From Dacryopinax spathularia (Eukaryota; Basidiomycota; Dacrymycetes; Dacrymycetales; Dacrymycetaceae): a stretch of DNA of 64,000 nucleotides. Positions 1 through 64,000 of this stretch are shown piece after piece. Location of the stretch: contig JBBPFI010000004.1 in NCBI GenBank assembly GCA_037974965.1, positions 620,001 through 684,000 of the forward strand, read 5' to 3'. Made by a program: the position numbers and the translations under genes. The first letter of the stretch is position 1. Each line of letters begins with the position of its first letter. A model generated the notes under the pieces. That model was given only the letters and a program-made list of their open reading frames with translations. It ran no database searches and was not told the origin of the DNA.

Positions 1-595
1 ATGTTCTTGTACTGTTGCGGAAGGTGCCATGGTCGTCGTCGACTTGCAAAGAGCGCTCAACGTCGTCGCCTTCGACGCGCGGGGTAGGGCACGTGACCTG
101 GAGGAACATCTGTAAAAACCTGGGGTCCTCATAGCGTGGGGGTCTATACGGGTGCTATGGGTGCTATGCCAAACTGTTCCAGCCGCTTAGTATGCTGTCC
201 TGGTCTTTCTGACATCAAAATTCACTCGGCTTGTAGTGCAGGCACCATAGAGAGCAATTTCAAGAACTCATGTTGCTTGAATGAGTACCCTTTTGTTTGC
301 TATGAGCGCTATGTTGCGACTATATGAACGGCACTTGCGCAATGGGGGCTATGGTCGTTATGTAGCTTATTTAAGGCTACATAGCTGCTCAGGGTTTTTA
401 CTGATGAAGTAACAGCGCAGATCCGGCGACACGTGCAACCGGCACGGGGACCGGAGGCGGGACCCTATGAGTTCGGGAGAGCGCCGAGATGATGGCGCGT
501 TATTAGAACACTGAGCTGCGGGGAATGATCGTTGACTTTCTACTTTCCTACCATTTACTTGCCTCTAAAAGAAAGTGGACTGAGAGGCAGAGAGG
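1..595. other. Intergenic left edge, no gene recognised
   Basis: No convincing coding exon was found. Short open frames here have no family resemblance and no splice-site context. The stretch probably holds the promoter and 5' leader of the gene starting at 596. Confidence 0.4.
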
Positions 596-3118
596 ATGAG
601 CTCACCAGGATCACCTTCAAGACCACGCATAGCCGACCTAATAGAACAACAACGGACCCAAACAGCGCTCGAGACCGTCAGTCCCGCTCCCACTCTCCTA
701 CTCCCACATTTCAAGCTGCGGGCGCTTAACTTGAGAGCAGGGCCACGACCACGCCGCCCGAGCAGAAGGATACGAGCGCTCACGGGAGTATGAAGCCGCT
801 GCGGAATGGGCGAGGAAGGCGAGTGAGAGTTATGCGAGGGCTGCTGAGGGGGTTAGGGTTGCTGATGCCAGCGTGCGTCTTTCTCTTCCTTTCCCCTTAG
901 CTCACACCGAATCTCACATATGAGTGATGGGTAGGTGAAGGCAACTATGATTAAATTGCAGGAAGAATGGGCTAGACGGGCAAAGGACTTGCAGAGAAAG
1001 GCGGATCATGCATCGCGCCAAGGTTCCCGGTCCTCGTCCCTATCGAGGGGCCAGTCAACATCGCGAGAACGAACTGGACCACACTCTCAAGAAATATCGG
1101 CCACAGACCAGAATCACCCAAACGGTAGTGAGGTCAGGGGCAATGTACCGTCGCGAGGTCGTGCGGGCGGAGGAGAAGTAGCAGGTTCGCCACATTACGT
1201 TTCCTCCTCACTCGTCATGCAGCGAGCTCACAGCCCTCACCACAGATTCCCAGACCACGTCCACGTCAATGACGCTCATCCCGCCGGGAGAGTCGTTCCT
1301 CATGCTTTCCAGTACCGTACGTCCCCTTTCCTCCAGAAAACTTTCAGAGACTTTGTGAGACCACACTTCTGCCACTTTCCACCTTTCCTTCAGGAAGGAT
1401 ACTTATACCCCCTTCTTTCCCTCTCTCCCTCCCCCACTCGCTCACTTTCCCCCTGGTCCGCTCATCGGCTCGCCCGCTCACTTCACCTTTCGCTCGATCC
1501 CCACCTCGTCTGCTCACGTACGTGCGCAGGACCCGCAAGACCCCTTCAACCAATTCTGGACCATCCTCCAAGGTATGCTCGAGAACCTCTCCGCGCCCGT
1601 AGCGTGGGCCACTGTGCCGCTGAACGGCGAGGCGCCTTCAGCTGAACATCTTTCCACTAGCTTGACTCCTTCGATTCCTTCGACGGCTGCGAGGGCTACG
1701 CAGGCTGCTATGTCTGGTGCTGCGGTGTCCGCTTCTTCTGCTTCTTCTGCGGATAGCGAGGGTGTTCGGACTGTCACGCCGAAGGAGAGGGGCGGTGGGA
1801 CCGTCACGCCCAAGGAGAAGAAAGCAGGTGTGAATGGTACCAAGGTGAAGGAGACGAAGGGGAGGGCCGTGGTGCCGAACAGTGATGAATGTATGTCCGC
1901 TTTCCGCATTTCTCCAGGGCCTGGCTGACGCATTCTGTCCAGCTGAGACGTTCTCCGACTCTGGCGATGATTTCTTCGTCGTCGCGCCCTACTTTTCCAA
2001 ACCCAGCCCCAGCGCCTCCCGTTCCCCCGGCAGGACATCCAACCTCCCTATCCTCTCCAGCCCTCTAGGAGGAAGCTCGACCCCAACCCACTCCTACCCC
2101 CCTTCCCGGCCCAAAACGCTCGAAGAACTCCACTACGAAAACATATCCCTCAAACAATCCCTCTCCGCCCTCTCGACCCAGGTCGAGCACCTGGCCAAGG
2201 TATTGAGGGAAAAGGAAGAGGTGGAGAGGGTTAATGTGCGACGGCTGAGGGAGAGCGTGGCGGGCGTTATGGATGTTAGGATGAGGATGCAGGGGAGTTT
2301 GCTCGCTGGGGTTGGGGTGGGTGGGGCTGGAGTTGGGAATGGGGTGAGCGCGGGTACTCCGAGGGCGGCGGGAGGGAGCCCGAAAGCTGGTGCTGTTGGG
2401 AAGTTCAGGTCTGGCGCTGAGGGAGAAACAGAAGCAGGGAAAGCTGCTCCGAAAGTTGGCGGTGGCGGGCGTCCGCTCCCTCAGGTTCCCGGACAACCAC
2501 TTCTGCCGGTTCCTCAGGTTCCGGTACGCGCACCCGGAGGCGAGTCCACCTCGGCCAAAGAAGGGGATGAGCAGCACGCGAAGGAAAAGAAAGACTCTGC
2601 AGAGAGAGAGAAGAAGAGAGAGGAAGAGCTCGACCAGATACGTAAGAAGCTCGCTGAGATGGAGGCGGAGATCACGCGCCTGCGAATCGAAGGCGAAAAA
2701 GATGTGAGTCACCTGTTCTTCCCTTTCCCCTTCTGTGCACATTCTTGTGCTTCTCTCCGGGACTATCCAACTTCCTCCTTTCGGAACAACCGAGGACGAC
2801 GGCTTCTTTTCCTATCGTATCTTGTGCTCACTGTCTCGTCATTCGCATCTGCTGACCAACACCCCCTATTTACAGAAAGCCGACCTAAGGAAATACCGTG
2901 ACCGCTGGGAAAAAGTGAAAGAAACCGCCAAGAAGAAAAAAGAAGCAAAGGCCGCTTCGGGGTCCGCACTGGCCACCTCCAATTTGAGCAGCCTTAGCTT
3001 GGCCACCACCACCACCACCGCGAACGGCGGCACCGCCGGTACGCCCAGAGCTTCCGCATCCCGATCCGGCGGGGTGGAGGTGCATGCCCCGCGCGAAGCT
3101 CTCCTCCCGGGCGCCTAA
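596..3118 (+). CDS. NRBF2/Atg38-like protein (MIT-type helical N-terminus, C-terminal coiled coil)
   Basis: Multi-exon gene. Exon 1 (596-676) starts with MSSPGSPSRP; exon 2 is 741-872 and exon 3 starts at 935. Spliced, the N-terminus reads as a helical hairpin with the pattern AEGYERSREYEAAAEWARKA followed by KLQEEWARRAKDLQRKAD, which resembles the MIT domain of NRBF2/Atg38. Later exons (about 1531-1893, 1943-2704 and 2878-3118) carry an acidic Ser-rich linker, a leucine-rich coiled coil around 2120-2230 (LEELHYENISLKQSLS), a Lys/Glu-rich helix and a basic tail. In the family, Atg38 links Atg14-Vps34 subcomplexes in autophagic PI3-kinase complex I; that role here is inferred from architecture only. 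Exon borders between 1130 and 1530 are uncertain. A generic MIT/coiled-coil protein is the alternative. Confidence 0.5.
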
Positions 3119-4111
3119 TTGGGCTTCGGGATTTTCACCTGCCTGAGCGCAATATGGCGTTTGACGCGATTAGCCTTCTTGGCCTTCTCGCTGTTATCTG
3201 CCGGACAAGCAAATCGGTATCGTTATCTGAAACATGACAATGCCTCTGCCGATTACTTACTCCTAACTGTATGCAATCATCTCCTTCTCGCTCATTGCAT
3301 TGCATCGCATTGCACTCTACCTCCATTTGTATGTACCCAGTTTCATGGAACGGTCGGATCTACCGAGCTGTTCCGCATTCAATTGCACTTGCACTTGCTA
3401 CTATCTAATGTACCCATTTGTGTTTGTTGACTAATTGATTTCTCTCAAGACCCCTAATCCGGCCAAGAAACCCGGCAGCCTGTCCCGGTCCTCACTACTG
3501 TAGCCCTTGTTCTCTTGATTCTCTTCTCCTCCCAACCCAACCCGGAAAATCGCGTAGGAGAGCCCAGCGAGACGTATTCGTACATTGCCCTCGTAGGGGG
3601 GCAAGGGTGACTATACTTGTACAAACCTGCGATCTGCAGATCGAAGGTGCGAAGAATGGAAGATCGAATGAAATCGGAATTGTCGAGTCGAGATGCTTGC
3701 GCAGCTGGGATCAGGGCCGGCTGATCCTTGCACGAACGATGATCCATAAGGGGGTTCTTGAATCCTTGTGCTTCTCGATGTTGAAGGTATCAGAAACAGC
3801 TGCGCGGCTCTGCCGCGCTGCAAGTAAGAGTGTACAGCTCGAAGGAGAACTGAAGGATTAGGCCGCTCTTGCCGGTAGGTAGGGTAGTGTATGATGTCGG
3901 CGAAGAGCGGCGAATTTGAAGGTGTTGTAGGTCACCTCCTGGTGCGCCTCTGAGGTATATAGCGGGCCTGCCAGGTGGAGAGGCGCTCGTGTTGGGACCT
4001 GGTCGTGGGTAGGCGACGTCCGTAGTCTTGTGCGAGAACATCCGCTTCGTTGAGGTCGAGTCAGGTCGAAGATTGGTGAGGTCCACGTCGCCCAACGGGT
4101 GAAGGGCGAGT
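3119..4111. other. Intergenic, convergent 3' ends
   Basis: Lies between the 3' ends of the Atg38-like (+) and exonuclease (-) genes. Only short open frames without family resemblance are visible. It probably contains both 3' UTRs. Confidence 0.4.
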
Positions 4112-6081
4112 TCAGGCAGCGCCAACAGCGACCGGCAACACGTTCGGCTGAAACTCAATCACCGGGGTGAAAGGTGCCGACTCAGGAATAGGCGCAAGGC
4201 GAACATCCAGCAGCCGATTCGGCTCAGCCAGGACAGTAGCATCCTTCTCCTCGCACGGCGTGTCCTGTGCCGGAGCTTCCGTGTGAAGGTCAGGAGCGTC
4301 CCTCGCCCAGTCCTTCCACCTCTCCCCCCTCACGACCTCCCCCACCCTCTCCCCCATCCACCCATACCTCGTCCCCACCGCCCCACCCCCAACTCCACCC
4401 AGCCCAGCATCATCCAGAGAAGTAGAAGGAAGAAAAACCGGCAAAGGCGTATTCTGCTCCAACACGACCCCTCTCCTCCCCAGTTCCTGCAGGATCCGAG
4501 CAATATTCCGCGTGTCGTCCATCCCCGAATGTTGCCGGCCTTCAAACGGCGCCAAACCGAGTTTCCTGAGCTGGCAAGGGATCGACAACAAGCCGGGGGA
4601 ATGTTTGTCTTTCTCTTTCTCCCTCTCTCTTTCCCGTTCTCGGCCGTCGGAAGAGGGCGAGCTTGGTCTGCCCACTGAACAGCCCAGCTCGCGTCGGAGG
4701 ACTTTGCGTACGTCTATGACTGCCCCTCCTGCCCAGGCGGGAATCGGAACGCCAGAAAGCCAACACTGCTTAACCAGGAAATCCCTCAGGTCCCACGGCC
4801 CGTCCGTCGCGAAACTCCACGCCCCCCTCTTCTCCCCCGCTTCCGCATCCCACAATCCTTGCTCCTCTAACCACTGCTCGAACGCCGCCATTGCTTGCGG
4901 GAAGGAGGGCGCGCTGTCGATTGAAGACTGGGTGATGCCGGTTAGGGAGGTGCAGAATGGCGAGAGGTGGGGAGACCAGGTGGGGCGGATGAAGGTGCGG
5001 AAGGAGGCGGTTGGGACGAGGGTGGAGAGACGGCCGGAGGTGTCCATTTCGGACCATTTGAGGAGGATGACGGGCCATTCCTGCGCGCGGGCGTTAGCAT
5101 CGCCTCGCTCTTTCTCATAGTGACTCGCAGAGGGGAAGTGGATAAAGGAACGATCAGGCGGGGATCGAGGAGAGGGCAAGATAGGAGGTGGAAGAGAGAG
5201 GAAAAGGAAGAGAAGGGACTTACGATAATCTCATTAGGCCAATCAAACCCCCCTCCCTCAACACACGTCGCCTCCACATCCAAAACCAAAAACGCGTCAA
5301 ACGGCTGTCTCCGGAACACCTTCCCCGTTCCCATCCCCATCCCCATCACCGTCCCCGCTTCTCCCTCCCCTCTCATCTCTCCTGCTGTCCCTCCGCCCGG
5401 GGAGACGCCTGCCACCGCCGCCGGGCCAGGTGAGCCCGCACGAACAGGATCGACGTGCGGCGCAGCAGGGAAAGGGAACACGAACGGTCTATGCAGCTCC
5501 ACAGCGGGCGAGTCCGGGGGTGAAAGTGACAGAGTAGAACCCGACACAGTGGGGCTCAAGCTCAACGGGCTCAAGCTCAAGCTCAACGAAAGGGAGAGCG
5601 AGGGCGGGTAGGGGTAGGGGTATCCGTATGCTTGACCTGGGTGAGCATAACCTGGGTAGGCAGTGTAGGATGTGGAGGAGTTGGAGGTGGGTGTGAATTC
5701 CGGCGCTGACGGGTCGAGCGAGGAAGTGCGTTTGCTGCTGTAGTGTTCTCGCCAGCCGGGGGCGCCGGGTACGACGCGCTGCGTCGCTGTGGCTGTTGCG
5801 GCTATGCTGACCCCCTGTTGCTGCTGCTGCTGCTGGGGGTGCTGGGGCTGCTGGGGCTGCTTTCGTCGTGCTGAGGAGGGGAGGGAGTTTGCCCTCTGTC
5901 GACGGTTACGGGCAGCGAGGAGGTCGAGCAGTTCGGGATCGAGTTCGAGGGAAAAGGTTTGGGTTACTCGGGTTGCGGGTGGGGCGGGGGTGGGGGTAAG
6001 TGCGGAGGTTGGGGTGGATGAGGAAGAAGAGGAGGAGGGGTTGGAGAGAGGGGAAGGGGTGGGGGCGTCCGATATGCTTGA

Positions 6082-6114
<33 letters not shown>

Positions 6115-6576
6115 TGAGTTTGCGAGGTGGGCGCGTGGCCGTCGTCGGGGTTTCCGGCGGATATCTTGTTGTTGTTGGGAATTTGTTGATTGTGGTTGTG
6201 GTTGTGATTGCGTCGTTGATTGTGAAGTTGTTGGTGTTGGTGTTGGAGGTGCAGGTCTTCGTCTTCCCGCCTCGGAAGGCTCCGTATCGTTTCGTAAACT
6301 CGTTACATCCTCCTCCTCCTCTCTCCCGGGTCTTATCACCTTCCCTCCCCTCCGTATCGGCACTCTCTCCCTCGCTCGCTGACTCGCTCGGACTCGTTCG
6401 AGTGGGGTCTTCCCGTGCTTCTGCGCGAAGAGTGTACTTCGAGGGGCTGATGGCGTTGAGGGCAGGGGTAGGAGCGTAATGATTGCGCCTAGGAGGAGGA
6501 CGACCAGTGCTAGGACCGGTAGTGGGACGGGCGTATGGGCGGTAGGGGCGAGTGGGAGGGGAAGAGAGTCTGCCAT
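4112..6576 (-). CDS. ERI1-type DEDDh 3'-5' exonuclease with N-terminal membrane anchor
   Basis: Two exons (6576-5224 and 5080-4112) join as WPNEII|EWPVILLKW. The catalytic domain has the DEDDh exonuclease motifs in order: LDVEAT (ExoI), SFATDGPWDLRDF (ExoII) and FEGRQHSGMDDTRNIARI (ExoIII, catalytic His and Asp). The spacing and the WPNEII/KW elements fit the ERI1/3'hExo family, which trims structured RNA 3' ends such as histone mRNA, 5.8S rRNA and small RNAs. Unusually, the N-terminus (about residues 18-37, LPVLALVVLLLGAIITLL) is a strong transmembrane segment, followed by about 330 residues of low-complexity Ser/Thr/Gln/Pro linker with poly-Gln and Ser-Thr tracts before the nuclease. No SAP domain is visible. 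A membrane-tethered nuclease facing the cytosol is inferred. Confidence 0.85.
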
Positions 6577-8802
6577 CCCCGGCGCAGTGTGGTCGCGCGG
6601 ACGATGAGCACGGCGCGGGTCGCGGGAAGGACGAGGGCGGTGAGAAAGGCGAGGCGGTGGGAAGGCGTGGAGGAAGGACGATAAGCTCTAGAAGTCGTCC
6701 CCCCCTAGTAGGCCAGAGCGTGATTAGAGAATCCGTCGATCCTTTGACCTGATAGCTGATAGTGTACGTTGTCGTACGTCCCACAGAAATGGGGAGATAG
6801 CAGTGCCCTTATCGACAGTCCCCCCTAGTCCCCCTAGTGCTCAGGTAGAATTGTCTGCCCGTTTGCCGGTTCCTGATCCTGAAGCAGTAGAGCAGGGGAG
6901 CGATATATGATTTCCCAGCCCCCAGCTCTCGTTTCGTATAAAGCAAAGCAAAGCAGGTCGTCAGATCAGATCAGATCAGGGGGAAGAAAGCGGTGTCCTC
7001 CGAGCCGGGCGAGTTGAGGTCGGATCAGAGGATTATTCAAGGGGACAGATGCTGTAGATAGGTGATCAGGGTGCGGGCCCAGAACGTCGGGCGTGAATAG
7101 AGGGCGGGGGGGATGATATGCTTGGGTTGATCGTTGATAGGTGTGGTCGTTGGTCGTAGCGGGTGTTGGGTGTTGGGTGTTGGAGCATCAGACGGTGCGT
7201 AGTGTAAAGCAGGAGTAGATATTGCAGATGACAGAGCCTTCAGTAGTGGGGCGGATGGACGGGGGCGGGCGGAGGAATGATGCGCTCAGACCAAGGGAGG
7301 ACGTCCGATAAGCGTCGTACTGCCAAATCCGGATGGATGGGAGAGGGAAGAGGATATGTCGCTATAGTGTCGCGAGTATGACGTTCCCCCCGTGGTCGGA
7401 GTGTCACACGAGCAAAGGCACCTGATAGATGCGTTCCCTCTTTCGGCGGTCACTGGCTGGGCGGCGGGGGATGGCCGAGTTGTTGGATTGGGCGTGTCGG
7501 GCCGATGGACGATGGACGGAATTGGGAGGGCGGGGGCGGGGGGGGGTAGCCTGCTTGCCCCTCTTTGCGAGTTTAAGATTGTGGGAGATACGACGAGCGG
7601 GAGCGTGTGCCGCTCCGATACGGATGGAAGGGCGAAGTGAGGGAAGGGAGGGAAGGGAAGGGGGATTGGACGCGTGATATGACCCGACACGTCGGTTTCG
7701 CTCAAGTGTGGGTGGTGAAGGAAAGTCTGCGTCTTGGCTCCGTCCGACGGATCTGGGATCTCACTTCACTTCGCGCCTTCCCTTTGCAACCCTTCGCTTT
7801 ACAGGATACCATGCACCTCAGACGGTCTTCTACTTTGCATGCGCGCACGATAACCAACTGAGAATCAGAGCTCCCGAAGATGCCCAACTTCGACGTCACG
7901 AAGTCACGAAGTCGCGAACAGACGAAGAGGATTTCATCATCTTTCATCATCTCCACTTCCTTCCTTCGCCCAGCGCGCGGCGAACAGCTCGCGCGCGAAT
8001 CCGAGCAAAATTATCCGTCCTCCACCTCGCTTTGCTTCTGCACTGGAATACAGTTTAGATAAGTTAAAAGCTTCTTCAATCCTGAGTTCGGAGGTTCTGA
8101 GATTAGGGGGTTCTGCATCGCCACAACGTGTGGCGCCGCCGGCTCGTTTAGCCGGTCTCACCCTTTTATAGAAGAGAGGCGTGAAGGAGGTGCGAAGCGT
8201 GAAAAGCGGGTTTAGGGGTGAAAAGCAGCTGTGAAGCTTTAAAAGCTCTAAACGCGAAAAGCACCAGGCTGACGGGACGGGTGCTCGGAGATGATGCTGA
8301 GAAAGCCGGGGCTTGTGATTGGCCGCCCTTTCGTCGGCTTCTAGAGATCGGGGATAAGGAAGTACATTACGCTTGATGTGTGCCGTTCGGATTCGCACTG
8401 TCCGGTTCTTTGGCTTCCTCACCAACAATGATAGTACGCCGCTCCGAACGAGAATAGAACCTGTCGTGAGCCGCTCCAAAAAGCACAGTCCAACCCGCTC
8501 CTGCGCAGTTCATTCTACCCGTTTCTATCTCCAGATCTCGGTACATTACGTCCCTCCCACCTAATGAGCGGGATCAAATCCCGACCCGTGGCCGGCCGCG
8601 ACATTGCGTGTACCCCTCCGCCGTCCGCCTTGACCACCCTAAGCCGGACGTTGCCGCTGCTGACGACGACGACGACGACGAGCAAGGACGCGGCCTTTCG
8701 GCTTACATTAGTTTGAGCTGGTGGACGACTATTTAAGCTGTCAAAGCAGGAGAGAAGTGAGGTGTACATAACCTGAAGACCATCATTGGGTACCTGTGCA
8801 AG
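6577..8802. other. Long divergent intergenic region with simple repeats
   Basis: About 2.2 kb between the exonuclease (-) and DUF1776 (+) start codons. Open frames of 80-180 codons occur on both strands but have no signal peptide, domain or splice context, and I read none as a gene. The stretch holds several short tandem repeats and presumably both promoters. Confidence 0.45.
6940..6980. repeat. Short tandem repeats (AAAGC)n and (TCAGA)n
   Basis: Consecutive pentamer runs, three AAAGC-like units then about four TCAGA-like units, lie upstream of the exonuclease gene. Two further simple tracts sit in the same intergenic region: GGGTGTT units at 7161-7183 and a GAC run at 8662-8681. Confidence 0.7.
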
Positions 8803-10837
8803 ATGCCGAGTACGTCCCCCACCTCCCTCTAAGGAACAGATACTAACCAAAAGCCCGCTCCCAGCCATCGAAGAACTCGAAGAATACATCGCAGAAGTCG
8901 AATCCTACATCGCCTCCCTCCTGCCCGCACTCGAGCAGCTCCCTTCCCTCCCTCAAAGGATATTCGATGAACTCCAGCGTTTTGGTCCTCCTTCTCTCCC
9001 CAGCTTCCCAACGTTGATCATCCAGGCTCCTGCGCCTCCTCCTCCCCCTCCTCCGCCGCCGGAGCCAAAAGGATGGATTGAGTGGATGGGGGATGCGGTG
9101 GGTGGGGGGAGTATGAGGCGCTTGACTGTGGGCGTTGTGCTGAGTGCGGGGTTGGGACTGGCGGGGATGTATGGCTGGAAACGATATCGCCTTCATCTGC
9201 TAAAGAAGAGGAAGGGGAGGAAGTCGTTGCGCGCTACGCCGCTGATGACGGACGGTCATAGGCGCGAGGCAATCGGTATGTCCCCCTCTTCCTCTCCTCT
9301 CCCTCCTTCGTGTGGTGCTGATAGAATGATCGCTTGGTTTGTAGTCGTGCTCGGCGCGGACCATCCGCTCGGACAACCGATCTGCGCTTCGTTGGAGAGG
9401 CAGGGGTATATCGTCCTAGCCACCACTGCCTCCCCAGCACAAGGATCAAAGCTGCTCAAATCCTCCACCGGCTACTTGCGTACTCTTGCCTTGGAACCAG
9501 CCGCGCCTGTCCTCCCCGGTACTTCCGTCCAAACGGATGCGACTCCGGAAAGCTTCCCGTCCAAGCTCCAGGTCGCTCTGTCCCAACGGTTCCCGACTAC
9601 CGCCGCTGGAGACCCGTACGTCTCAGCCCAACACCTGCCCTACGTAACAGGCGTCATCTCCCTCCTCTCCCTCCCCTCTCCCGCCCCCGCGCCAGTCCAG
9701 CACCTCCCAATGAAAGAACAATACCTCCCGCACCTGATCTCAACGCACTACACGCCCCTCCTCCTCCTCCAATCCCTCATACCGGAAATGCGTCGTTCCC
9801 CCCTTGGCCGAACACCAACGATCATCACCCTCCTCCCTGCGCTCTCTGGGCTCGCGGGGACGCCCTTCGGAGCTGCGGGGGCCGCGGTGGTCCAGGCGAA
9901 CAAATCGATGCTCTCCTCTTTGCGACGTGAACTGGCGCAAGCGAACGACCCTACAAAGCTCATAACGCTCAACATTGGCGCTATTGCGCTCCCGTCGTCA
10001 GCCTCGGACGGCTCGAACCAGAGGCTGCCCAAGGAGGCTGAGGGAGCGTATGGAACCGCTTTCAGCGCGGCGCTCGCCTCGGTTGGGCAAAGGGGATGGA
10101 CGAACCCCAATCGCGTAACGCGGGCAATAGGCCGGATCCTACGACACGCCGATTCCCCGCTGGGGAAAATAGTATACTGGATTAAAGCAGGGGAGATCAA
10201 CATCGGAGCGGGTGGTGAGCTCTCTTCTAGCCAAGCTCTGCTACCTGGATATGCTAATGCTCGGTCTGTAGCGCATGTGTATGCACTCGCTTCACGCCTC
10301 CCCGCGCCGGTCCTAGATGTCATATTCTCCATCCCAGCTTGGGTCGCTACGCTCCGCTTGAAACTGGCGGCTATCCCGTTCCCCGCTATCCGGCCTCAGC
10401 TGAGACGTACTCTCGGACGGCGAACCGCAAAGAGGGAGGATGCCTCCGCTAGTACTGCTACTTCGAGAGGGACAGCGACAGGGGGGAAATTGGCAATTGA
10501 GCCTGCTCCTGCTCCTGCTCCCCCGTCTCATCCCGCTGTCACTCCCACGCCCGCCGCTGCGCCTGTTAATGCGGAACTTGCGGCTGGAAGTGGTGTTCCA
10601 GTGCCTGAAGAGACGCTGTCGGAGGTGGAATCGGATTTGTCGATTGACGAACCGGAGCATGAACATAGCCATGACGAGCAGGGGGAAGAACAGGAGCATG
10701 AGAATGAGCAAGCGGGGAGCGGGAGTGAGTCTGAGTGGGAGAAGGTTAGGAGTGGGGGTGAGGGCGCGTGCGGTGGTGCGTCGAGGGTTGATACCCCTTC
10801 TCGTGCCGTTCCGGAGGTGGATGCTGGTCGGGTGTGA
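8803..10837 (+). CDS. DUF1776 family protein (fungal, SDR-like, single membrane span)
   Basis: Three exons: a 7-nt first exon (8803-8809, ATGCCGA), then 8865-9275 and 9345-10837. The tiny first exon is supported by a strong GTACGT donor, a TACTAAC branch point and an in-frame join giving MPTIEELEEYIAEVESY. After a Pro-rich segment comes a membrane span (LTVGVVLSAGLGLAGMYG) with a basic flank, then a Rossmann-like region beginning VVLGADHPLGQPICASLERQ that continues with SDR-like features. This is the layout of fungal DUF1776 proteins, whose function is not established. The C-terminus is acidic and rich in Glu, Ser and His, and looks disordered. Membrane attachment is predicted; catalytic activity is not supported by a clear YxxxK motif. 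Confidence 0.75.
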
Positions 10838-11754
10838 GCCTCCAGTTCGACGGAAGAGGAGGGGTCTGTTGGTCATGATTGTTCTTGTTCCTGCCCTGGA
10901 GAGGAGAAGCAGAGCGAGAAGCGAGATGAGAGAAGAGAGAAGGTTGTCTGTAAATGTTCGTCCAAGACTCTCCGTATCCTGAATAGGTCCGTTCCTTTCC
11001 CTACGTTTTCCTCATAACGCCCAAACACCAAAGCCCCGATGTATGTACGTAGTATTCCCCGCTCTCTTAAAACGGAAGGTTGTATGTACTTTACTCGTCA
11101 CCCTCTCTCTCTCGCCGGACTTCGGAGCGCGTCATGTCCGCTATGCACGATTTGATTGGCCGGGCCAGGAACGCAGATCGGGCCGAGCCGATCGACATCG
11201 ATTGATTGTTCGCGCTTCTTCTTCCCGCGTGAGAAGAACAAAAGACCGTCTCGCGCACAGGTTACCGTTGTTCCGTCCCGGCTTCCGCACGGTCTTTCTT
11301 CCTTCCCGCCTCGGTCCAGCTTATTGTCCGTCTTGAGGGCTTTACTGTCAAGCGCGCCGCACTTTATCATCCCGCCTCAGCAAGCTTATTGTCCGAACAA
11401 TACTCACCCTCAGTCGCCGTCGTAACGGACCTTATCCTTCCTTTTCCAGCAGGAACGGTTGCTTGATCTCAGGCGTCTAGGATGCGCTCTTTGTCCTCCC
11501 TTGGGGGGAGGAGGGGGGAGGAGCATAAATTCTTGCTACGATGGAGGTGACGCTCTGCACGCTCCACCTGTTTGTCTGGCGCCCCGTCTTTCCCTCTCTA
11601 TCCTCCCAGGCTTAGGAGTGACTTCACCCCCTCATCGCACTCGCACGCTTCACCAGTCGATCACATCTCATAGCATCTGTATTCCATCGGCATTCCCATC
11701 CGCCCTAATCACCGGACCGACACCAACAATACCCCGTCCACCCATATACACAAC
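10838..11754. other. Intergenic, no gene recognised
   Basis: 3' flank of the DUF1776 gene and 5' flank of the arrestin-like gene. The part nearest the latter is pyrimidine-rich (about 11,570-11,750), as is common in fungal promoters. Nothing else stands out. Confidence 0.4.
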
Positions 11755-13613
11755 ATGTCCATCAGCATAGAGATCCAGCCGACCGCCGACTGCGTCGCCA
11801 TGGTCGGCGATATCACCACCTTCACATCCTATTCCCTCTCCGGGAACGTCCTTGTCAAATTCGAGAAATCGCTCGTCCGCTCGCTCCTGCCGACGACCCA
11901 GCCGCTATACTATACGGTCGCTTCGCTCGATATCTACTTCGAGGGCCACGTAAGTCCTTCTGCCCCATCTGATTGTCAGTTCTGACTGATGCGTTGGACG
12001 TGCAGCAAGACGTACTCGACCGCTCTGGCGCCCTGGCCTCAACCGCCATCTGCAGGATCCACAAGCCCCTCATCCCCTCCGGCTCGCTCCCCGTCGTCCT
12101 CTCGCCCATAGTACACACCATCGGCATCCCATTCGAGCTCTCCATCCCTTCCTGGCTCCCGCCAACCTGGATGGGCTCGGACGGCCTCACATCTTACTCT
12201 TTGTTCTGCAAGGCTAAGGTGGTGCCGCATCACGCACCGGGAGAGTTCTTGACGCCCTATAAACCGAGCTCGGTCGAACTGGGCAATATCTACCCGCTGG
12301 CGGACGAATCGAGGTCTCTCAAGCGGGCCAAGAGTCTCTGGTGCTTGAGTCGTCCTTCCTCCGCGCCGGCAAAGCCCTCCTCAAAGCAAGTGGAGGCCAA
12401 ACCAGTCAGCATAGCCGTAGGCCGGTTCCGCACCCCTCCTCCGACGACGACGTACCACTTCCCCGCGGTGGAGGGCAGGTCCCTCTTCCCGCATACATAT
12501 TACATTCTGGAGCCGAAGTTGCGCACTTCGCCGGAGTCGCTTGCGGATGAGATGCAGGTCAGGCTGTTTAATAGCATTGTGCTGCATGTTGGTGTGCCGA
12601 GCTTTGTCGGCGTGCAGGAGACTAAGGTGCCTGTGTATTGTGCTATTAAGTCGAATATGGAGAAGGAGTTGCTAGAGCGGACGGAGTTCGAGGTTGTTAA
12701 GGTGTCGTTCAACATCCAGCAGGTCGAGGCGTACCAGTGAGTGCTCTCTGTCTTCCGGTTGGGTGCGGCGTACTGACAGATCTCCAGGACCCCCATCGAT
12801 CTGGAATACGAAGCCAACCACCCGCTGCCGCCCGCCGAAGAGCAGCCTCCCCGTAAACCCCTCATGGCGCAGAACATCTTCACCTCCCTCGGCGCCTGTG
12901 GCCTGCTCGCCAAGTCCGTCCGCGACTCCAAGTGGGAGCGCCATAACGAGTTGTCCAAACACGACGTAACCCATAGCTTCGACCATCCGCTGGCAGCGGG
13001 GCACTGTAAGACCCGCCTGGAGATCCCGCTCGTTCAGGAAGAGAAGGGCAAGGAGCCCGTCACTATCTGGCCGGATATGGAATCGCCTTACTGCAAACTG
13101 CACCACTGCATTTACATGTCCATCGACTGTCGGTACGTCGACGAGGCCGGAGAAGTGCATACGGAGAACATGGCCGGTGTCGTCCCTCTGCGCTTTACGG
13201 CCGTCGCGCTCGATCGGAGCAGCTCTCCCAGCTCCCCAAGCTTCATGGTCCAGAGCATGGACTGCCCGAAACCGAAAGTGTCCAAGCAGGGCTCCACGAC
13301 GAATAATACCCTCCCGCCCGTTCCGGCCTATGCCCAGATCTTCGACGAGAACGGCGAGATCCGGATGGTCGACCCACTGCCGAAATACGAACCCAAGCGG
13401 TCCAACAGCGGTCGGTCTGGCAGCACTCGGTCGACTAGCACGCGCTCTACGGGAAGCGGGTCGACAAGCAGCTGGTCCTCGACCGCGTCAAGTGAACTTG
13501 ATCTTGATGAGACGCCCGCGAGCTCATATGCTCGCAGTGTGCGAACTTGCCGGACTGCGTCGTCGGTACGCTCCCAGCCCAAGCGGCATCAGCCTATGGC
13601 TATCGCTTTCTGA
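11755..13613 (+). CDS. Arrestin-like protein (basidiomycete family)
   Basis: Three exons (11755-11949, 12006-12736, 12788-13613) join in frame as EGH|QDVLDR and VEAY|QTPIDLEYE. The N-terminal half is rich in beta strands (SGNVLVKFEKSL, VASLDIYFEGH, AICRIHKPLIPSG, FELSIPSWLPP) with the alternation expected of arrestin-N sandwich folds. The C-terminal half continues with VSFNIQQVEAY and KTRLEIPLV. The tail is Ser/Arg/Thr-rich and has an LPKY motif (DPLPKYEP, near 13,372-13,395), similar to the PPxY/LPxY ligands by which fungal alpha-arrestins recruit the Rsp5 ubiquitin ligase. A role as a ubiquitin-ligase adaptor is inferred. The family assignment rests on pattern, not on a search. Confidence 0.55.
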
Positions 13614-14339
13614 TTGCCACTGCTTCTCTCTCCTTCCTTTCTTCGGGTTTATCGTTGCATTTCCCTCCCGCGCGCCAAACGTCACTGTATCGATCATCTT
13701 CGTCGTTCCTTCATTGTACCCATACACCCTGCATTTCTCCTCTGGGAATCTTTTGTTGTTCATCAAGGGCCCTCCAACTTCGTCACCCTCGCTTGCATTC
13801 TGTTTTCCACCATCGTCTCCGCATCTCATCTCATCTCATCTCCTATCGAATACCCCGCTCAACTTCGTGTATCTTCCGTCATTGAACCGATGCTGACTGG
13901 TATAGCGTCTCACAATAGTAACATGTTTAGATAGCACTTGGAAATAGTATTCGCATCATCAGTATCCAGCGTCTATCCGGGAATGTGGCAGCCAATCAGA
14001 ATGCGAAGCCCCGCAAAACCCTGAGGCGCATCGCCCCACGGGCGATCGTGGCGTCAGGGGCCCGCAAAGGAATCCGCATTGCCGAAAATAGACGCTCAGG
14101 GCGGTATGGGCCAGGCACCGCACACCGCACCACCGCACCGCACAAAGGGATCATCCCACACTCGTTACAGCTTGGCCCGTACAAAGGGTCGCAGGCGCTG
14201 CCCATTAGGCGCTTCAAGTCAAGGCGGGTCGAGCAGCATACAGAGCCTGTTCTGCACCTTGCTTGTCTACCGGCATCTTGCTTTCTACAGGCTGTCTTGC
14301 TGGAGTTAGTCTTCTGATAACGACTGGCGACTGGCGTGC
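13614..14339. other. Intergenic, no gene recognised
   Basis: 3' UTR of the arrestin-like gene and promoter of the secreted gene. It contains a short CATCT tandem run around 13,820-13,850. No coding exon was recognised. Confidence 0.4.
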
Positions 14340-15869
14340 ATGATGCGTTTCTCCATCGCCGCTCTGTTGTTAGCTTTGCCAGCGTGTGCGTACTATCACT
14401 AATGATTGTCTACATATGTCTCATGCGTTGACGCCAGTCGTGAGCGCTATACCGGTTTCTCGCTACGATGCTCGGTTCGCCGCCCTCAGCGTGAGGCACG
14501 CTCGAGTTGCACAGCGAGGGGCAAACCCTCTGGTCGAGCGTGGAGACTTGGCGCTGCGGCAGAACACATGTTCGACGCAGTGTTCCAGCAGCGCCGATAC
14601 TTCGGGCGTCAATGCTCTCGATGTGAGTTGGTCTAGAAGGTCTGTTGTGAAGGAATGCTGATGGCCTTCCAGCGATGCGCAAGTAATGACGCTGTTTGTG
14701 TCTGCAATGCGCTGGAGAGTCTGAGCAATACGTGCTTGTCGTGTGTCATGCCTGCGATCGGCCTGTCTTGTGAGCCGCTCTTGCATTCCCCATAACGCCT
14801 GAGCTGATTGATGGGCAGCGTCGGAATTCAACCAGCTGTGCGGAAGCGCAGGCACGACCAACCAATGCGATTCCCAGTGCTCGGACGCTACCGACGTCTC
14901 AGCGAACCAAGCGGCAGGGGTGCGCATCTCCCAGTTTTCCTTCCAGATACGTGTCCTGATGCCCTCTTCCCTGTAGGAATGCCCCACATCGTCCCTGACC
15001 GATCCCTGCGTTTGCGCCGCCCTGGGCGAAATGACGACCAACTGCCGAAACTGCCTGCTTCAAGTTTCTGGGATCTCCAGCTCGGACTATACCCAAGCCT
15101 GCAGCGCCACGAGCTCGACTGGAGGCGGGTTTGGCACGGCTACGAGCTCGGCTGCTGGTAGTACGGCAACTGGCGGGTCGGGCGCAAGCTGCAACGCAAG
15201 CTGCAGCAGCACCTCGGACCAGTCGGCGCTTAGCGCCGGCGAGGCCTGCGGCCAGCTGGATACCGTGTGCCAGTGTAACGCACTTGCGAAGCTCAGCAGC
15301 GGATGTCTTACTTGCTTCCTAAGCTCCTCTGGCATCTCGAGTGAGCAACCTTGTCCTTCCTTGTTTGCACTGCTGAATGGTCGCGTCTAGACTCACAGTA
15401 CCAGTCCGAGTGCTCCGTGGTATCGCGTAGCTTTACTGGGGCTGGCGCAACATCCACCACTTCGTCCGCAGCACAACCAACCTCGAGCAGCGGCAGCAGC
15501 AGCGGAGGCGGCTTCACCGTCCCGTCCTGCAACTCGTCCTGCGGTTCTTCTGGCGATCAAACCGCCATCTCTCAGGGTAACGCTTGCGGGCCGACCGACG
15601 TCAACTGTGCTTGCAAGGCCTTCAATGCGATGGACGTGCCTTGTCGCGCTTGTATACTCAGCTCGAACGGCCTTACGCAGCAAGACCTTAACTCACAGTG
15701 CGCCGCCGCGTCCAGCCAGGCATCCGCATCTTCCACAGCCGGACCGAGTGGGAGCAACCTCCCCAACACAGGCGGTGGGACCCAGAGTGGAGACGTGTCC
15801 ATCCATGCTGGTGCTGGAGTGATAGGCAGCTTCATGGCCGTCGCGCTCGGGGCTATGATTTTCGTTTGA
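14340..15869 (+). CDS. Secreted GPI-anchored protein with four tandem 8-cysteine (CFEM-like) modules
   Basis: At least six exons. The first (14340-14385) encodes a signal peptide, MMRFSIAALLLALPA, completed at 14438. An Arg-rich stretch follows, then four modules of about 75 residues with the spacing C-x3-C, C, C-x-C, C-x2-C, C. Examples are CSTQC with CVCNALESLSNTCLSC, CNASC with CQCNALAKLSSGCLTC, and CNSSC with CACKAF and CRAC. The modules are separated by Ser/Thr/Gly-rich linkers. The C-terminus has a spacer and a hydrophobic tail (GVIGSFMAVALGAMIFV), typical of a GPI attachment signal. Eight-cysteine modules on GPI proteins resemble CFEM domains, but I do not see the diagnostic CFEM spacing throughout. 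A cell-surface structural or ligand-binding role is inferred. It converges with Elf1. Confidence 0.7.
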
Positions 15870-16101
15870 GGGCTTTTTCATATGTTCTACAGTCGATACC
15901 CTAGGGGATGTGTATGTTCGCACAGCGCGAATGGATGGGGGACAAAGCGTTAGTTACACATAAGTCATTGCATTTCCATGCAGATACAACATCAGGCCGG
16001 ATAATATTGCGTCAACCCGTGATGGCTAGAAGTACATAGTGGTGGTAGTGAGCAAGAAGAGAATCCGTAAGGAAGTGAAGGGATGAGTGCGCAGAGGGAC
16101 G

Positions 16102-16572
16102 TTATTCATCATAGTCGTCTTCATCGCCTATAGGTGTGGGCTCCCTTCGCTCGTCCTCGTCTGCGTCAACCTCTTCCTGCGGTGCGGCTGGTCGCTGTTT
16201 TCGTACAGGCTGACGTTTCTCCTGCGCCTTCTCAGAGGCATCGATCCACTCGGAGTACACATCAATAGGTTCAGAAAGGTCTACAGCCTGTCAGCAAGCG
16301 GAGCATGTCGAAGAACAAGCGAGGCGTACAGTTGACGGTGCACGAAAACCGCTGCCCACAGACTTTACAGTGTAGCTGACCCAGCCCCTCCGTCTTGTCA
16401 AGCTTGCAAACCACCGATTCGTTATGATTACAGAAGAGGCATTGGAAGGTCGTTTCTGGCATCTCGATCAACGGGGTGCACTCATCTTCTAGTAATGACG
16501 CGACTCACCTAATGGTTTTAGCTTGACTCGGCCTGCACCGGGCTTGCGAGACGACTTCTTTCGTTTGCCCAT
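16102..16572 (-). CDS. ELF1: Transcription elongation factor Elf1 (ELOF1)
   Basis: Three exons. The first encodes the basic N-terminus [20 protein letters not shown], which contacts nucleic acid and RNA polymerase II in the family. The second (from 16455) carries the four-cysteine zinc ribbon, [14 protein letters not shown] ... [10 protein letters not shown]. The third gives [17 protein letters not shown] followed by an acidic tail ending DEDDYDE. All core residues match the conserved eukaryotic ELOF1 family, which travels with elongating Pol II and assists transcription through nucleosomes and DNA lesions. The gene is divergent from RPT3 with only 204 bp between the start codons, so a shared bidirectional promoter is likely. 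Confidence 0.95.
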
Positions 16573-16776
16573 GGTGGTTTTGGTGAGAGTGTGTAATGCG
16601 ACTAGCTCGTCGGCCTCAACGCGCTCAGCGCCAACCAACTTCACAAGAAAGTGGACGGAAGCAGTTTGGGGAACGACGATGGCGGAGGCAGGCGAGGACG
16701 CGTCACTTCACGCTGGTTCACCCCTTGCTCAGGCGACTTCATTCCTTAACGGCATATACCTTCAGTGACGGACAAG
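16573..16776. promoter_or_regulatory. Shared divergent promoter of ELF1 and RPT3
   Basis: The start codons of the two genes are 204 bp apart on opposite strands, so the control sequences of both must lie here or within the genes. I see no TATA box, and no copy of the yeast proteasome-associated control element that I recognise. Confidence 0.6.
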
Positions 16777-18407
<1,631 letters not shown>

Positions 18408-19013
18408 ACGTGCCTGTCGTTGTAACTATACATATCCTGCCATATATCATCATTGCAACAACCAATTCGACCGAACCGGCCTGAGCGCGCGTGACTGGCA
18501 GCTCCCTCTTCACTTTAGTGCAAGTCCGCTACACCCACGGACAGGTGCTCATTTATGGGAGCAAGAAGGACTCAGGCTGTTTCGACAGTCCTCCTGCATT
18601 TTGCCTCCACGTCTGGCACTTCGGTGTGGCCAAAGACGTCTGTGGTTCACACGCAGGAGACATCCTTAGAGTAAGTGATAGTCAAGTGAGTGATCTAATA
18701 ACAGTTCTATCCTCCCTGCTCTCGTTCGCTCTTGTGCCCTCTCTTCTTTTCTCAGTCTCCTCCCCTCCAATGCTCCCTAACACTCTGGACGGCGCTCTTA
18801 CACCCACGCGCCGCCCTCATTTCATGGGCAAGCAAGAGCGAACCACGGGCATCCAATAGATCCGGACTGCCACGCCTGTTACTCACCACGGCTCCAGCAT
18901 AATGGAGGCCGTCGGTCCATTATGCAGGTAACAGTCCCATCCACCATAAGATTGTTTTTCTAGTCTACAGTGGTCACCCAAGCATGCTCCGAATAATGAT
19001 GCTCGTTTCCCGC
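18408..19013. other. Intergenic between convergent RPT3 and P5C reductase genes
   Basis: Holds the 3' UTRs of both genes. Open frames here have no recognisable product. Confidence 0.4.
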
Positions 19014-20146
19014 TCAATGTTTGCGTCCCGATGATGGCTTTTTGTGGGGTTGACCAAGCTCGCTAGCGCGTTCTGTTGCAACTTGGATTGCGCGGGCGAT
19101 TGTTGACCGGACACGGCCATCCTCCAGTGTAAGAACACCCGCAATGGTGCAACCACCTGGGGTTGTGACGGTGTCCTTGATGGCAGCGGGATGGGCGCCA
19201 GACTGCAGTGTCATGCGAGCAGCTCCTTGTAATGCTGCAGCAAACGTCAGATACACGCCTGGGAAGAACAGACGGTAGACGCACTTTGTGCAGCCAGCTC
19301 AAGAGCTTCTGCTCGCGGCAAACCCATCATCACGCCTCCATCTGCCAGTGCCTCCAAGAAGATACAAGCAAAAGCCGGCCCCGACCCACTCAACGCCGTA
19401 CAAGCATCAAAATGCTTCTCATCCAAGAACCTCGCTCTCCCAATAGACGAGAATATACTCGTGCAGATTTCCTTGTCCCGTGCCAGCACCGACAGCGGAG
19501 TATGCAGCTCCGCGTCCGGGGATGAGAGGACCGTCATCCCTTCACGGATCTTGCAGGGCGTGTTGGGCATTGCGCGGATTAGCCGGGTGGACGCGGGGAC
19601 CCAGTCGCGCATTTGGCTGATGGTCACACCGGCGAGGATGCTAATGAGCAGCTTGCCCTCGAGGGCTTCGGCCATGCCGTGCGCGGTGAGGATGCCTTCT
19701 GCTTGGTGGGGCTTCGAGCTATCACCATCCCTTCAGCTTGTGTCCACTATTCCAGAGCTATGCGTGCTTACCAGAGAACGATGACATCTGATTGAGCGGC
19801 GGACTCTACGTTATGCCCCGCGACGAACTGGATCGTCGGCCCCATTCCTCCAAGCGAATCGAACGTCCTCTTGAGCTTGCGCGCGCTATCCTCCCTGCTC
19901 ACACAGGCAATGAATTTTGACGGAAGTGACTCGTCCGGAACTGTCGCGAGAGTTGGGACGGGAGTGGACATGCCGGACGGCGAGGAGCTGGTGCCATTCG
20001 GGAAGGGGGAAGGGGGAGATTTGAGAACGTCCACGACGCCGGAGAGAATGGCGACGCCCATCGTGCCGCAGCCTGGACTCAGATCAGCATTTGTAGCACT
20101 ATAGGCAAGTTATAGACCGACCAATAACGCAAAGTGTGTAACCCAT
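19014..20146 (-). CDS. PRO3: Pyrroline-5-carboxylate reductase
   Basis: Minus-strand gene of at least four exons: 20146-20122, 20072-19772, an exon ending near 19,300, and a last exon to 19014. MGYTLCVIG joins CGTMGVAILSG to make the N-terminal Rossmann nucleotide-binding loop. The middle has SKPHQAEGIL, ISILAGVTISQM and RAMPNTPCKIREGMTV. The C-terminal dimerisation domain has the signatures ALSGSGPAFACIFLEALADGG and TPGGCTIAGVLTLEDG. It reduces pyrroline-5-carboxylate to proline with NAD(P)H, the last step of proline synthesis. An extra Pro/Ser-rich insert (PPSPFPNGTSSSPSGMSTP) follows the Rossmann loop, which is unusual for the family. Its promoter now abuts the inserted Helitron. Confidence 0.95.
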
Positions 20147-20450
20147 TTTCGTGATTGTTGATGATGAAGAAACTGTGCAAGAAGTCCGGATCCCTGGGCA
20201 ACGTAGTTGACCAGGTTTCTTTACCGGGGGGGGACCTCCACTTTTCCCTGCAAACGAGGTTGTTGCCTTTTATGGATCGTTAGTCAGCGGTGCTGCGTAA
20301 ACGAGCGGACACAGTACGGACGCAGATTACAGAATAGAGAACAGTGGTTCGCAGTCTACACATTCCAGTGAGACGTCTTGCTCACAAGTGTGCACAGTTC
20401 TACATGCGGTGGCTGGCAATGATGTCTTTCCCTTGCCAGCCGTCTTCGTT
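20147..20450. other. P5C reductase promoter and candidate left end of the Helitron
   Basis: No gene is seen. The left Helitron terminus must lie between the P5C reductase start (20146) and the first palindrome copy (20451). A canonical TC terminus cannot be picked with confidence. A run of eight Gs is at about 20,227-20,234. A one-mismatch relative of the palindrome (CTGTGCAAG) occurs at about 20,173. Confidence 0.4.
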
Positions 20451-20572
20451 CTTGCGCAAGACTTTCACTTCTTTCCCATGCGTTCTTCAGTCGTTCAGTT
20501 TGGTGTCTCGCGTCTGGTCTTGCGCAGGTGAATATAATCAGGTGCGTACAGGCGGTCTCTGTAACACAACAA

Positions 20573-23500
20573 ATGGACGCTCACCTTGTAGTAGGTGGGG
20601 GACACATCCGGATCGGCTCAACTTTGGTACCCGACTCCGTCTTGAATACTGGTTACGAGTTCCAAGCCATCAACCCGCGCGATGTTTTGCCGTCACCGGA
20701 CTTACTTTTGCTTCATGCCGACCTGGTACACTTGATGCCATTGTATGGTCATTTCACCGTCGACGCCCTGCGCAAGGTCTCCCTCGCTGTTGGTTTGACC
20801 CATCCTTTGCCTTCTCGGCGTGCCGATCTGTGGGCGAACCTTGCCGTCCACGCCCGTGCATCTGCAGGAACGGAGTTTTCCTGGCTTTTTCGCAGGCGAC
20901 CTGATCGACGGTCCCATGGCTTCAACGCTCGCCCGGCCTTCTCTGTGTCTTCCCCATCGAAGCGACCATCGGCTTCGAGCGTCCCGCGAGCCAAACGAAC
21001 AAGACCGTTACCTGCGCAGGAAGCATCACCTGATCCAATCACCCTGCAGTACCCTCCCAGTTTCGAAGATGCTGAATTTCCTCCCCCGATCAACCACAAC
21101 CTGATTCAAGAGATCATCCATGAATATACCGAATCGGTTCAGGACGAGTTCTTGCGCATGGATCCGTGCGGCTGTTGTGCAGAGGCCTTCCCTCGCACGT
21201 TGTTGCGGCAAGTGGATGTCGAAGATGTGGATTTTCGGATACTGCGCAACAAGTTCATTCCTTATGACCTACATCCTCTTTCATACGACTTCGACCTCTA
21301 CCATCAAGCTTTTCTCGACGCAAACGCCCTTTCACATCCATTTGACTTTACTGGGCACATTGACCTATGCTCTACGTGCTCTAAAGGTCTTGCGCAGGGA
21401 GACATGCCTCTTCTGGCCCTTGCTAATGGGTTCTACTACGCCCATGAACGATTGCCGCCTGCAGTGGAGCACGCTTTTCGGAATGCAACTTTCGTTGATC
21501 GCCGATTGGTTGCGCGATGTTCCGCCAGCAAGATTTGCTTTCGTTATTACGATAATCCTGAAAGTCGTCTATATCGACGAGGTTATTATGGAATGCAACG
21601 CTATTCAAGAGGGAACGTGCTCATTCTTGCGCAAGACACTGCCATGCTCAACAACGTGTTGCCGCCTCCTCCGGATGACGTCAAGCAGTGTTTCGTAGCC
21701 GTCTTCGCTGGTGCCGAGCCACCTACTCCGGATATGCTTCGTCGAGTTGGACCTGTGAAGGCGAATGCGCTAATTGTCCGCACCATCATCGACTTTCTTT
21801 TGCAGCACAATAAGGCCTACACTTGTACGACCATCGATTTCCCATCTCCAGCATCCTTTTCGCACGACAATTTTCAGCAGTTATTCCCTCTTGCGCAAGA
21901 CTCGTCCCCTCTTCTATTTCCCCATGTTCATGTGGGCCACTTTCCATCCGAGGCAGCTCAGTCTGCTGTCGAGTCAGATGTGGCCGGCAGGAACATGTTG
22001 GACGATGCTGGTGGGGTGGTGGATGACTTCTTCCTCGAAGCATCCGGTTTCACGGCAACAAACCCAAGTGCTGCGTCATATCAAGCAATGAAAGCTGATG
22101 CTCTTGCGCATGTACTGGATCGAAGGGGCTCGTTTTTGGTATCAAGAGCTGGCAGTCGTCCCATACACGACATTAAAAACGAGTTTACCCTTACCTGGAT
22201 GTTTCCACACTTGGATCCCTTCGGTTTAGGCGGGTTCGATGATCCTCGACGGACCCATAAGGTTCCCATGCGAACTCAGTTGACGCATCTGTTACGACTG
22301 GCCGACCGTCGCTTTCAACAAGATTCTACGTTCGCCTTCGTGTTTCACAGTATACTCCAAAAACGGCAATCTCTACGTCAGGTTCGTTTTCGAATTCCGG
22401 AAGGAAGGCACCAGGCTATCGTAGAAAGGTTACAGTCATTGGACCCCGACACATTTTCTCGCCTCGCAAATCGCTTGCAGAAGGACAACTGGGCGAAGGC
22501 AAAGTCTGAAGAAGAGGAGCTCGCACTTCGGGTCTTGCGCAAGGTGCAGATGCTCCGCCGGGATGTCCCTGGAAGCGATGCATACAAACGCATGTGCCGC
22601 AATCAAATGCGTTCCACCATGTATTTCGACGGATCAGTCGCCTTGTTTGGCACAATCACTTTCAGCGACGTTGACGGTTTCCTCTGTCAATACGCCATCA
22701 ATGGATATGAGAACGGGGAAGTCCTGCGCAAGGGATCGACTAAAGACTCTCGATTTGCACGCGCAATGAAGGTCGCGCACAACCCTGCCATCGCTGCCAG
22801 AGTCTTCCATGAGACCATGGTCCGATTTCGGGATATAATTCTTCGTGTTAACAAGGGGCCTGGACTGTTTGGGGAGTGCAAAGGCTGGTATGGAATGGTG
22901 GAGGCACAGGGGAGGGGCACGCTGCACTGTCACATGCTCATTTGGCTTGCCGGTAACCCAAGTCCAGACGACTTGCGCAAGAGATTGGCTTCAGAAGCAG
23001 ACTTCCAGGCCCGCATGTTCGAATGGCTTGAGCATATCATTAAGACTGAGCTACCTGGTCAAACCGAAGTACTGGTTGAACCGGATGGCCCTCTCCCTAT
23101 GCCCCGCTTGCGCAAGGACGAGATCGACCCTCGCACAGAGGCAGGTCCTGATCTTCGGAAGTTCGGTGCAGACTGGCGTCAACCATTTGATGAGCACGTC
23201 AAGAGCCTTGTCGAGCAGAACAATTGGCATGAACATCGAGAAACGTGCTGGATACACTTGCGCAAGAATGAAGAACGCAAAGATAGTAATTGTCGCATGC
23301 GGATTGACGGTAGCACACGAGCGAAGACCGAGCTCGACGCGGAGACTGGATCCATCCTCCTACGCCGCCTTCACCCACGAATCAACGAATACAACGATGT
23401 TATGATGTTCTTGTTGAAAGGCAACATGGATCTTCAGTACATCGGATCAGGCGAAGCCTCCAAGGCAGCAATGTACTACATTACGGATTATATCACCAAG

Positions 23501-26473
23501 CCGTCTTTAAAGCTTCACGCTGGTTTGACAGCAATGCTCTATGCCCTGCGCAAGAACCAAGAAAAATACGCCGACTCAGATGCATCGGACGCAGTGAAGG
23601 CTAAAAGCCTTGTCATGAAAATGCTCAACAGTGTTTCGGCTCGCCAGGAACAATCCCATCAACAGGTCATGAGCTTTTATGTCGGCGGTGGGGATCGGTA
23701 TACATCATACACCTATGCACCTCTGTTTCTATCTCCTGGCCTTGCAAGAAAGGCGTCAACGTACGATCAGCCTGCTCAACTGCCTGCGCAAGATCTTACT
23801 GTCGGTGATGACGAGTTTGATGAAGTGGTGTCAGAGCAGGAGCAAGTTATGGGCAATGGTTTCGACTTCGCTTCTGTATCTCTTGATACCCAGGAAGGTT
23901 CTTTGACAAGTGGAAAGCAGAGCATCGACTACGTGTTCCGTCCTGCGCAAGACCCATTTAATGATCTGTGCCTGTACGATTTCGTTATGCTGGCGGAGAA
24001 GGAGAAAAGGAGTCGGAAACCGGTGGACAGCGACATGGATGAAGACGAACCAAGGCATCGTGTACGCTCAACACTTATGCGTGGAGAGTTTGAGGTCGGT
24101 CATCCACATCGCGACAAGTATCGCATGAAGCTACGGTCACGGCCTGCCGTACCTAACATCATTGGAGCCTCTATACCACCTCCTCCTGCGCAAGGAGTGC
24201 AAGGTGGTAGAGACGAGGAATGGTATGAGACCATGTTGACCTTGTTCAAGCCGTGGAGATCTATACACGATTTATGTCCCCCGCAATCGACGTGGTACGA
24301 TGCTTTCCACGCTTCGCCCTTTCAGTCTCGGCACCAGACTATAATGCGGAATATGACTGTACTTTATCAGTCAAAGGAGGCGCGGGATTCTGACCTTCGA
24401 GACAAGTTCCGTCGGAGGCGCTTGGCTACCCTGCTACCACAAGCCACTGCGGCTGAAGAAATCGAACAACTCGAGGAATGGCTTGCGCAAGAAGACGACC
24501 CTGGTACTGCCCACGGGGACGCACAAGAGGAAGAGCCTTTTCTTATCTCGCCTGATGCAGGGAGCCATTTCCTTGTTCAAGGCGATGTCCGTCCTGCTGT
24601 CTATCCCATACAAGCCGCTTTTCCTGTCCCTACCAACTCTGCATTTGACCTGCACAACATGTCTCCGCAAGAAGTTTGTGAAGTAGGCGACCAGGACCAT
24701 CCCCAGCTGCGTTTGCTTGCGCAGGAGCTTGCACAATGGAAGAGAGAGGGTCGCATCTCTCGTCTCAATCCTGGTGTACCTACCTCGACTCATCAGCCTT
24801 CCACCTCCATAACCACCGTACACGGCAACCTGCGTGAAGAGTCTCCGGCACTTGCGCAGGCCCTTCCAGCTCCTACCATGCTCAACAGACGCGAAATTGA
24901 GGATGCTCTTGCGCAAGTCATCTCAAGTCAAAACCTCGGCCAAAATATAGAGCAGACTCGTGCTCTTCGGGTGGTTGCCAACCATCTCTCGGATACCAGC
25001 AACCGCCAGCTCTTCCTATATATCGGGGGTGGTGCAGGTACTGGTAAAAGCCATGTGATTCGAAGCATCGAGGCTTTGTTCACACACCTGGGAATAAGAG
25101 CATCGTTACATCTGAGTGCACCTACTGGGGCTGCTGCTGTCGTCATCGGCGGTTACACCATTCACTCCCTGACTCTCTTGCCAACTTCTCGTGGTCAGCG
25201 CATCAATTTGGATCAGCTCGATGCCAACTGGCGCGGGATAAAATGGCTCGTGATCGATGAGATATCGATGGTCTCGGCACAGTTCTTATATGAAGTTTCC
25301 CTGCGCATGACGCTTGGCAAAGGCGTTGACGACAGCTTCCCATTCGGAGGTGTGAATATCATCTACACCGGCGACTTTGGCCAGCTAAATCCGCTCGCCG
25401 CATCTCCCTTATACTCTCACTCTCTGCTTGAGCATGTGTCCCCACGGACTGCAGGTCATGCGCAGGGCCAAGAAGCTATGACCGGCGCTCTGTATTGGCG
25501 ACAGGTGAATGAAGTCGTGATTTTGAAGCAAAACATTCGGCAAGCGAAAGACCTGCGATGGGCACATCTCCTCAATCGGATTCGACATGGACGAACATGG
25601 TCAGGGCGCAAACCACATACTCCTGCGCAAGGCAGTGGGCTGCACAACTTCGATGAACCAGACGTGGATGTGTTGAGGTCTCGACTCATGCACAAGCTCG
25701 ATGCTGCTTCCCTCACTTTATTTTCCGATGCACCCGTCATTGTATGCACGAAAAATATTCGTGATGCAATCAACTTGCATTTTGCTCGTCGCCATGCAGA
25801 CGTCTTGTGCAAGGACTGCCATCTCTACTTCGCCTCGGACTGGATTGGGAGAACACGGCTTTCGGGGGAGCTCCAAGATCATCTATGGAGCTTGCCTTGC
25901 AACAGAACTAATGACGCGCTCGCATTCATGCCTCTGTTCCACGGCATGAAGATCATGATTACCGAAAACCTGGCCTTGTCGAAAAGTCTTGTAAATGGCG
26001 CGACTGGCACGGTGGCTGGAGTCAGATATCGGTCCGACTCTGATGGTCGCCGGTATCCTGTGGCTGTTATGGTTCACGTGCCCGGTTGTGACTATGCGCA
26101 AACAGGTCTTCCACACAATACCGTTTGCATTCAGCCCCTGCGCAAGACATTTCGCTACACAACTAAAGATTTTCAGGGTCGGTCTCAGCAACACACTGTC
26201 TCTCGGGAATACCTCCCTATTCTACCGGCATACTCTTACACAGACTACAAGAGTCAAGGCAGGTCTCTCGAGCACGCCATCGTGGACCTCAAGGGTTGCC
26301 CTACCCCACAGAGTGCTTATGTCATGCTATCGCGGGTCAAATCTCTGGATGGATTGGCCATTCTACGTGATTTTGAGGATGGCTTGCTATACCGGGGCCC
26401 TCCATCGGAGTTGCGACACGAGTTTGACAGATTGGAGGGGCTTGCGCAGGACACGATGGAGCGGTTTGGTTAG
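20573..26473 (+). CDS. Helitron Rep/helicase (RepHel)
   Basis: Single 1966-codon frame starting at the first ATG (MDAHLVVGGG). The same frame is open further upstream, to 20528, after a possible splice acceptor made by a palindrome copy. The N-terminal region has Cys-rich segments (CGCCAEAFPRTLLRQ, LCSTCSKGL, LALANGFYY) like DUF6570-type fungal Helitron proteins. The Helitron-like replication-initiator region carries the HUH motif GRGTLHCHMLIW (near residue 790) and the tyrosine motif AMYYITDYITKP (near residue 965). The C-terminal third is a Pif1-family SF1 helicase: Walker A GGAGTGKSHVIRS (near residue 1487), Walker B WLVIDEISMV, YTGDFGQLNPL, and the late motifs SYTDYKSQGRSLEHAIVDL and AYVMLSRVKSLDGLAILR. 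It nicks and unwinds DNA for rolling-circle transposition. About 22 palindrome copies lie within it. Confidence 0.96.
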   Translation: MDAHLVVGGGHIRIGSTLVPDSVLNTGYEFQAINPRDVLPSPDLLLLHADLVHLMPLYGHFTVDALRKVSLAVGLTHPLPSRRADLWANLAVHARASAGTEFSWLFRRRPDRRSHGFNARPAFSVSSPSKRPSASSVPRAKRTRPLPAQEASPDPITLQYPPSFEDAEFPPPINHNLIQEIIHEYTESVQDEFLRMDPCGCCAEAFPRTLLRQVDVEDVDFRILRNKFIPYDLHPLSYDFDLYHQAFLDANALSHPFDFTGHIDLCSTCSKGLAQGDMPLLALANGFYYAHERLPPAVEHAFRNATFVDRRLVARCSASKICFRYYDNPESRLYRRGYYGMQRYSRGNVLILAQDTAMLNNVLPPPPDDVKQCFVAVFAGAEPPTPDMLRRVGPVKANALIVRTIIDFLLQHNKAYTCTTIDFPSPASFSHDNFQQLFPLAQDSSPLLFPHVHVGHFPSEAAQSAVESDVAGRNMLDDAGGVVDDFFLEASGFTATNPSAASYQAMKADALAHVLDRRGSFLVSRAGSRPIHDIKNEFTLTWMFPHLDPFGLGGFDDPRRTHKVPMRTQLTHLLRLADRRFQQDSTFAFVFHSILQKRQSLRQVRFRIPEGRHQAIVERLQSLDPDTFSRLANRLQKDNWAKAKSEEEELALRVLRKVQMLRRDVPGSDAYKRMCRNQMRSTMYFDGSVALFGTITFSDVDGFLCQYAINGYENGEVLRKGSTKDSRFARAMKVAHNPAIAARVFHETMVRFRDIILRVNKGPGLFGECKGWYGMVEAQGRGTLHCHMLIWLAGNPSPDDLRKRLASEADFQARMFEWLEHIIKTELPGQTEVLVEPDGPLPMPRLRKDEIDPRTEAGPDLRKFGADWRQPFDEHVKSLVEQNNWHEHRETCWIHLRKNEERKDSNCRMRIDGSTRAKTELDAETGSILLRRLHPRINEYNDVMMFLLKGNMDLQYIGSGEASKAAMYYITDYITKPSLKLHAGLTAMLYALRKNQEKYADSDASDAVKAKSLVMKMLNSVSARQEQSHQQVMSFYVGGGDRYTSYTYAPLFLSPGLARKASTYDQPAQLPAQDLTVGDDEFDEVVSEQEQVMGNGFDFASVSLDTQEGSLTSGKQSIDYVFRPAQDPFNDLCLYDFVMLAEKEKRSRKPVDSDMDEDEPRHRVRSTLMRGEFEVGHPHRDKYRMKLRSRPAVPNIIGASIPPPPAQGVQGGRDEEWYETMLTLFKPWRSIHDLCPPQSTWYDAFHASPFQSRHQTIMRNMTVLYQSKEARDSDLRDKFRRRRLATLLPQATAAEEIEQLEEWLAQEDDPGTAHGDAQEEEPFLISPDAGSHFLVQGDVRPAVYPIQAAFPVPTNSAFDLHNMSPQEVCEVGDQDHPQLRLLAQELAQWKREGRISRLNPGVPTSTHQPSTSITTVHGNLREESPALAQALPAPTMLNRREIEDALAQVISSQNLGQNIEQTRALRVVANHLSDTSNRQLFLYIGGGAGTGKSHVIRSIEALFTHLGIRASLHLSAPTGAAAVVIGGYTIHSLTLLPTSRGQRINLDQLDANWRGIKWLVIDEISMVSAQFLYEVSLRMTLGKGVDDSFPFGGVNIIYTGDFGQLNPLAASPLYSHSLLEHVSPRTAGHAQGQEAMTGALYWRQVNEVVILKQNIRQAKDLRWAHLLNRIRHGRTWSGRKPHTPAQGSGLHNFDEPDVDVLRSRLMHKLDAASLTLFSDAPVIVCTKNIRDAINLHFARRHADVLCKDCHLYFASDWIGRTRLSGELQDHLWSLPCNRTNDALAFMPLFHGMKIMITENLALSKSLVNGATGTVAGVRYRSDSDGRRYPVAVMVHVPGCDYAQTGLPHNTVCIQPLRKTFRYTTKDFQGRSQQHTVSREYLPILPAYSYTDYKSQGRSLEHAIVDLKGCPTPQSAYVMLSRVKSLDGLAILRDFEDGLLYRGPPSELRHEFDRLEGLAQDTMERFG

Positions 26474-26582
26474 GTGATTCAATGGGCTTCCCGCCACCTT
26501 CCTCTGCTGCTTGTTCCAGCCTTCCTGCGCAAGAATGGATATAAACCTGCACTTGTACTATTTCTTCGCATCACTCTCATCA

Positions 26583-27620
26583 TGGCAACAAAACGAAAAG
26601 CAGCTCAAATTCAACCAAACGACGAAACAGCCTTGCGCAGGACCCGGTATGTCTTTTCTTATATACTTCTTCATCGTCTTATTTTGTGCTTTAGTGCGAA
26701 ACTGGACCGTGGGGATGAGGTCGTTCCTGATCTCAGTGATCCTGAAGATAACATTCCGCTCTCCGAACTCGTTCCAGGTCATCCTGATCAACTCCGACTT
26801 TCCAAAGCGGCCTCAGCCATGGTCCCTGAAGGTGACGCGGATCCTCCTCTTGAAGGCTACGAACCGAAGCTCCTTAAGCGCTTGGAGGGCATGCGCAAGT
26901 ATGTTGATCGAGGGCGTGGAGTGTATTACGCAACCTCTTTTCCTCAAGACTTGCAATATGGGCATGACCAAGCCATCGATTACAGCAACTTTGTTGTCCG
27001 GTCCGATAACACCCCAGTACTGGTATGGCTCCTGGGCCATATTGTCGCCATGAAATTCCAAAACGACAATGGAACATGGGCAGATCAAGTATGGGTCAGC
27101 GTGCTCCCACTGTCCAAATCGGATGTCAGGGCAGCTACGCGCATCACGAACTACTATTCCCGCCCAAGGCAATGTCAGTGCTCCCCCTGTCAGCCTTGCG
27201 CAAGCCTCGTTGACATCCGCCAATAGCAGGGGCAGACCTCAACCCTTTTGGCAGCGTCATCGCCAACCGCTTCCAGAAGAAATATGGCTCAGATGCACCT
27301 GTATGTTTCCTGCGCACGACGTTATCCCATTTCTCACATCTCGTTCGCCCTTCCAGCCCAAAGCCTTCCATGCAGTTTACGACGCCTCGCTCGGCATGAA
27401 ACCTAAATCTGACTTGCCGGCAAAGCCTGTGCAAGAACTCAACAAAGGCGATCTCGTCCTCATGGAAATGCGAGTTAAGAAACGGTTTGACCCTAAGGAT
27501 TCAGACATCCCGAAGCCTAAGCGGCCTCATACTGTTAGTTTCCATCTCCACTCCATTTACTTCATTCATCCAGGTGACTTGCGCAAGAACGACGACGATG
27601 GTGTCATGTACACTTTCTGA
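26583..27620 (+). CDS. Helitron accessory protein A, unknown function
   Basis: Begins MATKRKAAQIQPNDETA, 110 bp after the RepHel stop. Exons 26583-26646, 26695-27173, 27227-27300 and 27357-27533 splice in frame with canonical borders, followed by a short last exon. The protein is about 230 residues, with an acidic N-terminal part (VVPDLSDPEDNIPLSELVPGHP), then a beta-rich region (GVYYATSFPQDLQYG, TPVLVWLLGHIVAMKF) and KAFHAVYDASLGMKP. I do not recognise a family. The last junction is ambiguous. A CAG acceptor at 27571-27573 gives a longer tail running to 27810. An AAG acceptor inside a palindrome copy (27585-27587) gives a short tail ending DGVMYTF. Presence in the element suggests a role in transposition, regulation or evasion of silencing. 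Confidence 0.5.
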
Positions 27621-27856
27621 TTTCCTCCCGCGTTTCATGTTAATAATACTTTGTTTCACACCACTCATGCAAGCCCCTTACCAGCCCCCTTCATATCAGA
27701 CACTTATAAAGCAGCACGCCCTGCGCAAGTTTGTCTTCAACCCTTACACATGCCCACACCTGCACATAGCATGTAAGACGCTTTTGTGGGATAACAGTAC
27801 GATATTCTGATACTAGCAGTTTTAGGGTGCGTCCACTCGGTTGGTTCCCCTGTCCC

Positions 27857-28084
27857 ATGGTCTCCTCACAAGCCAACCCGGACGATCCTGCGCAAGACAA
27901 TGAGGAACTCGTAGAACTGCTCACCACGATCCTGGCGCTTCGATTGCTAAATGACGATTTGCACGAGGAAATGATAGAACTGGAGGCCAGGCTTCGAGCA
28001 GCGGAAATTGAAATTGATGGGCAACGAAGATGTATAGCTGCCCTGCGTGTAGAGATTTCTTCCTTGCGCAAGGCCCCGGTGTAG
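27857..28084 (+). CDS. Helitron accessory protein B, short coiled coil (tentative)
   Basis: A 75-codon frame, MVSSQANPDDPAQDNEELVE to SSLRKAPV, with heptad-like leucines (LLTTILALRLLNDDLHEEM, LEARLRAAEIEI). It may be a separate small protein or the last exon of a longer transcript, because a possible acceptor (TTTTAG) lies just upstream at about 27,821-27,825. Palindrome copies encode PAQD near its start and LRKA at its end. No family is recognised. Confidence 0.35.
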   Translation: MVSSQANPDDPAQDNEELVELLTTILALRLLNDDLHEEMIELEARLRAAEIEIDGQRRCIAALRVEISSLRKAPV

Positions 28085-28125
28085 ACCGTATTACTCTCCA
28101 TCTGGCCTCTTGCCGGATTCAATAC

Positions 28126-29012
28126 ATGCGCATGTACACACCCTTCCGCCAGGGACATGTGATTTCCCCGGCAATCTCCGCACTCTTTTTGCATCCGCAA
28201 ATCCATGCGCAAGACCCCGATGGCTCCTTATCGGCTTACCGCCTTTCGCCTAGCCGCTCGCCTCACCCTCATACACACTCCCCTTGCCCGATGTAAGTCC
28301 ATCCAGCCATCTTTGTTTCATATAACCTCTCATGATCTTGCTCATCCTGCGCAGGTCTCAACGACCAAATTATCACGAGCCTCGCCGTTACGGTGCCGAA
28401 GACGGCCCCATGTTCCCCACAGCACCTCCGCCGAGGCCATTACCTTCCCAAGCGACGCAAGCAACTCCTGCGCAAGCCATTCCTGCGCAGGCTGTCGCCG
28501 TTGACTCAGGATCTGTGAGACCATCAAGTCCAGGTGACTCAGACGACGGCAGGGAGTCACCAACGACAGGTCAGATGCTCGCACTCCGTACCGTTCAGGT
28601 CGACGACCTGCAAGCCTCCCTAGCTGCCACCCGGTCTGATTTCAACGAGCTTCTTTGGGAAGCACACGATGTGGCTCGCGAGCGGGATAATGCCAAGGCG
28701 CAGGCTGAGCTTCTTGCGCAGGAGTTGGCGAACGCTCGACGGGATAATCCTGATCAGGAGCCAGCCGACTACCTTGCGCAAGAATTGCAAACTGCCCGCC
28801 GGCGAATTCGTAGATTGGAAGCCATGGTGGAAGACCGAAATCGCACGATATTACAACTTGAACCGCCCGAACGTCTTGCGCAAGAACTACAATTTGCTCG
28901 CCGTCGAATCCAAGACCTGGAGAACGTTGTCGAACAGCGTAATAAGACGATCCGAGACTGGGAGGCTCGTTACGCCAAGCTCCTGGAGGGCAAAGGGAGG
29001 AGACGAGAGTAG
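28126..29012 (+). CDS. Helitron accessory protein C, coiled-coil protein with LAQEL repeats
   Basis: Two exons (28126-28292 and 28355-29012) join in frame. The acceptor of the second exon is a palindrome copy (CCTGCGCAG). The N-terminal half is Pro/Ser-rich with QATPAQAIPAQAV. The C-terminal half is a long coiled coil (DLQASLAATRSDFNELLWEA onward) containing three related blocks of about 35-50 residues, each with LAQEL followed by an Arg-rich helix (ELANARRDN, ELQTARRRIRRLE, ELQFARRRIQDLE), and a basic end, GKGRRRE. In each block LAQEL is encoded by a palindrome copy. Basic coiled-coil proteins can bind DNA as oligomers, so this is a candidate for a factor that reads the palindromes; that is inference only. 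Confidence 0.5.
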
Positions 29013-29285
29013 TGTTATAATAGGTAGCCTTGTACTGTTTCCAATGCCTCAGACTACATGATTTCCTGCGCAAGACATTATCGTGCCTCATACTACTTGT
29101 TGCGCTTGCAGACAGACAAAACGAGATGCAGGGACAATTCGTACATTCATTTCCGACGCGCAAACAACATTACAAAGTGATCCTACAACAGCTTTCTTGC
29201 GCAGGAACAGGAGTATCCCTCCTACGTTAGGTACGCTCGAAGTACGTTACAACCCAGTTGGGCCTTCCCAAACCCTGCTAACATG

Positions 29286-31713
29286 TCAGTAAAATGATTT
29301 CAGAAGGGATTCTTGCGCAAGACGAACCCGATCTACGCTGTCCGCGGTGGCCTTGATATACATACGGTACTCGTGATCGATGACCCTATCGAGGGTCTGC
29401 ATGTACTGATTGTGGGGCTCGAACTGAATTAATTTAATTCAGTAAGGTCCTGCGCAAGAAAACAGCGTACTTACCTCCTGCGCACCTGCCCAATCGGCCA
29501 TCTGAGCCGCGCTCTGCTGCAGGAGATTGGTTGTCGCGGTGTTGAAAGAAAAGATTTGGAATTTGCCGGTAGCGTCTTGAATATCCGCAACGAAACGATA
29601 TCTAAAAAACCGTCAACACATGTTTCTTGCGCAAGTCCTGCGCAGGACTTACTTATAACCAGGGGCGACATAGTTGCGCTTGCACGCATCGCACTTGTAG
29701 TCGCCGGTATCTGTCACAGACAGCTCGTTCCACTTCTTATTGCATTCCTCGTACGGGCACCCTAAATACGTTATGTTCGTCCACCGACGGGGGAGGATCT
29801 TGGCGACCACAATGAACGTCTTTGCGTGATCCATGCCCAACTTACGCGCTAGGGCATCCTTGATCGTATACGTTTCATTCGGCATGGCCTGGATGACAAC
29901 GGGGAACCCTTCTGCGCTGAAACTTCCGGTAAGAGTACGCCAGAGGTTATTGTCTTGCGCATGAGCGCGCCACCTGCGCAGGAAGTTAGTATTTACTTAG
30001 CAATATGCCAACGAACTTGCCAGTCCATCACCCGTTGATGCGCCGCATTGTTGTCGCCAAACAACACCTTTGTCCGTTTCGCCGAAGTCTTCAAGCACGG
30101 ACCATCCCGAAAGTCAACAAGAGCGCTTTTGATGGTAGCACATCGGCCTTCATTCTTCAGGAAGGCTTCCTGCCAGCCATCGAAACAACAAAGGCGGATA
30201 ACAACGCGGGAGTCGTCGACGAGCCACACATCCAATCGATCGGATGAGGGCGCACGTTTATGTCCCTGCGCAAGAATCAGGTCTTGCGCAAGACTTCATC
30301 ACCTTGGCTTACCAGTGTGGCCCGTGCCCCCTCCATTACACCACTCTTCACCCCCTTCCCACCAATACGAGCCACCACAGCGACTACATCTGATATGGAG
30401 TCAATTCACGCCCTTGAGTCTTGCGCAAGAAACCCTTACCAACAGCCTCATTTTGGCGGAAGTACTGGATCGCGTTCAGTGTCGTCCAGTGAAGGAACAT
30501 CGGAGGAAAGCGCCCATCATCATCCACCTCAGTCCAAGCGGTTTGAGCTCGAACGACAACCCGATACTTGTGGGGCACACGTGTATACTGTGCAGGCGAA
30601 GGTTCTATTCCTAGACCCGTAAAGCGATAGACCTGCGCAAGAAGTTAACAACGCATACATCTGACTTGCGCAGGACGTACAGAGTTGCGTACAAGCTTCT
30701 TCATATCCCCAACGAACTGGTCATACCCGATAATCTCGATTTCCCCCTGCCTTCACGTGAACATCTTGCGCAAGAAGAGTGGGACCTACTTACTGTGGCA
30801 TCCAGTAAAATAGCAGTCATAAAGTAGGTGTATCTCCTCGAGTCGTTGTCCCACATCCTCGTCGCTTCTGCCACCTCGTAAACACGTGCGAAGAGGATGA
30901 ACCTTTTCTTTTGTCAGCACATCGTCTCTCCTGCGCAAGAAATACGTACGGTTCAACTCCTGGCCGAATCTGAGCGATGTCGGGCTTACGCGTGCCATCC
31001 GCGTAAGTCACAATAACAGAACGAGGTGGAACAACACGACGATCGTAATCGGGCGGGGCATCCGTACAATCCACCGTGCTACTCACTTTCCTCCATCGCA
31101 CTTGGTTGTTGTTGGACCGATTAGGGAGGGGAGCATGTTCTTGCGCAGGAAAGCCGGCCTGCAAATGTGTGACGGATCCGATCTCGCCACGTCCTGGTGC
31201 CGGCTCGAGAGACATCAGCAGCTTCTTTGGCTGCTCCTGCAGGGGCCAGTTCCCGAGCTTGTTCCACCTCACAATCATGATTGTACTGCATATTTCATTA
31301 GTATATGCTCCTTGCGCAAGACGAACGACTCACTAGCTTTGCCCCCCCAACGCCTGCCAAAACTCCGTGACCTCCAACACATCTAACCGTTGGATTTGAC
31401 CACCCTCGATCGCAGCAACGAGACGAGGATGTGCGAGCGCAGTGAGGTTATACGTGCCATCTTGCAGATCGATTCTGTCTGCTCTTCAGCCTCTTCAAAG
31501 GACTTGCGCAAGAAGACAGACTCACAGGTAAAGGCGAGGTGTATGCGGTGTGCCGTCGTTCTTGCGCAAGGGACCCGTATAGCGCAAGACTTGAAGGATC
31601 GCCCGATACCGAATAGGCGAACCGAAGACCATGGTCTGCAAAGCCCCCTTCGTTAATACCGGGCGAGGGGGCCTTGCTTGCTGATTGGCGGATTGAATAG
31701 GCGGCTGAGCCAT
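29286..31713 (-). CDS. RPA70-like single-strand DNA-binding protein carried by the Helitron
   Basis: Opposite strand to RepHel, with many introns. Start MAQPPIQSANQQ at 31713 leads into an RPA N-terminal OB fold (LTKGALQTMVFG, RYRAILQVLRY, then after an intron LQDGTYNLTALAHPRLV). DBD-A follows across an intron at about 30.93 kb (FARVYEVAEATRMWDND, LLDATGEIEIIGYDQF). DBD-B starts VYRFTGLGIEPSPAQYT and continues LDVWLVDDSRVVIRL. The C-terminal DBD-C has the zinc ribbon CPYEECNKKW ... YKCDACKRNY and FVADIQDATGKFQIF. The stop is TGA at 29288-29286. This domain order is that of the large RPA subunit. Plant Helitrons are known to carry RPA-like genes. Palindrome copies in its exons and introns show that it belongs to the element and is not the host gene. 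It may coat the displaced strand during rolling-circle transfer. Confidence 0.82.
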
Positions 31714-32077
31714 AGTTGGAGTGAAGCTTGCCGATTACGAGACAGTGGAGGACGGAGGAATCGGTGACGAGGAGGATGTGATCGACAACGGCAGGGGACT
31801 TGCGCAGGACCTGACATAGCATTGCTCCCGAATTTTGCCTCCGCCGCGCACGAGGCACGTTGCCCAGGCGTGCGCGGAGCGGTTTGACTATTGGGTAAGT
31901 GCGCCAATGAAGGGGTCCAAAGTAATGTTCGGCCGAGAGCGGCTGGAATGCGCGAATCACGTTTCGTTTCCTTTGATCCCGGTGCTGCCAAGCGCGCTCC
32001 TCCACGTTGGACTTCTCCGTTGTCTCTCTCCGTCCCGCGCTGCTGCACGCATTCCGAAGATCGGTTGGGAAAGAAGG
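31714..32077. other. RPA promoter, Helitron right end and Alg13 promoter
   Basis: Contains the last palindrome copy (31799), the candidate terminal hairpin, and then the 5' flank of ALG13. Minus-strand frames that continue here have no counterpart in RPA proteins and look non-coding. Confidence 0.4.
31844..31877. repeat. Strong inverted repeat, candidate Helitron 3' hairpin
   Basis: Perfect 9-bp arms CCGCGCACG (31844-31852) and CGTGCGCGG (31869-31877) surround a 16-nt loop. Three further pairs are possible across a 2-nt bulge. It lies about 36 bp beyond the last palindrome copy. Helitrons carry a GC-rich hairpin near their 3' end, normally some 10 nt before CTRR. Here the sequence about 10 nt after the stem is CTAT, so the match is imperfect. 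Confidence 0.45.
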
Positions 32078-32670
32078 ATGTCGACGGTTTTCGTCACTGT
32101 CGGATCGACCAAGTTCACTCCGCTCATTCGGGCTGTCTTGTCTGATGCATGCCTGAAAGCGCTGAAAAAGGCGGGCTATGACAACCTCGTTGTGCAGTGC
32201 GGGAATAGCGAGGTTGAGATTGGTGAAAGGACCGTCGAAGGTGTCTCGGTGAAAGTATGGCGCTTTGCTTCATCTATACGACCATTTGTGGAGGAGGCCA
32301 GTCTGGTTATTTCTCATGCCGGTCAGATTATTGGTCGGATAATCTGGAGAATGATTCTAAAGGATGTTCAGGCTCTGGAACAATCCTCGATGTCCTTCGT
32401 GCTGGGAAGCCTCTGATCGCCGTGCCTAACACGTCTCTCATGGACAACCACCAAGCCGAACTCGCGGAAGCACTGGAGAAACAACGTTACTTGGCTGTGG
32501 CTACCCCTGAGTGAGACATAATGGCCACCCTGCGAGGACCGGCTCTGATGGTCTGCAGGACTCTACCGGAGGTTATTGATACTTTTCGGCCTAACCACCT
32601 CGCAAGCTTCCCTGCTTTCGATGGCTCGAAATTTCTCGCTATCATAGACGAAGAAATGGGCTACATATAA
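32078..32670 (+). CDS. ALG13: UDP-GlcNAc transferase subunit Alg13
   Basis: Three exons. [20 protein letters not shown] begins a GT-B half-domain. [23 protein letters not shown], joined across the first intron, is the UDP-GlcNAc-binding signature, and [19 protein letters not shown] follows. The last exon gives [20 protein letters not shown] and ends EEMGYI. Alg13 is the cytosolic catalytic half of the Alg13-Alg14 enzyme that adds the second GlcNAc to dolichol-PP-GlcNAc on the ER membrane in N-glycan assembly. Its length of about 165-175 residues is normal for a free-standing Alg13. Its start lies only about 200 bp from the Helitron's right side. Confidence 0.93.
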
Positions 32671-32851
32671 GTCGAGACTTGGCGCAGTACTGCCGAATCT
32701 TCCGGGGGGGAAGTGCTCCAGGAGACGCAAAGACGATATCCGGCTGAAACCGGCGAATCCCACGATGTCTCAGCCAGACTCCTCAAGCATTCCGATTCCC
32801 ATCCCTCTATGACGAAGATGAGAGGACCGTGCACTGTGGTTCTCCTCCACG

Positions 32852-32859
32852 TATATAAG
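32852..32859 (+). promoter_or_regulatory. TATA box of the secreted glycoprotein gene
   Basis: TATATAAG lies 119 bp upstream of the start codon at 32978, followed by a pyrimidine-rich leader. This fits an inducible or highly expressed fungal promoter. Confidence 0.5.
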
Positions 32860-32977
32860 CTGCACTCTCTCGCCCGCCAAGCGTCTCGCATCTTGACCTC
32901 CTTCGCAACCCGACACTACAGCACACTCACTACAACGACCAACGACATCCTCACGCACAACCATCCCCTCATACATC

Positions 32978-34623
32978 ATGCAGTCTTATGCCCTCTTCGG
33001 TCTCCTCGCCGCCTCTTCCGCCGTTGCCTTGCCCAACCGCCACTCATGGGATGGTGCGTATATGCGCTCGGTCCCTCATCATCCGCTGATGCGCATATAT
33101 CCAGCTTCCGGCCGTGACCTTACCAACGTCACTCAACCTCTTCAGTACAACACGACCATGAACGACACCATGCCTTCCAACTCTACGTCTGGTTTCCGTC
33201 GTCGTGGCATGTCTCTTCGTTCGCTACGTGTTTGACGATATTGACGCGCATATATGCAGGTCAAGGCGTCGTACCCTTCATCCCCGGCCTTTTCAACTCC
33301 AGCATGCCTTTCAACTGCACCACAATGGCCAACTGCACCGCTTCGATGATGTCCATGGGCACGCCCGAGCCGCAGAGGCGCGGTCTGCCCATGGGTGACG
33401 ACTTCATCAACGAAGCCCTCGACACACCTAGCATGCCTGGCCTCAACCTCACCATGCCATTCAATATGACGGGTATGAACGACACCATGCAGCCAATGGG
33501 CCAGATGATGTCTGCTCGTCAGTCCCCCGGTACATCGCCTCATTACATTGCCTTGGCATACTCTTACGGTCTCTAGTAAACTACACCATGCCGGATGCCC
33601 CCTCGAACGGCACACATACTCGTTATAATGGTAAGTGCCCGTATGAGTGCTTCTAATACGCACTCACACACCGCAGGCACCCGCGATGATTGCTACTACA
33701 ACATGACCTCCGCCCAAGGCCATAATTCGACCGAAGATCCATTTTATATCCCGTCCAACTGCAGTACGTTGTCTGTGTTTGCGATGTATCTCCGGCTGAT
33801 GGCCTCGTAAGGCGTTCGTCACGATCGTCCGATGAACTTCACTGCGCCGATGAACTTCACCGGGCCCATGAACTTCACCAACCCGTACCAGAATGATACT
33901 GAGAACACGAACGGCACGGACTCTCGGCAACAGGCTGGTACGTCGCGAGAGGCGGTTCGCAAGCCCAAGCTGACTGTTGCCTTCGCAGAGCACGCCATGG
34001 ACTTGACGCAGCTGCTGGCCCTCTTCCACGGTAACGAGAAGCGCGCGCCACAAGGTAATTGTTTTACCCATTCTTGTTGATGGGGTAGCTGAGGCTATTG
34101 TCTCCTTCGCAAAGGAATGCCTTCCGTGAACAGCCCGACCACCTCCCTCGCCTCTTCGTCCTCTGGAAGTAAGCGCTTTATCAAGTCGTTCATGCCGTGT
34201 CTGACGAGCTCTAGATGATCTCTCTTTGAGCGGTCTTTCCATTTCTAAGAGGAGCCAAGTGGAGCGTAAGTCCATTCGAAGTAATGGCCAGGTCTAGCAA
34301 TTGAAGTAAATGCAGAGATCGCGCGTGAAATGGTCGAGCAAATTGCGCGGGCTCTTGGCGCGACGTCGCTAGACGCCGATGACGGTATGTATCGCTGGCC
34401 ATGGCTTATAACATTCTGCTGATCCAAAGCAGCTGCTTTGTATGCCGACATGTCTCCTTCTGAGATCGGTATGCTGCTCTTGGCACTCGGGACTCTGTCT
34501 TCAGATGACTAAGTGCCTGTCCTTTTCATAGATGCCGTTTCCAACTTGAATGTGGCCAACGCACTGGACAACACCCCTGCCACACCGAACGTGGCCCAGA
34601 GCGCACCGGTCAGTGGTCAGTAG
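32978..34623 (+). CDS. Secreted, heavily N-glycosylated protein with MNFT repeats, unknown family
   Basis: Starts with a signal peptide (MQSYALFGLLAASSAVALP) and is broken into about ten or more small exons by introns of about 50 nt. The mature protein is rich in Asn-x-Thr/Ser sequons (NVTQ, NTTMNDT, FNCTTMANCTAS, NLTMPFNMTGMNDT, NYTMPD, NGTHT). It contains three consecutive MNFT units (PMNFTAPMNFTGPMNFTNP, about 33,830-33,890) and dibasic or RRG sites. One intron appears to use a GC donor (about 33,210, GCATGT) and AG acceptor, because only that join keeps the frame (GFRRR|GQGVVPF). The C-terminal part is helical and acidic (REMVEQIARALGATSLDADD) and ends at 34623. No known domain was recognised. 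A cell-wall or effector-like role is possible but unsupported. Confidence 0.65.
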
Positions 34624-35043
34624 GCCGGTCTCCGTGAAGTGGGTTAGGGTCTACGGAGCGCGACGAGCAGGAATGGACTATGGGGCCAGCATATCGGAGG
34701 GCGATGACAATCTACAATTAACATACTTTCTGCCTTGTTACGTATTCTCCTAATTTATCTCTTGGACTGAGGGTACTGGAGCGATGCAACATCGTCGTTG
34801 GGATACTACTGAGTACTAGTGGCCTGCAAGAGACGGAGAAGGCTGGTTGTAACGCCGAAAGATCGGCGACACGTGGTCGACCCTTTACGCCGGCAATGCG
34901 CCCTTTTGGCCAAGTTTGGGGCACCGCGTTTGGCTGAGTGAGAGGGCATAACCACCAAAGTCGAGCGTTGGTCACAAAGTCGTATACCCATAACACCTTC
35001 GCCCACTCAAGGCTGCCGTGGCCAACCGCGGACGTCGGGAGAG
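34624..35043. other. Intergenic, no gene recognised
   Basis: 3' flank of the secreted glycoprotein gene and promoter of the PI4-kinase gene. No notable signal was seen. Confidence 0.4.
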
Positions 35044-38000
35044 ATGAGCCACGCTCTCCTCCTTCGACTCTTCCTCTCCCCTTCATTCTTCAACGTACAC
35101 GTCGCTTTGCAATACTTGAGGACATACGGAGATCATGTCGGGATCACACATTACCTCACAGGCAGGCTCAAGGGGATGGACCCGGTGGAAGTGGAGGGAC
35201 TTTGGGGATTAGTCTGGTATGTGTTGGTCATTCAGGGCGGCGATACGGGAATGCTAATATAGTATTGCAGTCATCTGCTCGTCACGCGACCGTCTAAATC
35301 AGCCGCGCTCGAATGCTTTGTCCTCGAGCGAGCAGAGGAGTCAACACACATCGCACTACTAGTACGTACCTCAGCGTCTGAGATGGGTGGGGACTAATAT
35401 CCGGTATAGACACTATGGTTCATGCAAGCGACCCTCTCCGACCTCTCCCGAGGGAAACGCGACACCCCGTCCTTCTACATCTGCCAACGCGTCCTAAACC
35501 GTCTCCATACCATCATCTTCGACCCTCCAATACACCTCGACACGCCCTATGCGCCCGTCATCGAGGCTTCGAGGAAGGGGAAGATCAAGCCCCGGATGGG
35601 GCCGGCGCTGGTAGGGATGGGCACGGCTTTGGGAGCGTTTGGGCTGCCACAGTTGGGGGTTGTGGGGGATTGGGCGGTCAAGCAGGGTAGAGCGGAGGAA
35701 GGCGTTCCGAGGGAGGCGAGGCCACCGGGTCAAGATGTCGAGAGTCCCAACACGCCTGTTGCGGCGCCGCCCGTATTGCTGGAGCAGGGGGACGACTTAC
35801 CGGAGGAGGAGGAGGAACCGGACTCGGCGGTGGAGGTGCAGCCAAAGGACCGGACAACCTCGTTCGAAGGCGAACGATCCCAGTCTCGCAGACCGTCTAT
35901 ATACGGGGCGGACCCGACAGGCAACCGGAATCTTAGCACTGTCTCGCTCGAGCTACCCCTCACGGCGCCCATCGCCGGTGCAAGACGAGTCTCCGGCCCA
36001 CACGCCACTTCCCCTTCCTTGCCATTCGTCCTCCCTGCTCGGAAACCTGAGCTAGATGACCCCTTCGGCCAACTAGACAGCGACGCCAAGCCCGACAAAA
36101 CCGGGTTCCCGCCTCGCCGTTTCCCGGCGCACATCGACCGCCAACATTCTCGCTTCTCGAGTAGCCCGAGCATCCCGACTGTCATTAGGCAAAGCACGGA
36201 GGTGCAGCTCCTTGCGCGCTACCCGCCCGAAGCGCAGACTGCGCTGCTAAAGGCGAACTACTTTAGGTGTCAGACGAGGTTCTTACTGGCGTTGGAGACG
36301 ATCTCGAACAGGCTGTTGATCGTTCCTAAGCCTGCTCGGGTGAGCGCACTCAGGGCAGAATTGACAAGTCTGAACCATCAGCTTCCATCAGAGGTACGTA
36401 TATGCGCCCTCACTCGCACTTTCTGCTTCTTGCTTATGTCGCTGTTGCTCAGGTCTGCCTGCCTATGTGGTGCCCCTCGACAGATTCAGAACAATGTCGT
36501 GCCCATCACCGGATCGTCCGTATCCCAGCTGGAGAATGCGTAGTCCTGAACTCTGCCGAACGCGCTCCTTACCTGCTGTTCCTCGAGATCCTGCAAGGCG
36601 ACCTAGATTTCGACCCCAACAAACGGCAGAACAAGGATATCGTCAAGAAGATGCTCAAGGAACAACAACAAAAGCAGGTGAACGGGAAACATGCGCATCC
36701 GAACCCGCATGAGCGGGCGGAGGACGCCCATACGGACTGGAAGAAGCAGGCGGCAGCGAGGACGCCGAGCGTCGCCCAGGATGCGGCTTTTGGGCAAACG
36801 GCGCTGGATCAGGTGCCGGACGTATCGGTCTTGCTTCCCCCGCCCGCTCTTTCGACCATCCCACCCACACCTGAAGGGTCAAGCCGGAACTCACTGGCGG
36901 ACGATAGCCCCACTGAAGATGAAGACGAGATGGATCTTGTTGAGCAGGTATATGGGTCCGATATCTCCCTCCGGGCGCAGGCGATTGATCTGGCAGACTC
37001 GATCGTCCTCCCCACACCGCCGAAGAACAAGGCTCTCGATCTTGCCACTTGGTCTCGCTCCAACCCTACTTCCCCTCGACCGGACTTCGGCGTCGAGTCT
37101 ACCCCGAGAAGGGGCTCTGGTGTAGGCGTCTCCCCTGCAAGGCGTGATTCTCCCGGTCCTTCCACAACGCCTCCCCAGGATGGAAGTATGACCCCTGCGG
37201 GTCGACCACCCGTACTTTCTCTCGAAGACTATTCTGAACGGATGCGCATGGCGGCCGTCATGCTCGCCCAGCTCAACTCGAGCCTAGCAGTCACGCCTCC
37301 GACACCGGAGCAACAGCCCACGCTAGTAGGTGGCGTGCTGAGCTGGATACCTGGTGCTTCGCGCCCCGCACCAGCACCGCGTCGATCATCAGCGAATGGG
37401 ACCTTACCGGATGGATCGCCCTTGCCGCATAGCAGCGCCGTCCGCCTACGACTCAGCCACGCCGAAGCGTCCGCAATCAAGGACCGGATCATGAAGGAGA
37501 TGATGTCTCTCGAAGAAGAGCGGATGCAGCGGATGAGCGAAGCGGAGGGCGAGGACGTTGGCTTGGGGATGACTGGGAGTCAGAACCAGAAGACGGCGGA
37601 GGACGAGACGATCGTTCGGAGGGAGCTGAACAAGTCTGATCCGTCTGCGCCTGTGTTTAAGGAAGCTTGGGCAACGAAGAAGGCGAGGATACGGTCGAAT
37701 TCGCCTTATGGGCATCTGGCATCGTGGGACGTGAGTGCTCGCATTCTTGCATCTTCATCATGGGGGTTATTCATCGGCCCTTGCAGTGCATTTCCATGAT
37801 TGTCAAGACTGGCGCGGACCTGCGGCAGGAACAACTGGCCACTCAGCTCATACGCGAGTTTGAGCGGATATGGAAAGAAGAAAACTGTCATTGTTTTGCT
37901 CGACCTTTCCGGATTCTTATTACCAGCATCTCCTCTGGCTTGGTCGAGACGGTCACAGATGCTGTGTCTATCCACTCTATCAAGAAGGCAGAGTATGCGA

Positions 38001-38755
38001 AACGGTTGGCGGAAGGCAGGTTCGGAAATGTCTCGTTGATGGATCATTTCGTTAGCGTGAGCATTCTCGATTCACCAATCTTCCGTGTCTGATTTTGTGA
38101 CAGACCTACGGCGACCCTCTATCTGCGAGATTCGTCCGAGCCCAGCGCAATTTCGTCAGATCCCTGGCCGGATACTCCATCATCACCTACCTCCTCCAGA
38201 TCAAGGACCGGCATAACGGCAATATCCTACTCGACCGAGAGGGTCATCTGATCCACATAGACTTCGGATTCATGTTGTCCAACTCGCCAGGCGGCAACAT
38301 GGGCTTCGAGGCAGCGCCTTTCAAGCTGCCGATGGAGTACGTGGATATCATGGGTGGCCTGGACAGTAAGGCTTTTGGGGAGTTCAAGACTCTGTTCAAG
38401 GAGGGTTTCGAGGCCGCACGAAAGCATTGTGATCGGATCATCAGTAAGCCACCACCTCGTCACTGACCTTGATATGCTGACTTCTGTATCAGCTGTCGTC
38501 GAACTCATGCAGAAAGACTCTGCGTTGCCATGTTTCGCTCTGCTGGGCGAGCAGACGGCAAACGCTTTACGCGACCGCTTCCAGCCCGGCTTGACACAAT
38601 CATTATTCAACGACTACCTAGAGCGGCTCATCATGAGCTCAGTCGGAAACACTTGGACCAGGTTATATGACTCTGTGAGCTCTCCACCTGCAGACGAAAA
38701 GGCGCCGCGCTGACCTTATCGACAGTACCAATATTACTCGCAATCCATTCTCTGA
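35044..38755 (+). CDS. PIK1: Phosphatidylinositol 4-kinase Pik1 (PI4K beta type)
   Basis: Multi-exon gene. It starts [20 protein letters not shown], with the lipid-kinase-unique helical region in the next exons ([33 protein letters not shown]). A long Pro/Ser-rich middle follows, then [20 protein letters not shown]. The kinase domain begins with the [20 protein letters not shown] region and continues [40 protein letters not shown], the catalytic loop [15 protein letters not shown] and the metal-binding [18 protein letters not shown]. It ends in a helical tail, with YQYYSQSIL in the last exon. Pik1 makes PI4P at the Golgi and nucleus and drives secretion. The HSIKKAEY and [12 protein letters not shown] motifs separate it from Stt4. 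Confidence 0.95.
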
Positions 38756-39068
38756 TCCAATCCTCATGGACGCGGAATAAGTTGTACCTTCCGACACGGA
38801 GCCATTGCTTGCTTGCGATAGCTAATTGCATACCACATCAGTCATGTACGATACCATCCATCAGCATCATGTTGCTCTAACATTGTATAATGGCAATATT
38901 TCCCGGATCATTATCACACACTACGCCAGTCTTGGCTATGGTGATGCGGAATGGTATCTCGTATTTGCAGATCTAGACTAGTACAGATACAAGCGCGATG
39001 CGAAGAACGATGCGGAGGAGGAAGCGGAAAATGCATGCTAGATAATTGTCCTTCCAGAGGCAAAGCAA
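38756..39068. other. Intergenic, convergent 3' ends
   Basis: About 310 bp shared by the 3' UTRs of PIK1 (+) and the mannosyltransferase gene (-). Nothing else is seen. Confidence 0.45.
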
Positions 39069-40635
39069 TCATGAGGCGAACAGCTTATCAAACTTGCTCA
39101 AGCAAGAATACCTGCATCCCGGGTCAGCAATGGCAGCTTTCGGCCAGGAGCAGAGACCTACCATTCATAGTCAAAGTTGGATGAGGGGTCGCACCAGCAC
39201 TTTCCCCTGGTATGTGCCTCACCTGTAGGGCAATGCATGAACGGCTCGTGCTTGTAGCCGATGTCGTTGAAGAAATGAATCTGGTCCTTGTGCGCAAAGA
39301 GTGCGGCGCCAATAGAGTGAACTGGAGCGTCGCCCCACCGCTCGTAGTAGAAGCCGCCGGCTTTATCGAGGTGCTCGAAATACTTCATGTAGGCCTCGCC
39401 TCGCCAGAAGTTGAGGTCTCCGATTTCGAAGTTGCTCCAGACTGGCGTCGTAGGTTAGCATGTACGAGTCAAGGTCGCTGGGCTGTGTGCGTACAGTGGC
39501 ACCGGTTGTAGTGTTCGCCATTATCATCTGAGATGAATGCAAGAGCATTGTCCTTAGGCAGATACTCGGAATGCTGTTCCATGAATTCTGCAGCAATCTC
39601 AGATGAGAGCGGCCCATGGCTACGGTACGGAAGTGGTGCTTACCCTTCGTCACCTGCCACAGAGTTTCGATAGTCTCTGGGTATTCATATAAGGAAATGG
39701 TGAAACCTGAATCTGATGTAAGTGGGGCATGGATGCTGCTTAGAGGCAGAACGCACCGTAGACTTTCTTTTGATCCTGCATAACCAGGAAAGGGTCGTAG
39801 TCCAAGTCACAGAAGAATTTCACTCCAGGTCTTTGCTCGCGTCAGTTTCAGGACCATCTAGCGAATGGCTGAACTCACTCCACCCGCCAATAATAGTCGA
39901 AGTTCTTCAGGAGCTCATGTCGGAAGAAGAACTGGAGAAGACAGGTCAGCCGTGTGCAGCACGAGAGTGCATATACACTCACCCCAGAATTGTATCGGCA
40001 CATGTTGCGGTATGGCACGCTGTGGCCATAGATAACCTTGTTCTCGATCATCTTGAGGCGGGAAGAGGTCGCTTTCTGCTCATCGATCCAGTCAGGCTGA
40101 TGCCAGTGCTCCCGTGGTATTTGTCCATAGTGACAGGGAGCGTTTGTCAAACCAGATGTTAATCTGCATGGCACAATGTCAGCTCCGTGAGCAGAATGAG
40201 GGAGGATGAATGACCTTTTGAAGTCGTCGCTGAATGGTTCTTCGTTCAGGAAGACATAAGGGTATTGGAATTTCCGATTGAATCGGTCTTCCAGCTGTTT
40301 GATGCTCTCTAGCAGAGGATACAGATCGGAGTTCCGGGCGAGGATGGCAAATGCGGCATTTGCCTTCCGCTGAGGAGGAGGTGGCGTCCCGGACGTCTCG
40401 TTGTGGTAGTATTGTGGGTCTGGTGGTGCAACATAGTAGGGCTGGTTCTTGTCGCCTCTCCAAGAGCCAAGGCGGGAGAGAGACGTGGCATTGCCGTACG
40501 CCTCATGCGAGATACTGAGAATGAAATGAAGACCCAACTGGTTTCATGTCAGACAAGGTCGAAAAGAAGGTTTGCTTATGCTGAACGCACCAGTGTGCCC
40601 AGCACTACCAGGACATATCTCCAAGGAGTGTTCAT
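39069..40635 (-). CDS. Alpha-1,2-mannosyltransferase, GT15 (Kre2/Mnt1 family)
   Basis: Type II membrane protein. The start MNTPWRYVLVVLGTL joins GLHFILSISHEAYGNA as the signal anchor. The luminal GT15 domain contains NAAFAILARNSDLYPLLESI, LEDRFNRKFQYPYVFLNEEPF, YGQIPREHWHQPDWIDE, YGHSVPYRNMCRYNSG, FDYYWRVEPGVKFFCDLDYD, a region with FWSNFEIGDLNFWR, and WGDAPVHSIGAALF. A last exon after a donor at 39158-39160 gives YSCLSKFDKLFAS; the family typically ends with a similar Cys-containing tail, which supports this splice over the stop in the retained intron. Kre2/Mnt1 enzymes add alpha-1,2-mannose from GDP-mannose to O- and N-glycans in the Golgi using Mn2+. Confidence 0.93.
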
Positions 40636-41565
40636 CTTTGCCGGCGTCTCGCGACTATATGCGCGGCGCGATCAAAGGGTGTCCTCCTTCAGCTCGATCA
40701 AGGCCCCACGCAATCAATCCGGACTTCTTTCGACCCACAACGGTTTTCAGTCAGCCTGAACAAGAGAGTACAGAGCAAGATGGTCGCTAAAGAGAGGTAT
40801 AAGAGCGTTTTTCAGAAGGTGGTGCTGCGCAGAGAGATTGTGTGGACGCCTCACAGACAGCGATTGCACACGTCGGGAGCATCTTTGTACCTAATTTAAG
40901 ACCCTGTGGCTGGACGCGACATGTCTTCTCCCCAAGGAGGCTCGTGATCGCTCGCTTTAATGGAGGCGGCCAGCTTTTCCTACGCAGCTTCCTACCAGTT
41001 AACTACGGGGTTCTGGCGTCAAAGGGCGCATACACTTTCCGAACACTTCTGATGATGATGGGTGCTTAGATCGGTCTACAAATGACCAGGCCCCCTAAGC
41101 TTGTGACGCATCTGGGTACATTGGTCCGACGAGTTCTTCCAGCTTGGCCGCTTCGAGGTGGTTGTGATAATGAACCTTGTCAAACGGGAACAAGAGTAGG
41201 ATTGCCCGGACATTAAGTGTTTATCTTACTGTCGTTGACTGAACACGATCTCGTATACAGAGCATCTTCATACTTCCAGGCCTCCAGGAACGAATCGTAG
41301 ATGATGCAATTCAAGAGGAGATCTCCTACGACCTATCGCAGGAGTCCCAACTGCCTTCGCTACCTGACCTCACAAATAATCGTTGCGGCAATTCTAAGTC
41401 ATGCATTTCTTCGTGTTGAAAGAATGATCGTAGTAGAAGGTGGAAGTGCAAATAGCGCTCGGCCTCCTTTGGCGCATTTTGTATCCGGGGAGAAAAGGTT
41501 CCGTATGTGGTCACTCCGATTTTTTGAAGGCACGCGCGTCCGAAGTCCGCTCCGTCTCCACCGTC
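40636..41565. other. Divergent intergenic region between mannosyltransferase and TOM40 genes
   Basis: 930 bp containing both promoters. Short open frames have no support. No repeat or RNA gene was recognised. Confidence 0.4.
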
Positions 41566-42850
41566 ATGGCGTCCTCCTATCCTGCGTATGAAAAGACTGG
41601 GTCGACAAGCTTGGGTTATGTTCAGGGAGCCGTACACGGGTCGTTGAGGGCATTGAGCCCTGTGGTATCGCCATTCACCAACGCCTACTCAAAGTTCAAC
41701 AATTGGAGAGCAGGGTTTGGCCTGCCGAACCCTGGGAGCAGCGAGAACCTTCAGAAGGAGATCAAGTGTGAGTGCGGTTTCGAATAGGAGCGCCCACAGG
41801 TTCTTACTGTGTTACCAGCTGTCCAACTAACACAATGGATGTTCGATGGTGCAAGAGCCGATCTGACTAAGGCGCTGTCCGCCAACCCCGCGTTCCAAGT
41901 GACCCACTCTTTCTCCCTTGGATCGCAGTCACCGGTCCCACCATACAACTTTGGGGCTGTCTTTGGAAGCGAGAATGTTCGTTCCGTCAAGGCCATGTCT
42001 GATATATCCATTTCTGACCTCTCTATAGGTCTTCATGCAGGGTGGAATTGATAATGATGCGAACGTCACCGCGAAGTGCAACTATGGATGGGCGCCGACG
42101 AGCATCACGAAGCTATATGCTCAAGTACGCACTCACAGTCGCATCAATGTCACAGTTTCTAAATCGTTTGTCCAGGTATCGGGATCCCCTACACAGCCAA
42201 GCATGTTCCAATTCGAGCATGATCACCAAGGGAGTGATTTTTCATTCAACATCAAGGCCATCAATCCCACCGAGCCTGCTAAAATCTTCGTTGGCAATTG
42301 GCTGCAATCCGTTACCAACAACCTCGCGCTCGGCGCTGAGGCTGTCTACCAAATCCAGCCACCAAATGTGCGGGAGATGCAGGTCTCCGGCCTGTTGAAG
42401 TACACTTCTACCGCTCGCGACTGGATCGCTACCGCGCACGTACGACCGATGGGCATCCTTGACGCGAGCTACTGGCAGAAGCTTTCGGATAAGGTGGAAG
42501 TGGGCGCGAGTTTGGAGATGATCAACGCACCCATGAAGCGGGATGCTGTGGCCACAGTTGGGGCCAAGTGGGATCTGAGGATGTCTACCTTCCGCGCGCA
42601 GGTGGATTCCAACGGGAAGGTGTCTGCGCTGCTTGAGCAGAGGTTCGCACCGACGTTCGCTTTCCTCGTGTCGGGCGAGATCGACCACGTCAAAGTGAGG
42701 ATCATTCTTTGGCCGCTCGCTCACTTGTAACTAACTCCTGGACAGAACAGCGCAAAGGTCGGCGTTGGCGTGATGATCGAGAGCAGTTCAATGACCCCGG
42801 AGGAGATGGGTATGATCCCGCAGCAGCCGCCTGTTCCGCTTGGTCTATGA
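41566..42850 (+). CDS. TOM40: Mitochondrial import channel Tom40
   Basis: At least five exons. The start is MASSYPAYEKTG. FNNWRAGFGLPNPGSSENLQKEIK is the conserved N-terminal helix entering the barrel. Beta strands follow, for example DLTKALSANPAFQVTHSFSL, PPYNFGAVFGSENVFMQGGID, FQFEHDHQGSDFSFNIKAIN and RDWIATAHVRPMGILDASYWQ. The C-terminal strands include FAFLVSGEIDHVKNSAKVGV, which gives the beta signal region, and the tail PEEMGMIPQQPPVPLGL. The family forms a 19-strand barrel in the mitochondrial outer membrane and is the general protein entry pore. VDAC is excluded by the N-terminal helix and the C-terminal tail. Confidence 0.93.
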
Positions 42851-43294
42851 GGACCACCCGAGTAGAAAAGCTTGTCTACCTTTACTCATGCATACTTGCA
42901 TTGTATCTGTCTCCACTCTCCTACGGCACGTTAATGCATTATCGCAATCACTCCTAGTCCGTCTGAGCGGTCATTTTGAGACGGTGGCTGGCCCCTACGG
43001 GTGCGCGATTTCAGAAGCCTTTGCAGAGCGACGCGTCCCGTAAATGACTGAGATCTGCCTCCGGAGCGCGACGTATTATCTGTGCGCTCACCACACACCT
43101 CTCGCGAGGACATCCTCAGCCTGCAACAACCAGAGAGCGAAGGCGAACCAATCTCTGCTGGCTATACCTGTGCAACGACCTCCAATACCCGAGCTCACAT
43201 ACCTACAGTATCGTCTGTCTAATCCTGCAAAGTTTCTTCCTCCTACCCGAGTTCGCTGCACACCCCTCTTGGCCCCTTTTCGCTTGTTACCCTA
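42851..43294. other. Intergenic, TOM40 3' UTR and kinesin promoter
   Basis: No coding feature was recognised; pyrimidine-rich near the kinesin start. Confidence 0.4.
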
Positions 43295-46200
43295 ATGTCC
43301 TCCAATAACATCAAAGTCGTCTGCCGGTTCGATAGCACTTCTGCTCACCCAGGGCACACGCTGAATTTGTCCCAGGTTTCGGCCGCAGAACTCGCTAGAG
43401 ATCAGGGAAGGAGGAGAGGTAGTGGTTGGGTTCGATGACAGCCTGTCGACGGTGAACCTCCGCTCGTCGACAGCACTATCAGGACCGGAGAAGGATGGAT
43501 TCACCTTTGATCGTGTGTTTCCCATGGGGACGAAGCAGCACGAGGTGTTTGATTACGGAGTAAAGGGGTGAGCGTGACTTGGTGACATATGCTGAATTAT
43601 TGCTAACTCATCGATGCAGGATCGTGGAGGGTTCGTATGGTTCATTCTTTCTTGAGCGACAGCTGACAAGTGTTCTTTGCTTGCAGATGTAATCAATGGA
43701 TACAATGGTCAGTAATTACGCTTCCCATCGGAGGCGTTTCTGATCCCTCTTCTGTTTGAACAGGCACAAGTAAGCTGTTTGACGTGTCATGCTGGTTGAG
43801 TCTAACGGTCCATAGTATTCGCATACGGCCAGACTGGGTCTGGGAAGACGTTCACGATGATGGTATGCTATCTCTGGAACACAATGCAACCTCTGCTCAC
43901 GGTTTTCGTAGGGCGCGAACATTGACTCAGACGAGCTGAAGGGCATCATCCCTCGGATCGCTGAGCAGATATTCTCCGCGATCCAAGAAGCCCCGCAAAA
44001 CATCGAGTTCTTGGTCAAGTGCTCATACATGGAGATATACCTCGAGCGCATTCGGGATCTTCTCGCTCGTGAGTCGCATATGTGGTCTGCGAGAGCCTGC
44101 CTAATTAGAAATATCAGCACAAAACGACAACTTGCAGATCCACGAGGAGAAGAACAAGGGTGTTTACGTTAAGGGGCTGGTGGAGGAGTACGCGACCAGT
44201 CCAGAGGCTATCTACGAGCTGCTGCGGCAAGGAGGGCTTGCGCGTATGGTAGCGGCGACTAGTGCGTATGCCCACATCTTGCGCTATTCGCTGTTCTAAG
44301 CTTGGAGCAGACATGAACGCCGAAAGTTCGCGATCACACTCCATCTTCCTTATCATCATCAACCAGAAGAACCTGGATACCGGAGCACAGAAGTCTGGCA
44401 ACCTCTACCTGGTTGATTTGGCCGGTTCGGAGAAGATAGGCAAGACTGGCGCGACGGGCCAGACGTTGGAGGAGGCGAAGAAGATCAACAAATCGCTGTC
44501 TGCTTTGGGGATGGTCATCAACGCCCTCACTGACGGCAAAGTTAGTCCTTACAAGTCTCGCGAAGCAGGTTACTGACTGTTGGAGTAGTCAACCCACATT
44601 CCATACCGCGATTCCAAGCTCACCCGTATCCTGCAAGAGTCGTTGGGCGGTAATTCCCGCACGACACTCATCATCAACTGCTCCCCATCCTCCTACAACG
44701 AAGCCGAAACGTTGTCGACTCTTCGGTTCGGCATGCGAGCCAAGAGCATCAAGAACAAAGCCCGAGTCAATGCTGAACTGTCGCCTGCCGAGCTGAAGCT
44801 GCTCCTGAAGAAGGCCCAGACTGACAATGCGGCGTACCAGAAGTTGATCTCTGAATTGGAAGCTGAGCTAGCAACCTGGCGGGCCGGAGGCCATGTTGAT
44901 CCTGCCAACTGGGTGAAGGGTCTGGGAGCTCCGGCTAAGAAGGCACCGACACCCTCCACCCCAGCACGGCCAAGTACGCCGATGAACCCATCGGTCGAAG
45001 GCCTCCGGGGTGACGTCGACAGCCGACCGGATACCCCTACTGTCGTCGGTCTGGATAAGGACGAGCGTGATGAGTTCCTGAGGCGGGAGAACGAACTGAC
45101 AGATCAGCTCGGCGAGAAGGTGCGTTGGTCCCCTCTCTCCTTAGCGAGCCTCTTTGACGATATCTCGCTAGGAATCACAACTGTCGGCTGCCGAGAAGGA
45201 GCTTGCGGAGTTACGAGCGGAACTGGCCGCACTGCGTGGTGATGCTCCACCTCCTTCCAAGGTATGTTTCTGGCAGTCGAGGCGCTACAGAAATCTGACG
45301 GATTGCTCAGGAGGCTTCACTTCCTGCCCATTCTTCTGAGCTTATCGAGCTTCGTCTGGAGCGCGACAGAGTTGCCTTCGAGAAGAAGGAGCTCGCCCTT
45401 GCCCTCGAGGACGAGAAGCAGAAGAATGCGGAGCTCGCTGCCCAAGTGGAGGACCTCAACAAGGTCGCTCTGCAAAGCAGAACTCGCAAGACCTCTCTTG
45501 CAGAAGGGAAGGAAAGGAAGAAGGCCGAACTGATGGCACTGATGATGTCCAAGCTGGAATCAGTGCGTCTCACTTGGGCCCTCCAAATCCTATATTAACT
45601 GACTTCGTGTATTAGCATGTTGGTCTGTCAGATAAGGACGAGCAGCTGCAGGCCACCCTGGCCAAGCTGGCGGCGATAGATAGCGATGATGCTGTCCAGA
45701 GTTTGACCCTGGATGATGTATCGCTTCTCCGACGCCAACTTACGGAAGAGCATGAAGCCTTGCGCGACGCGACGGAGAAACTCCAGCAACTACAGGAGGA
45801 GAATGCTCTTTTGACAAAGCGGCGCCAAGATCTGGAGAGGCATAACGCTCAGATTGAGGCTGATATGGAGGATGTCTTCGGTACGTTCCCGATTCGGAAT
45901 TGGTTTGACACAGAAACTCATGCTTGTTTTCCAGCTAAGTATGAAGCCAAGGAAGGACATGCTGATTCCGCCTACGCTGAGCTGAAGGTCAGCTAGTAGT
46001 CCGCATACCTACAGGATTGTCGATCTGACTCTGCTTAGTCAACCCTCGAAGCGCAGTTCACCGCCAAGCTGGAGTCCCAGCAGTCCGAAATTGAAGAGCT
46101 GCAGACACAGCTGGAGGCGAAGACACGAGATATTCGCAACCTCAGTGCGGAGCTCGACAGCTCCAAGGGCATCAATGAGGAACTGAAGGTACGTTTTGTC

Positions 46201-47169
46201 TCTTGAATAGGTCCGGGATCATGCTGATAGACATCCTTGCAGCGGGCGTTTGAGGCAACCTCTGCTGGCCTTGCGGGAGGCAAGGACCTGGCTGAGACAG
46301 CTAGGGACCTAGAGAGGACGAGGAAAGCTATCGCTGCGCAACTGGCTGAATTTGATAACACCAAGAAAGCCCTTATGCGCGACCTGCAAGACCGTTGCGA
46401 GAAGGCGAGTTGTTATGGTTTCGACCGCAGTGGCCCCGTTCTAACTTGGAACAGGTCATTGAGCTAGAAGTACAGCTCGATGAAATGAGGGAGCAGTACA
46501 GCAATGTCATTCGCAACAGCAATACCAAGGCACAGCAGAAGAAGATGGCTATTTTGGAGCGGAACTTGGAACAGGTTTCGCTCATCCAGCGGCAGGTTCG
46601 TGTGCTGGGTACTTTTAATGATGCCTATATTGATGCTTCCATAGCTGGTGGACCAAAATGCCCTCCTGAAGCGCGAAGCTGGTGCATCAGAGCGCAAGCT
46701 GATCACCCGCAATGAACGCATAGCAAGCCTGGAAGCTCAACTACGCCACGCCATGAGGGAAATTGAGGACCGCGACCGGAGGTACGCCGAACAATTCCGG
46801 AACGTCTACCAGGCGACCGAGCACCTGCGATGTGAGTCCTGACGTTATTTCTCAAGCATTGAACTCATGAGACGCGATCGATTATCAGCTGCACAACCAA
46901 GTGCTCGTATTGCGAAACCCCTCCGCGGAGGCGGAGGAGGCGGGAACGCTCCCATCAACGGTGCGCTCTCACGGCTCCAAGGCGAGGATACCAGGTGAGC
47001 GGCAAACTTCAGCTACATTCGAGTCGCGACTAATGTTTTACCGCTTTTGCCAAGCTCGAACGCGTCTCGTAAGTTATTTCTTGTAATATCACAAAAATTC
47101 ATCTGACATACCGATGATTCAGCGAGCAAACAACGGGCGTCGTGGTTTTTCAGCGCGGCGCGATCCTGA
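43295..47169 (+). CDS. Conventional kinesin-1 heavy chain
   Basis: Many small exons. [11 protein letters not shown] joins [14 protein letters not shown] across an intron with a weak GTTCGA donor. The motor domain has [14 protein letters not shown] (P-loop), [13 protein letters not shown] (switch I), [14 protein letters not shown] (switch II) and [20 protein letters not shown]. The neck [14 protein letters not shown]-type segment ([20 protein letters not shown]) is that of fungal KHC. Long coiled coils follow to about 46.8 kb, with a conserved tail [13 protein letters not shown]. The last exon gives [14 protein letters not shown], matching the SSWFF-type ending of fungal kinesin-1. It is a plus-end microtubule motor that carries vesicles and dynein. 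Exon borders in the coiled coil are approximate. Confidence 0.93.
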
Positions 47170-48199
47170 TCGTTTCACTCGGCTGAGGCGGTGCTCGGAC
47201 CGCACTCCGTTTTTCTCCATTCTCCTCCGCATCAGTTCTAGATCGCACATTTCTCATATCCCATACGTATCACGCCTCATACCCATGCCGGCGGTAAGCC
47301 GTATCTTGGAGGGGGACCGGCTGTAGTATAGAGATCGCCTCTATTTTGATATCAATCGCAAAAACTATTTGCGTGCCGCGAAGATTGCCAATCCATTTCC
47401 ATTCCTTCGTTGTTGCCGCAGTCATTGCGTTGCCATCTGCCGCTGCCGCGGAAAACGGGTATGTACACCAGCCAGGATACTTTTTTGACGGACTGTCAGC
47501 AAGTCCTCCCGGTACCTTGATGCCGTTAATCATTAAGGGTTTGACCAAAGGTCGCTATGGAATGATGCCGCGGGCGCCACACGTCGCTTTGAGCGGGGAC
47601 GACGGGTTCTTTCTAAAGTGAACAAAAGGAAGCGGCAACGTGATCGATACCGCAAACACGGGAAGGCCCGATATGAAATGTTGCTTCCGGAAGGTTCCGC
47701 TAAACGGAGGCATCTTCGCACGCGACAGAAAAATCCCAACAACGCGTTGACCAAGTCAGGCTGCCTTTTTGGGCCGGCCCTCTCCAGCTCTCTCACTCTC
47801 CTTTCTCCATAACCATCTCTCTTTGACAACACTCTAATACCTCCCTTTAGTACCCGCTCTTTATAATTCTTTCGATTCCCGGTTCATAGCCATCATCGTA
47901 GCTCACCAATACCCTCCCGCATATCCCGCCGCGCGACGCGTAACGCTTGGTCGCTTGGTCGCGTCATTGGCCTAAGACCACAGTCTCAACCACCCACTAC
48001 CAACTTTCATCGCTGTATGTAGAGGAACCGCCAAGAGGATACCTGCACATAACTTGGCGTCCTATACCTCTTAACGGCCTCAGTCGCTCATTTATCAACC
48101 CCCCTGCGTCTCGATCGATCACCGCTCGCTATCCCTATATTACTTGGCCAACAACGCTAGTCATTATACCTCGATCGGCGCTTGCTGCAGTATTCTGCG
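47170..48199. other. Intergenic, no gene recognised
   Basis: About 1 kb between the kinesin stop and the Pumilio start. Open frames on either strand begin with non-ATG codons and lack domains. The 3' half is a pyrimidine-rich promoter-like stretch. Confidence 0.4.
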
Positions 48200-51100
48200 A
48201 TGGCAACTGCAGACGGCACAACCTCCAGGAAGCCCTCCGGCTCCTCCACGCATTCGGTAGGCCATTCGCCTTCTCAAACGAGTATGCCGCTTGTCTATAT
48301 CATTATTTGCTTCAACTGAAACGATGCAGGTTCTCGAAAGCTTACCCCATCGAGCCTGGGAGTGGGCGCAAATGGGTCACTCAGCGCACTGAACAGCTGG
48401 CAGGTGAGACCGGTCTTCTTCATTCTTCTGTCAATGTCTCGGAGGAGAGTCAACCTTCGATACTTCGCCTTCATAACGTCATAGCTTCTGATGCCTGATC
48501 ACATGATGCTAACAGTCTCCCATGCAGCATCCACGACAGAGGCAGGCGACAGCGGCGCCTGTCATGTCGACCCTGGCACCTCCAGACATCGGCGATACTG
48601 GCTTGAACATGCACACGCGCCGCATTGTCAGTGCTGGTCAGGCAGAAGATGAGGCATTGCGTAAATCTGCCGTAAGAGGTCCGGGTGCGCATGTGAGATC
48701 GTTATCTCAAGCTTCTTCTCCACAGGTGCGATACGACAAGGACGTCAGTGGACTCTTTCAGACGACGCCCACCAAAGGTCCAACAACGGTGAATCCCTAT
48801 CCTGCACCTCCCTATGCGTCCCTTCACGGCCCAAGTACGGAGAACGGATCAAATGTGGCGAAATCCATGGACGACGTGGCTTTGACCTTCAGTAGCTTAC
48901 AGCTTACCGAAACGTACGACCACGGCGCCGGGAACCGGCTGCAGAATTCTGCGACCCTCGCACAGCAGCAGGTCGGCCTCAGCTCTGTGCCCGCGATGCC
49001 CCTGCCTACACTCCAGCTGGGAAACGGCAACAGCACGTCCTCCGGTGCGGCTGTGGCCATGCAGCCATCGCGCCTTCAATATCAGTTCTCGGCTCAGCCG
49101 GACTTCAACGCTTACTATCCAGCATCACCCGTCACTGACGTCTTCACCTATCCCTACGACGCCTTCCGCAACTCCCCGGACGCTAACATGTACGGTGGCC
49201 CTTCGGCAACAATGGTAGCGGCACGACCGGTGATCCAGTCGCCTCAGCTGGGCATGATGCACTCGCCCTTGATGGAAGCACGGTCGCCCACAGCTCTGTT
49301 TTTCCCAGATTATACTGGCCCAGCAAGAGCAGCGCCGCAGTTTTATTATCCCGGTACACCCCTCCATCAAGGCATGATGTTCTCGCCCGGGCCCATGCAC
49401 AGCGCTCTCGCTTTACCCAATACACCTGCCAACCAAATACCCAAGGTCAAAGGTGGTACGGACGTATGTCTACGCAACTGTCTCATTGGGTCTGTCTAAC
49501 GCCCCACCGTAGATCAACGTCCAGCAAGCGCAGCACATGTTTCAGCGCCAATCTGCTACCATGAATGCGATGCGTTCACAGGCGGGATCTCAAATGTATC
49601 AGCAGTTCGCGTCACCCATGGCTATGCCCCTTCCAATGCCTGGAGCAGCGGCGCACCAAGCAGGTAATTCAGCCAACCTGCTGCATGCAGGTGTAGGGTA
49701 CAATCGTGGCCGGAGACCGGAACGTCAAGATCTCAATAACGGCGTCCGAAGTCCCTTATTAGAAGAGTTCCGGGCAAATAAGACGAGAAAGTGGGAACTG
49801 AGGGTCAGTGTCGTCCTCTTTTTGCTTCACTCGGTTCTGATGGAACGAATCCGTCAGAATATCTACGGACATGTGAACGAATTCAGCGCGGATCAGCATG
49901 GTTCTCGTTTCATCCAGACGAAACTGGAAACAGCTACCCCGGAGGAAAAGCAAATGGTATTCGACGAGATTCTCCCAGGCAATGTTATGCCACTCATTAC
50001 AGACGTCTTCGGCAATTACGTGAGTCTTATCCGTGCATACGTTTTGGTCAAATCGCTGATATCACTGGCAGGTCGTACAAAAGCTCATCGAGTACGGTGG
50101 CGATGTCGAGCGAAATGTTGTATTCGAGGCCATGAGGGGTAACTTCCTGAATCTCTCCCTGCACATGTACGGGTGCAGAGTCGTGCAGAAGGTTCCCCAA
50201 TCCCTCGCAAGGCCTCATCTACCTACTGACCTGTGTGACAGGCGATAGAATATATAACTTCGGATCAACAAAGCCAACTCATTGCTGAACTCGCTCCGGA
50301 CATCCTTCGATGTGTTAAGGATGCGAATGGCAACCATGTTCGTAATTGGGGTCACGGGTGCTCTATTTCAGCCACTAATCGCCGCTCAGGTTGTCCAGAA
50401 ACTGATTGAGCGTGTATCCCCGGAGAAACTGACCTTCGTGAATGCCTTCCAGGGCAAGGTTGTGGAGCTGTCCACTCATGCGTATGGCTGCCGCGTCTTG
50501 CAGAGGTGTCTCGAGCACCTCACTGAAGAGCAAACGCGTCCTCTCCTAAACGAGCTACACAATAACACGACGCTGTTGATGCAGGATCAGTTCGGCGTGA
50601 GTATAGCTTCGCCCTCGCACTCTCTGTATATGGCTCACATATTCCTGCAGAACTACGTTGTCCAGTTTGTTCTGGAGCATGGTCAGCCTGAAGACCGCGC
50701 CCGTGTTATTGCCGCCCTGAGGGGGCAAATGCTTCACATGGCCAAGCACAAGTTCGCTTCGAATGTATGCGAGAAAGCGCTGGTCACTGCCGATTCCGAT
50801 TCTCGCCGTCTCCTCATTGACGAGCTCATGACGCCGAAAGCGGATGGAGTCAGTCCTGTACAGAGCATGATGAAGGACCAATTCGCCAGTAAGTTGTTAC
50901 AGACATCGGGCTGCACCTGCGACTGACAATGGGAAAGACTACGTTCTGCAACGAGCCCTCACCGTTGTGGAAGGCGATCAATTGCAGGCCTTGGCGAGTC
51001 GTATCCGGCCTCATCTGGGTAGCATGAGGAAGTTTACTGCTGGGAGCTTCAACAAGCATCTCACTGCTAGTAAGCAAAGACCGAATGAGATCTCGCTATC

Positions 51101-51222
51101 GCGCTAATGTTGTTGCAGTCGAACGTCTACTCAACGAAAGGTGCCCGGTGGTGCCCCAACCCTTAATCGGCCTGCCCGTGGCCCAATCATTCGTACCTTC
51201 GCCTCTGCGATCCACTCTCTGA
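48200..51222 (+). CDS. Pumilio-family RNA-binding protein (Puf3-like)
   Basis: Start [20 protein letters not shown], spliced to [13 protein letters not shown], with a long disordered N-terminus rich in Ser, Gln and Pro. The C-terminal third has eight PUM repeats from [19 protein letters not shown] to [14 protein letters not shown]. The base-reading triads in repeats 1-8 are HGSRFIQ, GNYVVQ, GCRVVQ, GNHVVQ, GCRVLQ, GNYVVQ, ASNVCEK and ANYVLQ. By the established PUF code these read UGUAUAUA, the Puf3/Pumilio site. Puf3-type proteins repress or localise mRNAs, often for mitochondrial proteins. The gene ends [11 protein letters not shown]. The exact ortholog group within the PUF family is not certain. 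Confidence 0.93.
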
Positions 51223-51693
51223 GTCACCAAATCCCCTGCCATATGAGCTGCACCTCATCCCAATGTATTGCTGGCTTCATCACGGACATACTTTTTCCCA
51301 TCTTATTCGACATCTTCACTTAAGCCCCAAATCGCGCATACCTTTCGTACATAATTCTCCTGCATCTTGATTCCGACCCACACTGTTCATCCGATATACC
51401 TTGTCACTTCTATAATTACCTACCCACCTTTTTTGTAATTCGACTACTCTAGCCATTTGCCTCTAGGTAGAACCAGTTCTGAATCCAATTAGTTTGATCC
51501 ATGTTCATCGGTAGAAAGAATCACGATCTCCACGTCGGCGGCGGGAGCATTGCTGAAGCGCGTAACGCGCCACTGCGTCCGTTCCGAGGCCCATGGGCGC
51601 ATCATCCCTGTAGGGCGCTCACCGACCAGACTGAGGCAGTTACCCAAACCCCTCTCTAATTGTTTTGCGTCGATGGTTGCTTTCCTCTAAAAC
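51223..51693. other. Intergenic, no gene recognised
   Basis: 3' UTR of the Pumilio gene and promoter of the SEC16 gene. No structure was noticed. Confidence 0.4.
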
Positions 51694-54600
51694 ATGTCTA
51701 CGACAGAGAAGCAGGACGAAGACGTCGCAGCTGCGGCTTCACTCTTTGGCAGCGCCGACTCCGCCTCCGACCCATTCTCGTTCGCCGACGTTGCCAGCCC
51801 AAAAGAGCCCGAGCCGCATACAGAACACTTTGCGGCCTCAGATCCGGTCGCCGAGCTCTTTGGGCAGCAGGAAGGGCACGCAGCACACCAAGAGGACCTG
51901 TTCTCGGGCTCTGGGGAGTTTCCTGCGACTCAGGAACACGAGGCTGCGGGTTACGAAGCACCTGCAGACTACTCTGGATATACCGCAGCGTACCAACCGA
52001 GTGGGGAGACGTTTGCTTCTGGGGGCGATCAGACAGAGCACACAGAGGACTGGGAGCAGCAGGGATACTGGGATGAGCATGGGAATTGGCAATGGTATGA
52101 AATAGCAGGTCAAGCATCTCACGAAACTGAGTGGACAGCTGGTGCGCGAATGAGATTCTGCTTCTGGTATCGTACTGATCTCATAACCAGCACAACCCCA
52201 CCAATTCGCAGGTGAACGCGCACCTCCTGCTTCCACTAGAGTATACCAGCCAAACCCAGCCGCCGCCGCCGGTCTATCACCACAGTACAACTCGTATCAA
52301 CCCTTGCCGACTACTACCCCAGTGACCACGTATACCCCGCAGATCGCGGTAGCGGTTCCCCTTCCTCCGACATTCGCTGAGACACCGGGTGTCGAGCCGA
52401 CTCAGGCACCTGCGACTAGCTCATGTTCCACAGGCTTGGCTTCGTCGGCGTATTCAGCGTATGCGCCTGCCCCATCCGCTTACACTCCCGCTGCTGCACC
52501 GTCGCCCTATGCTCCTCCTCCAGCCAGTCACACTCCGACTGCTGCGCCGTCCCCATACGCTCCACCACCTCAGTCGACGTACTCGCAGGCGGCTGTACCA
52601 GCGTCGACGGTCCCCCAGCGGCAGTCTCAATCGGCCATCTACGCCCCAGCGGCGGCTTCGGAAACCTATGATCCCTATAAGCCCACCGAAACCTCGAAGT
52701 TGCCCCCTGGTCCGGCGCCTAAGCCAGCGGTCAGACATGTGCGATCGAGCAGCTCCTACGGGTATGGCGTGTATGATCAGCCGCCTCCGCCTGTCAAGGC
52801 GGCGCCGGAGAAGAAGTCGAGTGTACAGTCTGCAATGACAGTGAAGAAGACGCCGAATGCGTACGATCCACCTCTACCCCCCAGCCGCTTTACACCCCGA
52901 CGGCGCGAATTCGGGCTGGTCTCGCCTACCAGCTCCGCGGGCATGAAAGGCCCAGAACTGTATCCTGCAGGCGGCGCGCCGATTTCCTCCCCTCCCCCGC
53001 CTCCCCCTGGACCTCCTCGACGGCCAGTTTCTCAAGTCGGACCTCCTCCCTTTCCCGCGGCGACAACCCCCATCTCCCACCCTGGGCCTCCTTCGCCGCA
53101 AGGATTCAGCTTCTATGCCGAGCCCCCACCCTTCGAGCCTGCCGCGGCTTTCGATTCGTTCGAGATGGACAAACCGCCGCAATCAACGCCTTTCCTAGAA
53201 CAAAATGGTTTTGCCGAAGAAGACCCCTCTATCGAGCGCCTCAATCAAAACTTCGATTCGCATGAAGACGGCGAATCGCATGCCTGGCCTTCAACTGAGC
53301 CAATCTTTTCGCCTGAAGAGGAGCCAAATTGGGGATATCCTGCGGCGCCCTACCCAGCTCTTCATGAAGAGACTTCCGAGCTTCCGGGTCAGGTGGAGAG
53401 TGAGGTTAAGTCCAAGAATGGTACGGAGGACATCAAACACGGCGAGGAGGGCGTACCAGAGGAGCCAGTCATCAGTGGCGAACACGCGCACGAAGATCAG
53501 AAGCGGTAAATCTTTCATATGTGCGCAGCGTAGGATATCTTTTGATGCGCTGTTTAGGAACTCCTTCGAAGCTCCTCCTGATCTGCCCGCCGATGCCAGC
53601 CAAAACTATGGCTTCGATGACATACCCACGTTCGGAGATGCAAAAGCTGCGGAGTACGATTATGGTTCGTTTGATGCTTTTGCCGGCGAACCGTCTCTGC
53701 CACCCATTGCTGAAGCCGCTGTATCCGATTCTGGAGAAGGATCCGATGCTGGTGGGAAAGTGCAACCCGAGCCATATCAGCCATATGAGCCCTATCGGCC
53801 GCAATGGGGAACTTCGCACGATACTCACGGTGACTCGAACGGAGCGACTACTGGCACCTTCGAATCATCACTATTCACAGATGAACCTTTAGAGGACACC
53901 CGACCTGGCTCTGTCGGCGCTTCCGAGCCTGCTCCTAATACCGGATCAGTCTATGACCCCTACGCGCCTGCGCCACGTTCACGGGCACCATCGGGTCCTG
54001 CAGGAACGCATTTCACGATACCACCGCCCCCGGCTGCAGATCTGAGCATTCCAGAGTCAAGATCTGGTGACTTATCTGACTACGGAGGGGCGTACACCTC
54101 GCGACTCAACTATAACGGGGCAACGCATGACCCCTACCACCCGACGACGGGGCTGGCGCAATCTTCGTCGATGCCGTCCGTATATGCCGGTGAAGGCGAT
54201 GTATCCCAAGCGCCTTCTCTCTATGCCCCGTCTACGTCGAGATTCGGCACGGACGATCCGCTAGGTCGAACGACGTCCTCTGCTCCAATAATCTCTTTCG
54301 GGCTAGGTGGCAAACTCCTCACTTGCTTCACAACTCCATCTTCTTCGATGCCCGGATTGGTGAAGCCCGGTGCTCGTGCCGTTTATATCAGACTCTTGCA
54401 TAACGTGATACCCGCCTCCGCCCTCGAGTCGTCCACAACCCCATTCCCAGGACCACTGCTCGGTGATCCGTCCTCCACGTCCCTCACGGGCTTCAGTAGA
54501 ACAAGCACAACTACGGGGGCCAAATCAAAGAAAGCTTCAGTTATCAAGTACTTGGAAGACCGAGCAGCCGAGATAGAGGGAGGACTTGCGTACTTGGCTG

Positions 54601-57442
54601 CTGGTCCCGAGCATGAAGCTGATCGACGAGCTGCGGAGGGCAAACTGATGCTTGTCAAGCTCTTGAAGGTTCTCGTGGAGCACGATGGAAAACTGTCTGG
54701 GAGGTAAGGCACACCCCTTTTGTCACGAGCTCCTACTGATATACCCAAAGCCCTGCTATTGACAACGCCGTTCGATCTGTGCTGGTACCCAGCGCCGGTG
54801 ATGTGCCTGTTCCCACGCCTGAGTCGAATACCCTTGCCGCTCCGTCCATGTTCGGTATGAACTTTGGCTCTGGTAAACACCCGATCGCGCCGGCGCCGAC
54901 CGATGGCTTGATGAGCCCATTCTTGGGCGGGTCGGCACAACCCGAATCCTCTGAAGAGCCTCTCCTGACATACAATGTCCGCCCTTCCGCTTTGAACCGG
55001 CTCCAACTCCTCCTGCTCAGAGGTCAACGCCGGGAAGCAGTCCATTTCGCTCTGGACGAAAAGATGTGGGCTCATGCCCTTGTCATCTCCAGTAGCATTG
55101 ATAAAGATGCCTGGAAGGAAGCTGTCAGCGAGTTCTTGCGGTACGAGTTGACGAACCAAAAGGGCGACCCTTCTCGGCGCGAAAGTCTTCGGGTAGCCTA
55201 CAGCCTGTTTGCCGGCAATGGCGCAGCGGCTGTGCAGGAGATCTTACCACCGAAATCCTTGCTGAAAACGAACGGCCTTAACGGGTTGCTATCGCCTGCA
55301 CCGCCAACCACGCACATCACGCCAATGTCGCCCAACTTCCCGCAACCAGCGCTGGCGTCAAACATTCCGACAGAGTCTCTCGAGACCTGGAGAGAAGCAG
55401 CCGCTACGATCCTGTCAAATCCTTCCACCGGGAATTCTGCGGCACTGACGCAGTTAGGAGACTATCTGATCATGAACAATTGGGTGGAAGCTGCGCATGT
55501 CTGGTAAGCATAAATTGCCCTAGATGTGATGTTATGCCTTGCTTATCATGTCACAGCTATCTTCTTTCACCGCAGACGTCACCTCTTGGAGCTGCAGGAG
55601 CCCAGTCCGTGCGTATGGTCCTGTTGGGAAGTGGGAATCCCAATAAGGTCCTGAACTTCCACCGCGATCTGGATTGCGTCCGCCTGACCGAAGTCCTGGA
55701 GTTTGCCTATTCTTTGGCACCCGTGGCCAAAGGGCAAGAACCGTTCATCGGATTGCCTCATTTGCAACCATATCGCTTGTTGCACGCTCTTCAACTTGCA
55801 GAGATGGGCCACACCGCCCTGGCAACCCGCTACATCGAAGCGATTCAGCAGACCATTAAGCTGGGTGGAGGTCGCGCGGCCCAACTCTATGCGCAGCCCT
55901 TCTTGTCGCAAATGAAGGACCTGCAAGATCGACTGACCCAGGCGCCTCAAGAGGCTGTCGGTTTCTGGGCCAACAAGGTTCCCAAGCCGACTCTGGATGG
56001 CTTCGGTTCCTGGGTAGGGACGAACCTCACCAAATTCATTGCTGGAGAGGGCGAATCGGCCACGCAGAACGATGCGTCAGAAGCGAAGGGCGGCGGTGCA
56101 GAACAAGGACCTTTCTCGCAGTATAGCGCCATCTCTTCTGGAGTCCCCTCGACCGATCCGTCTCCATACGGATCCAGTGCCAACCTAGTTGGCCAATCAA
56201 TCACCCCCCCAGCAAGACGAACAGGTTCGGCGATGAGTATGCGGTATGGACCACCGCAACCACTGGCGGCTCCTATTGACAGATCGGCCTCTGCCATGGA
56301 TCGTCCCAGACCGCGGAACGACTCCCCACCTAGGTTATACTCCGCGGACGCGGTGACGTCGTCCTTCCAGCAAGCCGGACAGCCAAGCATCTCAACGTTC
56401 ATACCTCAACCACCACCACCATCTGACTCACAAGGCGGAGGCGGGGGATGGTGGAATGCCAGCAGCTTAGACGAGCAGACCCCAACGACGGACACGTACC
56501 AGCCAGCGGCGGCGTCAACGGAGCCTGCTTCTGGCGGCGGGGAGTTCATCTCCCTCATGGACGAGGTGGGGCCGCCTTCCTTCGGCACCTCGCAGAATAA
56601 TACCAGTCGCGGAGGTGCGGCGTTCGAAGACGACGAGGAAGACCTTGGGTTTGGCAACTCGAAGCCTAAACCGAAGACTGCTGAGGCCGAGGCTGCTGAG
56701 AAGGAAAGGGAGGCGAAGGCTGCGGAAGAGAAGAAGGCAGCAGCAGCCGAGGAGGAGAAGAAGCCGAGTAAGTCCCTCTGGATCATCGTATCGCGTACTG
56801 CCCTGTTCTAAACATGTTGCAGCGCGCAGGTCATCAACCTGGTTCTCGGGCTGGTTTGGCGGAGGGGCGAAGAAGGAAGCTGAGCAGTCTGGTGGGCCTG
56901 TCAAAGCCAATCTTGGCGAGCAGAACCATTTCTACTACGACAAGGAGCTAAAACGATGGGTGAACAAAGCGGTATGTCCTTATCTCTCTCCAGTCCCTTT
57001 CACTCTTGCTGATGATAATGGACAGGCGGGGTCAAGCACCGAAGCGGCCAAGCCGGCCACTCCGCCCCCTCGGGCGCAGACAGCCTCTCCCGGCGGGGCA
57101 CGACCATCCAGGTTCAGCCAAGACGCAGGGAGCAGTTCCCTCCCCACCTCGCCCTCAGCGAACGGTACTTCCCGCCCCCCACCACCGGGCGCGGCTGGTG
57201 GTCCGCCCCGTGCGATGTCCGCTGTGCCGCCGCGCATGCGCTCCAGTTTGGCAGAATCGTTCACCCCGTCTTCTGCCTCTGAGGAAAGCTCTACCCCAAC
57301 AGCGACTTCGACACCCCCTCCACCAGGCGGAATGAGCGGGCCACCGTCCTCTGGACCGCCGTCCAGGCCGCAATCGAGGGCGGTGAGCGGGAAGAAGAAC
57401 GTGAGGAGTCGGTATGTGGACGTGTTCAAGGACCAGCAGTAG
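51694..57442 (+). CDS. SEC16: COPII coat assembly scaffold Sec16
   Basis: Start MSTTEKQDEDVAAAASLFGS. About 850 residues of low-complexity, Pro/Ser/Tyr-rich sequence with acidic patches are followed by the central conserved domain: FGLGGKLLTCFTTPSSS near 54,300, KLMLVKLLKVLVEHDGKLSG, LLLLRGQRREAVHFALDEKM, WAHALVISSSIDKDAWKEAV, MNNWVEAAHVWYLLS and LPHLQPYRLLHALQLAEMG. This is the ACE1-type alpha-helical unit of Sec16. The C-terminus contains a Glu/Lys-rich helix, then SSTWFSGWFGGGAKKE and NHFYYDKELKRWVNKA, the conserved Sec16 C-terminal signature, and a Pro-rich tail ending RSRYVDVFKDQQ. Sec16 organises ER exit sites by binding Sec13, Sec23 and Sar1. The gene has about six introns; borders in the disordered part are approximate. 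Confidence 0.92.
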
Positions 57443-57948
57443 GCGTGCCTGCATGCATGTGCCAGGGACGATGAGAGTAGGATTGGTTGCATAGTCCATA
57501 GGTTTGGAGCATTGTACGATATTTTGCTACCCCATGCGAGCAAACTAGAAAGGTAATTATCTGTTATGCGCTCCCAGATCAAATTATCCCTCGGTCCTAC
57601 TTAAGCTTGTTATCATGTCTCGGTTCACCACAGAAAGGGTCAGAAGACGCGAGAAAAGTGCCGGGACGGAAGCCGGGGGATAGCGACCAAAATGCCTCCG
57701 TCCATTTTGACAACGGCCCCAATCGATGGTCTGAGATCGACCGACCGCCCGACCCTTCTGAGCCATTGTCGTCCCCTCCTCATCCCCGTCCACTCACACT
57801 TCCTCGCCGCCCGTAGCCTTCATCACATTCATCAAAGGCGTGTTTCGTTCTTTGTTCACCGTGAGGAGATATATAAAAGCAGAGCGCGTCTCGTTTTACT
57901 TCGTGAGGACTACGTTTCACTCCACCTGGCCCACATACGATACTAATC
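57443..57948. other. Intergenic, SEC16 3' UTR and G-gamma promoter
   Basis: No coding feature was recognised; it ends with the TATA box listed separately. Confidence 0.4.
57870..57879 (+). promoter_or_regulatory. TATA box of the G-gamma gene
   Basis: TATATAAAAG lies 70 bp upstream of the start codon at 57949, a spacing usual for fungal TATA promoters. Confidence 0.5.
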
Positions 57949-58418
57949 ATGCCCGCCGACCGCTCATACAGCTCCCAGACCTCACCAAGCGTCTACGACA
58001 ACCCCCGCACTCACCTGCGCGCCCGCTCCCAAACCTCCTCCAACCCCACCGCACCCCCAAAACCGAAGCCAGACAGGCTCATCACCCCCCGCTCACCAAC
58101 AACGATGAACAACCGGCCGCATAAGCAGAGCATGTCCGAGCTCAAGCTGCGTAGGCTGACGGAGCATAATCAGCGGCTGAAGGAGGACTTGCAGAGGCCG
58201 AGGATGAGGGTTAGTGAGGCTGCTACTAGGTGCGTCGTTATTTGGGCTTCACGCGAAAGAAGGAACGAGGGGCTGATTGATTGGTGGGGGACAGCTTGAT
58301 CCGCTATTGTCGCCAGACGAAGGACTATCTCGTACCCTCGGTGTGGGGACCGGTGAACAAGAACGAAGACCCGTATGCGGACCGGGCGACCTCGCAAGGC
58401 TGCTGCACGGTAGCGTAG
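57949..58418 (+). CDS. Heterotrimeric G protein gamma subunit (Ste18-like)
   Basis: Two exons (57949-58229 and 58295-58418) join as [17 protein letters not shown]. After a Ser/Pro-rich N-terminal extension of about 60 residues comes the gamma core [38 protein letters not shown] and [19 protein letters not shown]. The protein ends GCCTVA, a CaaX box (CTVA) for prenylation preceded by a second Cys that could be palmitoylated. G-gamma pairs with G-beta at the plasma membrane in pheromone and nutrient signalling. An internal start at MNNRPHKQS or MSELKL is possible; the upstream ATG was chosen because of the TATA spacing. Confidence 0.93.
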
Positions 58419-58802
58419 ACCTCGCTCGCTTGGCTCTGGCACCGAGGTCGGGGGAGGGATAGAGCTGCCTCGCCCTGCATTCTCCGTGCCATCGAAAGCA
58501 CGAGGGCTCTGCGCCTCCACCTTCGTACCTTACTGGGTTTTGTCGCTCGTTCTCATTCTTTTTTCTTTCCTGTGCTGTGTCTTTCCTTTGCTCGCTTCTT
58601 CATACTCTTTCTTTCACAGTTCCTTAGTCTCTTACTCTTTGGGCGCTACCCTTGTGCGGATTCCCTCCTGTCGTTTTAATACCATGATCGATCGTTAGCA
58701 GTATGTGCTGCGTGAGCGGTTTTGAGCATGCGCTACATTGCACAGCCGGAGAGCCAGGATGGACCAAAACAGATGAGGTACGAGACATAATTATGCAAGA
58801 TG
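58419..58802. other. Intergenic between convergent G-gamma and eIF2B beta genes
   Basis: T-rich 3' UTR sequence. No gene was recognised. Confidence 0.4.
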
Positions 58803-60331
58803 CTATAGCTGTATATCCTCGTCGTCGTACGTCTCCTTGATCAACCGATAAACGTATGGCGGCGGGTGATCTCCACTGCAACAACGCATTAGCACGCTCG
58901 AAAGCCCGTAAAAGGAATAGAGCACGCACTCATTAGTGATCAACACGTCCACCAGCTCCGGCTTGACATAGTCATATATCGGGTTCACAACCCCAAGCGG
59001 CTGTCCTCCCCTCTCCCCTCCCCCTCCTTCCTCGAACGAGATCACCTTCTCCGGCCCCGCAAAGTCCAGCGCCGCATACTCATGATACAAATTCCACGCC
59101 GGCGTGAGCTTGAACTGGCCCGCACATACCACCACGGGCGTCGAATGTGCCCGGGCAGCAGCAGCAGCGAGTGCGCATCCACTCTGGGTGAACAGGCCTC
59201 CGTTGGCTAGGATCGCGTGTGCGCCTAGGATGACCTTGGTTATGCGCGGCATGAGAGGGTAGATGGACGAGTCGGGGATTAGGACTGTGGGGATGTTGGC
59301 CGAAGAGAGGGCGGTCGCCATAGTGCGCCCGGAATAGGAGGGAGCCGTTTCGGCTACTATGACGGTGAAATGTCTGTCCCGGGCGGCGGAGACGAGGAAC
59401 TGCTCGATAGTGCGCGAATAGCTCAGGGTGAGGATTATCTCCCTACCACCAGGTCAAACAAGTCTTCCGTGTATGCGCAGACGAGAGGCTCACCCATCGT
59501 ATATGTGGTCCCGAGCAGTTTTGGCAACGTTCTCGTAGACCGTCTCGAGCTCGTCGATCACCTCCTGTATAGCCTGGATAAGCAGCGGCTTGACAGTAAT
59601 AGCCAACGGCCTCTTCTCCCCATCCCACCCTTGCACATGCTCCTCATGCGCCCTATCCCGGTCATGTCCCCCTGCTCCCCCTCCACCACCGCCAGCCCCG
59701 GAGCCGGAGCCGCCTTGCGAATCCCGACTATTCTGCCTCGAAGCCTCGATCGGTGGGCGAACCCGCTGGTTGCCCATGATCATAAACGTCGCCAGGCTGT
59801 TAGCTGCTCTCAGTGGCGGCCGGGCATGGGAGCTGGAGGAGGGAGCGGTCAGGTCGGGCGGGTTGGGGTAGGCTGGTGTGCCGGGTATTGTGGGGGAAGC
59901 GGAGGTCGAGGGCTCTTCTGAAGGGCCGAGGGCGGCCGCGCTCTCTTCTCGGATGAGCCGGAGGACACGGCGGACGATGTTACCCACTGCGAACTCTACG
60001 CTCGTGGTTAGCACATACTTTCACAGGATGCGCATATAGCCAGATCGCACCTTTAGGGTTGGCATCAGTCAACCGTTTTGCGATGGACTTGATCAGCTGG
60101 ATAAGCTGCTCGATCTGGTTGAACCGAGCGACAGAGACGATCTGCCTTAACAAAAGTGCAGTTTCGAGCGCCGTCTCTTGGGCGCCGATGACCTGTCTGA
60201 CTCGACCCGTCAGCCTGGATTCGAATGCACTCCCATGGACAGGTTGCTCACCTCCTTCGTAGACGAGCAACGAGGCTCTCGATCTGCTTGAGAGTGGGCT
60301 TGTCCCGGATTGTTATTGCTTCGGCTGGCAT
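58803..60331 (-). CDS. GCD7: Translation initiation factor eIF2B subunit beta
   Basis: Minus-strand gene with about five exons. The start MPAEAITIRDKPTLKQIESL is followed by QVIGAQETALETALLLRQIV, FNQIEQLIQLIKSIAKRLTD and EFAVGNIVRRVLRLIREE. A Ser/Pro/Gly-rich insert precedes VKPLLIQAIQEVIDELETVY. The C-terminal Rossmann-like half has IVIPDSSIYPLMPRITKVI-like sequence (VLIPDSSIYPLMPRITKVIL), GAHAILANGGLFTQSGCALA, VVVCAGQFKLTPAWNLY and VNPIYDYVKPELVDVLITNE. The end is KETYDDEDIQL. This is the beta member of the alpha/beta/delta regulatory core of eIF2B, the nucleotide exchange factor for eIF2 and the target of stress regulation through phosphorylated eIF2 alpha. Confidence 0.94.
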
Positions 60332-60815
60332 TGTATTGCCCCGAGGACAGAACAAGGATGAGGTGGTATACTGTGATGTAGGATTATTGAACCGACGAGA
60401 AATAATGCAAGGGTCCGTGTGTATTCCAGTTGTCTCGCTCCGGCCGCGCGTCACCAACCGCGTGTTGCGTGTTGCTTCTCATCGACCGCTTCAACATGTC
60501 TCCCAAAACGGGGAACACATGACAGCCGCTTCTTGCTCAGTCTCTTCTATAACTGTATGGCTGGCACTCTATACGAGCTTCTCTCCGACAATTCGACACT
60601 CTGACGCTTCGACGTGCCTTCGCTTGTCTATGAACTGGTGGACGATGGTGTCTTCTTCGGGCGGACCGAACGCATACGGGGAAACGGATATCCCCTGGAG
60701 CTTTATCCTTTCTTGGGCATCCCCGGTCGATACATAAAGAGCGAATACTGCGATTCCATGGACCTCAGTACAACTGTCTTGCTGTCTGCGATCCCTCTGC
60801 CAGCTTTAGACCGTC
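60332..60815. other. Divergent intergenic region, eIF2B beta and GH51 promoters
   Basis: 484 bp between the two start codons. No other feature was recognised. Confidence 0.4.
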
Positions 60816-63545
60816 ATGCTCGCTCTTGCTCTCTTGGCCTGGGCGACGCTGACCCCGTCGGCCCTGTTGGCGAATGGGCAGCTCACCCCTCCCAGCGCGC
60901 TGAACCTGCGAATCACGCAGAATATGACGCATGCAATTTCTCCCACTTTGTATGCATCCGGTTGTGGTTGCTGTTGTCGTGGCTGATCAAGGTGAAGGTA
61001 TGGCTACATGTGGGAGGATATCAACCATAGCGGTGATGGCGGGCTGTATGCCGAGCTGTTGCAGAACCGTGCTTTCCAAGCCGTCATTCCAAACACAGGC
61101 GCGGCGTATGTCCCCTCCTCCCTTACTATGTTCGGGTCTTAAGGGGCGTAGGCTACAAGGATGGCAGCCTATCAACGGCGCTTTCCTCATCGTGACGGCT
61201 GGAACAGCTGGCGTCTCCAGTGCTCTGCCGAACAGCCTGCAGGTCAGCATCCCCAAGACGGCCAAGGGCCCTATCGGCTTCGCAAACGTAAGTTCTTCCA
61301 CGTTCCTGTCCGTGAGTTAGTTGAAGAAGAGCAGACCGGCTACTGGGGCATCAAAGTCCAAGCCGGATGGACGTACACCGGCTCGCTCTACGTCAAGTCC
61401 CCCTCCTACAAAGGCTCCATCACCGTCTCACTCTCCAGCGCCGCAGGCGAAGCGTACGACAGTACGACCCTTTGGGGCGTCAGCGAAACATACAAGAAGT
61501 TCACGTTTACCTTCTCGCCCAACTCGACCGCTCCGGACTACAATAATCTCTTCACTGTTACTGTCGACGGAGCCTCAGCAGCGGGGGAGACGTTGTACTT
61601 TGGGATGTTCTCCCTTTTCCCACCTACGTTCAGGGGTAGGGAGAATGGGCTGAGGATGGATCTGGCCGAGGCGCTGTTTGATACTAGCCCGAAGTTGTGG
61701 CGTTTCCCGGGCGGGAATAATCTGGAAGGGCAGACTTGGGACCAGAGATGGAAGTGGAATGAGACGATTGGGCCGCTGGAGAACCGGCCTGGGCGGGTTG
61801 GCAATTGGGGTAGATTCCACCCTCCTTGTCTTGCCGCACGAGCTCTGAGCATGAGCAGGATATCCCAACACCGACGGTCTCGGGCTGATGGAATACCTCG
61901 ACTGGATCGAAGACCTCGGCGCTGTACGTCGTTCCCTCCCCTACGCAAATCTCGCGCTCACAGCATCATTGGCGCTAGGTCCCCATCCTGGGCGTCTGGG
62001 CCGGCCTCAGCATAGGAAACTACAGCGACCTCCCCGATTGGCCCACCGTGCCCGCGGACGAGCTGCAGCCCTATATCGACGATGTGATCAACGAGATCCA
62101 CTTTATTACCGATCCGGAGGGGGTGAGTCCCTTTTCCAACAAGAGAGGAATGGGCGCTGATAGGGGTGGTGTAGAGCAGCGAATGGGCCAAGCTGAGGGC
62201 GGAGTATGGGCATCCAGCGCCGTATAATTTGACTTATATTGAAGTGTGAGTGCATTCCCTCACCTTGTGCAAGATAACGCGCTGACGGGACGATAGTGGC
62301 AACGAGGACCAGTTTGCTCCTAGCTCGTAAGCCCTCCCTTGTCCGTCCATGTGCAAATCTAACAGGGATGGTTATGTAGCTACCAAGCCTACCGCTGGCA
62401 GATGTTTGTCGAAGGCATCAACTCCTCCTTTCCCCACCTGGGTCTTCAATTCCTCGCCACCACCCCACCCTCGGTCGCGCTCAACCCGCCATATCTGAAG
62501 ATCGACTGTTCGTTTCCCCTCATCCCTGATCTTTGCGAAGCTGACGGCCAGTGTAGTCCATCAGTACGCCACCCCAGGCTGGTTCATCAACAACAGCTAT
62601 ATGTTCGACGATTACCCGCGGAACGGCACGCAGTGGTTCATGGGCGAGTACGCTGTGACGGGGACGGAGATCGGGTGTGAGCTGGGAGAGCCGAGCTGCG
62701 GGAGGCTGCTGTATCCCACTTTGGAGGGAGCTTGTGCAGTACGTTCTTTATCCGAGAAGTTTGGGGAACGGTGTCTGATGAGGGGGTGGCGTAGGAAGCG
62801 GCGTTCATGACGGGCATGGAGAGGAACTCGGATGTTGTGTTCGCTTCTGCTTGTAAGCCGTTTCCACCTTCAGGGAGCATCTGCCTGATGGAGCATGTTC
62901 AGATGCACCCAGTCTGCAGAACATCAATTCATGGCAATGGACGCCAGAGTATGGCTATGGCCGCTTTGAATGGAGCGTGAACATGACTGACCGTTTGGTA
63001 GCATTATCACCTTCGATGCTGGTCGCATTGTCAAGTCGGTTTCCTATTACAACCAACAAGTGCGTCCATGAGACTGTCTCCGAGACTCCAGCTAACACGC
63101 GCCCAGCTCTTCGCGACCAACCTAGGCACCCACGTCCTCGCCACCTCTCCCGCTCCAAGCCCATCGACAGCCCCCCTCTACTGGGTCGCCTCGCACCACG
63201 CCGAGAACCACCTCGTATTCCTCAAGATGGTCAACACAGGCTCCGCCGACCTCGTCGCCAACCTCTTCTTCGACTTCCCCATCCAAGGCGGGTTCGGCAC
63301 CGCTCAACAACTGTCCGCAGGCGTATACCCTACTCCTGGGGTGTACAACATCAGCAACACGCTGGATGCTCCTAATATGGTCATCCCGGTGGCGAGCAGC
63401 TTTGGTGTTGTGGACGCGACGAGGTTTAATTACGTGAGTGTTTGGTCTGCTTGTTGGGTTTGGTCAGGTCCGCTGACGTTATGTGTTTGTCTAGACGTTC
63501 CCGCAGTCGAGCATCACTGTTATGACTTTCGCTGTTGACTTCTAG
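60816..63545 (+). CDS. Secreted alpha-L-arabinofuranosidase, GH51
   Basis: Start [21 protein letters not shown] is a signal peptide. An intron then joins ISPTL to [20 protein letters not shown], the diagnostic GH51 opening. A carbohydrate-binding-like beta domain follows ([40 protein letters not shown]). The catalytic barrel has [41 protein letters not shown] (acid/base Glu) and [10 protein letters not shown] (nucleophile Glu). The C-terminal beta domain ends [12 protein letters not shown]. The enzyme releases arabinose from arabinoxylan and arabinan outside the cell, in line with a plant-litter or wood-decay lifestyle. There are about ten introns; the first appears to use an AAG acceptor next to a GTATGG exon start. 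Confidence 0.94.
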
Positions 63546-63851
63546 CTGCCGTTCAATGCCAGTAGAGTAGATAGTCAAGTGGCCTTCACAAAAGGACAGA
63601 GTGAATGATGATAAACTGTGGCCAAAAAGTGGCAGCCGTGAAATTGCGGCGACCCCGCGAGTGTTCATCAGAAGACCCTGACGACCGCTGACGTCAACCG
63701 AATTCAGCAGAAACCAGAAGCACACCTGAACTGAGCCACTTGCGAACACCCGTGCAGGCAGCCCGATAGTCTTTGATCCCTGAACACAGTACTTTCTCTC
63801 TTCTCCCTTGCTGCTACAGTACGACATTACATCTATTGGGGTGTAGCAAGG
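63546..63851. other. Intergenic, no gene recognised
   Basis: 3' flank of the GH51 gene and leader of the last gene. Nothing else is seen. Confidence 0.4.
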
Positions 63852-64000
63852 ATGGCGGCTGCTCCTCCGCTCTTCGTATCCGTGCCGACATGTATCGTGT
63901 CCACTCTCCTCCGTTTATCGGCATATATCTTCCTCCAACTGGTATGCGCGTTCTTCCTGCCTCGAGAGAGCTATAGCTAACCGCATGCGTTCTAGCTCCC
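63852..64000 (+). CDS. 5' end of an unidentified gene, cut by the window edge
   Basis: ATG at 63852 opens MAAAPPLFVSVPTCIVSTLL RLSAYIFLQL (written in two parts), a hydrophobic N-terminus that could be a signal anchor or first membrane span. It is followed by a plausible intron (donor GTATGC at about 63,942, branch GCTAACC, acceptor TAG at about 63,995). The exon continues off the window, so the product cannot be named. Confidence 0.4.

What the first reader, a model, noticed from the sequence alone, without database searches (positions are those of the whole stretch)
20451..31808. An element-wide array of about 60 palindromic decamers marks the whole Helitron
C[T/C]TGCGCA[A/G]G occurs about once per 175 bp across 11.4 kb and stops at or near the element's borders. 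Only about two matches to TGCGCA[A/G]G were seen in the other 52 kb. Copies lie in coding, intronic and spacer DNA and on both sides of the strand switch, so they are not a protein repeat or a promoter motif. Both perfect palindromes (CTTGCGCAAG and CCTGCGCAGG) and the mixed forms occur, with an almost invariant TGCGCA core. This resembles a self-recognition tag: sites for an element-encoded anti-silencing or transposition protein (as with VANDAL elements and their VANC proteins), or a uniform methylation or replication signal. I know of no such array in Helitrons.
Basis: partly seen in the sequence, partly recalled or inferred. Interest (0 to 1): 0.93.

Follow-up and report, generated by a model that had tools for sequence, protein, structure and literature searches.

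The report
Helitron studded with one palindromic tag
A jumping gene, probably fungal, carries the same ten-letter palindrome about every 170 letters along its whole length, apparently even at the cost of changing its own proteins, which looks like a DNA-level tag that lets a protein recognise and coat the entire element.

Summary
The 11.4 kb element (20451-31808) holds 55 strict CYTGCGCARG sites and 67 TGCGCA cores; the other 52.6 kb hold 0 and 22.

Signs of selection on DNA:
- Cores are spaced more evenly than chance (CV 0.58 against 0.98; 0 of 20,000 simulations).
- All 10 modelled introns of an RPA70-like gene hold a core: 13 in 454 bp, against 5 in 1,974 bp of exon.
- The RepHel ORF carries 21 strict sites; synonymous shuffling gives 1.1.
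- RepHel is enriched in the encoded tripeptides: LRK 9 against 0.55 expected, LAQ 9 against 0.78.
- None of 44 coding cores uses the cysteine frame.
- Core-mismatched sites are near background.

Best reading: binding sites for a dimeric protein covering the whole element, most likely a self-tag against silencing, as VANC is for VANDALs. Binding is well supported by the site's form; anti-silencing is inferred. No host genome is held and no relative was found, so family-wide occurrence is untested. Borders were not located.

The parts
20451..31808 (.). The array: 67 TGCGCA cores, 55 of them strict CYTGCGCARG palindromes. Strict decamer starts: 20451 20519 20767 21011 21389 21626 21890 22534 22723 22972 23107 23257 23545 23783 23942 24185 24482 24716 24851 24908 25622 26137 26441 26524 26632 27195 27578 27720 27887 28063 28346 28467 28482 28713 28773 28875 29065 29196 29312 29449 29626 29637 29973 30265 30283 30420 30632 30665 30765 30930 31140 31311 31503 31561 31799
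20573..26476 (+). RepHel gene, one uninterrupted ORF of 1966 aa: DUF6570, Helitron_like_N (HUH-type motif LHCHM at aa 784, Y motif YYITDYITK at aa 968; motif roles recalled), PIF1-type helicase. 27 cores, 21 strict
   Evidence: helicase part also matched to PIF1 and Helraiser chains
26582..27620 (+). Accessory gene G2, modelled with 4 exons (26582-26646, 26695-27173, 27227-27300, 27357-27620), 293 aa, no family match. 3 cores in exons, 2 in introns
   Evidence: splice model by eye, frame checked; no Pfam match at E 1; three solved-structure matches, all E 0.07 or worse
27857..28084 (+). Accessory ORF G3, 75 aa, coiled-coil-like by eye; 2 cores
28126..29012 (+). Accessory gene G4, modelled with 2 exons (28126-28292, 28355-29012), 274 aa, long helices. 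7 cores in exons; one in the intron, whose GCGCAG is the modelled splice acceptor
   Evidence: only sub-cut-off Pfam matches; AlphaFold model of exon 2 from a single sequence is helical, mean pLDDT 77.8
29286..31713 (-). RPA70-like gene, modelled with 11 exons, 657 aa. Each of its 10 modelled introns holds 1-2 cores (13 in 454 bp); 5 cores in 1974 bp of exon
   Evidence: Rep_fac-A_C 2e-15, with Rep-A_N and two OB families below cut-off but in order; RPA70 structures, best 4gnx_C 2.5e-21
20150..20450 (.). Probable left border zone, between the start of a P5C-reductase-like host gene (minus strand) and the first site
   Evidence: read by eye, gene name recalled; exact end not found
31811..32077 (.). 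Probable right border zone, between the last site and the start of an ALG13-like host gene (plus strand)
   Evidence: read by eye, gene name recalled; exact end not found

Best explanation
The element carries an element-wide array of binding sites for a symmetric (dimeric) sequence-specific DNA-binding protein. The protein acts locally, over a few hundred bp, so the whole element has to be covered: sites crowd into introns where a gene has them and go into codons where it does not. The most likely use is a self-tag. Occupancy of the array marks the element's chromatin as its own and keeps it out of host silencing (or opens it), so RepHel, the RPA70-like protein and the accessory proteins can be expressed and the element copied. 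The binder is most likely one of the element's own unassigned proteins (G2, or the coiled-coil G3/G4). Shown here: the array, its DNA-level placement, the amino-acid bias it brings, even coverage, and the lack of core-mismatched sites above background. Inferred: a binding protein (about 0.8). Inferred further: the anti-silencing role and the element-encoded binder.
For: Symmetric information decaying outward from TGCGCA to about 4 bp on each side. Half-sites vary independently (Fisher P 0.55). Of spacings 0-7 between CYTG and CARG, only 2 is enriched: 60 against 1.94 scaled from the flanks. Strict sites 55 against 0. Of 10 one-mismatch sites, 8 change only position 2 or 9; the 2 core-mismatched ones compare with about 2 scaled from the flanks. 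Core spacing CV 0.58 against 0.98 for uniform placement and no gap above 471 bp (P 0.0016); RepHel, accessory and RPA blocks are each more even than random (0 of 5,000; P 0.007; P 0.035). RPA introns hold 13 of the gene's 18 cores in 454 of 2428 bp, P 1e-6. RepHel: 21 strict sites against 1.1 (max 5 in 2,000) under synonymous shuffling and 0.05 under codon-order shuffling; LRK, LAQ, PAQ enriched 11-16 fold. 0 of 44 coding cores in the Cys-Ala frame (P 3e-4 against the phase background of RepHel codons). Precedent: VANC21 binds a short motif whose high density is unique to VANDAL21 (passages of PMC5735166). Some fungal Helitrons are reported to carry TET/JBP genes thought to counter silencing (passages of PMC12730594).
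Against: No binding, methylation or expression data. No DNA-binding family reaches its Pfam cut-off in G2, G3 or G4; the one hint, E2F_TDP in G4 (E 0.005), covers 22 residues inside the helical part. The G2 fold was unusable (pLDDT 35). VANC motifs are mainly noncoding and arise by tandem repeats; neither holds here. VANC effects spread from noncoding sites over the whole element (passages of PMC10398659), so full coverage is not strictly needed for anti-silencing. The preference for noncoding DNA rests largely on the RPA introns: G4 exons (1 core per 118 bp) are as dense as spacers (1 per 125 bp). CpG o/e is undepleted in the element (0.98) but also in the flanks (0.94-0.95), so it says little about silencing. 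Both core-mismatched sites in the element (25804, 27426) are the CpG-to-TpG form, which methylation would give; 2 inside and 2 outside is too few to judge. Only one copy was seen.
Confidence: 0.4

Rival explanations
1. Maintenance or replication tag: the sites organise the element's circular or single-stranded transposition intermediate (coating, bridging by coiled-coil proteins, priming of the second strand), working with the element's own RPA70-like protein.
For: The element encodes RepHel, an RPA70-like protein and a protein predicted as long helices. Even coverage of coding and noncoding DNA suits coating or second-strand priming.
Against: Known partition and origin sites are clustered rather than spread over 11 kb (recalled). 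RPA binds with little sequence preference (recalled). A 10-bp palindrome would make at most a very short hairpin in single strands (reasoning, not folded here).
Confidence: 0.17
2. Sites for a host protein: the element gathered binding sites for an abundant host factor that opens chromatin or activates transcription. The core TTGCGCAA is the recalled consensus of C/EBP-type bZIP proteins.
For: Core matches a known class of dimer site (recalled, no call). Element-encoded proteins show no DNA-binding domain at Pfam cut-offs.
Against: Strict sites are absent from the 52.6 kb of flanking host DNA, odd for a common host activator, though this is a small sample of the genome. Activation alone would favour promoters, not introns and the middle of a 5.9-kb ORF.
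Confidence: 0.17
3. By-product of a sequence-biased repair or mutation process, as proposed for the bacterial palindrome HIP1, with no function of the sites.
For: HIP1 is an 8-10 bp palindrome found in very large numbers, for which a methylation-dependent mismatch-repair origin has been proposed (passages of PMC4390886). The motif here has a central CpG.
Against: The bias would have to act on this element and not on the adjacent 52.6 kb (0 strict sites). Even spacing and avoidance of the Cys frame are not expected of a blind process. No methyltransferase family was matched among the modelled proteins.
Confidence: 0.1
4. Fragment-recognition tag, like bacterial DNA uptake sequences: a site every few hundred bp ensures that any piece of the element is recognised for recombination, gene conversion or transfer between copies, which drives the motif.
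For: Accumulation one by one in permissive places resembles uptake sequences, reported to build up gradually by point mutation in noncoding and unconstrained coding sequence (passages of PMC1939737).
Against: No fungal uptake or conversion system of this kind is known to me. Uptake sequences drop sharply at the first mismatch (82-92 fold) but still keep an excess of mismatched forms; here core-mismatched forms are near background.
Confidence: 0.08
5. Coincidence, a protein repeat, or tandem duplication of a repeat unit.
For: LAQEL recurs three times in the coiled-coil gene G4.
Against: 0 of 100 shuffles; two reading frames plus introns and spacers; flanks no more alike than random places, 25.4% against 25.1%.
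Confidence: 0.01

Closest known systems
VANDAL transposons and VANC anti-silencing proteins (Arabidopsis; PMC5735166, PMC10398659, passages seen)
   Same: A short motif dense in one transposon family and rare in other TEs; autonomous element with accessory proteins; motif density suggested to matter for self-recognition.
   Different: VANC motifs are 8-9 bp, not palindromic, mainly noncoding, in one orientation and grown by tandem repeats. Here the motif is a dimer-type palindrome, two thirds coding, evenly spaced, with unrelated flanks, in a Helitron-type element.
HIP1, the highly iterated palindrome of cyanobacteria (PMC4390886, passages seen)
   Same: Short palindrome present in very large numbers; that HIP1 lies in coding and noncoding DNA alike is recalled.
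   Different: HIP1 marks whole bacterial genomes and goes with methyltransferases; here the palindrome marks one 11-kb element and is absent from the flanks seen.
DNA uptake sequences of Neisseriaceae and Pasteurellaceae (PMC1939737, passages seen)
   Same: Dispersed tag in coding and noncoding DNA, built up by point mutation where sequence is unconstrained.
   Different: Not palindromic, genome-wide, bacterial, with an excess of mismatched forms, recognised at uptake.
HELPO Helitrons of Pleurotus ostreatus and TET/JBP-bearing fungal Helitrons (PMC4289320, PMC12730594, passages seen)
   Same: Fungal Helitrons with RepHel; some carry extra genes, including likely anti-silencing enzymes.
   Different: The passages seen describe no motif array. 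In HELPO no RPA domain was found in the RepHel ORF; this element has a separate RPA70-like gene. No TET/JBP family was matched among the modelled proteins.

Membership tests
Helitron (rolling-circle transposon) | RepHel protein with HUH nuclease and PIF1-type helicase domains | tested here: met
   Helitron_like_N 3e-26, DUF6570 1e-20, PIF1 2.7e-16; LHCHM and YYITDYITK motifs present
Helitron (rolling-circle transposon) | 5' TC and 3' hairpin plus CTRR ends, inserted between A and T (Helitron1) | tested here: inconclusive
   None of 3 CTRR on the right had an upstream hairpin; 5 of 8 on the reversed left had weak ones; Helitron2-type ends not tested systematically
Helitron (rolling-circle transposon) | Multiple copies in the host genome | not testable with these tools
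   No genome is held for the window
VANDAL/VANC-type anti-silencing system | Motif array specific to one element | tested here: inconclusive
   55 strict sites inside, 0 in the other 52.6 kb of the window; genome-wide not testable
VANDAL/VANC-type anti-silencing system | Array mainly in noncoding tandem repeats, one orientation | tested here: not met
   44 of 67 cores coding, palindromic, flanks unrelated
VANDAL/VANC-type anti-silencing system | Encodes a VANC-family protein | tested here: inconclusive
   No VANC-named family among the Pfam matches, but whether Pfam holds a VANC model was not checked and no direct comparison was made
VANDAL/VANC-type anti-silencing system | Protein binds motif and removes methylation | not testable with these tools
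   Needs wet-lab data
HIP-type highly iterated palindrome | Palindrome spread over the whole host genome | tested here: not met
   Strict site absent from the 52.6 kb of flanking DNA
HIP-type highly iterated palindrome | Cognate DNA methyltransferase | tested here: inconclusive
   No methyltransferase family matched among the modelled element proteins; the host could not be searched

The most novel reading that the evidence does not exclude
A transposon has turned its whole body, exons included, into a self-recognition array: an element-encoded dimeric protein binds a site about every nucleosome length and keeps the element active, and this DNA code has reshaped the amino-acid sequence of its own transposase at about twenty places (inferred from the tripeptide excess, not from relatives).
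Probability: 0.35. Interest if true: 0.95.

Novelty: new variant of a known kind. Interest (0 to 1): 0.85.

Why it matters
If true, it shows a DNA-level code imposed across a whole mobile element strongly enough to alter its transposase, and gives a simple handle on how a Helitron is recognised as self. It makes an open question testable: whether fungal Helitrons escape silencing by sequence-specific tagging as plant VANDALs do. The motif is exact enough to find family members by counting, to fish out the binding protein with one oligonucleotide, and to be scrambled synonymously.

Tried and rejected
Chance or composition: rejected. Protein repeat: rejected, two frames plus introns and spacers. 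Tandem-repeat growth: rejected, flanks unrelated. RNA-level signal: unlikely, since sites are in introns, exons and spacers. Helical or nucleosome phasing: no clear periodicity. CpG decay form of the motif, CYTGTGCARG: 2 inside, 2 outside; denser inside, too few to judge either way. Sites thinner in conserved RepHel domains: looked at by hand positions, about 4 of 21 strict sites in a third of the protein; not significant, not claimed.

Relatives: RepHel gave none in viral contigs or genome contigs; G2 and RPA gave none in viral contigs. Plasmid (12 of 12 records) and phage (20 of 227 records listed) matches are confined to the helicase part, residues 1438-1934. A three-site pattern gave 0 viral and 15 prokaryotic stretches; in these the repeated sites share their flanks, so they are repeats (first four sites of each shown). 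A two-site pattern gave 63 viral stretches. Of all 78 loci the densest has 2.23 strict sites per kb, in a 3.6-kb locus with a tandem repeat, against 55 in 11.4 kb here.

Structure: G2 exon 2 unusable; G4 exon 2 helical. No fold search was run. Literature: searches (open-licence PMC only; titles and starts of abstracts of the listed papers seen; listed 20 of 31, 10 of 10, 25 of 165, 10 of 11, 3 of 3, 8 of 258, 10 of 38, 8 of 12, 2 of 2) showed none that describes such an array in a Helitron.

Corrections on the way: a first RPA splice model had stops and a first G2 model was out of frame at the end; both were replaced. RPA intron 8 has two possible models (23 or 80 nt), both in frame; the 23-nt one is unusually short. 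A uniform-thirds null for codon phase gives P 2e-8; against codon background it is 3e-4, and that is the figure I use. The spacing null is uniform placement and does not model coding constraint.

Full report
OBSERVATION. TGCGCARG occurs 124 times on the two strands of the window against 6.13 in shuffles (largest 13); 119 matches lie in 20451-31808, 5 outside. There are 67 TGCGCA cores inside and 22 outside, and 55 strict CYTGCGCARG inside against 0 in the other 52.6 kb. TGCGCA is the commonest hexamer of the element. Outward, the next cores are at 17327 and 33090.

SETTING. The element holds one uninterrupted 1966-aa RepHel ORF with DUF6570, Helitron_like_N and PIF1 domains and HUH- and tyrosine-type motifs (roles recalled), three accessory genes (G2, G3, G4) and, on the minus strand, an RPA70-like gene modelled with 11 exons. 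The latter matches Rep_fac-A_C at 2e-15, with N-terminal and OB families below cut-off but in order, and RPA70 structures, best 4gnx_C at 2.5e-21. The element lies between a P5C-reductase-like and an ALG13-like gene read by eye (names recalled). A DUF1776 gene, a family described as fungal, and short introns point to a fungus; the species is not known. Canonical Helitron ends were not found, so the borders are zones, 20150-20450 and 31811-32077.

THE SITE. Information is maximal in TGCGCA, high at the outer C and G, and falls symmetrically to about 4 bp beyond the core on each side, with little further out. The second position is mostly a pyrimidine in each half, and the halves vary independently (Fisher P 0.55). 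Of half-site spacings 0-7, only the two-base one is enriched: 60 against 1.94 expected. This is what sites of a dimeric DNA-binding protein look like. Of 10 one-mismatch sites in the element, 8 differ only at the degenerate positions 2 and 9. Two have a core mismatch, about the number scaled from the flanks; both (25804, 27426) are the CpG-to-TpG form. So sites are nearly always exact: strong constraint, or recent spread.

DNA-LEVEL PLACEMENT. Noncoding DNA has 23 cores in 1547 bp, coding 44 in 9813 bp (P 1.4e-5). All 10 modelled introns of the RPA gene hold one or two cores, 13 in 454 bp, against 5 in 1974 bp of its exons (P 1e-6; 14 against 4 with the other model of intron 8). The preference is driven by these introns; G4 exons (1 per 118 bp) are as dense as the spacers (1 per 125 bp). 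By the splice models, two RPA introns (acceptors at 30633 and 30266) and the G4 intron use the motif's own GCGCAG as splice acceptor; so does the shorter model of intron 8. In the intronless RepHel, sites are in codons: 27 cores, 21 strict, against 1.1 strict (max 5 in 2,000) when codons are shuffled among synonymous positions. The amino acids are biased too: LRK 9 against 0.55 expected, LAQ 9 against 0.78, PAQ 6 against 0.48, and 21 of these 24 tripeptides are spelled by the motif. Coding cores use two frames, 27 in the LAQ frame and 17 in the LRK frame, none in the Cys-Ala frame (P 3e-4 against the phase background of RepHel codons). I infer that the protein limits where sites can go, but pays for them; no relative was available to show the changes directly.

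COVERAGE. Core spacing has mean 172 bp and CV 0.58, against 0.98 for uniform placement (0 of 20,000 simulations as even); strict sites give CV 0.69 (P 0.002). The largest core gap is 471 bp (P 0.0016). The largest strict gap, 714 bp, is not unusual (P 0.11). RepHel, accessory and RPA blocks are each more even than random (0 of 5,000; P 0.007; P 0.035). No sharp periodicity is seen in pair distances, so the mean near a nucleosome repeat is only suggestive. Flanks of different sites are no more alike than random places (25.4% against 25.1%), so sites most likely arose one by one, not by tandem duplication.

MECHANISM. Even coverage of the whole body, apparently at a cost to the proteins, argues for a factor that acts locally and is needed everywhere. 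Transposase end recognition, promoter activation, partition or an RNA signal would not need that. The best fit is occupancy by a dimeric protein as a self-tag, most likely to keep host silencing out, by analogy with VANC21, whose target motif is dense only in its own element (passages of PMC5735166). Some fungal Helitrons are reported to carry TET/JBP dioxygenases thought to counter methylation (passages of PMC12730594). Which protein binds is unknown: G2, G3 and G4 match no DNA-binding family at Pfam cut-offs, with one short sub-cut-off E2F_TDP match in G4 (E 0.005); G4 exon 2 is predicted as long helices; the G2 model was unusable. A replication/maintenance tag working with the RPA-like protein, sites for a host factor, and a HIP1-like repair by-product (passages of PMC4390886) remain possible.

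LIMITS. One copy was examined. No host genome is held, and no relative was found in the collections searched. The 78 stretches fetched by two- or three-site patterns hold no comparable array. Splice models were made by eye and checked for frame only. Absence from print rests on the nine literature searches listed in Tried and rejected, over listings of open-licence PMC papers; of the papers named, only passages were seen.

VERDICT. The array is real, confined to the element within the window, and best explained by DNA-level selection or drive. It works like a self-tag; one tested defining feature of the VANC kind (noncoding tandem repeats) is not met, and the others could not be settled. I file it as a new variant of a known kind, with about a one-in-three chance that the bolder reading is right.

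Noticed in passing
29286-31713 (minus): The element carries its own RPA70-like gene, modelled with 11 exons, separate from RepHel. The Pleurotus Helitron paper reports no RPA domain in its RepHel ORFs (passage).
   Followed up: partly
30633, 30266, 28354: In three modelled introns the motif's GCGCAG doubles as the splice acceptor.
   Followed up: partly
29974-29996: One RPA intron is either 23 nt, unusually short, with TACTAAC inside, or 80 nt; both keep the frame. Alignment of AHAQ to the same letters in a solved RPA70 favours the short form.
   Followed up: partly
28713-28884: The coiled-coil protein G4 has three LAQEL stretches, each spelled by the motif, so the DNA tag is built into its helices.
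   Followed up: no
26582-27620: G2 is an orphan multi-exon accessory protein with a basic N-terminus and no family match; a candidate binder of the palindrome.
   Followed up: partly
31844-31877: A 9-bp G+C-rich inverted repeat just right of the last site, seen by eye and in the fold (region not more stable than shuffles), possibly a terminal hairpin; no CTRR follows closely.
   Followed up: partly
25804-25813 and 27426-27435: Both core-mismatched sites in the element are the CpG-to-TpG form CYTGTGCARG and sit inside wider gaps of the array; possible decayed sites and a possible trace of methylation, too few to judge.
   Followed up: partly
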